Source of the DNA: an uncultured Paracoccaceae bacterium
GTDB lineage: Bacteria > Pseudomonadota > Alphaproteobacteria > Rhodobacterales > Rhodobacteraceae
Reading direction: 5' to 3'
Assembly: GCA_913060475.1 (NCBI GenBank)
Contig: CAJXSD010000001.1
Coordinates: forward strand, 1-64,000
DNA: 64,000 nucleotides
The stretch's first letter is position 1, and each line of letters starts with the position of its first letter. The notes below the pieces were generated by a model that worked only from the letters and a program-made list of their open reading frames with translations, ran no database searches and was not told where the DNA came from. Of the stretch, positions 1-64,000 are shown piece after piece. The position numbers were made by a program, and so were the translations under genes.

Positions 1-192
1 GCTGCTGCTGACGACGATTCATGGTCCGCTTCTGTAGCTTACACAGCTGGTGCAATGTCAGTATACTTCGGCACAGACAACGACGAAGAATGGGAAGCAA
101 ACGTTTCTTATGACTTGGGTGGCGGCGTATCTTTGAACGCAGCAACCGACCATTCTGAGTACGTTGCAGCTGGCATCAACTTCTCATTCTAA
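1..192 (+). CDS. Porin, C-terminal fragment (gene runs off the left edge)
   Basis: Only the last 63 residues are in the window. They show alternating short polar and hydrophobic stretches typical of outer-membrane beta-strands, an acidic loop, and a final segment ending in Phe, the usual C-terminal signal for Bam-dependent insertion. The sequence fits the trimeric general porins of Rhodobacter and its relatives, which let small solutes cross the outer membrane. Codons are strongly biased (AAC, TTC, TAC, GGC, TCT), unlike most neighbours, which suggests very high expression. A strong terminator follows 24 bases after the stop. The N-terminus and strand number cannot be seen. Confidence 0.8.
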   Translation, partial: AAADDDSWSASVAYTAGAMSVYFGTDNDEEWEANVSYDLGGGVSLNAATDHSEYVAAGINFSF

Positions 193-215
193 TCTTAGAT
201 TAGTCTGAAGTTACG

Positions 216-247
216 AGAGCGGCCCCTTGGGGTCGCTCTTTTCTTTT
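216..247 (+). terminator. Intrinsic terminator of the porin gene
   Basis: An 11-bp stem (arms 216-226 and 229-239, one G-U pair) with a 2-base loop is followed by a T-rich tract. Its strength fits the abundant transcript expected of a major porin. Confidence 0.85.
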
Positions 248-285
248 GTGGGGAATGTGTTACATCACGCCAAAAGGAGAAAGCC

Positions 286-942
286 ATGTCATTATCGGAT
301 ATCCAATCAGGCATCGCACAGGCCGCACAACAGGCAGGCCGCGACAGTGGGTCGGTGACATTATTGGCGGTGTCCAAGGTACAGCCAAATGATCGGGTGC
401 AATCTGTTTTGGAACAGGGTCACCGCGTGTTTGGCGAAAATTATGTGCAAGAAACGGCAGATAAATGGCCGGCTTGGCGTGCCAGTTTTCCAGATGTTCG
501 CGTGCATATGATTGGCCCCCTGCAATCGAACAAGGCCCGACAAGCGATGGGGTTGTTTGATGCGATCCATTCGGTGGATCGTCCCAAATTGGCCAAAACC
601 ATTGCACGATTGGCGCAGGAATTGGGCCAGTGTCCCGATCTGTTCATTCAGGTCAATACCGGTGCTGAACCGCAGAAAGCGGGCATTTTGCCCCAGGATA
701 CCGATCAATTCATCGCCGAGTGCCGGTCCATGGACTTGCCCGTCCAAGGTTTGATGTGCATCCCCCCCGTAGAAGAAGAAAGCAGCCTGCATTTCGCATT
801 ATTGGCGAAAATTGCTGCGCGGAACGGATTGACAGGCCTGTCCATGGGAATGTCCGACGATTATCAAAAGGCAATTGCCTTTGGCGCCACCCATGTCCGC
901 GTAGGGTCCGCTATTTTCGGGGCGCGTGATTACAATCGGTAA
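286..942 (+). CDS. YggS/PROSC family pyridoxal phosphate homeostasis protein
   Basis: This 218-residue cytoplasmic protein binds PLP without known catalytic activity and buffers the free vitamin B6 and amino/keto-acid pool. It has a single alanine-racemase-type TIM barrel. The PLP lysine is K31 in LLAVSKVQP, followed by FGENYVQE, HMIGPLQSNK, the SMGMSDDYQKAI phosphate-binding segment and VRVGSAIFG near the end. The length matches the family. A good ribosome site (AAAGGAG) lies before the ATG. The last 32 bases overlap the convergent transpeptidase gene. Confidence 0.93.
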   Translation: MSLSDIQSGIAQAAQQAGRDSGSVTLLAVSKVQPNDRVQSVLEQGHRVFGENYVQETADKWPAWRASFPDVRVHMIGPLQSNKARQAMGLFDAIHSVDRPKLAKTIARLAQELGQCPDLFIQVNTGAEPQKAGILPQDTDQFIAECRSMDLPVQGLMCIPPVEEESSLHFALLAKIAARNGLTGLSMGMSDDYQKAIAFGATHVRVGSAIFGARDYNR

Positions 943-1438
943 CGATCAGCCGTGATCCATAGCCCACAAAGTCCGCGACAGTGCGCAGGTTTTGGCGTGA
1001 CAGACCAATGCATCCCGCTGTTGGGTATCCGGGGCGGCGCCATTGGTGGATGAAAATCGCCGATCCACGCCCCTTGACCGCATAGGGCCAATTCCAGTCG
1101 GTCAATAAAATTAAATCATACATCGGATCCGCACGCCGCAGCCGTTCGTGACTGGCATGATAGGGCGCGCGTACCATCATGTTGTAATCGTCATCCTTGG
1201 GGTCATCGGACCACAGATCATGCGGGCCAATCGGTTTGGCCCAATCGCGGGGGCGCGCCATGCGGTCGGGGCGATATAACATGCCCACGATTCGGTGGTG
1301 TCCCACAGGTGTTGCGCCATCGCCTTCGCGTTTGTGGCGGGTGATCCCCCCACGGCCCACCGTGCAGGGCAAAACACGCCCCCCAACCCGCAGGCCCATT
1401 GGGGTCACCACAAGATCGCGCTTGGGATCGATGATCAT
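911..1438 (-). CDS. L,D-transpeptidase (YkuD domain) family protein
   Basis: A 175-residue protein made almost wholly of one YkuD domain. The catalytic signature is present: H131 in IFIHQW and C143 in PTAGCIGLS. The family makes or remodels 3-3 peptide crosslinks in peptidoglycan, or attaches proteins to it. No signal peptide or LysM domain is visible, which is common for this short alphaproteobacterial subgroup but leaves the export route open. It starts inside the end of ribA (ATGA overlap), so it is probably translationally coupled to it. Its 3' end overlaps yggS by 32 bases on the other strand. Confidence 0.85.
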   Translation of the reverse strand: MIIDPKRDLVVTPMGLRVGGRVLPCTVGRGGITRHKREGDGATPVGHHRIVGMLYRPDRMARPRDWAKPIGPHDLWSDDPKDDDYNMMVRAPYHASHERLRRADPMYDLILLTDWNWPYAVKGRGSAIFIHQWRRPGYPTAGCIGLSRQNLRTVADFVGYGSRLIVTDCNHAPRK

Positions 1439-2517
1439 AGCATATGGCCCGATTTTTTCGCTTTGGTTGCCAAATATTGGGCGTTTTCGCGATTTTGCCC
1501 AACCTGTAACGGGACGCGTTCGACCACGGTGATGCCGTTGCGTTCCATAATGTCAATTTTGCGCGGGTTGTTGGTCAGCAGTCGAATGTCGCTGATGCCC
1601 ATTTCTGCCAAAATTGATGCGCCCAGACGGAAATCGCGTTCGTCATCTTCGAACCCCAGTCGGTGATTAGCCTCGACCGTGTCGAACCCCTGATCTTGCA
1701 AGGTGTAGGCGCGCATTTTATTGGCCAACCCGATGCCTCGCCCCTCTTGGTTGAGGTACAACAACAAACCAGATCCGGCCTGTCCCATCTGCGTCAATGC
1801 AGCCTGTAACTGGGGGCCACAATCGCATTTCAAACTGCCCATCACGTCACCCGTGAAACAGGCGGAATGCAACCGCACCAGCGTCGGTTGATCGCGATCG
1901 ATGCGGCCAATTTCCATTGCATAGTGTTCGCCGTATCCTGTGTCAGACCGAAAAATATGCAACCGCCCCACCTGTGCCGTCTGGGTCGGCAATCGTGCCG
2001 ATGCCACATCGTGCAGGGCCAAGGGTGCCTTTAACAACGGGCTGACCTGTGATTGGTCCAGCTGTGTTAAATCGGCCATTTGGACCAGCTGATGATCTGA
2101 TAGCGGAACAACCACCGCGGCGGGCAATAGATGCGCAAGTTTTAATAAATTTAACGCCGTTTCTTCGCCGCCCAATGCGGGGGTCATTATGGTTTGGAAC
2201 GGACCACGCAGACCTGCGGACATATCGTGGGCGGGGTCTGCCACCTGCTTGACCCAAGATACGCTGCGATCTGAGGGGATCGAAATACGCGCAAAATTTC
2301 CGTCAAAGGCATAGACCTTGATCGTTTCTGCCCGCCTTTGGGTGACCACCAAAACAGGTGTGGGTCCTAGCGTGCGATAGGTGGCAAATCTATCCCCGCT
2401 TAAGGTTTCTGTTGCACAAAACAGCATCGGCTGCGGCCCCGTCAGTACCACGGGCAGGCCCATTCGCAAATCAGCGAGGGCGCGCGCAATGCGTTCTGAT
2501 ACTGTAGGTTCTAGCAT
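1435..2517 (-). CDS. ribA: GTP cyclohydrolase II with degenerate N-terminal extension
   Basis: Opens the imidazole ring of GTP, the first committed step of riboflavin synthesis. The catalytic domain is roughly residues 180-360. Zinc ligands are C220, C231 and C233, with the same spacing as in E. coli RibA; NQEGRGIGL, DDERDFR and LLTNNPRKI follow. A stand-alone RibA has about 200 residues; here about 170 extra residues precede it. The beginning (ARALADLRMGLPVVL) resembles the start of RibB, but acidic active-site motifs of DHBP synthase are missing, so the extension is probably non-catalytic. Forms an operon with the downstream transpeptidase gene through an ATGA overlap. Confidence 0.92.
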   Translation of the reverse strand: MLEPTVSERIARALADLRMGLPVVLTGPQPMLFCATETLSGDRFATYRTLGPTPVLVVTQRRAETIKVYAFDGNFARISIPSDRSVSWVKQVADPAHDMSAGLRGPFQTIMTPALGGEETALNLLKLAHLLPAAVVVPLSDHQLVQMADLTQLDQSQVSPLLKAPLALHDVASARLPTQTAQVGRLHIFRSDTGYGEHYAMEIGRIDRDQPTLVRLHSACFTGDVMGSLKCDCGPQLQAALTQMGQAGSGLLLYLNQEGRGIGLANKMRAYTLQDQGFDTVEANHRLGFEDDERDFRLGASILAEMGISDIRLLTNNPRKIDIMERNGITVVERVPLQVGQNRENAQYLATKAKKSGHML

Positions 2518-2696
2518 GTTGATATCCGTTTTTTACGTCTTTACCCCCTTTCTGGCCCAAGGGAAACGGTCTTTGACACCTTGTGAGGGGTAAATTGTTA
2601 CAAAACCACAATCAATCTACACAGTGCTGTGATGGATGTTCGCAAATCTTGAAACCTGCTAGGATTGCCCCCATCTGTCTGGAAACGGAGGACGAC

Positions 2697-3386
2697 ATGC
2701 CACAACCCAAAAAAATCTTGCTGGTCGACGACGAAGAGGATCTGCGCGAGGCTTTGGCCGAACAGCTGGCCATGACCGATGATTTTACCGTGGCCGAGGC
2801 TGAAACAGGTGCCAGTGCGCGCGCACAGGTGGCAGACACAAGTTTTGATTTGGTGATCTTGGATGTGGGGCTGCCCGATACCGATGGTCGCGATCTGTGT
2901 CGTGATCTGCGTACAGCGGGTGTTGCGTGCCCGATCATTATGCTGACAGGGCATGATACCGATACCGACACGATTTTGGGGCTGGATGCGGGGGCCAATG
3001 ATTACGTGACCAAGCCGTTCAAATTTCCCGTTCTGTTGGCGCGGATTCGCGCACAGCTGCGCCAACATGAACAAAGCGAAGATGCCGTGTTCGATTTGGG
3101 CCCCTATGTGTTCAAACCCAGCGCCAAGTTATTGACAGATCAGAAGGGCCAGAAAATACGATTGACGGAAAAGGAAACAAACATTTTGAAATTCCTGTAT
3201 CGTGCAGGCAATGCGATCGTGGCCCGTGAAACACTGTTGCACGAGGTTTGGGGATATAACGCAGGGGTGACAACCCACACATTAGAAACACATATTTACC
3301 GTTTACGCCAAAAAATCGAACCTGATCCATCGCAGGCAAAACTGTTGCTGACGGACACAGGCGGATATAAATTGGCCAGTGGTTAA
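2697..3386 (+). CDS. OmpR/PhoB-type response regulator (orphan)
   Basis: A 229-residue regulator: receiver domain (about 5-118) with acidic pair D11/D12, phosphoacceptor D56 in LVILDVGLPD, T84 and K106; then a winged-helix DNA-binding domain (about 130-228) ending in THTLETHIYRLRQKIEP and a GYKL wing. The ATG at 2697 is chosen because CGGAGG sits just ahead of it and the receiver begins at once; reading further upstream adds 38 residues with no homology feel. No histidine kinase gene is adjacent, so the partner is unknown. A candidate small RNA with a strong terminator lies downstream on the same strand. Confidence 0.9.
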   Translation: MPQPKKILLVDDEEDLREALAEQLAMTDDFTVAEAETGASARAQVADTSFDLVILDVGLPDTDGRDLCRDLRTAGVACPIIMLTGHDTDTDTILGLDAGANDYVTKPFKFPVLLARIRAQLRQHEQSEDAVFDLGPYVFKPSAKLLTDQKGQKIRLTEKETNILKFLYRAGNAIVARETLLHEVWGYNAGVTTHTLETHIYRLRQKIEPDPSQAKLLLTDTGGYKLASG

Positions 3387-3456
3387 GATTTTTTAATACA
3401 TTTGGCATAAACTTTGCTGTAGTATTGACGTAAGTCATATTTGAACAAGTTCCCGC

Positions 3457-3523
3457 GCGTATCCGGGTCACGATACGCTTCCTCCCTGTTGGACTGGCCC
3501 GGGTTTATCCCGGGCCTTTTTTT
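3457..3523 (+). ncRNA. Candidate small RNA (or processed 3' UTR) with anti-Shine-Dalgarno motif
   Basis: Two perfect stem-loops flank a 17-base linker. Hairpin 1 has 7-bp arms (3457-3463 and 3472-3478). The linker (3479-3495) contains TTCCTCCC, complementary to a Shine-Dalgarno sequence. Hairpin 2 is an intrinsic terminator. Alphaproteobacterial trans-acting RNAs such as the CcsR group of Rhodobacter and the alpha-r14 group carry CCUCC-type motifs. The 5' end is unknown; no convincing promoter was found, so release from the response-regulator transcript is possible. No open reading frame of note lies in it. Confidence 0.45.
3496..3523 (+). terminator. Strong intrinsic terminator
   Basis: Perfect 8-bp stem GGCCCGGG (3496-3503) / CCCGGGCC (3509-3516), loop TTTAT, then seven T. 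It works on the plus strand only and ends the response-regulator or small-RNA transcript; the T tract touches the stop codon of the convergent soxR gene. Confidence 0.88.
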
Positions 3524-3959
3524 ATTTGGGAGGCATCAGTTTGCGGGGGCCTGGACCATCGCGTCCCATTTGATCATCTGGATTGTATAATTTGCATGCA
3601 CTCAGCGACAGGCAACCGCAGCCAATACAGCCATCTAACGTATCGCGCAGGGTTTGTAATTGTTGGATTTGGGCATCAATGCGATGGCGAAATTTTTGTG
3701 ACAGCCGTGTCCAGTCTTGGCGGGTGGGGGTGCGGGCCTGGGGCAGATCGTCCATCGCGGATTTAATTTCGTCTAGACTAAATCCCAATCTTTGCGCTGC
3801 CAAAATAAAGGATGCACGCCGAATTTGCGATTTTTCAAATCGGCGGTGTCCGCCGCGATTACGGTTAGATTGCAGCAATCCGATGTCGTCATAATAGCGG
3901 ACGGCAGAGACCGCCAAACCGGTGCGCCGTGCGATTGTGCCAATCGAAATGTTTTGCAT
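3522..3959 (-). CDS. soxR: Redox-sensitive transcriptional activator SoxR
   Basis: A 145-residue MerR-family regulator. Residues 5-70 form the winged-helix DNA-binding domain (SIGTIARRTGLAVSAVRYYDDIGLL), followed by a dimerisation helix. The [2Fe-2S] ligands are C111, C114, C116 and C122 in the SoxR spacing C-X2-C-X-C-X5-C, which separates it from other MerR proteins. Oxidation of the cluster, for example by redox-cycling compounds, switches on target promoters. A SoxR-type operator lies in the 74-base gap shared with the divergent VOC gene, the apparent target. No soxS is seen, as expected outside enteric bacteria. Confidence 0.93.
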   Translation of the reverse strand: MQNISIGTIARRTGLAVSAVRYYDDIGLLQSNRNRGGHRRFEKSQIRRASFILAAQRLGFSLDEIKSAMDDLPQARTPTRQDWTRLSQKFRHRIDAQIQQLQTLRDTLDGCIGCGCLSLSACKLYNPDDQMGRDGPGPRKLMPPK

Positions 3960-3967
3960 TTATTACC

Positions 3968-3998
3968 TTGATCTAAAGTTCACTTGAGAAATTATAAG
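3968..3998 (+). promoter_or_regulatory. SoxR-type promoter and operator for the VOC gene
   Basis: A -35-like TTGATC (3968-3973) and a -10-like TATAAG (3993-3998) are separated by 19 bases, the overlong spacer typical of MerR-family targets. Inside the spacer is an 18-bp dyad at 3972-3989: TCTAAAGT, TC, ACTTGAGA, with one mismatch between half-sites. It resembles the known SoxR box, which has CTCAAG/CTTGAG half-sites. It probably also serves soxR autoregulation. Confidence 0.75.
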
Positions 3999-4033
3999 GG
4001 TCTTCGGTCATCCAAATCAAGAAAGGAATAATC

Positions 4034-4417
4034 ATGACTGAAGCACAATTAGAACATGTCAATGTGACCTGTGCTGACCCAGATCACACCGTCAAGATGT
4101 TGGTTGATTTATTTGGGTGGCATATTCGCTGGTCGGGTTCGGCAATAAATGGGGGCTATACGGTTCACGTAGGCACCGATGCACAATATATCGCGCTCTA
4201 TCGTCCTGTGGGTGATTTGGTGGTCGGTACCGACAAATATCACAGCCTGTCTAGCGTTAATCACATCGGGGTAATTGTGCCCGATCTGGAACAGGCTGAT
4301 CAAAAAATTTCGGCAGCCGGATACACCCCCTATAGCCACGGGGATTACGAACCGGGGCGCAGGTTTTATTTCCGCGATCACGATAATATCGAATATGAGG
4401 TTGTTAGCTATCGCTAG
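4034..4417 (+). CDS. VOC-family (glyoxalase/bleomycin-resistance fold) protein, probable SoxR target
   Basis: A 127-residue protein with two beta-alpha-beta-beta-beta modules. Likely metal-facing residues are H8 in LEHVNV, H77 in NHIGV and E120 in DNIEYE. VOC proteins include glyoxalases, dioxygenases and antibiotic-binding proteins, so the substrate cannot be assigned. Its promoter carries a SoxR box, so a role in handling redox-active compounds or their damage products is a reasonable inference. The ribosome site AAGAAAGGA precedes the ATG. It is the only gene in its transcription unit before a hairpin and xth. Confidence 0.85.
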   Translation: MTEAQLEHVNVTCADPDHTVKMLVDLFGWHIRWSGSAINGGYTVHVGTDAQYIALYRPVGDLVVGTDKYHSLSSVNHIGVIVPDLEQADQKISAAGYTPYSHGDYEPGRRFYFRDHDNIEYEVVSYR

Positions 4418-4443
4418 GCGTTGCACCCCGCCCTGAAATCACT

Positions 4444-4469
4444 ATGTTGGGCGGGTATTCGCCCAGCAT
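4444..4469 (+). other. Hairpin between the VOC gene and xth
   Basis: A 10-bp stem with one G-U pair (arms 4444-4453 and 4460-4469) and loop GGTATT. No T tract follows. It ends just before the AAGGA that may be the xth ribosome site, so it could be a weak terminator or could affect access to that site. Confidence 0.35.
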
Positions 4470-4483
4470 AAGGATCGCGGCCT

Positions 4484-5272
4484 GTGACATTTACTTTGGC
4501 AACTTGGAACATTAACTCGGTACGCTTGCGTCAGGATCTGGTGGCCAGGTTAATGACGGACGAGGCACCGGACGTCTTGTGCCTGCAAGAATGCAAATCC
4601 CCCGTCGATAAAATCCCGGCCGAAGTTTTTGCAAACTTGGGCTATACCCACATGGTGGCCCGCGGGCAAAAGGGATATAACGGCGTGGCCATTCTGTCGA
4701 AAACCCCGATTGTCGAGGTCGCCGCCTATGATTTCGCAAACCTTGGGCATGCGCGTCATATCGCGGGGCGGCTGGACAATGGCGTGACCATCCACAATTT
4801 CTATGTGCCGGCTGGTGGCGATATTCCGGATAGGGATAAAAACGAAAAATTCGGTCAGAAATTGGATTATCTGACGGAAATGCGGGATCATTTTGCGGCG
4901 AACACCCCGCAAAAATCCATTCTGGTGGGCGACCTGAACATCGCGCCGCGTCCCGACGATGTATGGGATCACAAAAAAATGCTGAAAATCGTCAGCCACA
5001 CCCCGATCGAGGTGGACCACCTGACCGCCGTGCAGGATGCAGGGCAGTGGGTGGATGTCACGCGGCAGGATATTCCCCAAGGGTTGCTGTACAGCTGGTG
5101 GTCCTATCGGGCCAAGGATTGGGATGCCGCCGACAAGGGGCGGCGTTTGGATCACATCTGGGCCACGGCAGACATTGCGCCTGCAGCGCATTCCAGCCGC
5201 GTTTTGCGTGCGGCGCGTGGGTGGGACCAACCCAGCGATCATGCGCCAGTTTTTGCGACCTTTGATCTTTAA
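4484..5272 (+). CDS. xth: Exodeoxyribonuclease III
   Basis: AP endonuclease and 3'-5' exonuclease of base-excision repair, 262 residues, endonuclease/exonuclease/phosphatase fold. Catalytic residues are visible: N9/N11 in TWNINSVR, E36 in LQECK, D150 and N152 in GDLNIAP, D223 in RRLDHIWA, D252-H253 in SDHAPV. The start is GTG at 4484; no ATG lies further upstream in frame before the hairpin, and the protein core begins immediately. The next gene, a thioredoxin-like protein, starts 53 bases downstream on the same strand. Confidence 0.94.
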   Translation: MTFTLATWNINSVRLRQDLVARLMTDEAPDVLCLQECKSPVDKIPAEVFANLGYTHMVARGQKGYNGVAILSKTPIVEVAAYDFANLGHARHIAGRLDNGVTIHNFYVPAGGDIPDRDKNEKFGQKLDYLTEMRDHFAANTPQKSILVGDLNIAPRPDDVWDHKKMLKIVSHTPIEVDHLTAVQDAGQWVDVTRQDIPQGLLYSWWSYRAKDWDAADKGRRLDHIWATADIAPAAHSSRVLRAARGWDQPSDHAPVFATFDL

Positions 5273-5325
5273 ATTTAACCTGCCACATCCATATGTGAGC
5301 AAAGACAAAACATGGAGTTTCAAAC

Positions 5326-6228
5326 ATGGAACTAGGACAAACACCCGCCGGCGCATTGATCCAAGATGTGAGCGAGGCAAATTTCATGGCCGAGGTTGTC
5401 GAGGCCAGTAAAACCGTACCAGTGATCGTCGATTTTTGGGCGCCCTGGTGCGGCCCCTGTCGCCAGTTGGGCCCAGCCCTAGAGGCCGCCGTGACCGAGG
5501 CCAAAGGCGCGGTCAAAATGGCCAAAATCAACGTGGACGAAAACCAAATGATCGCGGGCCAGTTGCGGGTGCAATCCATTCCCACGGTCTATGCGTTCTG
5601 GCAGGGTCAACCCATCGACGGATTTCAGGGGGCGTTGCCCGGATCGGAAATCAAGGCATTCGTTGATCGTGTGATCACCGCAGCTGGGGGCCAAGCCGAC
5701 GGCGGTCTGGCCGAGGCGATCGAGGCAGCCGAACAAATGCTGGATGAGGGTGCGATTGCGGATGCGCTGCAAACCTTTCAGGCCATCGCAGGCGAAGATC
5801 CCAATTCTGCCGCAGCCATTGGCGGCATCGTGCGCTGTTTGATTGCGCTGGATGATCTGGATCAGGCCGAGGCTGTTTTGAACGGTGCGCCCGCCGAAAT
5901 TTCGGATGCACCCGAGTTAGAGGCGGCGCATGCCCAGCTGGAACTGGCGCGGCAGGCGGCCAATGCGGGTCCCTTGAACGATCTGGCAAATGCGGTTGAT
6001 GCTGATCCCGCAAATGCGCAAGCACGCTTTGATTATGCTCAGGCGCTGCATGCCGCAGGGCAGGTGCAAGAGGCCGTTGACCAGTTGTTGGAGCTGTTCC
6101 GCCGCGATCGCGAATGGAACGATGGGGCTGCCAAGGCGCAGTTGTTCACCATTTTCGAGGCGTTAAAGCCGAATGATCCCGTCGTGTTGAATGGGCGTCG
6201 AAAATTAAGCTCTTTGATCTTTGCCTAA
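5326..6228 (+). CDS. Thioredoxin-TPR chaperedoxin (CnoX/YbbN type)
   Basis: A 300-residue cytoplasmic protein. Residues 10-115 are a thioredoxin domain with active site W41-C42-G43-P44-C45; residues 125-300 are alpha-helical TPR-like repeats rich in Ala, Glu and Asp. CnoX proteins hold unfolded, oxidised clients and hand them to GroEL. E. coli CnoX lacks a complete CXXC motif, whereas this one has the full CGPC, as in other alphaproteobacterial members, so it may also be a reductase. GGAG lies seven bases before the ATG. Probably co-transcribed with the LON-domain and Trm112-like genes that follow. Confidence 0.9.
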   Translation: MELGQTPAGALIQDVSEANFMAEVVEASKTVPVIVDFWAPWCGPCRQLGPALEAAVTEAKGAVKMAKINVDENQMIAGQLRVQSIPTVYAFWQGQPIDGFQGALPGSEIKAFVDRVITAAGGQADGGLAEAIEAAEQMLDEGAIADALQTFQAIAGEDPNSAAAIGGIVRCLIALDDLDQAEAVLNGAPAEISDAPELEAAHAQLELARQAANAGPLNDLANAVDADPANAQARFDYAQALHAAGQVQEAVDQLLELFRRDREWNDGAAKAQLFTIFEALKPNDPVVLNGRRKLSSLIFA

Positions 6229-6254
6229 CGCACAAACCGCACTATCATCGAAAT

Positions 6255-6884
6255 ATGGGATATTCATTCGACCTACCTAGTACGATTGCGGTATTTCCGC
6301 TGCCGCGCGCGGTGTTATTGCCGCGGTCGCGGTTGCCGCTGCATATTTTTGAACCGCGCTATCTTGCGATGATCGAAGATGTCATGAAAACGCCAGAACG
6401 TCTGGTTGGGATGATCCAGCCGAACGGATCTGATCGGTTGCATACCATCGGGTGCGCCGGCCGATTGACCCAGTTTTCCGAAACAGAAGATGGCCGGTAC
6501 ATGATCACTCTGTCAGGGATCAGCCGGTTTCGGATCCTCTCAGAACACAGCGGCTTTGAACCCTATCGCAAATTTGACGTCACATGGGATGGTTTCGAAC
6601 AAGACCGCCGCGCCGTGGACAAGGATACCACCTTTGATCGCGATGCGTTTTTCAAACTGTTGGAACGGTATCTTGAGGGGCGTGGCCTGTCGACCGATTG
6701 GGAAACCCTACGCGAGGCCGAGGATGAATTGTTAATCAATTCCCTGTCCATGTTGCTGGATTTCGAGCCCGAGGATAAACAAGCCCTGTTAGAGGCCCCA
6801 TCGCTGATGACACGGCGCGAAACCTTGGTTACATTGATTGAATACAGTCTGCGCGGCGGACAGGAACAAGGACCCATACAATGA
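6255..6884 (+). CDS. LON-type substrate-binding domain protein (no protease domain)
   Basis: A 209-residue protein corresponding to the N-terminal substrate-binding domain of Lon protease, without the ATPase and protease parts. The opening is typical: [20 protein letters not shown], then [11 protein letters not shown]; later come the GCAGRLTQF and [13 protein letters not shown] strands. The function of stand-alone LON-domain proteins is unsettled; substrate recognition or protein quality control is inferred from the family and from the chaperedoxin gene just upstream. The next gene overlaps its stop by four bases. No clear ribosome site was seen. Confidence 0.9.
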
Positions 6885-7075
6885 CCGAACACGCCTCTGC
6901 ACAGATGTTTGACCGCAAAATGTTAGAGGCGCTCGTCTGCCCGCTGACCCATGCGACCCTAGAATTCGACGCAGATGCGCAAGAGCTGATTTCGCGCCCT
7001 GCGTCACTGGCCTTTCCAATTCGCGATGGTATTCCCATCATGCTGGTAGACGAGGCCCGCCGCCTAGAGGATTAA
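6881..7075 (+). CDS. Trm112-like small protein
   Basis: A 64-residue protein with the Trm112/YcaR pattern: [21 protein letters not shown], then [21 protein letters not shown]. Eukaryotic Trm112 activates methyltransferases; bacterial ones are poorly known. Zinc-binding members have CPxC; here only the first Cys remains (CPLTH), so zinc binding is doubtful, although H may substitute. ATGA overlap with the LON-domain gene implies translational coupling. Confidence 0.85.
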
Positions 7076-7099
7076 GGCGCGCACAACTCCTAGACTGCA

Positions 7100-8314
7100 T
7101 TATTGCATCCAGCGGGGCAATTCCCCCGTTAATCCCGCCGCTTCGCGGATGAACCCGCGGCGCATGGTTGGGCTGGCGTTGATCACGCCCATGCCCACGG
7201 TGCGTCCCAAACGCAGCACGGGATTGTCATTGGAAAACAGTTTGTTGAAAAAATCGGTCGCCAATCCAAGGCTTTGGTTGTCGAATCTGCGCCATTCTTG
7301 ATAGCGTGTTAACACATTGATCGATGCGAAATCTTCGCCGCGGGTGCGCGCCTGGTCGATGACATCGCACAGTGCTGCAATATCACGCAGCCCCGCATTT
7401 AACCCCTGACCTGCGATGGGATGGACCCCATGGGCCGCATCGCCAACCAATGCCAGCCGGTCGCTGATATAGGTTTTTGTCATGCTGATCCCCAAGGGAT
7501 AGCTGAACCGTTTGCCCGCCAGCCGGATATCGCCCAGAAACGATCCAAACCTAGGGCGCAGAATGTCCAGAAAATCATCGTCCGATAACGACAGGATTGT
7601 GTCGGCCTGCCTGGGTGTTTCCGACCAGACGATGGACGACCGATTGCCCCGCAGCGGCAAAATCGCCAAGGGCCCCGGCGGCAAGAAATACTGATAGGCG
7701 GTGCCGTGATGTGGTAAATCATGTTCAATGGCGCAGACCAATGCCGTTTGCGGATATTGCCATCCTGTCCGTTTGATCCCCGCGCGCTGGGCGGTCTGGC
7801 TGCTGCGTCCATCCGCGCCAATAATCAGTTGGGCCTGATATGTCATACCGTTGTCACAGGTCACACTGGCTAACATATCGTCGATGGACTGCGACACAAC
7901 ACGGGTTTGGGACAGATAGGTGATCAAATTCTGATCGGCTACAGCATTGTGCAATACGGGGCGCAGGTGGCGATCTTCGACCATATGGCCCATTGGGCCT
8001 TCTTCGATTTCTGTGTGATCGAAATGCATATGAAATGGCGATGGGCCATTGGTCAGGTTGCCGTCGAACACCTTGATGTCCAGCATAGGTTGGGCCTGAT
8101 CCGCCAGCGCATCCCAAAGCCCAAGCGATTGCATCAACCGGACCGATGTCAGCGCCATCGCATAGGATCGCCCGTCAAAGGATCCGTCCATCTGTGCTGA
8201 TTGCGATTGGGCATCAATGACCAAGCTGCGCAGACCAAGGCGCGCCAGTCCCAGCGCCAAGGTCGCCCCATTCAGGCCGCCGCCCACAATTATGATATCA
8301 AACCGTTTGTCCAT
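7100..8314 (-). CDS. FAD-dependent UbiH/Coq6-family hydroxylase
   Basis: A 404-residue flavoprotein monooxygenase of ubiquinone biosynthesis. FAD is bound by IIIVGGGLNGATLALGLARLG at the start, a DG motif (IGADGRSS), and the late GDAAHGVHPIAGQGLNAGLRD. The family hydroxylates successive ring positions of polyprenyl phenols; alphaproteobacterial members are often called UbiL or UbiM-like, and the position cannot be told from sequence alone. The ATG at 8314 is chosen; a TTG seven codons upstream would add only MDCNSSS. It is divergent from the amidase gene. Confidence 0.9.
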   Translation of the reverse strand: MDKRFDIIIVGGGLNGATLALGLARLGLRSLVIDAQSQSAQMDGSFDGRSYAMALTSVRLMQSLGLWDALADQAQPMLDIKVFDGNLTNGPSPFHMHFDHTEIEEGPMGHMVEDRHLRPVLHNAVADQNLITYLSQTRVVSQSIDDMLASVTCDNGMTYQAQLIIGADGRSSQTAQRAGIKRTGWQYPQTALVCAIEHDLPHHGTAYQYFLPPGPLAILPLRGNRSSIVWSETPRQADTILSLSDDDFLDILRPRFGSFLGDIRLAGKRFSYPLGISMTKTYISDRLALVGDAAHGVHPIAGQGLNAGLRDIAALCDVIDQARTRGEDFASINVLTRYQEWRRFDNQSLGLATDFFNKLFSNDNPVLRLGRTVGMGVINASPTMRRGFIREAAGLTGELPRWMQ

Positions 8315-8396
8315 AGACGATGAATTGCAATCCAAAACAGGATTGTCCAGCCCGCAATTCGTCGCTAGGGTTATTTTGTGACGTCAGGGGGTAAAA

Positions 8397-9719
8397 ATGC
8401 AAACATTGACCGCGCTAGATTTAGGCAAAAAAATTGAAACGGGGGCCTGTGATCCGGTGGATCTGGCGCAGGATCTGTTGTCTGCCATTGGGGCCCACGA
8501 TTTTGGCGACCGCATTTATGCCCGTGTGACACCTGATCGCGCCTTGGCCGAGGCACGGGCCGCAGGCGATCGGGCCAAACGCGGGATGCGGTCGGGCCCC
8601 TTGGACGGTGTGCCCCTAAGCTGGAAAGACCTGTTTGACACGGCCGGTTGCGCGACCGAGGCGGGATCTGCATTGCTGCGCGGGCGCATACCCACTGAGG
8701 ACGCGCAGGTTCTAAGTAACGCCACATTGGGCGGGTCGGTGTGTTTGGGCAAAACCCATATGTCGGAATTGGCCTTTTCGGGGTTGGGTTTGAACCCCGT
8801 GACGCAAACGCCCCCTTGTGTGAACGATCACGCGGCTGTGTCGGGCGGATCGTCATCGGGGGCCGCGGCCAGTGTCGCCTTTGGCTTGGCGCCGGCGGCC
8901 ATTGGATCTGATACGGGGGGATCGGTCCGGATCCCGGCCGCGTGGAATGATTTGGTGGGGTTCAAAACCACGGCGGGACTGGTGTCTGTGCGGGGTGTTG
9001 TGCCGCTATGCGCCAAATTTGATACGGTTGGTCCGCTGACCAAAACCGTGGCCGATGCGGCGGCGGTTTTTGCCCTGATCCAAGGCGCGCGTTGTGTCGA
9101 TTTAACGCCCCCTGATCCAGCATCGCTGCATCTGGCCATTTTGGAAACTGTCGCCTTGGACGACCTGCGCCCAGAACCCGCCGCTGCCTTTACGGACGTG
9201 GTTGCAAAATTGGAACGCGCTGGCGTAACAATCACCCGCATTCAGGCCCCCGAGGTGGCCCAGGCCATGGATCTGGCTGGTGTCCTTTATGCGCCCGAGG
9301 CCTATGCCACATGGCGCGATGCGATCGAGGCGCAGCCAGATGTGATGTTTGACAAAATTTTGGAACGGTTCCGCGGTGGGGCAGGGGTGTCGGCCACGGA
9401 TTATATCGTGGGCTGCCAACATTTGGACCAGTTGCGGGACCTGTATCATGCCCGTGTGTCGGGATTTGATGCGGTAATCCTGCCCTCTGCGCCGATTTTA
9501 CCACCCGATGCCCAGCGTTTGATGTCGGATGACACCTATTATGTGGGTGAAAACCTATTGGCCCTGCGCAATACACGCATCGGAAATTTGATGGGCAGCT
9601 GCGCCATGACATTGCCAACGGGGCATCCCAGTTGCGGTTTGATGGTGCAGGGCGCGCCGCGCAGTGATAAAAGATTGCAGCGTTTGTGTTTGGCGATCGA
9701 ACGGGCATTGCAAGTCTAG
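8397..9719 (+). CDS. Amidase signature family protein
   Basis: A 440-residue serine amidohydrolase. The Ser-cisSer-Lys triad is present: Lys in LSWKDLFDTAG, the glycine/serine-rich SGGSSSGAAASVA with the cis-Ser, and the nucleophile Ser in SDTGGSVRIPAAW. The family hydrolyses amides; GatA is a relative, but no gatB or gatC is nearby, so tRNA amidation is unlikely. The natural substrate is unknown. It is a single gene, divergent from ubiH. A short CCGCAG/CTGCGG hairpin at 9722-9736 follows the stop. Confidence 0.87.
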   Translation: MQTLTALDLGKKIETGACDPVDLAQDLLSAIGAHDFGDRIYARVTPDRALAEARAAGDRAKRGMRSGPLDGVPLSWKDLFDTAGCATEAGSALLRGRIPTEDAQVLSNATLGGSVCLGKTHMSELAFSGLGLNPVTQTPPCVNDHAAVSGGSSSGAAASVAFGLAPAAIGSDTGGSVRIPAAWNDLVGFKTTAGLVSVRGVVPLCAKFDTVGPLTKTVADAAAVFALIQGARCVDLTPPDPASLHLAILETVALDDLRPEPAAAFTDVVAKLERAGVTITRIQAPEVAQAMDLAGVLYAPEAYATWRDAIEAQPDVMFDKILERFRGGAGVSATDYIVGCQHLDQLRDLYHARVSGFDAVILPSAPILPPDAQRLMSDDTYYVGENLLALRNTRIGNLMGSCAMTLPTGHPSCGLMVQGAPRSDKRLQRLCLAIERALQV

Positions 9720-9848
9720 CGCCGCAGAAACTGCGGATTTCAGGACACATATCGCAAAATATGGTCGGTTTTGCTGGACGTGAGGCCAAAGCTTGGGTAT
9801 CTTGGCCAGATAAAAGGGGCACAAGACCCCAAGATTGAGGCAGTATAA

Positions 9849-11030
9849 ATGGCGTTTCCTGAGCGGTTTGCGAACCTTCCGCCCTATGCGTTTCCGCGTC
9901 TGCGCGCACTGTTGGATGTTCATCCGGCAGGTGGCCCAGTGCGGCATATGACGATTGGTGAGCCAAAGCATAAATTTCCCGCATGGATCAGCGATATAAT
10001 CTCGCAAAGCTCGGATCAGTTTAATGCCTATCCCGCGAATGACGGCACACCTGAATTACGGGCGGCGATTGCCGGATGGTTTCAGCGGCGGTTTTCCGTG
10101 GCGCTAGACCCAGACACCCAAATCATGGCGGCCAATGGCACACGCGAGGCGTTGTATAACGCAGCAATGGCCCTGTGCCCTGAAACCAAAAACGGGCAAC
10201 GCCCCGTCGTTTTGACGCCTAATCCGTTTTATCAGGTTTATATGATTGCGGCCATTTCGGTGGGCGCCGAACCCGTTTTTGTGCCTGCGACCAAGGACAC
10301 AGGGTATTTACCCGATTATGCGTCTTTGCCGGCTGATATTTTGAACCGCACCACCATTGCCTATCTGTGTTCGCCATCAAACCCCCAAGGGGCGATTGCC
10401 AGCTATGAATATTGGAAAACGTTGATCGCCTTGGCCGAACAGTATGATTTCCAGATTTTCGCAGACGAATGTTACAGCGAAATTTATCGCAATGGCGTGC
10501 CCGTGGGCGCGTTGCAGGTGGCCCAGGATATGGGGGCCGATCCCGAACGCGTTGTTGTGTTTCATTCGCTGTCGAAACGGTCCAATTTACCGGGACTGCG
10601 GTCTGGATTTGTCGCAGGCGGACCGCAGACATTGGCGCATTTGAAACAGTTGCGATCCTACAGCGGCGCACCGCTGCCCGGCCCCATTCAGGCCGCATCC
10701 GTTGCCGCCTGGAACGACGAAGCGCATGTGGTCGAAAACCGCGCGCTATATGCCGAAAAATTTGATATCGCAGATCAGATTTTTTCTGATGTCGCAGGAT
10801 ATACCAGCCCGCAGGCGGGATTTTTCCTGTGGTTGCCCGTTTCGGATGGCGAAGCGGCTGCATTGAAATTATGGACCGAAACGGGGGTGCGGGTGTTGCC
10901 GGGCCGCTATCTGTCCAAAGAAACCGAACATGGTACACCAGGGGCCGCCTATATCCGCGTGGCGCTGGTCGCACCCAAAGATGAAACAGAACAGGGCCTA
11001 AGAGCCATCAAAAGCTGTTTGTATAAATAA
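9849..11030 (+). CDS. Class I/II PLP-dependent aminotransferase, DapC-like
   Basis: A 393-residue fold-type I aminotransferase. Landmarks: NAYPANDGTPELRAAIAGW, AANGTREALYNA, SPSNPQGAI, DECYSEIY, and the PLP lysine in FHSLSKRSNLPGLRSGF. That last motif is typical of the N-succinyl-diaminopimelate aminotransferase (DapC) type, which would place it in lysine and peptidoglycan synthesis; dapB lies 36 kb away in this window. Assignment of substrate is by resemblance only. ftsK starts nine bases after its stop, so the two are probably co-transcribed. Confidence 0.85.
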   Translation: MAFPERFANLPPYAFPRLRALLDVHPAGGPVRHMTIGEPKHKFPAWISDIISQSSDQFNAYPANDGTPELRAAIAGWFQRRFSVALDPDTQIMAANGTREALYNAAMALCPETKNGQRPVVLTPNPFYQVYMIAAISVGAEPVFVPATKDTGYLPDYASLPADILNRTTIAYLCSPSNPQGAIASYEYWKTLIALAEQYDFQIFADECYSEIYRNGVPVGALQVAQDMGADPERVVVFHSLSKRSNLPGLRSGFVAGGPQTLAHLKQLRSYSGAPLPGPIQAASVAAWNDEAHVVENRALYAEKFDIADQIFSDVAGYTSPQAGFFLWLPVSDGEAAALKLWTETGVRVLPGRYLSKETEHGTPGAAYIRVALVAPKDETEQGLRAIKSCLYK

Positions 11031-11039
11031 GAGGTAGTC

Positions 11040-13826
11040 ATGGCATATCATCAGGCAAAAGGGCGCGATCCGCTGATCGATACAAAAATGCAAGAAACGC
11101 TGCAAAAACGCGGGGCCGAATTGTTGGGCCTGTTGGTGATGGCCTGTGGCGTTTTGGCTGCTATGATTATTTTCAGCTATTCCCCTTTGGATCCCGGCTT
11201 TGCTGCGGCAACGGATGTTCCGATCCAGAACTGGTTGGGATTGACGGGGGCGACGATTGCATCGCCCTTGATGTTGATCCTAGGCCTTGGCAGCTGGAGC
11301 CTGCCGGCCCTGCTGATCGCCTGGGGCGCGCGGCTGTTTTTGCATGCCGGTGCGGATCGGGCGACATCGCGTTTGGTGTTTGCGCCGATATTTGTGGCGC
11401 TGGTGTCCGTTTATGCGGCGTCCTTGGTGCCGGATGCGCTGTGGACGCATAATTTCGGAATGGGGGGATTGTTTGGCGATACAATTGTTGGATCGTTGTT
11501 ATCGTTGCTGCCCCTGTCTGCAGGGGCCGCGATCATTCTAATTTCCTTTGCTTCGGCTTTGGGTGCGATCGCGCTGGGCGCCTTTGTTTTAGGCTGTTCC
11601 AAGGAAGAAATTCGCACAGCGGCACGGTTTTTATACATTGGCGTTGTGATGACATATGCCATGATTGCCCGCGCTTTGGGCAAGGGCGCAACACAGGCGG
11701 TCACTGCAGCGCGCGATATCCACGAAAAACGCACCTTGGCCGCAGAAGCGGAAGAGACCGATCACGATGCAGATGCACAGGTCGCGCCGCGCAAATTATT
11801 TGCCCGTTTGCCCGTGTTTTCCAAACCTGCCGTGACCTTGCCAGAACCCGAATTGGTCGAGGATGTGGCTGACACCAGCATCGATGCAATGCCGGGTGAA
11901 GATCGCATCAAATCCCGCATTTCCCAAGTGATCCGTTCACGTCGTGCACCAGATCCCGCCGAAATGCTGCCCTTGACCAAGGGGCGGGGCCGCGGGCCAG
12001 ATGCCTTGGTTGTATCATCTGAGCCGCCACTGACCCGGCGTGAACAGCCGCAGTTAACAGACGATGGTGCCGATGCGTTCGCGCAGGATGCCTATGCCGC
12101 ACCTGAGACAGATTTGGACGCGGACAAAGATTGGGATGCGGGCTGGGACCACGATGTCTATGACCCGCAGGACCAACCGCAGTCCGTCATTGCAACCCCT
12201 AACTTTGAACCCAAGAAAGTTGTCCAGCCGCCACAGCGCAAACCGATCCCCCAATCGACCCGCGCACAGGCCGAGGCACAGCCCAAGCTGAACTTTGACG
12301 GCGGTTCAGGGTCAGAATTTGAATTGCCGCCCTTGGGATTGTTGCAAAACCCCGACAGCATTCAGCGCCACCATTTGTCGGATGAGGCGCTAGAGGAAAA
12401 TGCCCGACTGTTGGAATCGGTTCTGGATGACTATGGCGTCAAAGGTGAAATTGTTTCAGTGCGCCCTGGCCCTGTGGTGACCATGTATGAATTGGAACCT
12501 GCACCGGGCCTAAAGGCCAGCCGCGTCATTGGTCTGGCCGATGACATTGCGCGGTCGATGTCGGCGCTGTCGGCGCGTGTGTCCACCGTGCCGGGGCGGT
12601 CTGTCATTGGTATTGAATTGCCCAATGAAAACCGGGAAAAGGTGGTGCTGCGTGAAATTCTGTCGGCGCGTGCCTTTGGCGATGGTAATCAAAAATTGCC
12701 ACTGGCGCTGGGCAAGGATATTGGTGGCGAACCCATCGTGGCGAATTTGGCCAAAATGCCCCACCTGCTGATTGCAGGGACCACCGGTTCAGGGAAATCC
12801 GTGGCCATCAACACGATGATCCTGTCGCTGCTGTATAAATTGACACCCGATGAATGCCGTTTGATCATGATCGACCCGAAAATGCTGGAATTGTCCGTCT
12901 ATGACGGCATCCCGCATTTGTTGTCGCCCGTTGTGACCGACCCGAAAAAGGCGGTTGTCGCCCTGAAATGGGTGGTCGGCGAAATGGAAGAACGCTATCG
13001 CAAGATGTCGAAAATGGGTGTTCGCAATATCGATGGATACAACGGTCGCGTGGCTGATGCGCTGGCGAAAAACGAAATGTTCAGCCGGACAATCCAGACC
13101 GGTTTTGACGATGAAACGGGCGATCCCGTGTTTGAAACCGAAGAATTCAAACCCGAAAAAATGCCCTATATCGTCGTGATAGTCGATGAAATGGCCGATC
13201 TGATGATGGTCGCCGGCAAAGAGATTGAGGCCTGCATCCAACGTTTGGCGCAAATGGCGCGTGCCTCGGGCATTCACCTGATTATGGCGACACAGCGTCC
13301 CTCGGTCGATGTGATTACGGGTACGATCAAGGCGAACTTCCCTACGCGGATATCGTTCCAAGTGACATCGAAAATCGACAGCCGCACGATTTTGGGGGAA
13401 ATGGGCGCTGAACAGCTGTTGGGCATGGGCGATATGTTATACATGGCAGGCGGTTCGAAAATTATGCGCTGCCATGGTCCGTTCGTGTCCGACGAAGAGG
13501 TCGAAGAAATCGTCAACCATCTGAAAGCCTTTGGCCCACCCGATTACAAATCTGGCGTGGTTGAGGGCCCCGATGAAGAAAAGGCCGACAGCATCGATAT
13601 GGTGCTGGGTCTGGGTGGCAACACGGATGGCGAAGACGCGCTGTATGATCAGGCTGTGGCGATTGTGCTAAAGGATCGCAAAGTATCGACCAGCTATATC
13701 CAGCGCAAATTGGCGATTGGTTATAACAAAGCGGCCCGTTTGGTTGAACAGATGGAAGAACAGGGATTGATTTCGCCCGCCAACCATGTGGGCAAACGCG
13801 AAATTCTGGTGCCTGAACAACAATAA
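11040..13826 (+). CDS. ftsK: DNA translocase FtsK
   Basis: A 928-residue septal DNA pump that clears and aligns chromosomes at division. Residues about 25-205 hold four membrane helices. A long acidic, proline-rich linker follows (about 235-430). The motor has Walker A GTTGSGKS at 580-587 and Walker [12 protein letters not shown]. The C-terminal winged-helix gamma domain, which reads KOPS sites and contacts XerD, is seen as [19 protein letters not shown] near 885-910. Good ribosome site AAGAGG. Family length is 800-1300, so this is complete. lolA follows after 72 bases. Confidence 0.96.
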
Positions 13827-13898
13827 ATCTGGATCCCCCGTTTACACATTTTGTTGATGGGGGATGCAATGCACCCGTTCAAACAGTATATTTAGGTT

Positions 13899-14501
13899 AT
13901 GATAAAACAATTTACATTCGCATGCGCGGTTTTGGTCGCGACCACGGGGGCGGGTTGGGCCGAAAAACTGTCGCTGCCGGTTCTGTCGCAATATTTGAAC
14001 GGGCTTACCACCGTGCAGGCGCAGTTTACCCAAATTAATCCCGATGGCACATTGTCGACGGGCAAGATTTTGATCAAGCGCCCTGGTAAAATTCGGTTTG
14101 AATATGACCCCCCCAACAATGCCCTGGTTATGGCATCGGCTGGGGCCTTGGCGATTTTTGACCCCAAGGGGAACCCGCAACCGGAAAGCTATCCGTTAAA
14201 TAAAACGCCGCTGGGATTGATATTGGACAAAAACATTGATCTGGAACGCGCCAATATGGTTGTGGGGCATGCCTATGACGGAACGGCGACGCAGGTGTCC
14301 GTACAGGATCCCCAGCACCCAGAACGCGGTCGCATGGATTTGTTTTTCACAGGACCCACGCCCGAGCTGCGCCAATGGGTGGTTCATAATGAAAACGGCG
14401 AACAGACGATCGTTGTGCTAAACGATATGCAGCGCGATGTTGCCATTCGCGACTATCTGTTCAATGTGCTGCGCGAAATTGATTTGCGCCAGAAAAAATA
14501 A
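13899..14501 (+). CDS. lolA: Outer-membrane lipoprotein carrier LolA
   Basis: A 200-residue periplasmic chaperone that takes lipoproteins from LolCDE to the outer membrane. A signal peptide spans about residues 1-21, with cleavage near GWAEK. The LolA fold shows in LTTVQAQFTQINPDGTLSTGK, LIKRPGKIRFEYDPPNNALV, DPKGNPQPESYPLNKTPL and the late MQRDVAIRDYLF strand. The order ftsK-lolA is a common arrangement in alphaproteobacteria. An AGG-containing ribosome site is just before the ATG; a bidirectional terminator begins at the stop. Confidence 0.93.
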   Translation: MIKQFTFACAVLVATTGAGWAEKLSLPVLSQYLNGLTTVQAQFTQINPDGTLSTGKILIKRPGKIRFEYDPPNNALVMASAGALAIFDPKGNPQPESYPLNKTPLGLILDKNIDLERANMVVGHAYDGTATQVSVQDPQHPERGRMDLFFTGPTPELRQWVVHNENGEQTIVVLNDMQRDVAIRDYLFNVLREIDLRQKK

Positions 14502-14530
14502 ACGCCCCAGGCGGGGCGTTTGATACTTAG
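14501..14530. terminator. Bidirectional intrinsic terminator
   Basis: Perfect 8-bp stem AACGCCCC (14501-14508) / GGGGCGTT (14513-14520), loop AGGC. T-rich bases follow on the plus strand; on the minus strand the run opposite AAAAAATAA supplies the U tract. It serves both lolA and the convergent SLT lipoprotein gene. Confidence 0.82.
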
Positions 14531-15111
14531 GTTTTGTTGCAGCGTTCCAATTGACCGCGATACATATCGGCGCGTCTGGCCACTTTGTTCGATACATCCA
14601 GCAACCAGCGTTTGCGTTTATAAGTGCCACGGGAATATCCCGTCTGGCCTTCGTGATAGGCCAAATATTGATTGCGGGCATCCGACAATGACAGCCCCAA
14701 TTTCCGTTTGGAATTGTTCATATACCAGCCCATGAAATCCGCAGCGTCATAGATGTCGTTACGCTTGGCAAAGAGGCGACCGGTAGATTTCCGGTAATCG
14801 TCCCATGTCCCATCCAACGCCTGCGCATAGCCATAGGCCGAACTGACACGTCCCAAGGGGATAACACCCAGCGCATATTTCATGGGTGTTTTTGCGTTGG
14901 ACTTGAACCGGCTTTCTTGGTGGATGGTCGCCATTTGGACATGGACTGGCACGCCCCATTTCCGTTTTGTCGCCTGGAACGCACGGTGGAACGCAGGGCG
15001 TTGCGATAATATCGAACAGGCGTTGTCCAAATTGCGCGGCGGGCTGAAACTGGCCACGCCACACGATGATAATACTAGCACAATAAATAATGTGCGAAGA
15101 GTTCTGCTCAT
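14527..15111 (-). CDS. SLT-domain (lytic transglycosylase-like) lipoprotein
   Basis: A 194-residue lipoprotein: signal sequence with lipobox LSSC and lipidated C17. The SLT/lysozyme-like fold has the catalytic acid E66 in ATIHQESRF, then SSAYGYAQALDGTW, and AYHEGQTGYSRG. The family cleaves the MurNAc-GlcNAc bond of peptidoglycan with formation of an anhydro ring. The ATG at 15111 is chosen because GAGGGA lies just ahead and the signal peptide starts there; an earlier in-frame start would add 11 polar residues before it. It stands alone and is terminated by the shared hairpin. Confidence 0.88.
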   Translation of the reverse strand: MSRTLRTLFIVLVLSSCGVASFSPPRNLDNACSILSQRPAFHRAFQATKRKWGVPVHVQMATIHQESRFKSNAKTPMKYALGVIPLGRVSSAYGYAQALDGTWDDYRKSTGRLFAKRNDIYDAADFMGWYMNNSKRKLGLSLSDARNQYLAYHEGQTGYSRGTYKRKRWLLDVSNKVARRADMYRGQLERCNKT

Positions 15112-15337
15112 TTCCCTCTCGCTTTTTGTTTGTTGAATTATCATACTAAATTAATACCCTTTGCGAAAGGGACAATAAAAATTGGTATCGAATTTGGTGA
15201 TATTTAGTGATCAAATCCATTTATCGAAATGATACCAGTTTAAAATAAATAGATCATTTTTGTTCATATTGTGATATGCAACCCCCATGGACAACGTTTG
15301 ATGCGCGTTGTACCACACCAGCTGGGAGTAGTTGGAC
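15112..15337. other. AT-rich divergent intergenic region (SLT lipoprotein / hspQ)
   Basis: No open reading frame of note. It holds three inverted repeats: CCCTTT-GCG-AAAGGG (15157-15171), a wide GGTATC/GATACC pair (from about 15183 and 15228), and ACAACG/CGTTGT (15291-15311) in the hspQ leader. A CCCCAT (15283-15288) resembles a heat-shock sigma-factor -10 element, but a matching -35 at the right spacing is not convincing. Promoters of both flanking genes must lie here. Confidence 0.5.
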
Positions 15338-15664
15338 ATGCACAGCAGAATCGCAAAATATCGCTTGGGGCAAGTAGTTAGACATAAAAAACATCCGTTT
15401 CGGGGTGTTGTTTTTGATGTGGATCCAGAATTTGCCAATTCTGAGGAATGGTACGAATCGATTCCCGAGGACAGCCGCCCATCGAAACAGCAGCCATATT
15501 ATCATTTGTTGGCTGAAAACGAACACAGTTATTATGTGGCCTATGTGTCCGAACAAAACTTGGTTGAGGATCGTTCAGGCGAACCGGTCGAACATCCCGA
15601 CGTACCAGAAATGTTCGCAGATTTCCATGATGGGCATTATGTCATGCCCTATAACATGAACTGA
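15338..15664 (+). CDS. hspQ: Heat shock protein HspQ
   Basis: A 108-residue protein with the YccV/HspQ pattern: KYRLGQVVRHKKHPFRGVVFDVDPEF at the start, EEWYESIP, QPYYHLLAE, YVAYVSEQNL. In E. coli HspQ is a specificity factor that enhances Lon degradation of some substrates and is itself a Lon substrate. The ATG at 15338 is used; a TTG two codons upstream is too close to the GGGAG ribosome site. Only a partial heat-shock promoter resemblance is seen upstream. Confidence 0.92.
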   Translation: MHSRIAKYRLGQVVRHKKHPFRGVVFDVDPEFANSEEWYESIPEDSRPSKQQPYYHLLAENEHSYYVAYVSEQNLVEDRSGEPVEHPDVPEMFADFHDGHYVMPYNMN

Positions 15665-15698
15665 ACCTAGAACCGCACGACGACCTGGCCCCCCGTAC

Positions 15699-17276
15699 CT
15701 AGAACCCTAGGGCACAGCCATCTTTGCGGGGGTCTGATGCCCCCTCTAACACACCATTGTCATGCATGACGATCGCCTGCGCGCCACCGATGGGGGTGGT
15801 GTCGCGATCCACCACATGACCGCGCGCTGCCAAATTGCGGGTAACCGCATCACTAAATCCGCGTTCTAATTTCAGCACGCCGCCTTCGGGAAAGGATCGG
15901 GGGGCATCAATGGCGGATTGTATGTCCATGCCATAGGTCATCATATTGCCCAGCACGCGGATATGTCCCATCGGCTGGTATTGCCCGCCCATGACACCAA
16001 ATGGCATATAGGGTTTGCCGTTTTTCGCCAGCATGCCGGGGATAATCGTATGCATGGGGCGTTTACCCCCTGCGGCCATATTGGGATGATCAGGGGTCAG
16101 GTTGAACCCGGCACCACGGTTTTGCATCAAGATACCATATTTGCGGCTGGCAATCCCCGATCCAAAGCCATGGAAAATGGAAAATATCAACGAAACCGCC
16201 ATCCGATCGCGATCGACCACCGTGATATAAACGGTGTCCTTGTGGGCCGCTTCGGTCAGCTGCGCGATATTGGTGCGTGCGGTTTTCGGATCAATCAATG
16301 CCGCCAATTCGTCCGCCAAGTTTTTGGATAACATCCGATCCAAACGTGTCGTGTGATCTGGGTCTGCCATGATGCGATTGCGCGCATCATATGCCAATTT
16401 GGCGGCCTCGGCCTCAATATGGACGCGGTCGGCGCCCATGGGATCCATATTCGCCAGATCAAAGTGTGCCAAGATGTTTGAAATCAAGAATGCCGTTGCG
16501 CCCTGCCCATTTGGTGGGTGTTCAAACAGCGTTTTATCCCCCACAGGCGCCGAAACGGGATCGGTATAATCGGCGCGATTGTTTTGGAAATCCTCGACCG
16601 TGTGGACACCGCCCAGCTCGTTTAGGGTTTGGACCATATCTTGGGCCACGTCAGAGGCATAAAATCCGTCGCGCCCCTGTTGGGCAATCTTGGTCAACAC
16701 ATCTGCCAATGTCGGGTTTGCAAACAGGGCACCCAGTTTGGGCGCGTGACCCGCCACCGAATAAAATGGCATTGCCGTGTCATGCAAATCCCCCAACATC
16801 GCGGCCCAGTCCATGGCGACACGCGGGGCAACAGGCACGCCGCGTTTGGCGTAATCAATGGTGGGGGCACATAAACGATCGATGCCCAAAACGCCGTAAT
16901 CATTTGCCAAGGTGCAAAAGGCATCAATCGCACCGGGAATCGTGACCGCCGCTGCGGAACGCAGGGGGATTGTGTCATGTCCCGCCGCAAGCAGCCCGTC
17001 CGCGGATAAGGCCGCTGGGGCCCGACCAGACCCATTCAGGGCCAAAATGTCATCGCGCCCCGCAGGTGAAAACAGTGCAAAACAATCGCCGCCAATCCCA
17101 CACATATGCGGTTCGCATAGGGTCAGCATCAACGCGCCCGCGATGGCCGCGTCCATCGCGTTTCCCCCCGATTTCAACGTATCAACCGCAACCATACTGG
17201 CCAAAGGATGCGACGTTGCGCACATGCCATTTTCGGCAAAGACGGCGGATCGGCCGGGAAAATGAAAATCACGCAT
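15699..17276 (-). CDS. Gamma-glutamyltransferase family protein
   Basis: A 525-residue Ntn-hydrolase. The predicted autocleavage point is before T348 in HKDTVYITVVD, the equivalent of the TTHxSVVD nucleophile motif. Other marks: MVAVDTLKSGGNAMDAA, GIGGDCFALF, NGSGRAP, FEHPPNGQG, and MGGQYQPMGH near the end. The family transfers or hydrolyses gamma-glutamyl groups such as in glutathione. No signal peptide is visible, unlike the periplasmic E. coli enzyme, so a cytoplasmic amide hydrolase role is possible. The start at MRDFHFPGRSAVF is preferred; an earlier start adds 17 residues not typical of the family. Confidence 0.88.
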   Translation of the reverse strand: MRDFHFPGRSAVFAENGMCATSHPLASMVAVDTLKSGGNAMDAAIAGALMLTLCEPHMCGIGGDCFALFSPAGRDDILALNGSGRAPAALSADGLLAAGHDTIPLRSAAAVTIPGAIDAFCTLANDYGVLGIDRLCAPTIDYAKRGVPVAPRVAMDWAAMLGDLHDTAMPFYSVAGHAPKLGALFANPTLADVLTKIAQQGRDGFYASDVAQDMVQTLNELGGVHTVEDFQNNRADYTDPVSAPVGDKTLFEHPPNGQGATAFLISNILAHFDLANMDPMGADRVHIEAEAAKLAYDARNRIMADPDHTTRLDRMLSKNLADELAALIDPKTARTNIAQLTEAAHKDTVYITVVDRDRMAVSLIFSIFHGFGSGIASRKYGILMQNRGAGFNLTPDHPNMAAGGKRPMHTIIPGMLAKNGKPYMPFGVMGGQYQPMGHIRVLGNMMTYGMDIQSAIDAPRSFPEGGVLKLERGFSDAVTRNLAARGHVVDRDTTPIGGAQAIVMHDNGVLEGASDPRKDGCALGF

Positions 17277-17339
17277 TTGCTGTAATCCTGTTTTTTGGAA
17301 TTTTAGGCCGCTGAGTGCAAAAAACAAGCACCTTGGCCG

Positions 17340-17747
17340 TTAATCGCGCGGCTGAATGGAAAACCCCAATGTATTTTGCCCCCGTTCGTGGCGATAGGTG
17401 AGATCCTGGCACAACATGCGGATCATGGCCCAGCCAAACCCTCCTTCGGGCATGTCGTCAGGGTCTGGCAAAGTTGCGCCGTCGATCACCGATTGTGGGC
17501 AGGGACGCCCGCGGTCTGTGATGGTGATTTGCAATACCTCGTGTTCGGCCCAGTTCACCAATACGGGGGCCTCGGGCGGAACCTGGCCATGTTCAACGAT
17601 ATTGTTCAATGCCTCGGCCAGTACCAATTCACAGGTATCTGCATCATAGCGCCCCCAAATATCAGCGGGCGCATCGGTCATTATGGTGTCCAACGACCGG
17701 CGCACGTCCAACGGGGACAGCAAAGAAAATTGATAGGATTTCGCCAT
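17340..17747 (-). CDS. Anti-sigma factor kinase-like ATP-binding protein (RsbW/SpoIIAB type)
   Basis: A 135-residue GHKL ATPase domain with N box LVLAEALNNIVEHG, G1 box ITDRGRPC and G2 box GGFGWAMIRML. Such proteins bind a sigma factor or other target and are freed when they phosphorylate or bind the STAS antagonist. The STAS gene lies just upstream in the same unit. The ATG at 17747 gives an 8-base gap to the STAS stop; an upstream GTG would overlap it by 20 bases. No sigma factor or PP2C phosphatase gene is in the window, so the output of the switch is unknown. Confidence 0.87.
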   Translation of the reverse strand: MAKSYQFSLLSPLDVRRSLDTIMTDAPADIWGRYDADTCELVLAEALNNIVEHGQVPPEAPVLVNWAEHEVLQITITDRGRPCPQSVIDGATLPDPDDMPEGGFGWAMIRMLCQDLTYRHERGQNTLGFSIQPRD

Positions 17748-17754
17748 CAAATCA

Positions 17755-18090
17755 TCACCCAACACGTAATGCACTGTCCAAATCGGGATGAATTTTAAAA
17801 ATGCTGTCCATGCGTGTCAGGCGAAACACCTTGTCCACGGCGGGGTTTAGGGCGCATAGGTCAATCTGGCGCTGTGCGCCGATGTTTTTTTTGATGGATA
17901 CAATGGCACCCAGCCCGCTTGAGTCGATGAAATCGACTTGAGTCAGATTCAAAATAATCCGTGACGCGTCATTGGCGGTCAGGGCATCATGTATGGCATC
18001 CTTGAATTTCAGGGCGGCCTGCGCGTCAATGCGGGTGGCGTTGACTGTCACAGACAGTCCGTTTGTTTCGGTTGATAAACTTAGGTCCAT
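17755..18090 (-). CDS. STAS-domain anti-sigma factor antagonist (SpoIIAA/RsbV type)
   Basis: A 111-residue single STAS domain. The phosphorylation site is S57 or S58 in DFIDSSGLGAIVSI. Unphosphorylated antagonist binds the partner kinase and releases its target. It is the first gene of a two-gene unit with the RsbW-like kinase. GAGG precedes the ATG. The partner-switch logic is established for the families; the regulated process here is not visible. Confidence 0.9.
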   Translation of the reverse strand: MDLSLSTETNGLSVTVNATRIDAQAALKFKDAIHDALTANDASRIILNLTQVDFIDSSGLGAIVSIKKNIGAQRQIDLCALNPAVDKVFRLTRMDSIFKIHPDLDSALRVG

Positions 18091-18176
18091 GTAATCCTCG
18101 TAAATTAGGTGTGATTACACACTAGACGGCAATCGTTACCATTCGGTATGCTCGCCCCAAATATCAGGAGGATTTG

Positions 18177-19349
18177 ATGAATAAAGTTGTCATCACCGGG
18201 GCGGCACGGACGCCAATGGGCGGATTTCAGGGCGATTTTGATGGCGTGGCTGCATCCCAGTTGGGTGGCGCAGCCTTAGCGGCCGCACTGGCCGGGGCAG
18301 GTGTCGGGGATGTTGACGAACTGATCATGGGGTGTGTCCTGCCCGCAGGTCAGGGGCAGGCCCCCGCGCGCCAGGCCGGATTTGCAGCAGGTCTGGGCGA
18401 TCATGTGCCCGCGACCACATTGAATAAAATGTGCGGTTCCGGGATGAAGGCCGCCATGGTTGCCTATGACCAGATCGCGCTAGGCCACGCAAATACGGTG
18501 GCCGCGGGCGGGATGGAGAGTATGTCGAATGCCCCCTATATGCTGCCCAAAATGCGCGGTGGCGCGCGGTTGGGGCATGGTCAGGTGGTTGACCACATGT
18601 TTCTGGACGGGCTTGAGGATGCCTATGACAAGGGGCGCTTGATGGGCACCTTTGCCGAGGATTGCGCCGAAAAATATCAATTCACCCGCGCAGAACAGGA
18701 TGAATATGCGCTGCAGTCGTTGTCAAATGCACTGCAGGCGCAGGAAACGGGGGCCTTTGACACGGAAATCGCCCCCTTTACCGTGACATCGCGCAAAGGG
18801 GATCGGGTCGTCGCCTGCGACGAACAACCCGCCAAGGCACGGCCCGAAAAAATTCCGACATTAAAACCTGCGTTTCGCGAAAATGGGACTGTGACGCCCG
18901 CGAATGCATCGTCAATTTCGGACGGTGCGGCGGCGTTGATTTTGGCAAACGGCGATTATGCCCAGACGCGGGGCCTGCCGGTGCGGGCCGTTATTCGCGG
19001 CCATGCCAGCCACGCCCAAGATCCCGCATGGTTTTCCACCGCCCCGATCCCAGCGGCGCGAAAACTGCTGGATCGTCTGGGCTGGCAGGTGGGTGATGTT
19101 GACCTGTGGGAGGTGAACGAAGCCTTTGCCGTGGTTCCAATGGCGTTTATGCGGGATATGGGAATTCCCCGGGACAAGATGAACATTCATGGCGGGGCCT
19201 GTGCCTTGGGTCATCCGATCGGGGCATCTGGCGCGCGTATTATCGTGACATTGCTAAATGCGATGGAACGTTTGGATGTCAAACGCGGGATCGCTGCGAT
19301 TTGCATTGGCGGTGGCGAAGGAACCGCCATCGCGTTAGAGCGTGAATAA
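18177..19349 (+). CDS. Acetyl-CoA acetyltransferase (thiolase)
   Basis: A 390-residue condensing thiolase. The acyl-accepting C86 is in LNKMCGSGMKA; HGGACALGHPIGASGAR carries the catalytic His, and AAICIGGGEGTAIALE the second Cys. It interconverts two acetyl-CoA and acetoacetyl-CoA, feeding PHB synthesis, ketone metabolism or the ethylmalonyl-CoA route; no phaB or phaC is in the window. The ATG at 18177 follows a perfect AGGAGG. The msrC-like gene begins two bases after its stop. Confidence 0.92.
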   Translation: MNKVVITGAARTPMGGFQGDFDGVAASQLGGAALAAALAGAGVGDVDELIMGCVLPAGQGQAPARQAGFAAGLGDHVPATTLNKMCGSGMKAAMVAYDQIALGHANTVAAGGMESMSNAPYMLPKMRGGARLGHGQVVDHMFLDGLEDAYDKGRLMGTFAEDCAEKYQFTRAEQDEYALQSLSNALQAQETGAFDTEIAPFTVTSRKGDRVVACDEQPAKARPEKIPTLKPAFRENGTVTPANASSISDGAAALILANGDYAQTRGLPVRAVIRGHASHAQDPAWFSTAPIPAARKLLDRLGWQVGDVDLWEVNEAFAVVPMAFMRDMGIPRDKMNIHGGACALGHPIGASGARIIVTLLNAMERLDVKRGIAAICIGGGEGTAIALERE

Positions 19350-19351
19350 CC

Positions 19352-19807
19352 ATGGCCGTTGATTATGCGCAATTGCGCCAACGCGTTTTGGCGGTGTGTG
19401 ACGGGGAAACGGATCAGGTTGCCCTGATGGCGACACTGGCATGCGAAGTGCATCACAGCGATGATCGGTTTGATTGGACAGGGTTTTACCGCGTCACGGC
19501 GCCCAATTTGTTGAAAATTGGCCCCTATCAGGGTGGGCACGGGTGTTTGCAGATTACCTTTGATCGCGGTGTTTGCGGGGCGGCGGCGCGCACGGGGCAG
19601 GTGCAATTGGTCGATGATGTCGATGCCTTTCCCGGGCATATCGCCTGTGCCGCGTCGACGCGGTCGGAATTGGTGATCCCGTTTTATGATGCCCAAGGGG
19701 CGCTGATCGGTGTGTTCGATATCGACAGCGATCAACCTGCGGCATTCGATCAAAATGATGCAGACCAGTTACAATCCTTGCTGGCGGCCGTGTTTTCACA
19801 GGCCTGA
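19352..19807 (+). CDS. msrC: Free methionine-(R)-sulfoxide reductase (GAF-domain fRMsr)
   Basis: A 151-residue GAF-fold protein. It keeps all three redox cysteines with exact E. coli fRMsr spacing: C65 (GCLQI), C75 (GVCG) and C99 (GHIACA), equivalent to C84, C94 and C118. It reduces free methionine-R-sulfoxide using thioredoxin-like donors. The WTGFYRV, IGPYQG and SELVIPF strands also match. It starts two bases after the thiolase stop, so the two genes are co-transcribed, although no metabolic link is obvious. Confidence 0.92.
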   Translation: MAVDYAQLRQRVLAVCDGETDQVALMATLACEVHHSDDRFDWTGFYRVTAPNLLKIGPYQGGHGCLQITFDRGVCGAAARTGQVQLVDDVDAFPGHIACAASTRSELVIPFYDAQGALIGVFDIDSDQPAAFDQNDADQLQSLLAAVFSQA

Positions 19808-19833
19808 CTGCCCCGCGACAGTGTACATATATT

Positions 19834-19867
19834 TTACCCCAAAGCCGCAAGCGCCGCTTTGGGGTAA
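19834..19867. terminator. Strong hairpin between convergent msrC and the OmpA lipoprotein gene
   Basis: Perfect 12-bp stem (arms 19834-19845 and 19856-19867) with a 10-base loop. No T tract follows on either strand, so it may end transcription from both sides by a factor-assisted route or protect 3' ends. Confidence 0.5.
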
Positions 19868-19896
19868 GGGAGAGATCGGATTAACGGTCTGGTGCG

Positions 19897-20571
19897 TTAC
19901 CCGTTGCGGGGCACAATGATCACCTCAACACGGCGGTTTTGTGCGCGCCCCTCAGGGGTCAGGTTGGATGCCAAGGGCTGGTCTTCGCCTGCGCCATAGG
20001 TCCGGATGCGATAGGGGTCCACCCCGTTTGCACGCACAACATCCGCCACCGCAGCCGCACGGCGGGTCGACAAATCGACGTTATAGGCGGCATCGCCTGT
20101 GTTGTCTGTGTGACCCACAATCTGAACGTCAGAATTTGGATAATTTTGCAGGTTTGCCGCCAGTGTCGCCAAATCGCTGCGCAATCCGGGGGCGACATAG
20201 GTGCTGTCGACGTCGAACAGGATATCCTGGGGCAGGGTGACGATCAGACGATCGCCCGTATTTGTGATGACCACTTGGTCATTGTTCAAATCATTGCGCA
20301 ATTCAGCGGCCTGTTTGTCCAGCTGGTCCCCAATGGCTGCACCCAGACCGCCGCCGATGATCGCGCCCTTGATCGCGGCCCCGCGGCGGTTTGATTTGCT
20401 GCCATCGCTGGTGGCATAGGCCCCTACGGCGCCAATCAGGCCGCCAATCAATGCGCCCTGTTTTGTGTTGGTGCGGTCCATGTTGGGGTCATATTGCTGC
20501 CCCCCGCCACAGGCGGCCAGTGCAAAGAGGGATGCAATAATCGTGACTGACTTAATGGGTTTTGTGCTCAT
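19897..20571 (-). CDS. OmpA-family lipoprotein with glycine zipper
   Basis: A 224-residue envelope protein: signal peptide with lipobox LAAC (C21), a glycine-zipper segment with repeated GGLIGAVGAY and GGGLGAAIG (about 45-90), then an OmpA-C peptidoglycan-binding domain (about 110-224) with ILFDVDS, VGHTDNTGD and NRRVEV. It probably anchors the outer membrane to peptidoglycan (YfiB/YiaD type). The ATG at 20571 follows CGAGGA and starts the signal peptide; 30 residues of upstream frame lack signal features. Confidence 0.9.
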   Translation of the reverse strand: MSTKPIKSVTIIASLFALAACGGGQQYDPNMDRTNTKQGALIGGLIGAVGAYATSDGSKSNRRGAAIKGAIIGGGLGAAIGDQLDKQAAELRNDLNNDQVVITNTGDRLIVTLPQDILFDVDSTYVAPGLRSDLATLAANLQNYPNSDVQIVGHTDNTGDAAYNVDLSTRRAAAVADVVRANGVDPYRIRTYGAGEDQPLASNLTPEGRAQNRRVEVIIVPRNG

Positions 20572-20693
20572 AACGTCCTCGGGTGTTGTGGTCATTTCAA
20601 ATATGGTTCGCTGAAATGCAGTAGCCACTGTCTTGGGGCAAACACCAATAAGAATATTCAAAACGGCAGAAATTTGCCAGATGATTTACCGCA

Positions 20694-21542
20694 TTATGTG
20701 CCCTGCGTTGCATCGCGGCGCGCGCTTTCATGGGCAAGAATAGCGCGTTTTACGGGCAGGCCCCAGTGATAGCCGCCCAAACTGCCATCTTTGCGCAGGG
20801 CGCGATGACAGGGGATCAATAATCCAATGGGGTTGCGGCCAACGGCCGTACCGACGGCGCGCACAGCCTTGGGGTGGCCAATCGCCTGTGCAATATCGGA
20901 ATAGGTGGTGACATAGCCGGATTTGATATTTAGCAAGGCCTGCCAAACCTTGATCTGAAAGGGCGCCCCGATCAGCGACAGCGTGGCGGTGCCTTGCAGA
21001 TTGAAAATCGATGCGGCCCAAGCGTCAAGTTGTTGGTTTTTATCGTGAAAACGTGCCTTTGGCCAGCGGGCGGCCATGTCGTTCCATGTGTCGGATTGAT
21101 CCGCATCGGAGGCAAAGGCCAGACCGCAAATGCCCCGATCGGTTGCCATCAGCAGGGCCGGACCAAAGGGGCTGTCGTACCAGCCGTGCATGATGTTCAA
21201 ACCCAGCCCCCCCGCGGCATAGGTGCCGGGTGTCATCGCCTCCCACTTGAGGAACAAATCATACAGACGCGCGGTGCCGGACAGACCCGCGGTCATTGCG
21301 GTATCCAATGTTGTGTGATGGTTGCGCAGCAGCCGTTTTGACAGGTCCAGGGTCAAATATTGCTGATAGGCCTTAGGGGACACCCCCACCCATTTTGAAA
21401 ATAATTTCTGGAAATGTGCCGGGCTCATGTCCATGGCCTGTGCCAATGTGGTCAGGTCCATTCCCTGTGGGTCCGCGTCAATCAATTGAATTGCGCGTTC
21501 GATCACGCGATAGGAATAGGATCTGTCCGGTGTCATCTGCAT
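20694..21542 (-). CDS. AraC-type HTH / methylated-DNA-protein-cysteine methyltransferase fusion (Ada-like)
   Basis: A 282-residue protein. Residues 10-105 form an AraC-type helix-turn-helix domain (LAQAMDMSPAHFQKLFSKWVG), and 115-280 the O6-alkylguanine transferase domain with acceptor C245 in IPCHRAL. Compared with E. coli Ada it lacks the N-terminal zinc methylphosphotriester domain, so it can repair alkylguanine but should not sense phosphotriesters through that site. Stand-alone and divergent from nth. A second ATG six bases downstream has better spacing to GGAAAA. Confidence 0.9.
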   Translation of the reverse strand: MQMTPDRSYSYRVIERAIQLIDADPQGMDLTTLAQAMDMSPAHFQKLFSKWVGVSPKAYQQYLTLDLSKRLLRNHHTTLDTAMTAGLSGTARLYDLFLKWEAMTPGTYAAGGLGLNIMHGWYDSPFGPALLMATDRGICGLAFASDADQSDTWNDMAARWPKARFHDKNQQLDAWAASIFNLQGTATLSLIGAPFQIKVWQALLNIKSGYVTTYSDIAQAIGHPKAVRAVGTAVGRNPIGLLIPCHRALRKDGSLGGYHWGLPVKRAILAHESARRDATQGT

Positions 21543-21645
21543 TTTTCCAAATTTTGTGCTAGTTTATGCCAAGCGTGACGTGTTTTCGACCCGAAACTTG
21601 CTATATCGCTTGTAACAGGTGGAAATTCGGGGCAAACACGGACCT

Positions 21646-22290
21646 ATGTCGAAACAGCTTGATTATCATACCATCCGTGAAATCTTTACACGGTTTCAGG
21701 ACGTCAGCCCCGAACCCAAAGGGGAATTGGACCATGTCAATGTCTATACCTTGGTGGTTGCGGTGGCCCTGTCGGCGCAGGCCACGGATGTTGGCGTGAA
21801 CAAAGCCACGAAAGAGCTGTTCAAAATTGCCGATACGCCGCAAAAAATGCTGGATCTGGGCGAAGAGGGGCTGATCGAACATATCAAGACCATCGGCCTG
21901 TATCGGAACAAGGCGAAAAACGTCATCAAGCTGAGCCAGATTTTGGTCGACCAATACGGTGGAGAGGTGCCAAATTCCCGTGCGGCCTTGCAATCTTTGC
22001 CGGGGGTTGGGCGCAAAACGGCGAATGTGGTGTTGAACATGTGGTGGCGTCAGCCTGCCCAAGCGGTCGATACGCATATTTTCCGTGTTGGCAACCGCAC
22101 TGGCATTGCCCCGGGCAAAGATGTAGATGCGGTTGAGCGCGCGATAGAAGATCACATTCCAGCGGATTTCCAGCTGCATGCCCATCATTGGTTGATTTTA
22201 CATGGGCGCTATCACTGCAAGGCGCGCAAGCCGATGTGTTCAACATGTTTGATCCGCGATCTGTGCGGATATGAGGAAAAAGAGTTATGA
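21646..22290 (+). CDS. nth: Endonuclease III
   Basis: A 214-residue DNA glycosylase/AP lyase for oxidised pyrimidines. The helix-hairpin-helix LPGVGRKTANVVL carries K124; the catalytic D142 is in VDTHIFRVGN. The [4Fe-4S] ligands are C191, C198, C201 and C207 (C-X6-C-X2-C-X5-C). The ATG at 21646 is chosen over a GTG nine codons upstream because the family begins near MSKQLDYHTI. The stop overlaps the adenosine kinase start (ATGA). Confidence 0.95.
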   Translation: MSKQLDYHTIREIFTRFQDVSPEPKGELDHVNVYTLVVAVALSAQATDVGVNKATKELFKIADTPQKMLDLGEEGLIEHIKTIGLYRNKAKNVIKLSQILVDQYGGEVPNSRAALQSLPGVGRKTANVVLNMWWRQPAQAVDTHIFRVGNRTGIAPGKDVDAVERAIEDHIPADFQLHAHHWLILHGRYHCKARKPMCSTCLIRDLCGYEEKEL

Positions 22291-23276
22291 AAAAATATCA
22301 GGTGCTTGGCATAGGGAACGCAATTGTTGATGTGATTTCACGCAGTGATGATGCGTTTTTGCAAACAAATGCCATTGACAAAGGCATCATGCAGTTGGTC
22401 GATAAGGACCGCGGTGAATTTCTGTATGACGCGATGACAAACCGCGTGCAGGCCCCCGGTGGGTCCGTTGCCAATACGCTGGCGGGGTTGGGGGAATTGA
22501 ACCTGCGCACCGGATTTATTGGTCGCGTTGCCGATGATGATCTGGGCCGTTTCTATGCGCAGGCCATGGATGATGACGGAACCGATTTTGTGAACCCGCC
22601 GGTGCCCATGGCGGATCTGCCGACATCGCGTTCCATGATTTTCGTGTCGCCTGATGGGGAACGGTCGATGAATACCTATCTGGGGATTTCTGCCGATCTG
22701 GGCCCTGATGATGTGGCCGACACCGTGGCGCAGGATGCGGATATTGTGTTCCTTGAGGGGTATTTGTTCGACAAGGATCCGGGCAAAGAGGCCTTTCAAA
22801 AATTGGCCCGTCTGTGTCGCGCGGCTGGTGGACAGGCGGGCATTTCAATTTCGGACCCATTCTGCGTCGAACGTCATCGTGACGATTTTTTGCATTTGAT
22901 TGAAAATGAACTGGATTTCGTCATCGGAAATGAGGACGAAGTGAAATCGCTGTTCCAGACCGATGATCTGGATGCCGCATTGGACCGATTGGCGGCCATT
23001 GCACCCTTGGTCGTGTGCACCCGTTCGAGCCGTGGTGTCAGCGCCATTCGCGATGGTCAGCGGGTCGATGTGCCGGTGGACCAAATTGTACCCATCGACA
23101 CGACCGGGGCAGGGGATCAATTCGCGGCTGGGTTCCTTTATGGATTGGCCACCGATCGTGATTTGGAAACCAGCTGTAAAATGGGCTGCGTCGCTGCGGG
23201 CGAGGTGATCCGCCATATCGGACCACGCCCTGAAACGTCAGTTGCCGAATTGTTTGCCGCCGCGGGGTTGGTGTAA
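22287..23276 (+). CDS. PfkB-family carbohydrate kinase, adenosine-kinase type
   Basis: A 329-residue ribokinase-fold protein: YQVLGIGNAIVDVI at the start, PGGSVANTLAGLGEL for substrate binding, and the PfkB signature DTTGAGDQFAAGFLYG with the catalytic Asp. The early motif is typical of adenosine kinase, which would salvage adenosine to AMP; other PfkB sugars cannot be ruled out. ATGA overlap with nth means translational coupling. Its stop lies one base from the end of the convergent sulfotransferase gene. Confidence 0.9.
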   Translation: MKKYQVLGIGNAIVDVISRSDDAFLQTNAIDKGIMQLVDKDRGEFLYDAMTNRVQAPGGSVANTLAGLGELNLRTGFIGRVADDDLGRFYAQAMDDDGTDFVNPPVPMADLPTSRSMIFVSPDGERSMNTYLGISADLGPDDVADTVAQDADIVFLEGYLFDKDPGKEAFQKLARLCRAAGGQAGISISDPFCVERHRDDFLHLIENELDFVIGNEDEVKSLFQTDDLDAALDRLAAIAPLVVCTRSSRGVSAIRDGQRVDVPVDQIVPIDTTGAGDQFAAGFLYGLATDRDLETSCKMGCVAAGEVIRHIGPRPETSVAELFAAAGLV

Positions 23277-23277
23277 C

Positions 23278-24096
23278 CTAGCGGTGCAATTCTGCATGGA
23301 CCCTGTCCAGATCAATGTCAGTCACTGGCATTTTATTGGCAGGGTCATTTGCGTCATATCCGAATAAATCAAAATCCTTGCGATAAATTTCATGCATCAA
23401 ATGTATGGATAGATCGTCAAAGTATTCCGCAACGGGGTGGGCGCGTTTTGGCCCGTGGCCTTCGCTTTCGTTAAATCGGGGAACCCGGGCTAAATCCACG
23501 GCGTGCGGCGGTGTGATATGATCCAACACATGTTGCATCCCGTCATTAAAGCGTTCGGTCCAAAAAATGTGGTCATACCGCCCCCCACCTGAAATCAAGG
23601 TTGAGACATGCCCCGACACGGACGACCAATGTATGTCCGGGGCCATTGGTTTGTAAAATCGAATGGTGTCGCGTGCGAATAACAAAAACCGGCGAAACGA
23701 ACTGATTTGGTCAAAGTCGTTGATATCGTCCGATCCGCCCACTGTGACCCCGTATTGTTGCATCAACAGCGGCACCATATTGCCGCGATAGCGTTTTCCA
23801 TTGCGCTGGATGCCGCAGATTTTGTCGAAAAATGATGATAATATGCGGGTATAGGGATTGCGCACGCAGGTAAAGGTATAGGCTGATTGCCTTTGGACCG
23901 ACGCTGCGATGATGGGTTTGCTATGGCCCTGGTTCCATTTGTGCAATCCTTGGGTGGCGTCGTGGATGTCCCCATCAAAGAACTGTCCATGATCGGAATA
24001 ATACAGGATTTGACCAATGGTCGAACAGGCGCATTTTGGCACCACGCGATAAATCACGCTTTCGCTTTCGGTCATCCAGGTTCCAGGAAATCGCAT
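23278..24096 (-). CDS. Sulfotransferase family 2 (carbohydrate sulfotransferase-like) protein
   Basis: A 272-residue protein with both PAPS-binding motifs: 5'-phosphosulfate loop VPKCACSTI and 3'-phosphate motif CVRNPYTRILSSFFDK. The resemblance is to Golgi carbohydrate (HNK-1/chondroitin) sulfotransferases. There is no signal peptide or membrane segment. The ATG at 24096 (MRFPGTW) is preferred, with GCGGAG upstream; a TTG 23 codons earlier is possible. It is divergent from a glycosyltransferase gene, which suggests a shared job in making a sulfated surface glycan; this is inference. Confidence 0.82.
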   Translation of the reverse strand: MRFPGTWMTESESVIYRVVPKCACSTIGQILYYSDHGQFFDGDIHDATQGLHKWNQGHSKPIIAASVQRQSAYTFTCVRNPYTRILSSFFDKICGIQRNGKRYRGNMVPLLMQQYGVTVGGSDDINDFDQISSFRRFLLFARDTIRFYKPMAPDIHWSSVSGHVSTLISGGGRYDHIFWTERFNDGMQHVLDHITPPHAVDLARVPRFNESEGHGPKRAHPVAEYFDDLSIHLMHEIYRKDFDLFGYDANDPANKMPVTDIDLDRVHAELHR

Positions 24097-24225
24097 TATG
24101 TCGTGCTCCGCAGGTCTGTTGGTGTTTTGTACGCAATGTTTGATGAAATGAAAATTGTTATTCAATCTTGGATCAAAGTTCCTTAGGTTGTCACCATCAG
24201 ATCACTATAGCGCCAAAGTAAACCT

Positions 24226-25737
24226 GTGACAAAAATAGCTTATCTTTTGCTCTGCCATCACGATCCGGATCGCGTCATTTCGCAGGTCCGACATTTGGCT
24301 GCGCAGGGCGATTATGTTGCCGTACATTTCGACCGGCGCGGCGCGGCGCAGGATTTCCACAAAATTCGCCACGCCTTTGCCGGCAATGGTCGGGTGCATA
24401 TTTTGCCGCGTCGGGTGAAATGTGGATGGGGCGAATGGTCATTGGTGCGCGCGACCTTGGTCACCCTGCGCGCGGCCTTTCAACGTTTTGATGCGGCGAC
24501 CCATTTTTATTTGATTTCGGGTGACTGTATGCCGATCAAATCAGCGGTGCATATCAAACAGTCGCTGGGCGAAAATAATCGGGACTATATCGAAAACCAC
24601 GACTTTTTTAACGGATTTTGGATCAATACAGGGATCCAGCGGGATCGGTTGATTTACCGGCATGTGTTTAATGAACGCCGGCAAAAACGGTTGTACGATC
24701 TGTCCTTGGCGCTGCAGCGGAAATTGGGTTTGGCCCGGGACATTCCGGCGGGGCTGAACGTGCGCATTGGCAGCCAGTGGTGGTGCCTGCGTCGGTCGAC
24801 TGTTCAACGTGTTTTGAAATTCACGCGGCGCAATCTGCGCATCGTTCAATTTTTCAAAACCACGTGGATCCCTGACGAAATATTTTTTCAAACACTTGTG
24901 CCACGCCTGATCCCCGCTGATGAAATTGAAAACCGTCCGCCGACATTATTGCATTTTTCAAACTATGGGTTTCCGATTTCGTTTTATCCTGATCATATGG
25001 ATTTTCTGGTGGGGCAGGATGCATTTTTTGCACGGAAAATCGGCGCAGAATCGCCCGCGTTCCTGCAAAAACTGTGGGACCTTTATGCCAGTGATCTGAT
25101 ACCCTCTGACGTGCAGACAAATGGCCCAGATCTGATTGCGGATATTCAAACTGCAGGTCGCGCAGGCCGGCGATTTGGGGGCCGTTTTTTTGACCCTGAC
25201 CAGTCCTTGCGCCCAGATCAACACCTGAGCGTGATCGTCACGGCAGATGGTGATTTGCCAGCGCAATGCACCCTGCCGAATTATGGTTTTGCCTTTGCCG
25301 GGTCAGATGGTGGTGCTGAAACGGCGGCAGGATCGGGGTGGGGCGATCAACTTGCCTTTATGGATCGTGCGGCCCGTCTGGAAAATCCAAATCTGGTTCT
25401 GACGGTTCTATGTGCAGGCCAAAGCGCACAACACGCGGCCCTATTTTTAAATCCCGCGGATGCAGGGGTATTGCCCAAACTGGCGCATTTGCGGGGACAG
25501 ATGCGGGTGATTTTTGACGCCGGCATTCTAGATGATCGGGCATCGGATGACGCGCCGCAATTTGGGCAATTGACACGCCAGCGGCAAAATGAACTTGCCG
25601 ATATTATCAGACAGGTTAAATGCGATCATAATGGGCAGGTGTTTGATGTCCCAAATAACCTGTCGCGCACAGACGCACGCGCATGGATTTTGGCGTGGTT
25701 GAATAAAACAGAGGATAAAGATGGCCTATACCTATGA
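24226..25737 (+). CDS. Core-2/I-branching (GT14-like) glycosyltransferase with DUF5928-like C-terminal domain
   Basis: A 503-residue protein. Residues 1-290 resemble beta-1,6-N-acetylglucosaminyltransferases: IAYLLLCHHDP, VAVHFDRRG, CGWGEWSLVRATL, YLISGDCMPIKS, GSQWWCLRRSTV and TTWIPDEIFFQTL. The remaining 200 residues form a separate domain seen in Rhodobacterales homologues (DUF5928, by memory). The start is GTG at 24226; no strong ribosome site is visible. The donor and acceptor are unknown. It overlaps the next gene by 17 bases. Confidence 0.85.
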   Translation: MTKIAYLLLCHHDPDRVISQVRHLAAQGDYVAVHFDRRGAAQDFHKIRHAFAGNGRVHILPRRVKCGWGEWSLVRATLVTLRAAFQRFDAATHFYLISGDCMPIKSAVHIKQSLGENNRDYIENHDFFNGFWINTGIQRDRLIYRHVFNERRQKRLYDLSLALQRKLGLARDIPAGLNVRIGSQWWCLRRSTVQRVLKFTRRNLRIVQFFKTTWIPDEIFFQTLVPRLIPADEIENRPPTLLHFSNYGFPISFYPDHMDFLVGQDAFFARKIGAESPAFLQKLWDLYASDLIPSDVQTNGPDLIADIQTAGRAGRRFGGRFFDPDQSLRPDQHLSVIVTADGDLPAQCTLPNYGFAFAGSDGGAETAAGSGWGDQLAFMDRAARLENPNLVLTVLCAGQSAQHAALFLNPADAGVLPKLAHLRGQMRVIFDAGILDDRASDDAPQFGQLTRQRQNELADIIRQVKCDHNGQVFDVPNNLSRTDARAWILAWLNKTEDKDGLYL

Positions 25738-26101
25738 TGACACAAATATTTTCGCCAAGATCCTGCGTGGCGAAATTCCAAATAAAACCGTGTTGGAAAC
25801 CGAACATTCCCTAGCTTTCGAAGATATCGCACCGCAGGCCCCGATCCATGTTCTGGTCATCCCCAAGGGCCCATATGTCAGTTATGATCATTTCGCCCAA
25901 GCGGCCAGTGATGCCGAAATTGTGGATTTCACCCGCACCATTGGTCAAGTCTGTGAAAAACTGGGTCTTCAGCCCCCGTCTGGCAACGGGTTTCGCGCCA
26001 TTTCAAATACGGGCGCCCATGGCGTCCAAGAGGTCCCGCATCTGCATGTGCACATCTTGGGCGGGCGCATGTTGGGGCGGATGCTGCAACGCGCGGAATA
26101 A
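25721..26101 (+). CDS. HIT-family nucleotide-binding protein (HinT-like)
   Basis: A 126-residue protein with the histidine triad H107-H109-H111 in VPHLHVHILGGRM. The N-terminal NIFAKILRGEIP and DIAPQAPIHVLVIPKG are typical of the HinT branch, purine nucleoside phosphoramidases. Length matches the family. It starts 17 bases inside the glycosyltransferase gene, so it is translationally coupled to it, and is convergent with the ABC ATPase gene four bases away. Confidence 0.93.
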   Translation: MAYTYDDTNIFAKILRGEIPNKTVLETEHSLAFEDIAPQAPIHVLVIPKGPYVSYDHFAQAASDAEIVDFTRTIGQVCEKLGLQPPSGNGFRAISNTGAHGVQEVPHLHVHILGGRMLGRMLQRAE

Positions 26102-26105
26102 TGGA

Positions 26106-27038
26106 TCAGGCCGACTTGGTCAGGGATAGAAACACATCCTCTAGGTCGGCCTGTTCGGTGCGCACATCTGCGATGGTGATGCCCGATGATTTGACGAATT
26201 GTAAAACATCGTCGGCCGTGATGTCCTGTGCGCGATAGCTGAAAACGATGGATCCATCATCGCGCTGCGTTGTGGTGATGTGATCCGATTGCGGTAATTG
26301 GGACACGGGGTGTGCCGGCTGAATGATCAGCGCCTTGGCGTCCAATTTTCCCAACAGGTTTTTGGTTGTGTCCTGCGTAACGATCTGGCCTTGTGACAAA
26401 ATTGCGATTTCGTCACACATTTCCTCGGCCTCTTCCAGATAATGGGTGGTCAGGATGATCGTCATACCCCGTTCGCGGTTTAATCGGCGTACGTTTTGCC
26501 ACAACATTTGGCGTAATTCGATGTCAACGCCCGCGGTCGGTTCATCTAAAACTAAAATCTGTGGATGATGTACCAATGCCTTGGCCAACAACAACCGCCG
26601 ACGCATGCCCCCTGACAGGGTGCGGGCATAGGCATGCGCTTTGTCGGTCAGGCCAACCATTTCTAAAATGGCGTCGCTTTGGCGGTCTTTGGCGGGAATG
26701 CCGTATAGGCCGGCCTGCACCTCTAACGCGCCGCGTGGCGTGAAAAACGGGTCAAGGTTCAGTTCCTGCGGCATCACGCCGATGGCCGCGCGCGATTGGC
26801 GCGGTGATTGATCCTGATCAAAGCCCCAAATGCGAATCGATCCGCTGGTTTTGTTCACCAAGCCGGCCAAAATATTTATCATTGTGGATTTTCCTGCACC
26901 GTTTGGCCCCAACAGGCCAAAGATGGATCCACGTGGTATTGTCAGATCAACGCCTTTTAGGGCATATTTTTCCGGCTGATTGTGCTGCGGGGCATAGGTT
27001 TTAACCAAATTTGAAATTTCAATGGCTGCTTGGGTCAT
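26106..27038 (-). CDS. ABC transporter ATP-binding protein (multidrug/ABC-2 type)
   Basis: A 310-residue ATPase: Walker A GPNGAGKS at 44-51, Q-loop in MPQELNLDPF, signature LSGGMRRRLLLAKAL, Walker B ILVLDEPTAGVD and switch His in TTHYLEEAEE. The last 90 residues form the extra C-terminal domain of CcmA/NodI-like ATPases. The start at MTQAAIEISN is preferred, with AAGGGGG upstream. No permease gene is adjacent on either side, so the partner must be encoded elsewhere. Confidence 0.9.
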   Translation of the reverse strand: MTQAAIEISNLVKTYAPQHNQPEKYALKGVDLTIPRGSIFGLLGPNGAGKSTMINILAGLVNKTSGSIRIWGFDQDQSPRQSRAAIGVMPQELNLDPFFTPRGALEVQAGLYGIPAKDRQSDAILEMVGLTDKAHAYARTLSGGMRRRLLLAKALVHHPQILVLDEPTAGVDIELRQMLWQNVRRLNRERGMTIILTTHYLEEAEEMCDEIAILSQGQIVTQDTTKNLLGKLDAKALIIQPAHPVSQLPQSDHITTTQRDDGSIVFSYRAQDITADDVLQFVKSSGITIADVRTEQADLEDVFLSLTKSA

Positions 27039-27107
27039 TGCGGTACTTGCCCCCTTGGATGTAATCGCGCATAACATGTTGGAACCAAAATGCAAAAGGA
27101 AATGCCA

Positions 27108-27284
27108 ATGTCAATGCAAGCTCCTGAAACCCGTGTCGTGGAAACCTATCGCGTTGCCTGTGACGGCGGCGAAGGTGCCTTGGGACATCCCCGCGTTTGG
27201 TTGCAGATCCCCACGGATAAGGGCTGGGTCGAATGCCCCTATTGCGATGCGAAATTGGTGCATCGTGATCATCATCAAGAGTGA
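27108..27284 (+). CDS. CHCC-type zinc-finger domain protein (NDUFS6-like)
   Basis: A 58-residue protein with the zinc pattern Cys (VACDGG), His ([10 protein letters not shown]), and CPYC near the end. It matches the bacterial zinc-finger proteins related to the NDUFS6 accessory subunit of respiratory complex I, found across alphaproteobacteria. The ATG at 27108 is preferred because AAAAGGA lies 7 bases before it; two earlier in-frame ATGs are too close to that site or lack one. It is divergent from the ABC ATPase. Confidence 0.85.
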
Positions 27285-27320
27285 TCAAAAAAATCTTCAC
27301 ATCCTTTTACCATGGACACG

Positions 27321-27342
27321 TCACATTTTAGCCCAAATGTGA
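27321..27342. promoter_or_regulatory. Perfect inverted repeat upstream of the pilin-like array
   Basis: TCACATTT (27321-27328), spacer TAGCCC, AAATGTGA (27335-27342). No T tract follows, so a plain terminator for the zinc-finger gene is unlikely, though a hairpin could form. The half-sites are those of a CRP/FNR site but in inside-out order. The 209-base gap 27285-27492 otherwise holds a 12-bp palindrome CAGCCATGGCTG at 27461-27472 and no gene. Confidence 0.4.
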
Positions 27343-27492
27343 ATCAATAGTCATTCGCGTAATTAGGGGCGGTGGCGCGATGTTATGGCTTGCGTTTTCC
27401 ACCTTGTCTGTGGCGCAGGGCCGTTTGGTTCCGTGGCACACTTTGTGTAGGGGACATAAACAGCCATGGCTGTCGGTGTTGAAAGAGGAATG

Positions 27493-27771
27493 ATGTTTAA
27501 ACGCTTTATCGCCGATGAAATCGGCGCAGTAACGATTGATTGGGTCATTCTGACCGCCGGCATCGTCGTAATGGCCATTGCGGCAATATCAGTATTTAAG
27601 GTTGACGAGCAATCTGTTGCAACCTTGGTGGTGTGTAACAGTACAGGCGAGACAAAAACCGTGATGCCGTTGACGGGCAACCCAATATCAAAGTTAATTG
27701 TCGGCACGCGTACCCGAATATCATCGTTCGGCAGCTATATTGCCACTGGGAATGGATGTGCTGAGCCATAG
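27493..27771 (+). CDS. Class IVb-pilin-like small protein, array member 1
   Basis: A 92-residue protein: short basic N-terminus, then G11 followed by AVTIDWVILTAGIVVMAIAAI, a hydrophobic helix, and a 60-residue polar tail with two Cys. The layout G-x4-(D/E)-W before a hydrophobic helix matches Flp/TadE-type prepilins, where the peptidase cuts after the Gly and an acidic residue sits at +5; here it is D16. AAAGAGGA precedes two adjacent ATGs; 27493 has better spacing. Paralogue of the next two genes over residues 1-32 only. No pilus assembly gene is nearby. Confidence 0.75.
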   Translation: MFKRFIADEIGAVTIDWVILTAGIVVMAIAAISVFKVDEQSVATLVVCNSTGETKTVMPLTGNPISKLIVGTRTRISSFGSYIATGNGCAEP

Positions 27772-27783
27772 TATTGGTGCTGT

Positions 27784-27819
27784 GATAGCGCAGTCAAATT
27801 TGTGAAATGTGTCTAAGAG
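27784..27819 (+). repeat. Leader repeat copy 1 (between array members 1 and 2)
   Basis: Similar in sequence to 28213-28247: both read GATAG, then CAGTC, TTTGTG(A/C)AAT, TGT and AAGAG in the same order with 1-2 base gaps. It lies 63 bases before the start of array member 2. The shared leader supports origin by tandem duplication of a leader-plus-gene unit. Confidence 0.6.
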
Positions 27820-27881
27820 TAGTTTGGGTAATTAAAAGGATTTGAATATCGACCAGTCGATTTGGCTTAACGAGGAATAAC

Positions 27882-28187
27882 ATGACAAAAACCAACCTGT
27901 TTCCAGAAACGGACGCGAAACACCATCTGAACCAAGCATGCGGTGTGTTCAAACGGTTCGTTCGCAATGAACGCGGTGCGGTCACGATTGATTGGGTCAT
28001 CCTGACTGCAGGTATCGTGGTTATGACGGTCGGGGCTATGGCGGTATTTCGCATTGATACAGATGGGATTACTTTGGTCGGCCGTCCCGACGCAGACGGA
28101 AACATGAATTTCGAGGTGACGGGCGGCAACTGGTACGGCCGGTTGGTCAAGGCAATTGAATTTAAGGTTGCGTTTTGGCAGCCATAA
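27882..28187 (+). CDS. Class IVb-pilin-like small protein, array member 2
   Basis: A 101-residue protein with a 32-residue leader containing FKRFVRNERG, a putative cleavage site after G32, D37 at +5, and the helix AVTIDWVILTAGIVVMTVGA. The helix start is identical to member 1 at AVTIDWVILTAGIVVM. The tail (about 55-101) has no resemblance to the other members: a TDGITLVGRPDADG turn, then NWYGRLVKAIEFKV. Ribosome site GAGGAATAAC before the ATG. Probably membrane-anchored or a pilus/pseudopilus subunit if processed; no function is known. Confidence 0.8.
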   Translation: MTKTNLFPETDAKHHLNQACGVFKRFVRNERGAVTIDWVILTAGIVVMTVGAMAVFRIDTDGITLVGRPDADGNMNFEVTGGNWYGRLVKAIEFKVAFWQP

Positions 28188-28212
28188 ATTCGCACAGGGT
28201 GCCATTGGGGAT

Positions 28213-28247
28213 GATAGTGTCAGTCGTTTGTGCAATTTGTAGAAGAG
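28213..28247 (+). repeat. Leader repeat copy 2 (between array members 2 and 3)
   Basis: Second copy of the 36-base leader described at 27784-27819, ending 10 bases before the start of array member 3; its AGAAGAGAGA end may supply the ribosome site. Confidence 0.6.
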
Positions 28248-28257
28248 AGACAAGTAA

Positions 28258-28530
28258 ATGAAAGTTTTGAGTGAAAAGTTCGGGGCCGCAGCCCGCCAGT
28301 TTATCTGCGATGAAGATGGAGCAATCACGCTGGATTGGGTGATACTAACCGCGGGTATCGTTGTAATGGTGATCGTTGTGATAATATTGTTCGATGTAAA
28401 AACGCCAGAGGAACTGCATGCGAGTACGCCCAACGGTGTAGACCCTAGGGACGGTGCCAGTTTCTTGTCCGTACTCATGTTGGATACACACGACGCGGTT
28501 TATAAATTCAGAAATACAATAATGCCCTAA
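28258..28530 (+). CDS. Class IVb-pilin-like small protein, array member 3
   Basis: A 90-residue protein. Leader of 21 residues ending FICDEDG, putative cut after G21, D26 at +5, then AITLDWVILTAGIVVMVIVVIILF. The 45-residue polar tail is unrelated to those of members 1, 2 and 4. Codon choices in the conserved segment differ from members 1 and 2 at synonymous sites, so the protein sequence, not recent DNA conversion, has been kept. Member 4 starts 41 bases downstream. Confidence 0.78.
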   Translation: MKVLSEKFGAAARQFICDEDGAITLDWVILTAGIVVMVIVVIILFDVKTPEELHASTPNGVDPRDGASFLSVLMLDTHDAVYKFRNTIMP

Positions 28531-28571
28531 TTTTATAATACGCCGTATATAGCTATTGTGCTGATCTAGGG

Positions 28572-28868
28572 ATGAGGATCACGTGGTTGACTAGTATTCG
28601 AAGACTGATGTGCAGTTTTCTAGTGGATTGCAGGGGATCAATTAGTATCGAATGGGTGTTGCTGATTGCGACCCTGGTCGGCTTGGCTATGTTCGTGTTT
28701 CCAGTGTTCCAGGCCGATTTGGACAAGGTCGATATCGCCACCAGCGGTGATACCTTGGCCGAAACGCTGCAAAGTAGCCAGTTCGCAGGGCGCGGCGAAA
28801 TTTCAAATATACTGGAAAGTGTGCAGGAAACGGTCAATGGGTTGGCCAAAAAACTGCTGGGCCGCTAG
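28572..28868 (+). CDS. Class IVb-pilin-like small protein, array member 4 (divergent)
   Basis: A 98-residue protein: basic leader with VDCRG, putative cut after G22, E27 at the +5 position (the canonical residue), helix SISIEWVLLIATLVGLAMFVFPVF, then an amphipathic tail ending in a basic KKLLGR. It is closer to a classical Flp/TadE prepilin start than members 1-3 and lacks the TAGIVVM signature. Weak ribosome site. Last gene of the array; polA follows after 90 bases. Confidence 0.72.
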   Translation: MRITWLTSIRRLMCSFLVDCRGSISIEWVLLIATLVGLAMFVFPVFQADLDKVDIATSGDTLAETLQSSQFAGRGEISNILESVQETVNGLAKKLLGR

Positions 28869-28958
28869 GCTGATTTATCCTGGTGTATCGCGCAATTGCC
28901 GCTGGTCAAATTTTTCCCGATTGTGTACACCTGATCCCGACGAAAAGCGGGGTATATT

Positions 28959-31757
28959 ATGTCATTTGGTTCAGGACATCATCTGCATTTAATTGATGGA
29001 TCGGCGTTTATTTTTCGCGCCTTTCATGCATTGCCCCCTTTGACGCGGAAATCCGATGGGTTGCCCGTGGGCGCGGTCAGCGGGTTTTGTAACATGCTGC
29101 TGCGGTACATTGAGGGCAACACAGGCCCCGATGCGGCCACCCATTTGGCTGTCATTTTTGACAAGGGCAGTCACACATTTCGCAATGACATGTATGATCA
29201 GTACAAAGCAAACCGCGATGCCATGCCCGAGGATTTGCGCCCCCAAATCCCCCTGACCCGTGACGCAACCCGCGCCTTTAATATCGCTTGCGAAGAAATC
29301 CAAGGATATGAGGCTGACGATATTATCGCCACCTTGGCCCATCAGGCCCGCGACGCTGGCGGGCGTGTGACAATTGTCAGTTCTGACAAGGATCTGATGC
29401 AGCTGGTCGGCGGCGGTGTCGAAATGTATGATGCCATGAAAAACCGCCGGATTGATCGTGATGGTGTGTTTGAAAAATTCGGCGTCTTTCCCGAACGCGT
29501 GGTTGATGTTCAGGCCTTGGCCGGTGACAGCGTCGATAACGTGCCCGGTGCGCCTGGAATTGGTGTGAAAACCGCGGCATTGTTGATCAACGAATACGGT
29601 GATTTGGAAACGCTGCTGGAACGGGCGGGCGAAATCAAACAGAACAAGCGCCGCGAAACATTGATAAATCATGCGGATCAAATCCGTCTTAGTAAACGTT
29701 TGGTCGAATTGGATGCCAACACACCGCTGGAATTCACGCTGGATGATTTGGTTTTGCGCGACCCGGACCCTGAGGTTTTATTGGATTTTCTGGCGCAAAT
29801 GGAATTTCGCACCATCACGAAAAAGGTCGCTGAAAAATTCAACCGTGCTGCGCCTGAAATCAATGATACCCCGCAGCAAATGGCCGCTGAACCGATTGCG
29901 GCAACGACGGTGGGGTTTGATGCGGATCAATATGTCTGCATCCGCGATGTGGAAACACTGGACGCATGGTGCGCACAGATTTCGGAACTGGGCTATGTTG
30001 CCGTCGATACGGAAACCACATCCTTGGATGAAATGCGGGCTGAATTGGTGGGCATTTCACTGGCCACCGCGCCGGGCGTTGCGGCCTATATCCCTATCGC
30101 GCACAAAGACGGCGCAGCGGATGATTTGTTCGCCACTGAAACCTTGGTGGAACAGCAGCTAAGTCTGGATCAGGTGTTTGATCGTTTGGGCCCGATCCTG
30201 ACCGACCCTGCCATTTTGAAAATCGGTCAAAACATCAAATACGATGCCAAGATTTTTGCGAATCTGGGTCAGGATATTGCGCCGTTTGATGATACGATGT
30301 TGTTGTCTTATGCTTTGCATGGCGGGTTACATGGGCATGGCATGGATACGCTCAGCGATCGGTATCTAAACCACACCCCCATCCCGATCAAGGATCTGTT
30401 GGGCTCGGGGAAATCGGCCATCACCTTTGACCGTGTGCCGATCGATCAGGCCACGCGATACGCCGCCGAAGATGCGGACATCACCCTACGCCTGTGGCAA
30501 TTGTTCAAACCCCAATTGCATCAGGCCCGCGTGACCACCGTGTATGAAACCATGGAGCGCAGTCTGGTACCGGTTTTGGCCAATATGGAACGCGCAGGCG
30601 TTTTGGTTGATCGCGATACACTTAGCCGTATGTCCAACGCATTTGCGCAAAAAATGGCCGCGCTTGAGGCGGAAATTCACGAATTGGCAGGGCAGTCGTT
30701 CAACGTCGGATCCCCCAAACAGCTGGGTGAAATCATGTTCGACAAATTGGGATATGAGGGCGGCAAGAAAGGTAAAACAGGCGCCTATGCCACCGGTGCC
30801 GATATCCTTGAGGATTTGGCGACCCAACATGTTTTGCCCGCGCGCGTGCTGGATTGGCGTCAGCTGTCTAAGCTGAAATCCACCTATACGGACGCGTTGC
30901 AAGATCACATCAATCCGACCACGGGCCGGGTGCACACATCCTATTCCATTGCGGGGGCTAATACGGGCCGATTGGCATCGACCGATCCAAACCTGCAAAA
31001 TATCCCCGTCCGATCAGAGGACGGTCGCCGCATCCGCGAGGCCTTTATCGCGCCCGCGGGCAAAGTTTTGGTCAGTCTGGATTACAGTCAAATCGAACTG
31101 CGCATTTTGGCCCATGTGGCGGGGATCGACAGTTTGAAACAGGCCTTTCGGGATGGGCATGACATCCACGCCATGACCGCATCGGAAATGTTCGATGTGC
31201 CCCTAGATCAGATGACATCCGATATTCGGCGTCAGGCCAAGGCGATTAACTTTGGCGTGATATACGGCATTTCTGGGTTCGGGTTGGCCCGCAACCTGCG
31301 TATTCCACGGGCCGAGGCGCAGGCCTTTATCGATCGATATTTCGAACGTTTCCCGGGGATCAAGGATTATATGGACGCCACCGTCGCCTATGCCAAGGAC
31401 CATCTTTGCGTAAAAACCCTGTTTGGCCGCACCATCCATACCCCCGAAATTAATGCCAAGGGGCCAACCGCAGGTTTTGCCAAACGTGCGGCAATTAACG
31501 CCCCGATACAAGGGACCGCCGCAGACATCATTCGCCGTGCCATGGTGCGCATGCCCGCCGCCATCGCGGATTTACCCGCAACGATGTTGTTGCAGGTCCA
31601 CGATGAATTACTGTTTGAGGTCGATGCAGATGCGGTCGATACGCTGATCACACGGGCCAAAGATGTGATGGAAAACGCGGCCGACCCTGTGGTGCATTTG
31701 GATGTCCCCCTGATCGTTGAGGCGGGGCAGGGCGACAACTGGGCCGTCGCGCATTAG
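28959..31757 (+). CDS. polA: DNA polymerase I
   Basis: A 932-residue polymerase for gap filling and Okazaki-fragment maturation. Residues 5-290 are the 5' nuclease (LIDGSAFIFRAFHAL, YEADDIIATLA, GDSVDNVPGAPGIG). Residues about 330-510 are a 3'-5' exonuclease with intact VAVDTETTSLDEM and YAAEDADITLRL. The polymerase domain has DYSQIELRILAHVAG (motif A), RRQAKAINFGVIYGIS (motif B) and QVHDELLFEV (motif C). All three activities appear intact. Length is normal. Confidence 0.97.
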   Translation: MSFGSGHHLHLIDGSAFIFRAFHALPPLTRKSDGLPVGAVSGFCNMLLRYIEGNTGPDAATHLAVIFDKGSHTFRNDMYDQYKANRDAMPEDLRPQIPLTRDATRAFNIACEEIQGYEADDIIATLAHQARDAGGRVTIVSSDKDLMQLVGGGVEMYDAMKNRRIDRDGVFEKFGVFPERVVDVQALAGDSVDNVPGAPGIGVKTAALLINEYGDLETLLERAGEIKQNKRRETLINHADQIRLSKRLVELDANTPLEFTLDDLVLRDPDPEVLLDFLAQMEFRTITKKVAEKFNRAAPEINDTPQQMAAEPIAATTVGFDADQYVCIRDVETLDAWCAQISELGYVAVDTETTSLDEMRAELVGISLATAPGVAAYIPIAHKDGAADDLFATETLVEQQLSLDQVFDRLGPILTDPAILKIGQNIKYDAKIFANLGQDIAPFDDTMLLSYALHGGLHGHGMDTLSDRYLNHTPIPIKDLLGSGKSAITFDRVPIDQATRYAAEDADITLRLWQLFKPQLHQARVTTVYETMERSLVPVLANMERAGVLVDRDTLSRMSNAFAQKMAALEAEIHELAGQSFNVGSPKQLGEIMFDKLGYEGGKKGKTGAYATGADILEDLATQHVLPARVLDWRQLSKLKSTYTDALQDHINPTTGRVHTSYSIAGANTGRLASTDPNLQNIPVRSEDGRRIREAFIAPAGKVLVSLDYSQIELRILAHVAGIDSLKQAFRDGHDIHAMTASEMFDVPLDQMTSDIRRQAKAINFGVIYGISGFGLARNLRIPRAEAQAFIDRYFERFPGIKDYMDATVAYAKDHLCVKTLFGRTIHTPEINAKGPTAGFAKRAAINAPIQGTAADIIRRAMVRMPAAIADLPATMLLQVHDELLFEVDADAVDTLITRAKDVMENAADPVVHLDVPLIVEAGQGDNWAVAH

Positions 31758-31791
31758 TGCGGCGCGGATTACCGCGGGCCATTTAATCGGG

Positions 31792-32013
31792 TTACTTCGT
31801 GATTGCGGTGACGAACCGGCGCACAATGGGGGATACGGTGATAATCGTTGGAAATGCGATTGCCCAACTGATGACCCAGGCATTCATCCATGACGCGCCA
31901 AATCCCGCATCCCATCCAATGGCGCGCAGCGTTGCGATGCCTGATACAATCAGTGACATCATGCCCGAGACCATAAAACCAAAAACAATCGGGGCAAAGC
32001 GGGCGGGAATCAT
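31792..32013 (-). CDS. Small DUF2798-like membrane protein
   Basis: A 73-residue protein with two predicted membrane helices (about 7-28 and 43-63) and a RRFVTA C-terminus. The pattern IVFGFMVSGMMSLIVSGIATLR is typical of DUF2798 proteins, whose function is unknown. Single gene, convergent with polA. It starts 91 bases from the end of the DUF1285 gene on the same strand. Confidence 0.75.
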   Translation of the reverse strand: MIPARFAPIVFGFMVSGMMSLIVSGIATLRAIGWDAGFGASWMNAWVISWAIAFPTIITVSPIVRRFVTAITK

Positions 32014-32104
32014 GATGGGCTCCTATCTATCTATGGGGATAGATTAATATTCAAATTTCAGAATGTAAATCCCGCCATCTGAGTTTTTTGCAATGTGCGG
32101 TTGC

Positions 32105-32710
32105 CTAAACCTCTAGTTCAGCCGAGGGCAGGATTGGGAAAAACTGGCCGGCTGAACGTAACCCGAACCAAGACACCCCTTGGTGCATGTCATGGGTGCC
32201 AATTTCAATCAGTCGATAAAAACTTTTGCGGTCAATCAGGGCCTCTAGGCCTGCGCGGACATGAACATAGGGGGCCGGTTCATCCGTTTCAGGGTCGCGC
32301 ACGACGCGGATGGGGTTTTCGGAATTGGCGGTTGTTATGTCGCCGACATGGGTTTCAAAACAAATCTCTTGGTCAGGGCCTGCATCCTTGACGGTAAAAT
32401 CAATCGCGACAAAGGGGGCGTCATCGACGGTGATGCCCACCTTTTCGACGGGGGTGACCAGAAAATATTTGTCACCATCTTTGCGCAGAATTGACGAAAA
32501 CAGTTTGACCAATTCAAACCGGCCAATTGGCGTTCCCAGATAAAACCAAGTCCCATCGCGGGCAATACGCATATCCAAATCCCCGCAAAATGGGGGGTTC
32601 CACAGATGTACGGGCGGCAAACCTTTGGTTTTTTGGGCCGCGCGGGCAGCGGTTGCCAGATTTTCTGCGGTTGGTTTCGGTGAAATTTTGCCACACATAG
32701 TTTTTGCCAT
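32105..32710 (-). CDS. DUF1285 domain protein
   Basis: A 201-residue soluble protein with the family pattern LPPVHLWNPPFCGDLDMRIARDGTWFYLGTPIGR and KDGDKYFLVTPVEKVGI. The fold is known from structural genomics; no function is established. The start at MAKTMCGK is preferred; another ATG five codons upstream is possible and both have weak ribosome sites. It is divergent from the MoxR operon with about 53 bases between starts, so the two share a promoter region. Confidence 0.85.
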   Translation of the reverse strand: MAKTMCGKISPKPTAENLATAARAAQKTKGLPPVHLWNPPFCGDLDMRIARDGTWFYLGTPIGRFELVKLFSSILRKDGDKYFLVTPVEKVGITVDDAPFVAIDFTVKDAGPDQEICFETHVGDITTANSENPIRVVRDPETDEPAPYVHVRAGLEALIDRKSFYRLIEIGTHDMHQGVSWFGLRSAGQFFPILPSAELEV

Positions 32711-32763
32711 TTCGCTCAATTGCATTACACCTAATATATAGATCAAACTTATCGGAGTGCAAA

Positions 32764-33768
32764 ATGTCTGATCCTGAAAATCTGATCCAATCCATCGATG
32801 ATTTGTCTGCACGCCTGTCTGCGGCAAAATCGGCGATTAATACCAGATTTATCGGGCAAACCCGCGTTGTTGATCAGGCGTTGACGGCGGTTTTTGCAGG
32901 GGGACACGCGGTTTTGATCGGTGTTCCGGGGTTGGGTAAAACGCGGCTGGTGTCCACCTTGGGGCATGTTTTGGGGTTAAACACGTCGCGCATCCAATTT
33001 ACGCCCGATCTGATGCCCAGCGATATTTTGGGATCCGAAGTGTTAGAGGGCCCAGACACCGCACGATCATTTCGGTTTATTCCGGGGCCAATTTTTTGCG
33101 AATTGCTGATGGCCGATGAAATCAACCGCGCCAGCCCGCGCACCCAATCGGCCCTGTTACAGGCGATGCAGGAAAAACAGGTCACCACAGCCGGACAAAC
33201 CCGTGATCTGGGCGCGCCGTTTTTGGTGCTGGCCACGCAAAACCCCCTGGAACAAGAGGGCACATACCCCCTGCCAGAGGCACAGTTAGACCGGTTTTTG
33301 TTGCGTATCGATGTGGGATATCCTGATTTGGATACCGAACGCGATATTGTTTTGGCGACCACGGGGGTGTCAGATGCGATGCCCGATGCGGTATTTTCTG
33401 CGCAAGATATTGTTGCCGCACAGCGGATACTGGCGCAGGTGCCCGTTGGGCAGGGATTGATGGAATTTGTTTTGCGGTTGGTGCGGGCCTGTCGGCCTGA
33501 TACGCCTGATGCGCATCCCTTGGCCAACCAGTATCTGGCCTGGGGTCCTGGGCCAAGGGCGTCACAGGCCTTTGTTCTGGCGATGCGCGCCCATGCCGTG
33601 ATCCGTGGGGCATCTGCACCCACGATGCGCGATGTGGGTGATCTGGCCCCTGCCGTTTTGTCCCACCGCATGTCATTGAAATTTTCCGCGCAGGCTGCGG
33701 GTGTTAATATGGCCGATGTCATCGCCCAAATCGTGGCCGATTTAGATGCACAGGGCCAAGCCGCATGA
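32764..33768 (+). CDS. MoxR-family AAA+ ATPase
   Basis: A 334-residue chaperone-like ATPase: Walker A GVPGLGKTR, Walker B LLMADEINRASPRTQSALLQAM, sensor 1 ATQNPLEQEGTYPLPEAQ and arginine region DRFLLRI. MoxR proteins act with DUF58 and vWA-type membrane proteins in maturation of envelope or periplasmic complexes. CGGAG precedes the ATG at 32764; 20 residues of upstream frame are ignored. First gene of a four-gene operon with every junction overlapping. Confidence 0.93.
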   Translation: MSDPENLIQSIDDLSARLSAAKSAINTRFIGQTRVVDQALTAVFAGGHAVLIGVPGLGKTRLVSTLGHVLGLNTSRIQFTPDLMPSDILGSEVLEGPDTARSFRFIPGPIFCELLMADEINRASPRTQSALLQAMQEKQVTTAGQTRDLGAPFLVLATQNPLEQEGTYPLPEAQLDRFLLRIDVGYPDLDTERDIVLATTGVSDAMPDAVFSAQDIVAAQRILAQVPVGQGLMEFVLRLVRACRPDTPDAHPLANQYLAWGPGPRASQAFVLAMRAHAVIRGASAPTMRDVGDLAPAVLSHRMSLKFSAQAAGVNMADVIAQIVADLDAQGQAA

Positions 33769-34628
33769 CACATTTGGCCCGCCTTGCAACGGATGCGGCC
33801 CAGCTGGATGCAGGTCTGGCGGCGTTGTTGTTGCAGGCTGAACAATTGTCGCAAACCGTTGCGGCCGGTGAACATGGTCGCCGCCGCCCGGGCGTTGGTG
33901 ATGATTTTTGGCAATTTCGCCCCTTTACCACTGGGGTGGATACACAAAAATCCGTTGACTGGCGGCGGTCGGCGCGGGCAGATCAGCTGTATGTGCGTAC
34001 CTATGAATGGAAAACGGCGCAATCGCTGGCCCTGTCAGTGGATGCCAGTGCAAATATGCACGATCAGGGCAACCCCAGCAAATGGATGGTGTCGGCTGTG
34101 TTGGCGACTGCCTTGGCTGGGGCGGCTGTTCGGGCGGGGGAACGTGTGGGCAGTCTGGATCATCGCGTGCCTGTGGGGCATGGGCACGGCCAAATTGCAC
34201 GCCTGATGACGGCGCTTTCACAACAATCCGACGGGCTGGACCAGGGCCATAGGTTGGTTGCCAAATCCAAGGCCGCCATTTTTTCCGATTTTCTGGGGGA
34301 TCTGGGATCGACCCATAGGGCGCTGGAAACGGCCCACGATCGCCAAGTCCGCGGTATTTTGGTACAGGTGTTGAACCGGGACGAGGTTGGCTTTGCCTTT
34401 CGTGGGCCGGTCGTCTTTGCCGATCCTGGCGGGATGCTGCGCCATGAAACACAAGGGGCGCATGATCTGCGGGACCGGTATTTGCAGCGGCTGGCAGACC
34501 GGTTTGATCAGCTGGATCAGATGGCGGCCGCAGCAGGGTGGCGGGTTGAACGTGTTGTAACGGATCAATCGATGTTAACCGCTGTGACGCGGTTGCATCA
34601 TCTGTTGTCGCAGGGGCAGGGTGTATAA
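33765..34628 (+). CDS. DUF58 domain protein
   Basis: A 287-residue protein with the DUF58 core GVDTQKSVDWRRSARADQLYVRTYEWKTAQSLALSVDASANM. It has a vWA-like fold, but the metal-site DxSxS reads DASAN, so metal binding is doubtful. Soluble, no membrane helix. ATGA overlap with moxR. Such proteins accompany MoxR in Bat-like clusters linked to aerotolerance and envelope functions. Confidence 0.88.
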   Translation: MTHLARLATDAAQLDAGLAALLLQAEQLSQTVAAGEHGRRRPGVGDDFWQFRPFTTGVDTQKSVDWRRSARADQLYVRTYEWKTAQSLALSVDASANMHDQGNPSKWMVSAVLATALAGAAVRAGERVGSLDHRVPVGHGHGQIARLMTALSQQSDGLDQGHRLVAKSKAAIFSDFLGDLGSTHRALETAHDRQVRGILVQVLNRDEVGFAFRGPVVFADPGGMLRHETQGAHDLRDRYLQRLADRFDQLDQMAAAAGWRVERVVTDQSMLTAVTRLHHLLSQGQGV

Positions 34629-37324
34629 TGGCCCTTGGACCGATAGTCTTTGTTTATCCTTATGTTTTGTTGGCCTTAATCGGCCTGCCCGTTTTGTGGG
34701 TCATTTTGCGTGCCCTGCCACCGCGCCCCAAAACCCGTGTCTTTGCCGCGGTGCCCCTGTTGTTGGGGTTGCAGGACCAAGAGGTTGATAAAAACAAAAC
34801 CCCCCTTTGGCTGATCGTATTGCGCAGTTTGATTGTGGCATTGATCATCATCGGTCTGGCCCAGCCGCGTTGGGCACCGGATGGACCACAGCGCGGCCAA
34901 GACCGTATATTGGTATTTATCGACGGCGGGTGGGCGCAGGCAAACGCGCCCCAACTGATCCAGGCGCAAATGGCAGACTTGATTTCTGCGCCGGATTTTG
35001 CAGACAAACGGATCGCAATTTTGAATGCCGCAGCACCTGCGCCTGTCCTTTGGCAACCTGCGGCACAAGCGGCGCAGAATTTACGCGATTGGCAGGCTGC
35101 GGCGTGGGATCCGGATTGGCAGGGCAGTTTGGATATCCTGCGCGATACACCAGGTACATTTGATGTGTTCTGGGCGGCAGATGGTTTGGATTACAACGGC
35201 GCGCGGGCCGATCTGATCCAGGCATTTCAGTCGCGCGGCGCGTTACGCATTTATCAACGTGATGCAGGGTTTCCCGTGATCCTTGATGTTGATCAATCAG
35301 ACACGATTTTGACGGTGATGATCGCCGCACAGGGGGCAGACCTGTCGGCGTTGGATTTGCGGGTCGAGGGTGTCGATCCCGGTGGTCAGCCGATCACAAT
35401 TGCCACAAATCCCATTCCCCCCACTGGACGGGTCGCATTGGACATTCCGCGCGAATTGCAGGGGCGGATCACGCGGTTCCGGATTGTGCAACATCCCTAT
35501 GTCGGGGCACATTATGTCATCGCCGATCAGTTGCGCCGCCCCCAAGTGGGCATCGTCGTTGATGCCGCGCAAAATGAACAATTGGATGTATTGGATCCGC
35601 TAAACTATGTCGAACAGGCGGTTGCGCCCTATGCCGATATCGTGCGGGGGCCCGTGGATCAGTTGATGCTGGTACAACCCGATGTGATCATTGCGGCAGA
35701 TACCGCAGGCTTGCCACAGGCTGACGATATTCAGGACTGGGTCGCGCAGGGGGGGCATTTGTTACGCTTTGCGGGGCCTGCGATGGCAACTGTATCCTCG
35801 CAATTTGCCGCTGATCCATTGTTGCCGGTGCAATTGCGGCAGGGGGGGCGCAATTTGGGCGGCACGATGAGCTGGCAAACACCAAAGTCACTGGCCGAAT
35901 TTGACCCCGCATCGCCGTTTTATCAGCTGGATATACCCGCTGATGTATCCATTCAGGCCCAAGTGTTAGCCGAACCATCCCCTGATTTATCGGACAAAGT
36001 TTTGGCGCGATTACAGGATGGCACGCCCTTGGTCACGCAGTCCCAGCTAGGGTTGGGGCGGATCAGCCTGTTTCATGTCACGGCCACGCCGCAATGGTCG
36101 AACCTGCCGCTGACGGGATTGTTTGTTGAAATGCTGCAACGCCTTGTTCGGCCCACGACGGCGGGGGCGGCGATGGCGCAAAACCCTGATACAGAATGGA
36201 CCGTTTTACAGGCGCTGGATGCCCGTGGTCTGTTGCAAGATCCTGAATATAAAACAATTTTGACCCAAGATATGCTCGATCAATCTGGAATTACCCCAGA
36301 TGCACCGTTAGGGATATATCAATCGCAGACATCGGTCATGACGCGGAATTTGGGCGATGTCTATCCTGCTCTTGACCCGGTTGTGTGGCCATCCGACGTG
36401 ACCGTGATCACCGATGCACAACCCGTGATGTCCGTGGAATTCGGGCCATTTTTGTTGATCGCTGCCTTGGTGTTACTCTGTGTCGATGTATTCGCCAGTT
36501 TGCTGGTATCGGGTCGGCAGGTTTTTGCAACAGTCGCAGCCATGGTCATTGCGCTAGGGGTGATGCCTGATCCGGCACGCGCAGACACGCAGACGGCGCC
36601 AGATGAAATCGCATTGGCCCATATCAAAACAGGGGACGCGCGGATTGATGCCTTGGCCCATGCAGCGATGGTGGGATTAAGCGACACGTTGTTTTTCCGG
36701 ACATCTGTTGAACCTTCGGCCCCCGTTAGTTTGGATGTCGAACGCGATACATTGGCGTTTTATCCGCTGATCTATTGGCCCATCATCGACAGCCAACCGG
36801 CCCCATCGGCACGCGCGGTTGAGGTGTTGAATGAATTTTTGCGCTCTGGCGGGGTGATTTTGTTCGATACGATGGATGCCGAATTGCGGCGCGGAAATTC
36901 TGCACAAAACCCGAAATTGATGCGGCTGCTGCAGGATTTGGATATTCCACCATTGGAACCTGTTGCATCTGATCATGTGCTGACGCGTGCCTTTTATTTG
37001 TTGCAGGATTTTCCCGGGCGTTATCGGTCGGGGCAATTGTGGGCCGAGGCCCCGACAGATACCCAGACAGTGGATGGTTTGCCATTTCGGCCGTTAAATG
37101 ACGGCGTCAGCCCCGTGTTCATAGGGTCAAATGATTGGGCCGCTGCTTGGGCGATGGACAGTCGCGGCGAACCCTTGGTTCCGATCGGGCGGGGTCGTGC
37201 AGGGGATCGCCAACGCGAAATCGCGCTGCGGTTTGGTGTGAATTTGGTAATGCATGTGCTGACTGGGAATTATAAATCGGATCAGGTCCATGTACCCGCC
37301 TTGTTGGATCGGTTGGGGCAATGA
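34628..37324 (+). CDS. Membrane protein with BatA-like N-terminus and DUF4159 C-terminal domain
   Basis: An 898-residue protein. Two helices near the N-terminus (about 8-31 and 60-82) resemble BatA. A vWA-like region follows, but its metal motif is degenerate (FIDGGWA). Two further helices lie near 610-650. The last 230 residues are a DUF4159 domain starting about HIKTGDARIDALAHAAMVG, similar to a ThuA/GATase-like fold. Start and the previous stop share one base (TAATG). Probable function: partner of the MoxR ATPase in the envelope. Confidence 0.85.
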   Translation: MALGPIVFVYPYVLLALIGLPVLWVILRALPPRPKTRVFAAVPLLLGLQDQEVDKNKTPLWLIVLRSLIVALIIIGLAQPRWAPDGPQRGQDRILVFIDGGWAQANAPQLIQAQMADLISAPDFADKRIAILNAAAPAPVLWQPAAQAAQNLRDWQAAAWDPDWQGSLDILRDTPGTFDVFWAADGLDYNGARADLIQAFQSRGALRIYQRDAGFPVILDVDQSDTILTVMIAAQGADLSALDLRVEGVDPGGQPITIATNPIPPTGRVALDIPRELQGRITRFRIVQHPYVGAHYVIADQLRRPQVGIVVDAAQNEQLDVLDPLNYVEQAVAPYADIVRGPVDQLMLVQPDVIIAADTAGLPQADDIQDWVAQGGHLLRFAGPAMATVSSQFAADPLLPVQLRQGGRNLGGTMSWQTPKSLAEFDPASPFYQLDIPADVSIQAQVLAEPSPDLSDKVLARLQDGTPLVTQSQLGLGRISLFHVTATPQWSNLPLTGLFVEMLQRLVRPTTAGAAMAQNPDTEWTVLQALDARGLLQDPEYKTILTQDMLDQSGITPDAPLGIYQSQTSVMTRNLGDVYPALDPVVWPSDVTVITDAQPVMSVEFGPFLLIAALVLLCVDVFASLLVSGRQVFATVAAMVIALGVMPDPARADTQTAPDEIALAHIKTGDARIDALAHAAMVGLSDTLFFRTSVEPSAPVSLDVERDTLAFYPLIYWPIIDSQPAPSARAVEVLNEFLRSGGVILFDTMDAELRRGNSAQNPKLMRLLQDLDIPPLEPVASDHVLTRAFYLLQDFPGRYRSGQLWAEAPTDTQTVDGLPFRPLNDGVSPVFIGSNDWAAAWAMDSRGEPLVPIGRGRAGDRQREIALRFGVNLVMHVLTGNYKSDQVHVPALLDRLGQ

Positions 37325-39366
37325 CGATGTTTGACGTGATATTTGCCCCGCTGGTTCCCATGGGTGTATTGGCGGCACTGGCGGTGATCGGCGTTTTGTC
37401 CATTGGTTTGGCGTTTTGGCGTGGGCTATCGGGGTGGTGGGTGCGGGCCTTGGCCTATGCGGCAGTGATGGGGATTTTGGCACAACCCATGATCCGCGAC
37501 ACAAAAACCGCCGATTTGGATGATATTGTCGTGGTTGTTGTGGATCGGTCCTTATCGAATGCACTGGGCAATCGGGTTGACCAGACCCAACAGGCCTTGG
37601 ATGCGTTGGGGGCGCGTTTGGGGACACGACAGGGGGTGCAGCTGCGTCAGATTGATGTGGGCGATGGGCCTGATAACACTGGCACCCGCATCGCGCAGGC
37701 CATAAATCGAGTGCGCGCAGACATCCCACCCCAGCAATTGTCATCGATTTTTGTGATCTCGGATGGGCAAATCCACGACACGGATCCCTTGGGTCTAGAT
37801 GTGCCTGTGCATCACATCATGACGGGCGATCCCGCAGATTTTGATCGCCAAATTGTAATTAAGCAGGCCCCTGTTTATGCCATTTTGGGCGAAAAAATGG
37901 AAATCACGCTCGCGGTCCAAGACGACGGTGCAATGCCCGTTAATCAGACACGGGTCACCCTAACGGCCCGCGTTGGGGCGTCAGAGCCAGTGGAATTTAA
38001 CGTGCCCATTGGCCAAGATGTAACATTACAACTGGACCCGCCCCATGCAGGCAAAACCGTGTTTGAATTACAGGTTCCAACCCTGGCCGGCGAAATTACC
38101 GAACAGAACAATCGCGCGATTGCACAGGTCAATGTTATTCGCGACCGTCTGCGTGTGTTGTTGGTGTCGGGCATGCCGCATCCTGGTGCGCGGGTCTGGC
38201 GCAATTTGTTGAAATCAGACAGTTCAGTTGATTTGGTTCATTTCACCATTCTACGCCCCCCCGGCAAACAGGATGATGTGCCCGTTTCGGAATTATCACT
38301 AATTGCCTTTCCGACGCGTGAATTGTTTTTGGAAAAAATTGATGACTTTGATTTGATCATATTTGATCGCTATAAACGGCGGGGCATTTTGCCATCGGCC
38401 TATTTGCAAAATATCGTTGATTACGTGCGCAACGGTGGGGCGGTTCTGGTGTCGGCCGGGCCAGACTTTGCCTCGGCCAATTCGATTTCACGTTCGCCCC
38501 TGGGGGATATTTTGCCAGCTGTGTCGACATCGCGGATTATCACCGATTCTTATGTGCCGCAGGTATCTGATTTGGGCACGCGCCACCCCGTGACACAAAA
38601 TTTGCCCGATGACCCCGACTGGGGCCGGTGGTTTCGGCAGGTCGATTTGAATGTCACCCGTGGTCAAACTGTGATGACGGGGGCACAGGATAAACCCCTG
38701 CTGGTGCTGGACCGTGTGGATCAAGGGCGCGTTGCCTTGATCGCATCGGATCAGGTATGGCTGTGGTATCGTCAGTTTGAACAGGGCGGGCCGCAGCAGG
38801 AATTATTGCGCCGTGTCGCGCATTGGTTGATGCAGGAACCCGACCTTGAGGAAGAGGCCCTGAGCGCCGTTCAGCAAGGGCCTGATATTTTGATCACGCG
38901 CCGCAGTTTGGCAGATCAGGTGCCGCCACTGACCTTGACGGCACCATCGGGGTCGACCACCGAAATTGTGGCGCGCGCAACCAGTCCGGGCGTGTTTCAG
39001 GCGCAAATTGCTGCGCCAGAAAACGGCATATATGAATTGCGCGACACCACCCAAGCGATTGTATTTGCCAAAGGCGCGGTATCACCCATCGAATTTCAAA
39101 CGCCGCTGGCAACCAATGCGCGTATTGCGGCACTGACCGGGCAAACGGGGGGTGGTGTGGTCTGGGCGCAATCGGGGGTTCCCCTGTTGCGCGATATTGA
39201 TCCCGACCGGCCCGCATTCGGTAATGGTTGGATGGGTGTTGTCCGCAATCAGGCCACATCCGTCTTGGATGTCAGCACAAAACCCATTTTGCCAATTTGG
39301 ATCATGTTACTGTGTGTCGTTGGCTTAACCATAGCTGCCTGGCTGCGCGAAGGGCGCACCGCCTAG
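37321..39366 (+). CDS. Membrane protein with glutamine-amidotransferase-like domain
   Basis: A 681-residue protein: two N-terminal helices (about 10-32 and 40-58), a vWA-like segment (VVVVVDRSLSNALGNRV), an immunoglobulin-like part, then a class I GATase-like region (about 275-420: VLLVSGMPHPGARVW, FDLIIFDRYKRRGILP, GGAVLVSAGPDFA) without a catalytic Cys triad that I can see, and a C-terminal helix near 655-675. ATGA overlap with the DUF4159 gene. Likely a structural or regulatory partner in the same envelope complex. Confidence 0.85.
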   Translation: MTMFDVIFAPLVPMGVLAALAVIGVLSIGLAFWRGLSGWWVRALAYAAVMGILAQPMIRDTKTADLDDIVVVVVDRSLSNALGNRVDQTQQALDALGARLGTRQGVQLRQIDVGDGPDNTGTRIAQAINRVRADIPPQQLSSIFVISDGQIHDTDPLGLDVPVHHIMTGDPADFDRQIVIKQAPVYAILGEKMEITLAVQDDGAMPVNQTRVTLTARVGASEPVEFNVPIGQDVTLQLDPPHAGKTVFELQVPTLAGEITEQNNRAIAQVNVIRDRLRVLLVSGMPHPGARVWRNLLKSDSSVDLVHFTILRPPGKQDDVPVSELSLIAFPTRELFLEKIDDFDLIIFDRYKRRGILPSAYLQNIVDYVRNGGAVLVSAGPDFASANSISRSPLGDILPAVSTSRIITDSYVPQVSDLGTRHPVTQNLPDDPDWGRWFRQVDLNVTRGQTVMTGAQDKPLLVLDRVDQGRVALIASDQVWLWYRQFEQGGPQQELLRRVAHWLMQEPDLEEEALSAVQQGPDILITRRSLADQVPPLTLTAPSGSTTEIVARATSPGVFQAQIAAPENGIYELRDTTQAIVFAKGAVSPIEFQTPLATNARIAALTGQTGGGVVWAQSGVPLLRDIDPDRPAFGNGWMGVVRNQATSVLDVSTKPILPIWIMLLCVVGLTIAAWLREGRTA

Positions 39367-39388
39367 TTCGCTGGTCTATCTTGGCATG

Positions 39389-40087
39389 CTAGCGTGGCTG
39401 CTTCAGCAATACGGTGCGCGAAGCTGATAAAAATTCGCGCCGCCAAAGCACCGCGACCGTAATGATTGTGCCCAAGATTAACGCCCAGTCGCCGGCCAAC
39501 CACGATAGCGCACAGATAGCGAAATAGACCGATCGCAGCCCACGGTTATAGCTGCGCGCTGCCGTGATGTTGATTTCGCCGGCCTGATATGCGCGATGAT
39601 CGGCCAATGGATCAGATTGATCGTTGGGTACCGCTGCGATGATAATGGCGCAATATCCAAACAATCGGTGCGACCATACGAATTTCAAAAACGCGTTTGT
39701 CACGAAAAACAGCACCACGAACAGTTTAATTTCCCAGACCAGATGCGGGTCCTTGGCTAGTGTTAATTCATTGGCAATACCTGCAAAACGATCTGCATTT
39801 CCCAACATGGCGACCAATCCACCGATCGAAATCATCGTGGCTGATGCAAAGAATGATGTTCCTTGGCGTAGGCCGTTCATGATCTGGCTGTCAAAAATGC
39901 GGTTGTCCCGTTCAGCCATGAACACCATCCAGTCGCGGCGATATCTCACCATGATTTGTGTGGTTGACGGGCGATGTTTTGGCGCGTTTTCAATGATATA
40001 TCCCGTGAAAGACCACGCTAGCATCAAACAGCCGAGCGCGATGAAATCATAGGTGGAAAATAATGAAAGTCTGTCGATCCAAGTCAT
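39389..40087 (-). CDS. DUF599 family membrane protein
   Basis: A 232-residue protein with four membrane helices (about 15-35, 100-120, 140-160, 200-222) and the family segment VRYRRDWMVFMAERDNRIFDSQIMNGL followed by GTSFFAST-like ASATMISIGG. Function unknown. The ATG at 40087 is chosen because the first helix lies just after it. It is convergent with the MoxR operon and divergent from glcD. Confidence 0.85.
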   Translation of the reverse strand: MTWIDRLSLFSTYDFIALGCLMLAWSFTGYIIENAPKHRPSTTQIMVRYRRDWMVFMAERDNRIFDSQIMNGLRQGTSFFASATMISIGGLVAMLGNADRFAGIANELTLAKDPHLVWEIKLFVVLFFVTNAFLKFVWSHRLFGYCAIIIAAVPNDQSDPLADHRAYQAGEINITAARSYNRGLRSVYFAICALSWLAGDWALILGTIITVAVLWRREFLSASRTVLLKQPR

Positions 40088-40118
40088 AGGACAGGTGTAG
40101 ACCCGAATGTAAGGCTTG

Positions 40119-40153
40119 CCAATTCCCAAAATTGGTTATATTTATTTACCAAT
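40119..40153. promoter_or_regulatory. Inverted repeats in the DUF599/glcD divergent region
   Basis: CCAATT-CCCAA-AATTGG (40119-40135) overlaps a second dyad ATTGGT (40131-40136) / ACCAAT (40148-40153). TTGGT/ACCAA half-sites are typical of GntR-family regulators such as GlcC, PdhR and LldR, but the usual spacer is 3 bases, not 11. A regulator of glycolate use could bind here. Confidence 0.35.
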
Positions 40154-40166
40154 AGCGAGGTGTGCC

Positions 40167-41606
40167 ATGGAAATGCCAGTCCCCAGCCAGCATCGTCTGG
40201 ATCGTAAATCAGAACTTGTCCTGCGGTTGCGTGCAATTTTGCCCGCGGATTGCGTCATAGATGACCCTATGGAAACGCGGGCCTATGAATGCGATGCGCT
40301 GTCGGCCTATCGCTGTCCGCCTATGGCGGTGGTGTTGCCCTATACAACCGAACAGGTGGCGCAAACCCTGAAAATTTGTCACGATCTGAACATTCCGGTG
40401 GTGCCGCGCGGGTCGGGCACATCATTGGCAGGGGGGGCCATGCCCACGTCTGACAGCATTATTTTGGGCGTGTCACGGATGAATGACGTTTTGGACACCG
40501 ACTATGATAACCGCGTGATCCGCGTCCAAACGGGCCGCACAAACCTAAGCGTGACAGGCGCAGTCGAAGCGGACGGTTTTTTCTATGCCCCCGACCCATC
40601 CAGCCAGTTGGCCTGTGCCATTGCGGGGAACATCGCGATGAATTCCGGCGGCGCGCATTGTCTGAAATATGGCGTGACGTCGAACAATTTGCTGGGCGTT
40701 CGCATTGTTACAATGCAGGGCGACATTCTGGACATCGGTGGTGCGCATCTGGATGCCCCCGATCTGGACCTGCTGGGTGTGATTTGCGGATCCGAGGGGC
40801 AGTTGGGCATCGTGACCGAGGCCACATTGCGCATCATCCACAAACCCGAGGGGGCGCTGCCCGTTCTGTTGGGTTTTGACAGTAACGAGGTGGCGGGCGC
40901 ATGCGTGTCAGATATTATCCGCGCGGGCGTGTTGCCCGTGGCCATCGAATTCATGGATCGCCCCTGTATCCGCGCGACCGAAGATTTCGCCAAGGCAGGC
41001 TACCCCGATTGTGAGGCATTGCTAATCATCGAAGTCGAAGGCAGCCCAATCGAAATCGAAGAGCAGTTGGAAAAAATATTGGCGATTGCAGCAACCCATA
41101 ATCCCGTCGAAATGCGCCGCGCCAATGACCTGCAAGAGGCGGCACGCATTTGGCTGGGCCGCAAATCTGCCTTTGGCGCGATGGGGCAGATCAATGATTA
41201 CATGTGCCTTGATGGTACAATCCCTGTGTCGAAATTGCCCTATGTGCTAAAACGCATAGGCGAGATGAGCCGCGAATTCGGTCTGGGTGTCGGAAACGTG
41301 TTTCATGCTGGTGACGGAAACATGCATCCGCTGATTTTGTATAATGCCAATGAACCGGGTGAATTGGAAAAATGCGAAGCATTCGGCGCGGAAATCCTCA
41401 AGCTTTGCGTTGAGGTGGGCGGTTGTTTGACCGGCGAACATGGTGTGGGGATCGAAAAACGTGACTTGATGGATCACCAATTCACCCGCGATGATCTGAT
41501 TGCGCAGATGAACATTAAGGATGTGTTTGATCCGGCGTGGTTGTTAAACCCGGCCAAGGTCTTTCCGCTGGATGCATCAGCATCACGGCGCGATGGGGGG
41601 ATGTGA
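40167..41606 (+). CDS. glcD: Glycolate oxidase FAD-binding subunit GlcD
   Basis: A 479-residue flavoprotein that oxidises glycolate to glyoxylate and passes electrons to the membrane via GlcF. FAD-binding type 4 motif VVPRGSGTSLAGGAMPT, then NIAMNSGGAHCLKYGVTSNNLLG; the C-terminal domain has GNVFHAGDGNMHPLI and GGCLTGEHGVGIEKR. GAGG before the ATG at 40167. First gene of glcDEF, with one base between each stop and the next ATG. Confidence 0.95.
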   Translation: MEMPVPSQHRLDRKSELVLRLRAILPADCVIDDPMETRAYECDALSAYRCPPMAVVLPYTTEQVAQTLKICHDLNIPVVPRGSGTSLAGGAMPTSDSIILGVSRMNDVLDTDYDNRVIRVQTGRTNLSVTGAVEADGFFYAPDPSSQLACAIAGNIAMNSGGAHCLKYGVTSNNLLGVRIVTMQGDILDIGGAHLDAPDLDLLGVICGSEGQLGIVTEATLRIIHKPEGALPVLLGFDSNEVAGACVSDIIRAGVLPVAIEFMDRPCIRATEDFAKAGYPDCEALLIIEVEGSPIEIEEQLEKILAIAATHNPVEMRRANDLQEAARIWLGRKSAFGAMGQINDYMCLDGTIPVSKLPYVLKRIGEMSREFGLGVGNVFHAGDGNMHPLILYNANEPGELEKCEAFGAEILKLCVEVGGCLTGEHGVGIEKRDLMDHQFTRDDLIAQMNIKDVFDPAWLLNPAKVFPLDASASRRDGGM

Positions 41607-41607
41607 T

Positions 41608-42708
41608 ATGATCCATTTCCCAACATCGGAACAGGATGTGGCGCAATATCTGGGCGCAGCCAAGGGCAGCGTGACGATCCAAGGGGGCGGCAGTCGGACC
41701 CTGCACCAACCCGCAGGTGACACATTGTCGATGGAAAAACTGACGGGCATTGTTGATTACGAACCGGGTGCCCTGACCATGGTGGCGCGCGCGGGCACGC
41801 CCCTGGCCGATATCGAACAAACATTGGCGCAAGAAAACCAGCGGTTGGCATTTGAACCTGTGGTGATGAATGACGTTCTGGGCAAAACAGGTGCCAGCAC
41901 GATTGGCGGTGTTTTTGCATCCAACGCCAGCGGATCACGCCGCATTCAGGCCGGTGCCGCGCGTGATTTTTTGTTGGGGGTGCGCTGCGTCGACGGGGCA
42001 GGGACCATCATAAAAAACGGTGGCCGCGTGATGAAAAACGTAACTGGCTATGATCTGGTGAAATTACTGGCGGGCAGTTGGGGGCAATTGGCCGCCCTGA
42101 CCGAGGTATCGTTCAAGGTGCTGCCCATTTCCGAAACCGAGGCAACACTATCCGTTGCGGTCACCGATCCTGTCGCCGCTGTGGCGTTGATGACGCGTGT
42201 CATGTCTACGCCCTACGATGTGACTGGCGTATCCTATGATCCGGCGCAGGGGGTGGCTTTGGTCCGGATTGAAGGGTTTGAAAAGTCTGTTTCCTATCGC
42301 TCGGCCGAGTTGCGCCAAGTTTTGGCACCGTTTGGTGATGTGGATATTTTATCGGATCTTGCGTCGCGTGCTATGTGGCAGGCCTTGCGCCGATTGGGTC
42401 CACTGGTTGGGCAATCTGGTACGCTGTGGCGCGTGTCGGTGAAACCCACAGACGGCCCCGCAGTGGTTGAGGCATTACATGGGGCCCCCTATGTCATGGA
42501 TTGGTCGGGTGGATTGATCTGGGCCGTCTTACCCAGTGATTTCGATCTGCGCGCGTCCCTGTCGCAGATTGCGGGCCACGCAACCTGTTTTGGTCAGGGA
42601 CATAGCCTGTTGCACCCACATTCAGCGGGTGTGGCAGCAATCATGCAGGGCATTCGCGAAAAATTCGATCCCCATCATTTGTTCCCAACGCACAGCAAGG
42701 CGGCGTGA
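41608..42708 (+). CDS. glcE: Glycolate oxidase subunit GlcE
   Basis: A 366-residue second FAD-binding subunit: IQGGGSRTLHQPAGD, GALTMVARAGTPLADIEQ, STIGGVFASNASGSRRIQAGAARDF, and LHPHSAGVAAIMQGIREKFDP at the end. It is shorter than GlcD and lacks its second domain, as usual. The ATG at 41608 follows the glcD TGA by one base. Confidence 0.94.
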   Translation: MIHFPTSEQDVAQYLGAAKGSVTIQGGGSRTLHQPAGDTLSMEKLTGIVDYEPGALTMVARAGTPLADIEQTLAQENQRLAFEPVVMNDVLGKTGASTIGGVFASNASGSRRIQAGAARDFLLGVRCVDGAGTIIKNGGRVMKNVTGYDLVKLLAGSWGQLAALTEVSFKVLPISETEATLSVAVTDPVAAVALMTRVMSTPYDVTGVSYDPAQGVALVRIEGFEKSVSYRSAELRQVLAPFGDVDILSDLASRAMWQALRRLGPLVGQSGTLWRVSVKPTDGPAVVEALHGAPYVMDWSGGLIWAVLPSDFDLRASLSQIAGHATCFGQGHSLLHPHSAGVAAIMQGIREKFDPHHLFPTHSKAA

Positions 42709-42709
42709 T

Positions 42710-44035
42710 ATGCAAACCTTTTTCAAGCCCGAACAACTGACCGACCCGGATTTTGAACGATCCAACGAAATCCTGCGGGCCTGCGTGCATTGTGGGTTTT
42801 GTACGGCGACCTGTCCCACCTATCAGGTGTTGGGCGACGAATTGGACAGCCCCCGCGGGCGTATTTATCTGATCAAGGATATGTTGGAAAACAACCGCAT
42901 TCCTGATGAGCGGACCGTCAAACATATTGATCGGTGTTTGTCATGCTTGGCCTGTATGTCCACATGCCCATCGGGGGTGCATTATATGCATCTGATTGAT
43001 CATGCCCGCGCCTATATCGATGAACACTATGATCGGCCATGGTCTGATCGTGCGCTGCGTTGGGTTCTTGCGCGGGTCATCCCCTATCCCTATCGGTTCC
43101 GACTGGCATTGTTGGGGGCAAAACTGGCGCGTCCCTTTGCGCGGTTTTTGCCGGACGCGCGGTTGCGGGCCATGATCGCCATGGCCCCCAAACGCATCCC
43201 CCCAGTCAGCCGCAATGACGATCCGCAAACATTCCAGCCCAAGGGTGCAAAACGCAAGCGCGTCGCCTTGATGACGGGATGTGCGCAGCGGGCGTTAAAC
43301 ACGGATATCAACGATGCCACGCTGCGCCTGTTGCAGCGGTTGGGCTGTGAAATTGTGATCCCGCAGGGGCAGGGATGTTGCGGCGCGCTGACACATCATA
43401 TGGGCAAAACCGATCAATCGCACGCCTCGGCGGCTGCCAATATTCGCGCATGGATGGCCGAAGTCCGCGACCAAGGCCTAGATGCCATTGTGATCAATAC
43501 CAGCGGCTGCGGCACAACGGTCAAGGATTATGGCCACATGTTCCGCGGCACCCCGCTGGAACAAGACGCCAAAACGGTGTCCGCGCTGGCCAAAGACGTG
43601 TCCGAGGTTTTGATCGATCTGGATTTCCCCGAATGTTCGGGGCAGGGCCTGACGGTTGCCTATCATGCGGCCTGTTCCTTGCAACACGGCCAGCAGATCA
43701 AGGATCATCCAAAAACATTGCTGCGGCGCGCCGGGTTTGGTGTGGCTGAGCCACGTGACCCCCATCTGTGTTGTGGATCGGCGGGCACCTATAACCTGTT
43801 GCAACCCGAAATTTCAGTGCAATTAAAAACCCGCAAAGTGCAGACATTGCAGGCCATTCAGCCTGATGTCGTTGCGGCCGGCAACATTGGATGCATGATG
43901 CAGATTGGATCGGGCACAGATATTCCGATTGTGCATACGGTCGAATTGCTAGATTGGGCGACAGGGGGCCCCAAACCTGCCAGCCTGTCCCCGGATTATA
44001 CCGCACCCAAGGATAGCGTGCCAATTTTGCGTTGA
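42710..44035 (+). CDS. glcF: Glycolate oxidase iron-sulfur subunit GlcF
   Basis: A 441-residue electron-transfer subunit with two [4Fe-4S] motifs: C25/C28/C31/C35 and C76/C79/C82/C86. Two CCG domains follow (QGCCGALTHHMG and HLCCGSAGTYNL) typical of the heterodisulfide-reductase-like family. All canonical Cys are present. The start at MQTFFKPEQL, one base after glcE, is chosen over a longer upstream frame that overlaps glcE. Confidence 0.95.
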   Translation: MQTFFKPEQLTDPDFERSNEILRACVHCGFCTATCPTYQVLGDELDSPRGRIYLIKDMLENNRIPDERTVKHIDRCLSCLACMSTCPSGVHYMHLIDHARAYIDEHYDRPWSDRALRWVLARVIPYPYRFRLALLGAKLARPFARFLPDARLRAMIAMAPKRIPPVSRNDDPQTFQPKGAKRKRVALMTGCAQRALNTDINDATLRLLQRLGCEIVIPQGQGCCGALTHHMGKTDQSHASAAANIRAWMAEVRDQGLDAIVINTSGCGTTVKDYGHMFRGTPLEQDAKTVSALAKDVSEVLIDLDFPECSGQGLTVAYHAACSLQHGQQIKDHPKTLLRRAGFGVAEPRDPHLCCGSAGTYNLLQPEISVQLKTRKVQTLQAIQPDVVAAGNIGCMMQIGSGTDIPIVHTVELLDWATGGPKPASLSPDYTAPKDSVPILR

Positions 44036-44096
44036 CGTGCGCCCCGCGAAAGTGTGACAGTGGACCAAGGTAGCCTGGTACAGGGTGGAGGGGTGT

Positions 44097-44900
44097 GTGC
44101 TTCGCTTAATGTCGATAATGTGTTTTGTGCTTTGGGGCGGTGTCGCCCTGGCGCAGACGTCCAATCTGCGCAGTTTGCAAACACTGGAAACCGGCCGTGA
44201 CTGGGCATCGGTGGGGCGGTTAATTATTGACTATGGCGCCGGGTTTTGCACGGCAACATTGATCGCGGATGATCTGATTTTAACGGCAGCGCATTGTATC
44301 TATGATCCCGAGACAGGGCGCAAATATGATATCGCAGGATATGAATTCCAGGCCGGTTGGCGCAACGGGCGCGCGGAATCCTATCGGCGGATCAGGGCGG
44401 CACAGGCCCACCCCGATTACCGAATGACTCTGAAAACCAACGTCGAGCGCATCAAAAATGACGTGGCGTTGTTGCGATTGGATGTGCCCATTCGTAATTC
44501 GAACATTGCGCCTGTGGGGATGGCGGCACTGCCTGACGCGGGGCAAATGGTCGGGCTTATTTCTTATGCGCGTGGGCGTGTGGATGCCCCCAGTCTGCAG
44601 GACACATGTCTGGTCCGGTCACGTCATTCGGGCGTGTTGGTGATGACCTGTTCGGTCGATTACGGCGCTTCGGGGTCGCCCGTAATTATTTATTCAAATG
44701 GGCAGCCGCAGGTCGTGTCGATTGTTTCGGCTATGGCGGATATGAATGGCACCTTGGTGTCCCTGGGGACATCATTGGACGACATTGTCCCTGCAATTTT
44801 GCCTCTGATGGCTCCGACCAGTGAATTTTCATCGCCCACCCAGAAACGGCGCGATATTGGTGCGAAATTCGGGCGTGTTGCCCCCCTTGAAACGGAATAA
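44097..44900 (+). CDS. Secreted trypsin-like (V8-type) serine protease
   Basis: A 267-residue S1-fold protease. Signal peptide about 1-20 (MCFVLWGGVALAQ). Triad H66 in LTAAHC, D122 in KNDVALLRLD and S192 in YGASGSPV. The active-site motif is GASGSP, not GDSGGP, as in glutamyl endopeptidase-like bacterial enzymes. Cys pair C51/C67 and one at about 171/185. GTG at 44097 is chosen because GGAGG lies 5 bases upstream; an ATG at 44109 would shorten the signal peptide. Probably periplasmic. Confidence 0.85.
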   Translation: MLRLMSIMCFVLWGGVALAQTSNLRSLQTLETGRDWASVGRLIIDYGAGFCTATLIADDLILTAAHCIYDPETGRKYDIAGYEFQAGWRNGRAESYRRIRAAQAHPDYRMTLKTNVERIKNDVALLRLDVPIRNSNIAPVGMAALPDAGQMVGLISYARGRVDAPSLQDTCLVRSRHSGVLVMTCSVDYGASGSPVIIYSNGQPQVVSIVSAMADMNGTLVSLGTSLDDIVPAILPLMAPTSEFSSPTQKRRDIGAKFGRVAPLETE

Positions 44901-44920
44901 ACCGATCCCTAGATAATTAG

Positions 44921-44946
44921 CATGGGTGCCGCCGGGCGGGCCCATG
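44921..44946. other. GC-rich hairpin between the protease gene and hsp20
   Basis: Arms CATGGG (44921-44926) and CCCATG (44941-44946), with further CCGCC/GGGCGG pairing inside. No T tract. It may terminate the protease transcript or sit in the hsp20 leader. Confidence 0.4.
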
Positions 44947-45008
44947 GTATTGAAATCGCTTGCGCCAGTACGGGCAGGCCCCTGTTATCGCTTTGAAAGG
45001 ATGACGAC

Positions 45009-45470
45009 ATGAGACATTTTGATTTTACACCCCTTTACCGCGCCTCTGTTGGTTTTGATCAGATTGCGGATATGATGGATCGGGTTCTCTCGAATGACCC
45101 CGCGGCCCAAAATTCCTATCCCCCCTATAACATCGAAAAAACGGCGGATGATGCGTATCGTATTTCGGTCGCTGTGGCGGGGTTTTCTGATCAGGACCTA
45201 ACCGTTGAGGTACGTGAAAACGCATTGATCGTCTCGGGACAAAAATCCAAAGAGGATCAGAACAAATCCTATCTGCATCGGGGCATCGCGACCCGTGCCT
45301 TTGAGCGGAAATTCCAATTGGCGGATCACGTGCGTGTCACAAGCGCCAGCCACATCGACGGCATGTTGCATATTGATTTGGTGCGCGAACTGCCAGAATC
45401 GGTAAAGCCGCGTCGCATCGATATTGCCACGCCAAACACACGCGCACTGGCGGCTGATACGGTCAACTAA
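45009..45470 (+). CDS. Small heat shock protein Hsp20 (IbpA-like)
   Basis: A 153-residue holdase. The alpha-crystallin domain spans about 37-130 (YNIEKTADDAYRISVAVAGF to MLHIDLVRELPE), preceded by an N-terminal arm with YRASVGFDQIADMMDRV, as in IbpA. ATP-independent, it keeps denatured proteins refoldable. AAAGGATG precedes the ATG. I could not identify a convincing heat-shock promoter or RNA thermometer in the leader. Confidence 0.92.
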   Translation: MRHFDFTPLYRASVGFDQIADMMDRVLSNDPAAQNSYPPYNIEKTADDAYRISVAVAGFSDQDLTVEVRENALIVSGQKSKEDQNKSYLHRGIATRAFERKFQLADHVRVTSASHIDGMLHIDLVRELPESVKPRRIDIATPNTRALAADTVN

Positions 45471-45480
45471 TCGACACTGC

Positions 45481-45504
45481 GGTGGTCAGCGTTTGTTGAC
45501 CACC
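45481..45504. terminator. Hairpin at the convergent hsp20 / glycosidase gene ends
   Basis: Perfect 8-bp stem GGTGGTCA (45481-45488) / TGACCACC (45497-45504), loop of 8. The stop codon of the minus-strand glycosidase gene lies in the stem. No long T tract; probably a two-way weak terminator. Confidence 0.45.
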
Positions 45505-46211
45505 ACGCCCACCATCGGGCCGAAAGATCGTCCGAGATCATGGCGAAACGGTTCTGCCACATACAGCCGTGATATATTCCCGTCAAAATACAATGCCCAA
45601 TCTGTTTCCAGATGATCGCGGAAAAATGTGGCAAAGTCGTAGAAATTGACGGGCTGGTTTGAAATCACGAAATAGGCCCGATCGCCCGACACCCCAACCC
45701 CGTTGCGGATGTACCGCGATGTGCTGTCGGGAATGAAACGGGGATGTAATTTACCATCAATGACCAGCATTGGGCCGGACTGCGTGGCAAATTGGCATGG
45801 TGGTGACGTGGATTGAAACTGCAGCGTTTCGAAAATGTCCCAACCATTTTCTGTTATACAAAATACACCATTCGGCAACATCCCGAAATTACCGGGGCCT
45901 GCGGATGTAATGACGGATTGATGCGATGTGCCATTTTCGGTGTAATGCCCCACAGGGGATAAATCGCGGTGATACATGCCCGCATTCATCCCAAAGGCCA
46001 GTGTTTGCCCCCGATCATCCAAATCAGACAGCAGGTTGAAAAACTGGCCATAGGGTTGGCCGTGTCTATCCAGATAAAACAAACGCAGATCATCGCGCCC
46101 CTGCTGCGCCTGACACACGGTGTAGGATGTGTCTTGATACGTCACATCGTGACAATCGGCGCCCAGAACGGGTGTGGCCAGCAAAATCAATATTGCCCAG
46201 AGGCGGATCAT
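45486..46211 (-). CDS. Secreted phosphodiester glycosidase (NAGPA/DUF2233) family protein
   Basis: A 241-residue periplasmic or surface protein. Signal peptide 1-18 ([17 protein letters not shown]). Family marks: [47 protein letters not shown] and [14 protein letters not shown]. The family includes the uncovering enzyme that removes GlcNAc from phosphodiesters and exopolysaccharide-related hydrolases. Its ATG overlaps the rbfA stop (ATGA), so it is translated after rbfA, an arrangement with no evident functional link. Confidence 0.85.
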
Positions 46212-46606
46212 TCTGTGTCTAGGTCACGCTGAACGGTATCTTGGGCAAACAGGCGGCGCGTTTCATCCATGCGGTCGAATGTTTCATCCAGTCGGAACCG
46301 CAAATCCGGTGTGAATTTCAATGCCAGCGTTTTGCCGATTTGGTGCCGCAGCTCGGCTTTGTTGCGGGCCAGCAATGCCGTGACTTCGCCGCTGCCCTGA
46401 CCGCCCAAGGGGCACACATAGGCCGTTGCGATTTTCAGATCGGGCGAAACGGTGACTTCGCCCACGGTGATCGACATCCGCGCCAAGTCGGGATCATGGA
46501 TATCACCGCGTGCCAAAATATCAGACAAGGACCGGCGGACCAGTTCGCCGACCCTAAGTTGTCGCTGAGAGGGCCCAGGCCCATCGTGAAATTTGTTTTT
46601 TGCCAT
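46208..46606 (-). CDS. rbfA: Ribosome-binding factor A
   Basis: A 132-residue KH-fold factor for 30S maturation and 16S 5' processing. Marks: [48 protein letters not shown] and [17 protein letters not shown]. Length matches alphaproteobacterial RbfA. It is divergent from dapB across 86 bases; upstream infB and nusA partners are not present here. Confidence 0.94.
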
Positions 46607-46692
46607 AAAATCTCTCTACGCTGTTCTTTGCCCTTTGCCAAGATGGCTAGGCTTGGTTAAAACCACAACCAACACGAAATAGGAGCGTTACA

Positions 46693-47502
46693 ATGGCACA
46701 TACCCCGACAATCGCGATTTTGGGTGCATCTGGTCGAATGGGGCAGATGTTGATCCAAACTGTCCAAAACAGCGATGCGGCGACATTGGTGGCGGTGGCT
46801 GATCGCGCAGGCTCGGACTGGGTGGGGCGCGATTTGGGGGACTGTCTGGGCGGTCAAAGCAATGGGTTAATCGTGTCTGATAATGCGCAATCAACAATTG
46901 CAGCGGCAGATGCGGTGATTGATTTTACCATGCCTGCCGCGACCGTGGCACACGCGGCAATGGCGGCGCAATCGGGCACGGCACATATCATAGGTACAAC
47001 CGGAATGACCGACGCGGAATTGGCCGCGATTGCCGGGTCGGCCCAGCACACGGCGATTGTGCGTGCGGGCAATATGTCCCTTGGCGTGAACCTGCTGACG
47101 CAGCTGACCCGCAAGGTGGCCGCCGCCCTGGACGAAGATTTCGACATCGAGGTAATCGAATATCACCACAATCAGAAAGTGGACGCACCATCCGGTACGG
47201 CGTTGATGTTTGCAGATGCTGCCGCCCAAGGTCGCGGCGTATCCTTGGCGGATGTGCGCGACAGCGGGCGTGATGGGATCACCGGTGCGCGCAAGCGCGG
47301 CGATATTGGTTTGGTGGCCGTGCGCGGTGGCGATATTGTGGGGGAACATGATGTTATGTTTGCCGCCGCAGGCGAACGCGTGATTTTGCGTCATGTGGCC
47401 ACGGATCGCGGTATTTTTGCGCGTGGCGCGGTCAAGGCCGCGTTATGGGCCATTGGCAAACCCGCTGGGGAATATTCCATGCTGGACGTCTTGGGGCTAT
47501 AG
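46693..47502 (+). CDS. dapB: 4-hydroxy-tetrahydrodipicolinate reductase
   Basis: A 269-residue enzyme of the diaminopimelate/lysine pathway. NAD(P)-binding [10 protein letters not shown] at the start, [15 protein letters not shown], and the signature [16 protein letters not shown] with the substrate-binding HHxxKxDxPSGTA. C-terminal [27 protein letters not shown] precedes the ATG. It supplies DAP for the peptidoglycan that the Ldt and SLT proteins in the window act on. Confidence 0.96.
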
Positions 47503-47573
47503 CGGCTGTCCAAAATTGATCCATTTTGTGATCCTGTGCGTAGGAATGGCATAGGGAAAACAAGGTGTTCAAA

Positions 47574-47924
47574 ATGGGCAGGATTGCTTGGATCATTTTG
47601 TGCATGTGCATGGCAGGACCCGCCAGTGCCGAGGCACAGCGCATTACAGACAAAAATACGTTTTTGACGATTGTTGGGAATAAGACACTGGCACGGCCGT
47701 TTGTGTCGTTGCAGGTCTCGCCCGATGGCAAAATCAATGGCAAAGGTGCGGGCCGCACCGTCACGGGGGAATGGTCATGGAATGACGGATATTTCTGTCG
47801 CACCATGTTTTGGGGAACGCGTGAATTATCCTATAACTGTCAGGCGGTTGATCAGGTGGGCGAAAAACTGCGCTTTACCGCGGATCAGGGTGCCGGCATG
47901 GCCGCTGATTTTTCGCTGCGCTAG
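47574..47924 (+). CDS. Small secreted protein of unknown function
   Basis: A 116-residue protein with a signal peptide ([19 protein letters not shown]) and a mature domain of short beta-strands: [56 protein letters not shown]. Two Cys in the mature part could form a disulfide. I do not recognise a named family. The ATG at 47574 with AAGG upstream is preferred to a GTG three codons earlier. Its stop overlaps the convergent rnhA end by four bases. Confidence 0.75.
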
Positions 47925-48379
47925 TCTGATTTTTTGAACGGTGCCATACCTTGGCGCGCCAATTCATCAGCCTGTTCGTTTTCGGGGTGGCCTGCGTGTC
48001 CTTTGACCCATTGCCATGTCACGGTGTGGCGTTCTTGTGCGCAATCCAGGCGTTGCCACAATTCGATATTTTTCACAGGTTTTTTATTGGATGTTTTCCA
48101 TCCATTGCGTTTCCACCCGTAAATCCAGCCTGTGACCCCGTTTTTGACATAGGCGCTGTCGGTGACGATGGTGATCTTGCTGGGCCGTTCTAGGGTTTCC
48201 AGCGCTGTGATGGCGGCCAGTAATTCCATGCGGTTGTTTGTGGTGTCCGCTTCGCCCCCACATAATTTGCGTTCTTTGATAACCTGGTCGGCCTGTTTGG
48301 CCTGTAACAACACGCCCCAACCCCCTGGACCGGGATTTCCCGAACAGGCCCCATCTGTATATGCAAATAGTTCGGGCAT
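47921..48379 (-). CDS. rnhA: Ribonuclease HI
   Basis: A 152-residue nuclease that cuts RNA in RNA-DNA hybrids. Metal residues D9 ([15 protein letters not shown]), E52 (NNRMELLAA) and D74 (TDSAYV) plus a late NEQADELA. Basic handle [16 protein letters not shown] is present. Third gene of an ispH-DUF3429-rnhA unit; it starts one base after the DUF3429 stop. Confidence 0.96.
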
Positions 48380-48380
48380 A

Positions 48381-48830
48381 TTAGACCACCACTGGGATCA
48401 GGCAGGCCACCACGCCGCTGGTCAGCAGGATCCGCAGTTTCATCCACCACCGTGGTGTCAGGCCAGCCCTAAAGAAATAATAATCCAAGATCAACAATCC
48501 CAAAAAACCGGTGATCAGATTTACCCCCGTGCCAACCGGACCGCCGCCTGTCATGAAAAATGCCCACAGGGCAGGGATGACGGACAAGGCATAGCCCGCC
48601 GCGGCCGCCGCCCCAGTTGTTTTGGTGGCAAACCCCCACAAGACTCCGGACATGAATGACAAAATCACCGTACCGTAAAACAGCTGGATATAAGGCCCGA
48701 CAAAGCGTGGCCCAAGCAGGGACGCGGTCAAATCGGCCATACCATCATGATAGAGCGTCACAGCCCCCCAAACAAAGGGGATCAACCCGGCCAGTCCCAA
48801 GAGTAATGCGGATCGGGGAATGGATGTCAT
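48381..48830 (-). CDS. DUF3429 family membrane protein
   Basis: A 149-residue protein with about five membrane helices; marks [35 protein letters not shown] and [22 protein letters not shown]. Relatives include the eukaryotic TMEM69. Function unknown. The ATG at 48830 overlaps the ispH stop (ATGA); upstream frame is antisense-like and unsuited. Confidence 0.88.
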
Positions 48831-49777
48831 GATACCTCGCGCAGGATGCGTGGAACTTTGAAGTTCACGTTTTCTTGGGCGGTCTCTACCTGCTGCACCG
48901 TCACATCGTATTTGTCGCGAAATGCGTCGATTACTTCGTTTACCAAAACCTCGGGCGCGGATGCGCCGGCGGTTATGCCGATGGAACGAATACCATCCAG
49001 CGCGCGCCAATCCAATTCGTCGGCGCGTTGGACCAATTGCGAATATTGACAGCCGGCTTTGGCGGCAACCTCGACCAATCGTTTGGAATTGGACGAATTA
49101 GGCGCACCTACGACCAACAGGGCGTCGACCTTGGGCGCCACCTCTTTTACCGCCAATTGGCGGTTGGTGGTTGCGTAACAGATGTCTTCTTTGTGGGGGC
49201 CGACAATGGCGGGGAACCGGTGTTGTAATGCGGCCACCGTTTCCGCCGTGTCGTCGATGGACAGGGTTGTTTGTGTGACAAAGGCCAGTTTTGCAGGATC
49301 GCGGACATCAATGCGGGCAACATCTGCGACGTCTTCGACCAAAATCACCTCGCCTTGGGGCAGCTGGCCCATTGTGCCGATGGTTTCAGGATGGCCCTTG
49401 TGTCCGATCATAATGATTTGCAGCCCGTTTTCGTGGTGGCGTTCGGCCTCGATGTGGACTTTGCTGACCAAGGGGCAGGTGGCATCGACGTATACCATAT
49501 TCTTGGCCTGTGCCTCGGCTGGTACGGATTTGGGCACACCATGCGCGGAAAAAATAACGGGCCGATCATCGGGGCATTCTGACAGTTCCTCGACAAAAAT
49601 GGCACCGAGATCACGCAGGCCGTCGACCACAAATTTGTTGTGCACAATTTCATGACGCACATAAACAGGTGCGCCCCATTTCTCCAACGCCAATTCAACA
49701 ATTTTGATGGCACGGTCAACACCGGCACAAAAACCACGCGGGGCCGCCAAATAAATATCAAGTGCAGGTTTGGTCAT
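48827..49777 (-). CDS. ispH: 4-hydroxy-3-methylbut-2-enyl diphosphate reductase
   Basis: A 316-residue iron-sulfur enzyme, last step of the MEP isoprenoid pathway. Cluster ligands C17 ([11 protein letters not shown]), C101 ([11 protein letters not shown]) and C200 (CYATTNRQ), with catalytic Glu in the [23 protein letters not shown] region and SAHGV. AGGATG precedes the ATG. First gene of the ispH-DUF3429-rnhA operon, as in many Rhodobacterales. Confidence 0.96.
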
Positions 49778-49938
49778 TCTATCATCCTGTTTGTCAGCGC
49801 GGTTTTAAATCAGCATGGCACAGGGGTAAACAGATTCATAGAAAATAAAAAATATCAATTTTCCTTTTGTCCCAAGAGGAAAGTGGATATTGTCGTGACA
49901 ACTGTATATGGCAATCATACTTTATTTGGTGTTTTGTT

Positions 49939-52074
<2,136 letters not shown>

Positions 52075-52121
52075 AGCAGATTACTGTGCCCCTATCACGG
52101 TGATTGGTGTCAGGAACGAAC

Positions 52122-52505
52122 ATGCGCAAACTAAAATCAGCCTTTGTTGGTGTCGATCAGGGATCGGTGCATCTGTTTTCCGACTATGATACGGATGGGC
52201 CAATGTGGTCGCGCACAGGCGACCGCGAGGTTGCAAAACGCATTATGTTCAGCGAACCCTTTGCGCGGCCCCCTGCGGTTACGGTCCAAATTGCTATGCT
52301 GGATTCCCATTCCGACCATTTCCTTCGCATGTCCTATGACGCGACGGATGTAACCTGCGCGGGTTTTACACTGGTGTTCAAAACCTGGTCGGATACGCGT
52401 TTGGCACAGGTCAAAATGTCGTGGCAGGCGATTGGTGAATTACCCCAAGATGACGATTGGCTGGCCGTCAGTCAGGACCCAGATCACTGGGCCCTGACGG
52501 ATTGA
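52122..52505 (+). CDS. H-type lectin domain protein
   Basis: A 127-residue protein with the H-lectin (discoidin/Helix agglutinin-like) pattern: RIMFSEPFARPPAVTVQIAMLDS, LRMSYDATDVTCAGFTLVFKTWSDT and SWQAIGEL. The domain binds GalNAc-type sugars in eukaryotes. No signal peptide is visible, so location is unclear. It follows the histidine kinase by 47 bases on the same strand. The ATG at 52122 has AGGAAC upstream. Confidence 0.82.
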   Translation: MRKLKSAFVGVDQGSVHLFSDYDTDGPMWSRTGDREVAKRIMFSEPFARPPAVTVQIAMLDSHSDHFLRMSYDATDVTCAGFTLVFKTWSDTRLAQVKMSWQAIGELPQDDDWLAVSQDPDHWALTD

Positions 52506-52510
52506 GTGTA

Positions 52511-53518
52511 TTAGATTTGGCCGTCGTAAATCGGCTCTAGCGTTTCTAATTCAAACAGGGACGATACGGATGTGCCGTTCCAAATGTTCAAAATCGACTG
52601 TGCGAACATCGGGGCCGTGGGCAAAATGCGGATATTGGGTGTATTGCGGACGGCCTCGGTTGCCTCAATCGTGTCGGTCAGGACCAGATTTTTCATCACA
52701 GATTTTGACACACGTTCAACGGCGGGACCTGACATGACACCATGGGTGATATAGGCGTGCACTTCGGATGCGCCGTTGTCCATTAAAACTTCTGCCGCTT
52801 TGCACAATGTGCCAGCGGTGTCGCACATGTCGTCAACGATGATACAGATTTTGTCTTTGACATCCCCGATGACGGTCATTTCGGCCACTTCGCCCGGTTT
52901 TTCACGACGTTTGTCAACGATAGAGAGGGGCGCGTTAATGCGTTTGGCCAATTCACGCGCGCGCGCCACGCCACCCACATCAGGGGACACCACCATGATG
53001 TCCTGCATCCGACCATCAAACTGTTTTTTGATGTCCAACGCAAAGATGGGCGAGGCATACAGGTTATCAACCGGAATATCGAAAAAACCCTGGATCTGGG
53101 CCGCGTGCAGGTCCATGGTCAGGATCCGTTCAACGCCCGCCTCGACCAGCATGTTGGCGACCAATTTGGCGGAAATCGGTGTGCGCGCCTTGGCGCGGCG
53201 ATCCTGGCGGGCATACCCGAAATAGGGGATAACAGCCGTAATGCGTCCCGCAGATGACCGACGCAGCGCATCTGTCATAATCAACAATTCCATTAGGTTG
53301 TCGTTGGCAGGGTTTGATGTGGATTGGATGATAAACATATCCTCGCCACGCACGTTGTCGTATACTTCGACAAAGATTTCTTGGTCGTTGAAACGTTCGA
53401 TACGCGCATCAACCAGTGATACACTTAGGCCGCGATGCAGCGACATGCGGCGCGAAATTCCTTTGGCCAGTGTTAGGTTGGCATTACCAGAAATCAGCTT
53501 TGGTTCGGTGGCAGGCAT
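52511..53518 (-). CDS. prs: Ribose-phosphate pyrophosphokinase
   Basis: A 335-residue enzyme making PRPP from ribose 5-phosphate and ATP for nucleotide, His and Trp synthesis. Marks: [71 protein letters not shown] and the PRPP site [13 protein letters not shown]. Slightly longer than E. coli Prs (about 315), as in other Rhodobacterales. Convergent with the lectin gene five bases away. Confidence 0.96.
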
Positions 53519-53779
53519 TGTTCGGTCTTTCCCCAGGTGATTGTGACAGAATCATGAATGCCCCTCGCTTAGCACGGCCCACGCCACAGGCAAAGCATTG
53601 GCAGCCCCCCTGCGGCCAAAAGCCTGATTTGCGTGGCATTTCCGTCAAAATGATCCGGTTTTTTCCACCCAAGGGTGTATCCTATAACGCGGCGTTTTAT
53701 TTTGCGCTGCGTGACATTTGGGTGGGCTGTGTTATCTGTCGCGCAACCATCGTTACACATAATCGGGGCAGGGCACAGC

Positions 53780-54574
53780 ATGCGGGCAGGATATTCGATA
53801 AACGACATTCAATTCGGGTCCGGTGATGCAACTGCTCTGATGGTGCATTGTTCGCTGTCCAATGCGCGGTCTTGGGCGCCCTTGGCGGGGCAGATGGGCG
53901 CAGAATTTTCGGCCCTTGCCTTTGATTTGCCCGGTCATGGCCAAAGCCAGGATTGGACCGGTACCCAAGATTACCAAGATGCCTGCGTGGATGTTGCGGC
54001 CACCTATCTGGATCGGCCGCTGGATTTGGTGGGGCATTCCTTTGGTGCGACGGTTGCCCTGCGGTTGGCCCTAGCATATCCGCGGTATGTCCGATCCGTG
54101 GTTTTGTTTGAACCGGTTTATTTTTATGCGGGGTTAACCGATTTCCCCGAACTGCGCCCCAGATATGATGGCGAATATAACGAATTTGCAGCGCTGTTGC
54201 AGTGCGGCGATTTGGCCGCTGCCGCGCGTCATTTTATGCAGCGTTGGGGTGATGGGCCGGACTGGGATCATTTGCCTGCGCCACATCAATCGGCCATTAC
54301 GCGGCGCATTCATTTGATTGCGGCAGGTGGGGCGGCGCTGCATGGCGATCCGCATGGGATGTTATCCAGCGGTGGTTTGGATCAGTTGCCTATGCCGGTT
54401 ATGTTGGTACGCGGGGATCAATCGCATTACATGATGGATCCGATCCATACGGCCTTGGCCCGTCGGATCCCGCGGTGTGATCAGATCGTGGTAGAGGGTG
54501 CGGGCCATATGGTGCCGATCACGCATGCGGCCGACTGTGCCACCTTAGTACACCAGTTTTGGAATGGGCTGTGA
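53780..54574 (+). CDS. Alpha/beta hydrolase fold protein
   Basis: A 264-residue hydrolase with nucleophile S87 in GHSFGAT, an acid in LVRGDQS and a His in GAGHMVPI; oxyanion region MVHCSLSNARSW. Substrate unknown; esterase- or lactonase-like relatives are common. No signal peptide. The start at 53780 is preferred; 35 residues of upstream frame lack family character. Convergent with plsY (three bases apart). Confidence 0.87.
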   Translation: MRAGYSINDIQFGSGDATALMVHCSLSNARSWAPLAGQMGAEFSALAFDLPGHGQSQDWTGTQDYQDACVDVAATYLDRPLDLVGHSFGATVALRLALAYPRYVRSVVLFEPVYFYAGLTDFPELRPRYDGEYNEFAALLQCGDLAAAARHFMQRWGDGPDWDHLPAPHQSAITRRIHLIAAGGAALHGDPHGMLSSGGLDQLPMPVMLVRGDQSHYMMDPIHTALARRIPRCDQIVVEGAGHMVPITHAADCATLVHQFWNGL

Positions 54575-54577
54575 CCC

Positions 54578-55192
54578 CTATTTCTTGCCGATGCGGGGTT
54601 CCGTTCCGGCGAAAATGCGCGCGATATTGGCATGGTGGCGATAAAAAATTAATACGGCCAACCCAAGGCACAGCCCCGCAATCTGCGACAGACCCAGACC
54701 ATAGGACCACAGGGCCGATGTCGCAGCCGCAACCAGAGCAGACAGTGACGAAATGCGTGTGATCAGCGCGGTGACCAACCATGTGCCACAGGCGGCCAAC
54801 CCGACGGGAAACGAAATGGCCAGCAAAACGCCCAAAAATGTGGCAACGCCTTTGCCCCCGTTGAACCCGATATAGATGGGGAAACAATGCCCCAAAAACG
54901 CGGCCAATGCGGCCAGTTGAACGGCATCTTCTGCAGCCATACTGCGCGCAACAAAAACGGCAATTGCGCCCTTGCCACTGTCCAAGATCAGGGTCAGAAA
55001 GGCGGCCAGTTTATTGCCTGTGCGCAACACATTGGTGGCCCCGATATTGCCGGACCCGATGTCTCGCAGATTGCCCAACCCGAACAGACGCGCCATAACC
55101 AACCCAAACGGCACCGATCCCAGCAGATATCCAAACACGGCCCACAGACCCAATGCCATCGGGTGCGTTACGATTTCGGGAAACAGGGTCAT
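54578..55192 (-). CDS. plsY: Acyl-phosphate glycerol-3-phosphate acyltransferase PlsY
   Basis: A 204-residue inner-membrane enzyme starting phospholipid synthesis from acyl phosphate. About five membrane helices and the family motifs YLLGSVPFGLVMAR, GSGNIGATNVLR, LDSGKGAIAVFVA and GFNGGKGVATFLG. The ATG overlaps the pyrX stop (ATGA), so it is last in the pyrB-pyrX-plsY unit, an order widespread in Rhodobacterales. Confidence 0.95.
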   Translation of the reverse strand: MTLFPEIVTHPMALGLWAVFGYLLGSVPFGLVMARLFGLGNLRDIGSGNIGATNVLRTGNKLAAFLTLILDSGKGAIAVFVARSMAAEDAVQLAALAAFLGHCFPIYIGFNGGKGVATFLGVLLAISFPVGLAACGTWLVTALITRISSLSALVAAATSALWSYGLGLSQIAGLCLGLAVLIFYRHHANIARIFAGTEPRIGKK

Positions 55193-56451
55193 TGTGCAAA
55201 TACCTTTCGACCGGCAACATATGTCGACAGGACTTTACCCTGCATCCGTTGGCCATCAAAGGGGGTGTTTTTCGATTTCGAACGCAGGGATTTGCGATCC
55301 AGCACGAATGGTATATCTGCATCAAACACAATCAAATCCGCAGGTGCGCCCAGATCAACGCGCCCACAGGGCAGCCCCATACGCGTGGCAGGGTTCAGCG
55401 ACAGCGCGCGGAACAATGCGGGCAGATCCAAATAATTACCATGGACCAACCGCAATGCGGCGGGCAGCAATGTTTCCAAGGCGACTGCGCCCGCTGCCGC
55501 CTCTTCAAAGGGCAGGCGTTTGCTTTCTTCGTCTTGGGGGGTGTGCATTGATGAAATAATGTCGATCAGTCCGCTGGCCACTGCTTGGATGGTGGCCAAG
55601 CGGTCGTCTTCGGATCGCAGGGGTGGTTTTACTTTGAAAAAACTGCGGTAATCGGCGAAATCAAATTCATTTAATGTCAGGTGATGAATGGACGTACCCG
55701 CGGTCACGTCCAAACCATTGGCCTTGGCCCGTTCCAATGCGGGCAGGGCGCGGGCGGTGGTGATTTGGTCAAAATGCACCTTGGCCCCTGTCATTTCGAT
55801 CATGGCGATGTCTCGATCAATGCCCATCCGTTCGGCCATGGGTGACACGGCTGGCAAGCCGCGCAGGGATGCAAATTTGCCCGATGTCACGGCCGCACCA
55901 GCCGATAAAATTGGTTCTTGTGGATGCAGCATGCACAACGCATCTAATGATTTTGCATAGGTCAACGCGCGCGACAGGATTTTGGTGTTGCTTATCACAT
56001 TATCCCCATCGGTAAAGGCAACAGCACCCGCATCCTGCAAAAACCCGATTTCGGTCATTTCCTGACCCAAGCGGCCCTTGGTCAGGGCGGCCATGTGCAA
56101 CACGTTGACACCAACCGCATCGGCCGCGCGGCGACGGATGAATTCCAGCGCCTCGGGCGTATCAATGGGGGGATTTGTGTCGGGGCGCGTGACAATCGTT
56201 GTCACACCACCGGCAGCGGCGGCTGCGCCTGCGGATTTATAGCTTTCTTTGTGACGTTCGCCGGGTTCTGCGACCTTGACGCCGATATCCACGATCCCAG
56301 GGGCCAGATATTTGCCCCCGCAATCTACGATTTCGTCAGGATTGGCCACCGTGTCGACGATATGCCCATCCGCGACATACAGATCCCGTTGCGAAACTGT
56401 CCCGGCCACGGGGTCGATCACATGGGCGTTGGTAAATTTGATCGTGCTCAT
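55189..56451 (-). CDS. pyrX: Inactive dihydroorotase homologue (PyrX / PyrC-prime)
   Basis: A 420-residue amidohydrolase-fold protein of class I dihydroorotase length. The metal motif DxHxH is DIGVK (55-59), the active-site D of DHAP is M302 in SMHTP, and the HxED region is HPQE (176-179). A zinc site cannot form, so it should be catalytically dead. In Pseudomonas a similar dead PyrC-prime is needed for assembly of active aspartate transcarbamoylase. pyrB is directly upstream with an ATGA overlap, which fits that structural role. Automatic annotation would call it PyrC. Confidence 0.88.
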
Positions 56452-57410
56452 GCCTGTCCCCCTAACTGTGCCCCTGACTGCGCGTTTCGCATATTGCGGG
56501 CCAGTAGATCCATGGCGGCCATACGAACCGCTACACCCATTTCCACTTGTTCTTGGATCACGGATCGGTTGATGTCATCGGCAATATCGCCGTCAATTTC
56601 GACACCGCGGTTCATCGGACCGGGATGCATAACAATCGCATCGGGTTTGGCATAAGACAGCTTTTCAGCATCCAGACCATAGCGGTGATAATATTCGCGT
56701 TCTGATGGGATAAACCCACCATCCATCCGTTCGCGTTGTAACCGCAGCATCATCACCACATCGACATCCTGCAACCCTTGGCGCATGTCGTGATAGACCT
56801 CGACCCCCAGTTCGGAAATCTGGGATGGCATCAGCGTGGGCGGCCCCACCAACCGCACACGGTTTTCCATTTTGCCCAGCAAAATCAGGTTGGATCGCGC
56901 CACGCGGCTGTGTGCAATGTCGCCGCAAATCGCGATGTTTAGACGATGCAACCGACCCTTGGCCCGACGAATGGTCAGCGCATCCAACAGCGCCTGCGTG
57001 GGGTGTTCATGTTTGCCATCGCCCGCGTTTAACACGGCGCAGTTCACTTTCTGTGCCAGCAGATCGACAGCGCCCGAATGGGGGTGGCGCACCACCAGCA
57101 AATCGGGGTGCATTGCGTTTAGGGTCAGCGCGGTGTCAATCAGGGTTTCACCCTTTTTGATGGAACTGGCCTGCATGGCCATATTCATCACATCTGCGCC
57201 CAACCGTTTGCCAGCCAGTTCGAAACTGGCCTGTGTGCGGGTGGAATTTTCGAAAAACATATTGATTTGCGTCAAACCCGCCAAGGCGTTGGAATGTTTC
57301 GTGAGTTGGCGGTTTAATGCGACATAGTTTTCTGCCACATCCAGAATTTCGGTAATGGCATCAGGGCGCAGGGGTTCAATCCCCAAAAGATGTCTTTGCG
57401 TAAAGCTCAT
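56448..57410 (-). CDS. pyrB: Aspartate carbamoyltransferase catalytic subunit
   Basis: A 320-residue enzyme: carbamoyl phosphate plus aspartate to carbamoyl aspartate, first committed step of pyrimidine synthesis. STRT at 56-59, [10 protein letters not shown], and HPGPMNRG late in the sequence. No pyrI regulatory gene is present; the partner is the dead dihydroorotase PyrX encoded next. No attenuator-like leader was seen in the 100 bases upstream. Confidence 0.96.
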
Positions 57411-57510
57411 ATGTGACCTCGCTGATTTGTAAGGGGTTTAATCGCACAGCGCGCATGGCACAAGGGTATTGTTGCTTTCCCTTGGTGGGTGGGCAAGCTA
57501 TTGTAGTGGT

Positions 57511-58293
57511 ATGGAATCGTATGATGATTGGCACGCTGCGCGCGCAGCACTGGACTGGCACATCGACCTTGGTGCAACCGAGGCGATTTGCGATGCGCCG
57601 ATCAATCGTTATGACTTGGCCGACACCTCAGCCAAAATCGCCCCCAAATCCGCCGCGGCCCAGCCTGCCGGCCCCGTAATGGCCGCCGAACCCGATGCGG
57701 TGGGCATTGCCAAATCATTGGCCCAACAGGCCCAGACACTAGATGATTTGCGTGCAGCGCTGGCCCAGTTTGAACACTGCCCCCTGAAACCTGGTGCGCG
57801 ATCTTTGGTTTTTGCCGATGGAAACCCCCAATCCCGCGTCATGATCATTGGCGAGGCCCCCGGCCGCGACGAAGATATGCAAGGCCGTCCCTTTGTCGGG
57901 CGTGCGGGGCAGATGTTGGATAAAATGTTTGCAGCAATCGGGCTGTCGCGGTCCGCTGATGTGCCGCAGAACGGCATTTACATTACAAATGTTGTGCCTT
58001 GGCGTCCCCCGCAAAATCGCGACCCATCGGCGGTGGAAATTGATATGATGATGCCCTTTGTCCAGCGCCACATTGCATTGGTACGTCCTGCGGTGATCAT
58101 TGCGATGGGAAATGTCAGCGCACAGGCATTGCTTGGCCAGCGCGGGATCACCAAATTGCGGGGCACATGGATGCAGGCGCAGGGCTGTGATGTCTTGCCG
58201 ATGTTACACCCTGCGTATTTGTTGCGAAATCCGATTGCAAAACGTGATGCCTGGGCCGATTTATTGGCGCTGAAACAGAAATTGGGGATGTGA
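57511..58293 (+). CDS. Family 4-like uracil-DNA glycosylase lacking most iron-sulfur ligands
   Basis: A 260-residue protein: about 80 residues of low-complexity N-terminus, then the UDG fold with IIGEAPGRDED (about 112-122), GRPFVGRAG, NVVPWRPPQNR and MLHPAYLLRN. Classical family 4 enzymes bind [4Fe-4S] with four Cys. Here only C90 remains; the other positions are F87, W164 and Met near 180. Uracil removal may still occur. The ATG at 57511 is chosen; no clear ribosome site. moaB overlaps its stop by one base. Confidence 0.87.
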   Translation: MESYDDWHAARAALDWHIDLGATEAICDAPINRYDLADTSAKIAPKSAAAQPAGPVMAAEPDAVGIAKSLAQQAQTLDDLRAALAQFEHCPLKPGARSLVFADGNPQSRVMIIGEAPGRDEDMQGRPFVGRAGQMLDKMFAAIGLSRSADVPQNGIYITNVVPWRPPQNRDPSAVEIDMMMPFVQRHIALVRPAVIIAMGNVSAQALLGQRGITKLRGTWMQAQGCDVLPMLHPAYLLRNPIAKRDAWADLLALKQKLGM

Positions 58294-58835
58294 TGACACA
58301 GATTGATGATGCCAAACCCTTTATCCCTGTGCGCATCGCCGTGTTGACGGTGTCTGATACACGGACCCTGGATCAGGATACATCGGGTCAGACATTGGTG
58401 GATCGAGTGCAGGCGGCGGGCCACATTTTGGCCGATCGCAAAATTGTAACCGATGATCGGGCCGATATTGCCGCCATTTTGCGCGACTGGATTGCCGATC
58501 CTGCGGTGGATGTGGTCATCAGCACGGGCGGCACGGGGCTGACGGGCCGCGATGTCACGGTCGAGGCGCACCGCGATGTTTATGAAAAAGAAATCGATGC
58601 CTTTGGCACCGTTTTTACGATCATCAGTATGCAAAAAATTGGCACGTCTGCCATCCAATCACGCGCCACAGGCGGCGTTGCAGGGGGGACATATCTGTTT
58701 GCCCTGCCAGGATCGACCGGCGCGTGCAAGGATGCGTGGGATGAAATTTTGGTCAAACAACTGGATTACCGGCATCGCCCCTGTAATTTTGTTCAGATTT
58801 TGCCGCGACTGGATGAACATCTGCGACGGAAATAA
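58293..58835 (+). CDS. moaB: Molybdenum cofactor biosynthesis protein B
   Basis: A 180-residue MogA/MoaB-fold protein: IAVLTVSDTRTLDQDTSG, ISTGGTGLTGRDVTVEA and LPGSTGACKDAWDEIL. It adenylylates molybdopterin or is involved in cofactor synthesis. The start is ATG at 58293 (TGATG junction); a GTG one codon upstream is also possible. No other moa or mog gene is nearby. Confidence 0.93.
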   Translation: MTQIDDAKPFIPVRIAVLTVSDTRTLDQDTSGQTLVDRVQAAGHILADRKIVTDDRADIAAILRDWIADPAVDVVISTGGTGLTGRDVTVEAHRDVYEKEIDAFGTVFTIISMQKIGTSAIQSRATGGVAGGTYLFALPGSTGACKDAWDEILVKQLDYRHRPCNFVQILPRLDEHLRRK

Positions 58836-58862
58836 CCGGCCCCTGCGTGTAATTGTCTGACC

Positions 58863-58901
58863 CCCTTGGCAATCGGCGAAATTCGCCTAAATTCCCAAGG
58901 G
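58863..58901. promoter_or_regulatory. Nested dyads upstream of the RND operon
   Basis: Outer repeat CCCTTGG (58863-58869) / CCAAGGG (58895-58901); inner near-perfect palindrome GGCGAAATTCGCC (58875-58887). No T tract, so it is a weak terminator candidate after moaB or an operator for the efflux operon that starts 35 bases on. Confidence 0.4.
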
Positions 58902-58935
58902 TAAATTTGTGCGAAATATTTAGAAAGGTCGCTAA

Positions 58936-60387
58936 ATGCGATTCATTAGAAAAAGCCTAATCGGCCTGTTCCTGTTTTCTGTAACGTTGGGATTGTTGGC
59001 CTATTCCGCGCAAATGGTCAAAACGGCCATTTCCGACCGTATGAATCAGGAAACCCGTGCGCCTCAGGCGCGCGAACGGACCTTTACCGTGAATGTCATG
59101 CGGGCCGAACCGGGGGTGTTATCGCCAACGCTGGATGTTTTTGGCGAGGTGCAGAGCCGCCGCACATTAGATTTGCGTATGGCGGCTGCGGGGCAGGTTG
59201 TGTTTCTGGATCCCGATTTTATCGAAGGGGGCCAAGTGCAAGCGGGCCAAGTGCTGGTGCAGTTGGATGATGCGGACGCACAATCTGCACTGGCGCGTGC
59301 GCGTGCCGATTTGATGGATGCGCAGGCCGAAATATCCGAGGCAGACCGCGCCATTCGTTTGGCGGCCGATGAATTGGATGCGGCGCTGGCGCAGGCCGGT
59401 TTGCGTGAAACGGCTCTGACCCGTCAGCTGGATTTGCAAAAACGCGGTGTCGGAACCGCAGCGGCCGTTGAGACGGCTGAATTGGCGGTGTCGGCCGCGC
59501 AGCAATCGGTGTTGTCCCGCCGCAGCGCCGTCGATCAGGCACAGGCGCGTCAGGCACAGGCCCAAACCCGTTTGGCGCGGGCCGAACTGGCCACACAGGA
59601 TGCCGAACGCCGCGTGAATGATACGGTTTTGACCGCGCAGTTTTCCGGCACCCTGTCGGGGGTGAGCTTGGTGCAGGGCGGATTGGTTAGCGTAAATGAA
59701 CGCATTGGTCAGTTGATCGACCCCACTGCGCTAGAGGTTGCATTCCGTGTATCAACCCAGCAATACAGCCGCCTGCTGGATCCGCAGGGGCAGTTATTGG
59801 CTCTGCCCGTCGAAATTACATTATCCTCGACCGGGCGCAGTTTGGTGTCGAACGCGGTCCTAAGCCGTGACAGCGGATCGGTTGCGCAGGGGCAGACAGG
59901 GCGTTTGTTATTTGCACGCATCGAAAACCCCATTGGTCTAAAACCAGGTGATTTTGTGACGGTGTCGGTTCAAGAACCCGACATAAATTATGCGGTCCGT
60001 TTGCCTGCGACTGCATTGTCACCCGATCAAACGGTTTTGGCCGTGGATGATGACAACCGGCTAGACCCCGTCGCGGTCACATTGCTGCGCCGTCAGGGCA
60101 ATGATGTGATTGTGCGGTCACGCGATTTGGCCGGTCGGGACGTTGTGATGCAACAAACCCCGCTGCTGGGCAAAGGGATCAAGGTCAAACCACTGCGCGG
60201 TGATGGCCTTGAGGTCCCTGACCAACCCGCAGAGATCACCCTGACACCAGAGCGTCGCGCGAAACTGATCGCCTTTGTCGAAGGAAACACGCGCATGCCG
60301 CAGGATGCCAAGACACGCATATTAACCCAGCTTAATCAGGAAAAAGTTCCAACAGATGTTGTTGAACGCATAGAAAGCAGGATGTGA
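58936..60387 (+). CDS. RND efflux periplasmic adaptor (membrane fusion protein)
   Basis: A 483-residue adaptor: N-terminal membrane anchor (about 8-28), lipoyl half VQSRRTLDLRMAAAGQVVFL, a long alpha-helical coiled coil (about 105-235, rich in Ala, Gln and Asp/Glu), the second half LNDTVLTAQFSGTLSGVSL-like region, a beta-barrel and a membrane-proximal domain with PDQTVLAVDDDNRLDPVAV. It links the pump to an outer-membrane channel encoded elsewhere. Followed seven bases later by the pump gene. Confidence 0.92.
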   Translation: MRFIRKSLIGLFLFSVTLGLLAYSAQMVKTAISDRMNQETRAPQARERTFTVNVMRAEPGVLSPTLDVFGEVQSRRTLDLRMAAAGQVVFLDPDFIEGGQVQAGQVLVQLDDADAQSALARARADLMDAQAEISEADRAIRLAADELDAALAQAGLRETALTRQLDLQKRGVGTAAAVETAELAVSAAQQSVLSRRSAVDQAQARQAQAQTRLARAELATQDAERRVNDTVLTAQFSGTLSGVSLVQGGLVSVNERIGQLIDPTALEVAFRVSTQQYSRLLDPQGQLLALPVEITLSSTGRSLVSNAVLSRDSGSVAQGQTGRLLFARIENPIGLKPGDFVTVSVQEPDINYAVRLPATALSPDQTVLAVDDDNRLDPVAVTLLRRQGNDVIVRSRDLAGRDVVMQQTPLLGKGIKVKPLRGDGLEVPDQPAEITLTPERRAKLIAFVEGNTRMPQDAKTRILTQLNQEKVPTDVVERIESRM

Positions 60388-60394
60388 GAGACCC

Positions 60395-63300
60395 ATGGCA
60401 CGTGATCTTCCCAAATCTGCAGGCGGTTTGTTTTCCTACTTTGCCCGACACCGCACGGCAGCGAATTTACTGTTACTTGTGTTATTGGTTTCTGGCCTCA
60501 TGGCGACACCGCGTATGCGGGCACAGTTTTTCCCCGACATTGTATCGGATTCCATTTCCATCGGTGTAACCTGGCAAGGTGCGGGCGCCGAAGATGTCGA
60601 CAGCGCAATTGTGCAAACGCTGGAACCCGCATTATTGGCCGTCGAGGGCGTGACCGAAGCCAGCAGCACATCGCGCGAAGGCAGCGCGCGCATTCGGCTG
60701 GAATTTGAACCCGATTGGGACATGTCCCGTGCCAAAGCGGATGTCGAAAGCGCATTGGACACGATTTCCAGCCTGCCCCAGGATGCGGATGATCCAACGA
60801 TTGTTCAATCGTCCTGGAGTGACCGCGTGACAGATGTTGTCATTTCTGGTCCGTTGGATATTCAGCAGTTGGGCCAATTTGCCGACGAATTTGTGATGCG
60901 TTTGTTTGACCAAGGTGTCACGCGCACCACAATCCAGGGACTGGCCGCACCCCAGGTTTTGGTCGAGGTGCCAACCGTCAATCTGATCCAGTATGATATC
61001 ACCATGCGCGATATCGCAAATGCCATCGCACAAGAGGTCGATGCAGATCCCGCAGGGGACGTGACAGGGGCCAATACGCGTGTGCGAACCGGTGTTGAAA
61101 AACGCACCGCCAAGGACATCGAACAGATTGTATTGGGGTCTAGCCCCGATGGATCGACGCTGACAATATCCGATATTGCTATGGTTCAGGATTTAGGGAT
61201 GGACCGCGGGCGCAGTTATTTCGTGCGTGGCAATCCAGCCGTGTCGATCCGTGTGGATCGTTCCCAAAAAGGCGACGCCATTGCCATTCAGCACGTGGTC
61301 GAGGATGTGGCGCAGAAACTGGAACTGACCCTGCCCCAAGGCACCACAGTCGAATTGATCCGGACCCGGGCCGAATATATTTCGGGACGCTTGAATATAT
61401 TGCTGCAAAACGGGGCATCTGGTTTGGTGCTGGTGCTGGGATTGCTGTTTTTATTCCTGAATGCGCGCACCGCATTTTGGGTGGCGGCCGGTATTCCCAC
61501 GGCAATGTTGACGGCAATCGCATTGATGTATGTGATGGGCATCACCTTTAACATGATTTCGTTATTCGCGTTGATATTAACGCTGGGCATTGTGGTGGAT
61601 GATGCCATTGTGGTGGGCGAACATGCCGATCAACGTGCGCGGTTGGGCCTGCCCCCGATTGTTGCGGCAGAAACGGCTGCGCAGCGGATGGCCATGCCGG
61701 TTCTGGCCGCCACCATTACAACGGTGATCGCATTTTTGGGATTAACCGCGATTGGTGGCCGATTTGGCGATATGATTGCGGATATTCCCTATACCGTGAT
61801 TTTGGTGCTCTGCGCGTCTTTGGTTGAATGTTTCTTGATCCTGCCCAATCACATGGCCCATTCAATTTCCGATGGAACGACTGTCAAATGGTATGATCGG
61901 CCCAGTTATTATGTAAACATTGGGTTTGAATGGTTCCGTGACCGCATTTTCAAGCATGTCATTGGTTGGATTGTTCAGGCCCGCTATGCCATGTTTGCGG
62001 GGGCGGTTGTTTTGCTGGCCTCTCAGGCTGTTTTGGTGATCAGCGGGACGGTGAACTGGCGGTTTTTTTCATCGCCGGAACAGGCGTCGATCACCGGCAA
62101 TTTTGCCATGCTGAACACGGCCACACGCGACGATTCTGTCGCAATGGCCAATGAATTGCAGCGTGCGGTCGACACCGTTGGTGCGCGCTATGAAACCGAA
62201 TATGGGCGCAATCCCGTGACCTATGTCCTGACCGAGGTTGGCGGAAATGCGGGGCGCGGTTTGGCAGGGGCCGATACGAAATCTGCCGACTTGCTAGGTG
62301 GCATTTCCATCGAATTGATCGAGGCCGACGAACGCCCCTATTCCAGTTATAAATTCTTAGGCGACATGCAGGCCGAGGTGCAAAACCACCCCCTGTTAGA
62401 GAGTTTTTCGTTCCGCCGTTGGGGATCGGGTCCCGGTGGCGATGCGCTGGATGTGCAATTTTATGGCGCATCGTCTGATACGTTGAAACGCGCAGCTGAG
62501 GATTTGAAAACCGCCGTTGCACAGTTTCCCATTGTCTCGGCGGTCGAAGATGATTTGGCCTATGACAAAGAAGAATTGGTCCTAGAGCTGACCGCGCAGG
62601 GACAGGCCCTGGGGTTCACCATTGATGGGTTGGGCCAAGTGTTGCGAAACCGTCTAAACGGGATTGAGGCCGCATCATTCCCCATGGGTGTGCGCAGTGC
62701 GGAAATCCGTGTGGAATTGCCTGATGGCGAGGTTACATCCGATTTTCTGGATCGCATGCAGTTGCGGGCGCCCAGCGGTGCCTATGTGCCTTTGGCCGAT
62801 ATCGTCAGTGTTGAACGCAAATCGGGGTTTTCGACGGTGCGCCGTGAAAACGGCATTCGCCTGATTTCGGTCACAGGCGACATTTCCGAAGATGATCCAG
62901 ATGCCGCAAACGAGGTTATGCGCGCCTTAGAAGAAGAGATTTTACCTGAAATCGCGTCAACCCGTCAGGTGGAGTGGCGTATGTCAGGGCTAAGCGAACA
63001 AGAGGGCGCATTTTTGTCGGATGCAAAAACAGGGCTGATTTTGGTTCTGTTGGGGATTTATCTGACGCTGACGTGGGTTTTTGCCAGCTGGACACGGCCC
63101 ATTGTGGTGATGACCGTTATTCCATTTGGATTGGTCGGGGCCATCTGGGGCCATTATGTTTGGGACATTCCGATGTCGATGTTTACGGTCGTGGGCCTGT
63201 TGGGGATGACGGGGATTATTATCAATGATTCCATCGTTTTGATCACCACCATCGACGAATACGCCAAGGATCGTGGATTGATCCCGTCGGTCATTGACGC

Positions 63301-63796
63301 CACCGCAGATCGTCTGCGGCCTGTGATGTTGACGACACTGACCACCGTTTTTGGATTGGGTCCGCTGCTCTATGAACAATCGTCCCAAGCACAGTTCTTA
63401 AAGCCCACAGTTGTGACTTTGGTCTATGGGTTGGGCTTTGGCATGATTTTGGTGCTGATCGTTGTGCCGTCACTGATCGTGATCCAAAGCGATGTGAAAC
63501 GCTATTTTGTGGCTTTGCGCCATTCCTTGGGGGCAAAACATATGCGTGTTAAACGGATGTTCATGGCGGCGGTTGCGCTAATTTTTGCGTGGTTGGCAGC
63601 CACATTGGGCGCTGTGATCGTCACCGATGAACTGCCTGCAATTATCCAAAATTATACGGACACGTTTGGGTTGTCGTCTGGTGCTGGATCTGCGCTGGCG
63701 CTGTTTTTGTTGGGCGCGGTTGTAATTGTGATTGTTCTGACAATCGCCACCCATGCAGCTCAGGCCGTGACATGGGTGCGACAGCGGCGAACCTAG
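60395..63796 (+). CDS. RND efflux pump permease (HAE1/AcrB-like) with extra C-terminal helices
   Basis: An 1133-residue transporter. Twelve core helices with the proton-relay Asp pair in LGIVVDDAIVVGE of TM4, two large periplasmic loops, and a repeat half with MTGIIINDSIVL. Typical AcrB has 1030-1050 residues; here about 84 more follow, with two further predicted helices (about 1055-1077 and 1098-1122). Substrate unknown; drugs, bile-like compounds or metals are possible. No TolC-like gene and no local TetR regulator are in view. Its stop overlaps the convergent next gene. Confidence 0.93.
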   Translation: MARDLPKSAGGLFSYFARHRTAANLLLLVLLVSGLMATPRMRAQFFPDIVSDSISIGVTWQGAGAEDVDSAIVQTLEPALLAVEGVTEASSTSREGSARIRLEFEPDWDMSRAKADVESALDTISSLPQDADDPTIVQSSWSDRVTDVVISGPLDIQQLGQFADEFVMRLFDQGVTRTTIQGLAAPQVLVEVPTVNLIQYDITMRDIANAIAQEVDADPAGDVTGANTRVRTGVEKRTAKDIEQIVLGSSPDGSTLTISDIAMVQDLGMDRGRSYFVRGNPAVSIRVDRSQKGDAIAIQHVVEDVAQKLELTLPQGTTVELIRTRAEYISGRLNILLQNGASGLVLVLGLLFLFLNARTAFWVAAGIPTAMLTAIALMYVMGITFNMISLFALILTLGIVVDDAIVVGEHADQRARLGLPPIVAAETAAQRMAMPVLAATITTVIAFLGLTAIGGRFGDMIADIPYTVILVLCASLVECFLILPNHMAHSISDGTTVKWYDRPSYYVNIGFEWFRDRIFKHVIGWIVQARYAMFAGAVVLLASQAVLVISGTVNWRFFSSPEQASITGNFAMLNTATRDDSVAMANELQRAVDTVGARYETEYGRNPVTYVLTEVGGNAGRGLAGADTKSADLLGGISIELIEADERPYSSYKFLGDMQAEVQNHPLLESFSFRRWGSGPGGDALDVQFYGASSDTLKRAAEDLKTAVAQFPIVSAVEDDLAYDKEELVLELTAQGQALGFTIDGLGQVLRNRLNGIEAASFPMGVRSAEIRVELPDGEVTSDFLDRMQLRAPSGAYVPLADIVSVERKSGFSTVRRENGIRLISVTGDISEDDPDAANEVMRALEEEILPEIASTRQVEWRMSGLSEQEGAFLSDAKTGLILVLLGIYLTLTWVFASWTRPIVVMTVIPFGLVGAIWGHYVWDIPMSMFTVVGLLGMTGIIINDSIVLITTIDEYAKDRGLIPSVIDATADRLRPVMLTTLTTVFGLGPLLYEQSSQAQFLKPTVVTLVYGLGFGMILVLIVVPSLIVIQSDVKRYFVALRHSLGAKHMRVKRMFMAAVALIFAWLAATLGAVIVTDELPAIIQNYTDTFGLSSGAGSALALFLLGAVVIVIVLTIATHAAQAVTWVRQRRT

Positions 63797-64000
63797 CGGC
63801 TGTGACAGCCGATTTGTTCGATAACCGTATTCGGCCCCAGAACGGAAATGCGAATGCGGGACCGGTCAATTGCGGCCATTGCCCCTGTCATTGGGATCAA
63901 CTGCGCCTGACCGGTCAATGTGTCACCATCGCGGGTTGTGGCCCCATTTTGCGCCCATAGGTCATGGTCCATATATTCAACGACACTGCGTTCCCAGTCC
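63793..64000 (-). CDS. C-terminal fragment of an unidentified protein (runs off the right edge)
   Basis: The last 68 codons of a minus-strand frame open to the window edge. Readable stretches include VVEYMDHDLWAQNGATTRDGD, AQLIPMTGAMAAIDRSRIR and SVLGPNTVIEQIG, which look like a real soluble protein with no membrane helix. The stop shares three bases with the RND permease stop region on the other strand. I do not recognise the family. Confidence 0.6.
   Translation of the reverse strand, partial: DWERSVVEYMDHDLWAQNGATTRDGDTLTGQAQLIPMTGAMAAIDRSRIRISVLGPNTVIEQIGCHSR

Follow-up and report, generated by a model that had tools for sequence, protein, structure and literature searches.

Candidate accessory Tad prepilins with a constant helix and variable tails in a tandem gene array beside polA of an uncultured Paracoccaceae bacterium

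In the 64,000-nucleotide stretch of DNA that was analysed (the window), four consecutive small genes on the forward strand (27466-28868), flanked by a zf-CHCC gene and polA, encode proteins that begin with a nearly constant hydrophobic helix and end in variable tails. The question raised by this locus was what such proteins are, and whether they belong to a pilus. The tandem array of four genes claimed by an earlier note on this DNA was borne out by the open reading frames, and the features of the locus were the following:

27090..27284, + strand, zf-CHCC protein (Pfam), conserved polA neighbour and left boundary
27321..27342, no strand assigned, perfect 8-bp inverted repeat TCACATTT-6-AAATGTGA, 5′ of member 1
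27466..27771, + strand, member 1, DWV-type pilin-like protein, 101 aa, G = residue 20, D at +5
27793..27804, + strand, 12-mer GTCAAATTTGTG, found twice in 113.6 kb of the genome (suggestive only)
27882..28187, + strand, member 2, DWV-type pilin-like protein, 101 aa, G = residue 32
28258..28530, + strand, member 3, DWV-type pilin-like protein, 90 aa, G = residue 21
28572..28868, + strand, member 4, divergent member with GSISIEWV, 98 aa, G = residue 22, genus profile E=1.7e-7
28959..31757, + strand, polA (DNA polymerase I), right boundary

A constant helix and variable tails

To begin with, the common anchor that had been proposed for members 1-3 was recovered by alignment as GA(V/I)T(I/L)DWVILTAGIVVM, while member 4 carried GSISIEWVLL. 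The motif at the helix start was therefore GXXXXDW in members 1-3 and GXXXXEW in member 4, and the name DWV is used here for the pilin-like family with the pattern G-x4-D-W-V. When member 2 was searched against the whole genome, it retrieved member 1 (E=8.8e-14), member 3 (E=2.9e-8) and member 4 (E=0.003), so the likeness within the array goes beyond chance. A DWV profile of the sampled Rhodobacteraceae-like family included members 1-3 in its alignment and matched member 4 significantly (E=1.7e-7). Furthermore, all four proteins showed the general pattern of type IV prepilins (G/A/S, four uncharged residues and D/E, at most 35 residues from the start, then 14 uncharged residues; PMC3244431), with the G at residues 20, 32, 21 and 22 and uncharged stretches after +5. 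The net charge of the leaders was low (0, +3, −1 and +3 for members 1-4, respectively), and the AlphaFold model of member 2 placed a helix from residue 33 onwards, with a mean pLDDT of 60 that was too weak for a fold search.

The codon differences in the helix of members 1-3 were mainly synonymous (32 codons pooled, pS 0.67 and pN 0.23); therefore, the constancy of the helix acts at the protein level, and this segment is under purifying selection. The substitution rates of the tails, a check proposed in the earlier note, gave a saturated pN of ~0.6-0.7 for the aligned tails compared with 0.23 for the helix. The complete divergence described there was nearly borne out: a weak C-terminal motif common to other copies of the genus persists in the tails of members 1 and 2 and is absent from those of members 3 and 4. 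Its score was reached by 2/500 and 0/500 shuffles for members 1 and 2, and by 44/500 and 57/500 for members 3 and 4, respectively.

Regarding the non-coding DNA, a promoter and terminator scan gave no more sites than shuffled sequences, and no CtrA-type TTAA-N7-TTAA box was found upstream of the pilin genes of the genus. A second inverted repeat (TCACAGA-6-TCTGTGA) was observed in L056, ~50 bases 5′ of a pilin start at 2454 (−), and the presence of such repeats 5′ of off-locus pilin genes in two species is possibly due to chance. The two copies of the 12-mer (27793-27804 in the window and L032:9298-9309) each lay 5′ of a DWV pilin gene, that of L032 preceding the Tad-operon pilin; the core of this 12-mer was not enriched 5′ of pilin genes across the family.

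The Tad operon and the DWV family

The absence of peptidase, ATPase and secretin genes near the array, as stated in the earlier note, was correct for the window; however, the genome does encode the three, in a single Tad operon on a different contig (C4). This operon was complete (rcpC, rcpA, tadZ, tadA, tadB, tadC and tadV), and Pfam models recognized RcpC, the secretin, the T2SSE ATPase, two T2SSF proteins, AAA_31 at the tadZ position and the leader peptidase; no second PF01478 peptidase was found in the genome. Directly 5′ of rcpC, at the flp position, a DWV protein of 66 aa was encoded (KDESGAVTIDWVILTAGVVVL), whose helix (GAVTIDWVILTAGVVVL) is nearly that of the array. The array proteins are kin to this Tad-operon pilin, although they are longer (90-101 aa) and their genes adjoin polA, outside the tad locus. 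In addition, TadE/F-like and TadG-like genes, judged by eye, were located on C4 at ~94-96 kb (L087:1-1640), ~20 kb from the main Tad operon.

No array member matched any Pfam or NCBIfam model above its curated cut-off, including the Flp, TadE and TadF profiles against which a search had been suggested, and PF04964 (Flp_Fap) had no match anywhere in this genome. The class IVb (Flp-type) prepilin assignment of the earlier note was upheld in one respect, since the same helix stands at the flp position of the genome's own Tad operon and before rcpC in most family genomes, and qualified in another, given the lack of profile membership and the motif GXXXXDW instead of GXXXXEY. The missing similarity to prepilin profiles, which might speak against a pilin, is true of the curated models and is outweighed by the Tad-locus paralog. 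Member 4 likewise did not qualify as TadE/TadF: it scored 13.4 bits against the TadF cut-off of 27.3 bits and has EW rather than GXXXXEF. As for DUF4244 (PF14029), its likeness was limited to two Tad-locus DWV pilins, which matched weakly at 17.3 and 15.3 bits, below the 27-bit cut-off. A PDB sequence search with the genus profile and a plasmid DNA search with the array returned no match, and the plasmid DWV copies with a listed annotation were all labelled "hypothetical protein".

Across 219 family genomes, the DWV profile matched 189 and the own-type Tad secretin was found in 192, while canonical Flp_Fap exceeded its cut-off in only 13. DWV was present in 183 of the 184 genomes with a strong own-type secretin (E below 1e-80) versus 6 of the 35 others, several of these six being weak (Fisher 4e−29, with relatedness ignored and co-occurrence tabulated by hand). 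Among the 80 best DWV loci of named relatives (Rhodobacteraceae and Rhodobacterales), Tad genes were present at 60, the median distance to rcpC being 188 bp, and a DWV-type gene preceded rcpC in most of the family genomes inspected. D was found at +5 in 257 of 258 family members selected by the pattern. Because DWV tracks the own-type secretin so closely and Flp_Fap is so scarce, DWV is most likely the usual Flp pilin of this type of Tad system, with D-W replacing E-Y at +5/+6. Several genomes with canonical Flp_Fap (G019, G080, G092, G147 and G203) had a more distant type of Tad secretin, which suggests two Tad lineages within the family. Moreover, the Tad-locus pilin genes of two genera (L048:8379-9989 and L044:9604-10734) appeared as several identical copies spaced by exactly 468 bp, with one divergent copy adjoining rcpC.

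The kind of protein is already known. The likeness is to the Flp/PilA major pilins of Tad (type IVc) pili (PF04964), which are small prepilins with G at −1, an acidic +5 residue and a hydrophobic helix, and one member of the present family occupies the flp position before rcpC. Flp pilins carry the motif GXXXXEY (PMC10934763), whereas the array has GXXXXDW, proteins of 90-101 instead of ~60 aa and a position outside the tad locus. Among the orphan Flp genes located away from tad loci is smc02446 of Sinorhizobium meliloti, which encodes a single pilin of 57 aa bearing the characteristic Flp motif, and Agrobacterium has the interchangeable pilins ctpA/pilA (PMC10934763). As in these cases, the array consists of extra pilin paralogs besides the main pilin gene but, unlike the single smc02446, it is a tandem set in which the helix stays constant and the tails are longer and variable. 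In Gram-positive bacteria, Flp-like pilins encoded in tad loci have E/D at +5 without Tyr at +6 (PMC3244431), and thus depart from the motif at the same position as the array, although they belong to another phylum and lie inside tad loci. Tad loci of Rhodobacterales have been linked to phytoplankton association (PMC8383342); these concern the same pilus system in the order of the named relatives, and the parts of that source considered here do not describe pilin sequences or off-locus copies. No description of the present genes turned up in the open-access literature searched, although one may exist elsewhere. Within this known kind, the present genes form a variant by virtue of their DW motif, their arrays with a constant helix and their long tails.

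Copies away from the Tad genes

In this genome, two further DWV copies were found between a glycosyltransferase gene and leuS. This site held one copy in the sister genome G001 and two in G002, while the polA site held two copies in G002 and one decayed copy in G001, in which D+5 had changed to G and the frame had shifted in the tail. Hence, both sites carry DWV genes in the three genomes of the genus, and the possibility raised earlier that the array might lack conservation in relatives was answered by the occupied polA site in all three. Where the polA region was read in further genomes of the family, no pilin matching the pattern was found beside polA. The open copies of the genus comprised the four of the window and eight others. 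The helix pS was also far above pN among the G002 copies, and the leuS-site tails of G001 and G002 could still be aligned (41% identity, pS 0.85, pN 0.41). The short-helix tree gave little resolution, and the genus copies did not form one clade. The helices of the polA-site and leuS-site (L031:2202-3144) copies of this genome grouped together rather than with the same site in the sister species (support 73-75), which may reflect gene conversion.

The Tad site of G002 was empty, with both flanks (a lytTG fragment and the Lhr helicase) on one contig. The order there was topA, CoA-transferase genes, a truncated lytic transglycosylase, a 1.3-kb AT-rich stretch (GC 0.34) and the helicase gene that follows tadV in the genome of the window. 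An ORF of 389 aa in AT-rich DNA at this empty site (L228:2177-3346) had only the pilus N-domain (PF13629), without the secretin channel. TadA was not found in G001 or G002, nor RcpA in G001, these being fragmented and incomplete MAGs, and 60 further G002 contigs, a part of that genome, contained no tad genes or peptidase. Nevertheless, four open off-locus genes of G002 retain the helix and D+5, which weakens a purely Tad-dependent role without excluding it.

Long tails were seen solely in copies that had no adjacent Tad genes. Of the 258 distinct members selected by the pattern, tails of at least 100 aa occurred in none of the 184 copies at loci with Tad genes (median length 64 aa) versus 23 of the 74 others, a group that comprises both true off-locus copies and loci truncated by a contig end or by the length of sequence fetched. 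The genus copies differed from most Tad-locus pilins in tail length and in their two-cysteine tails. Off-locus DWV pilins of 225-251 aa with large C-terminal domains were observed at L064:7609-10803, L035:8049-9571 and L205:949-1626. One of these, from another genus (L064:9196-9951), was modelled as a beta-sandwich. Carbohydrate-binding modules were among its best structural matches, although the TM-scores were low, and no Pfam model matched that part.

Accessory prepilins and competing readings

On balance, the products of the four genes are probably Flp-type (class IVb/IVc) prepilins that serve the single Tad pilus machine as accessory subunits and expose variable tails. GA(V/I)T(I/L)DWVILTAGIVVM would be the leader-peptidase site plus the assembly helix; TadV of contig C4, as the one peptidase, would cleave the array prepilins, and the helix would pack against the resident major pilin, so that the subunits join the Tad pilus and display their tails at its surface. 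According to this proposal, the constant segment would be invariant because it is read by one peptidase and packed against the resident pilin, and the tails would vary because they are exposed. The modelled beta-sandwich copy outside the genus may lend modest support. On the other hand, the low leader charge, the lack of a curated model match and the sister genomes in which no TadA was found count against it. Between diversified surface subunits and anchored effectors, the two options of the earlier note, the former seem the more likely, although the off-locus genes kept by G002 may have Tad-independent roles.

It is rather unlikely that these are Tad-independent, single-pass small membrane proteins that keep the helix as an anchor and expose their tails without any pilus assembly. 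The four ORFs with D+5 and helix in G002, the intact leuS copy of G001, where TadA and RcpA were undetectable, and the long or two-cysteine tails agree with such proteins, but DWV follows the Tad secretin almost 1:1 across the family, a mere anchor would not need the retained leader-peptidase site, and the polA copy of G001 has decayed, as would follow if its usefulness depended on the Tad machine. That decay, the copy number varying between sister species and the saturated tails could instead indicate relics, that is, near-neutral flp duplicates that drift and whose helix is recognizable as the slowest part. This is quite unlikely, as the helix pS far exceeds pN in members 1-3 and in the G002 copies, all twelve open copies have kept their frames, and the leuS-site tails still align between species. 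Minor pseudopilins of the TadE/TadF kind are disfavoured and very improbable: member 4 has E at +5 and a faint TadF match (E=0.075), but this lies far under the cut-off, members 1-3 carry the helix of the Tad-operon pilin, and the TadE/F-like and TadG-like candidates are encoded elsewhere, on C4. A more speculative and rather unlikely reading is a modular display repertoire. One constant pilin helix would serve across the genome, combined with interchangeable C-terminal domains unrelated to one another (short tails in this array, CBM-like beta-sandwiches in another genus); the repertoire would function with Tad pili or without them and would persist after the Tad operon is lost.

DWV, then, is a probable Tad pilin family found throughout these bacteria and missed by Pfam and NCBIfam, a gap that one profile would repair. 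Moreover, the existence of long-tailed copies apart from Tad genes suggests that the exposed parts of Tad pili can differ, and a sister species without Tad at the usual site makes the dependence on Tad testable.
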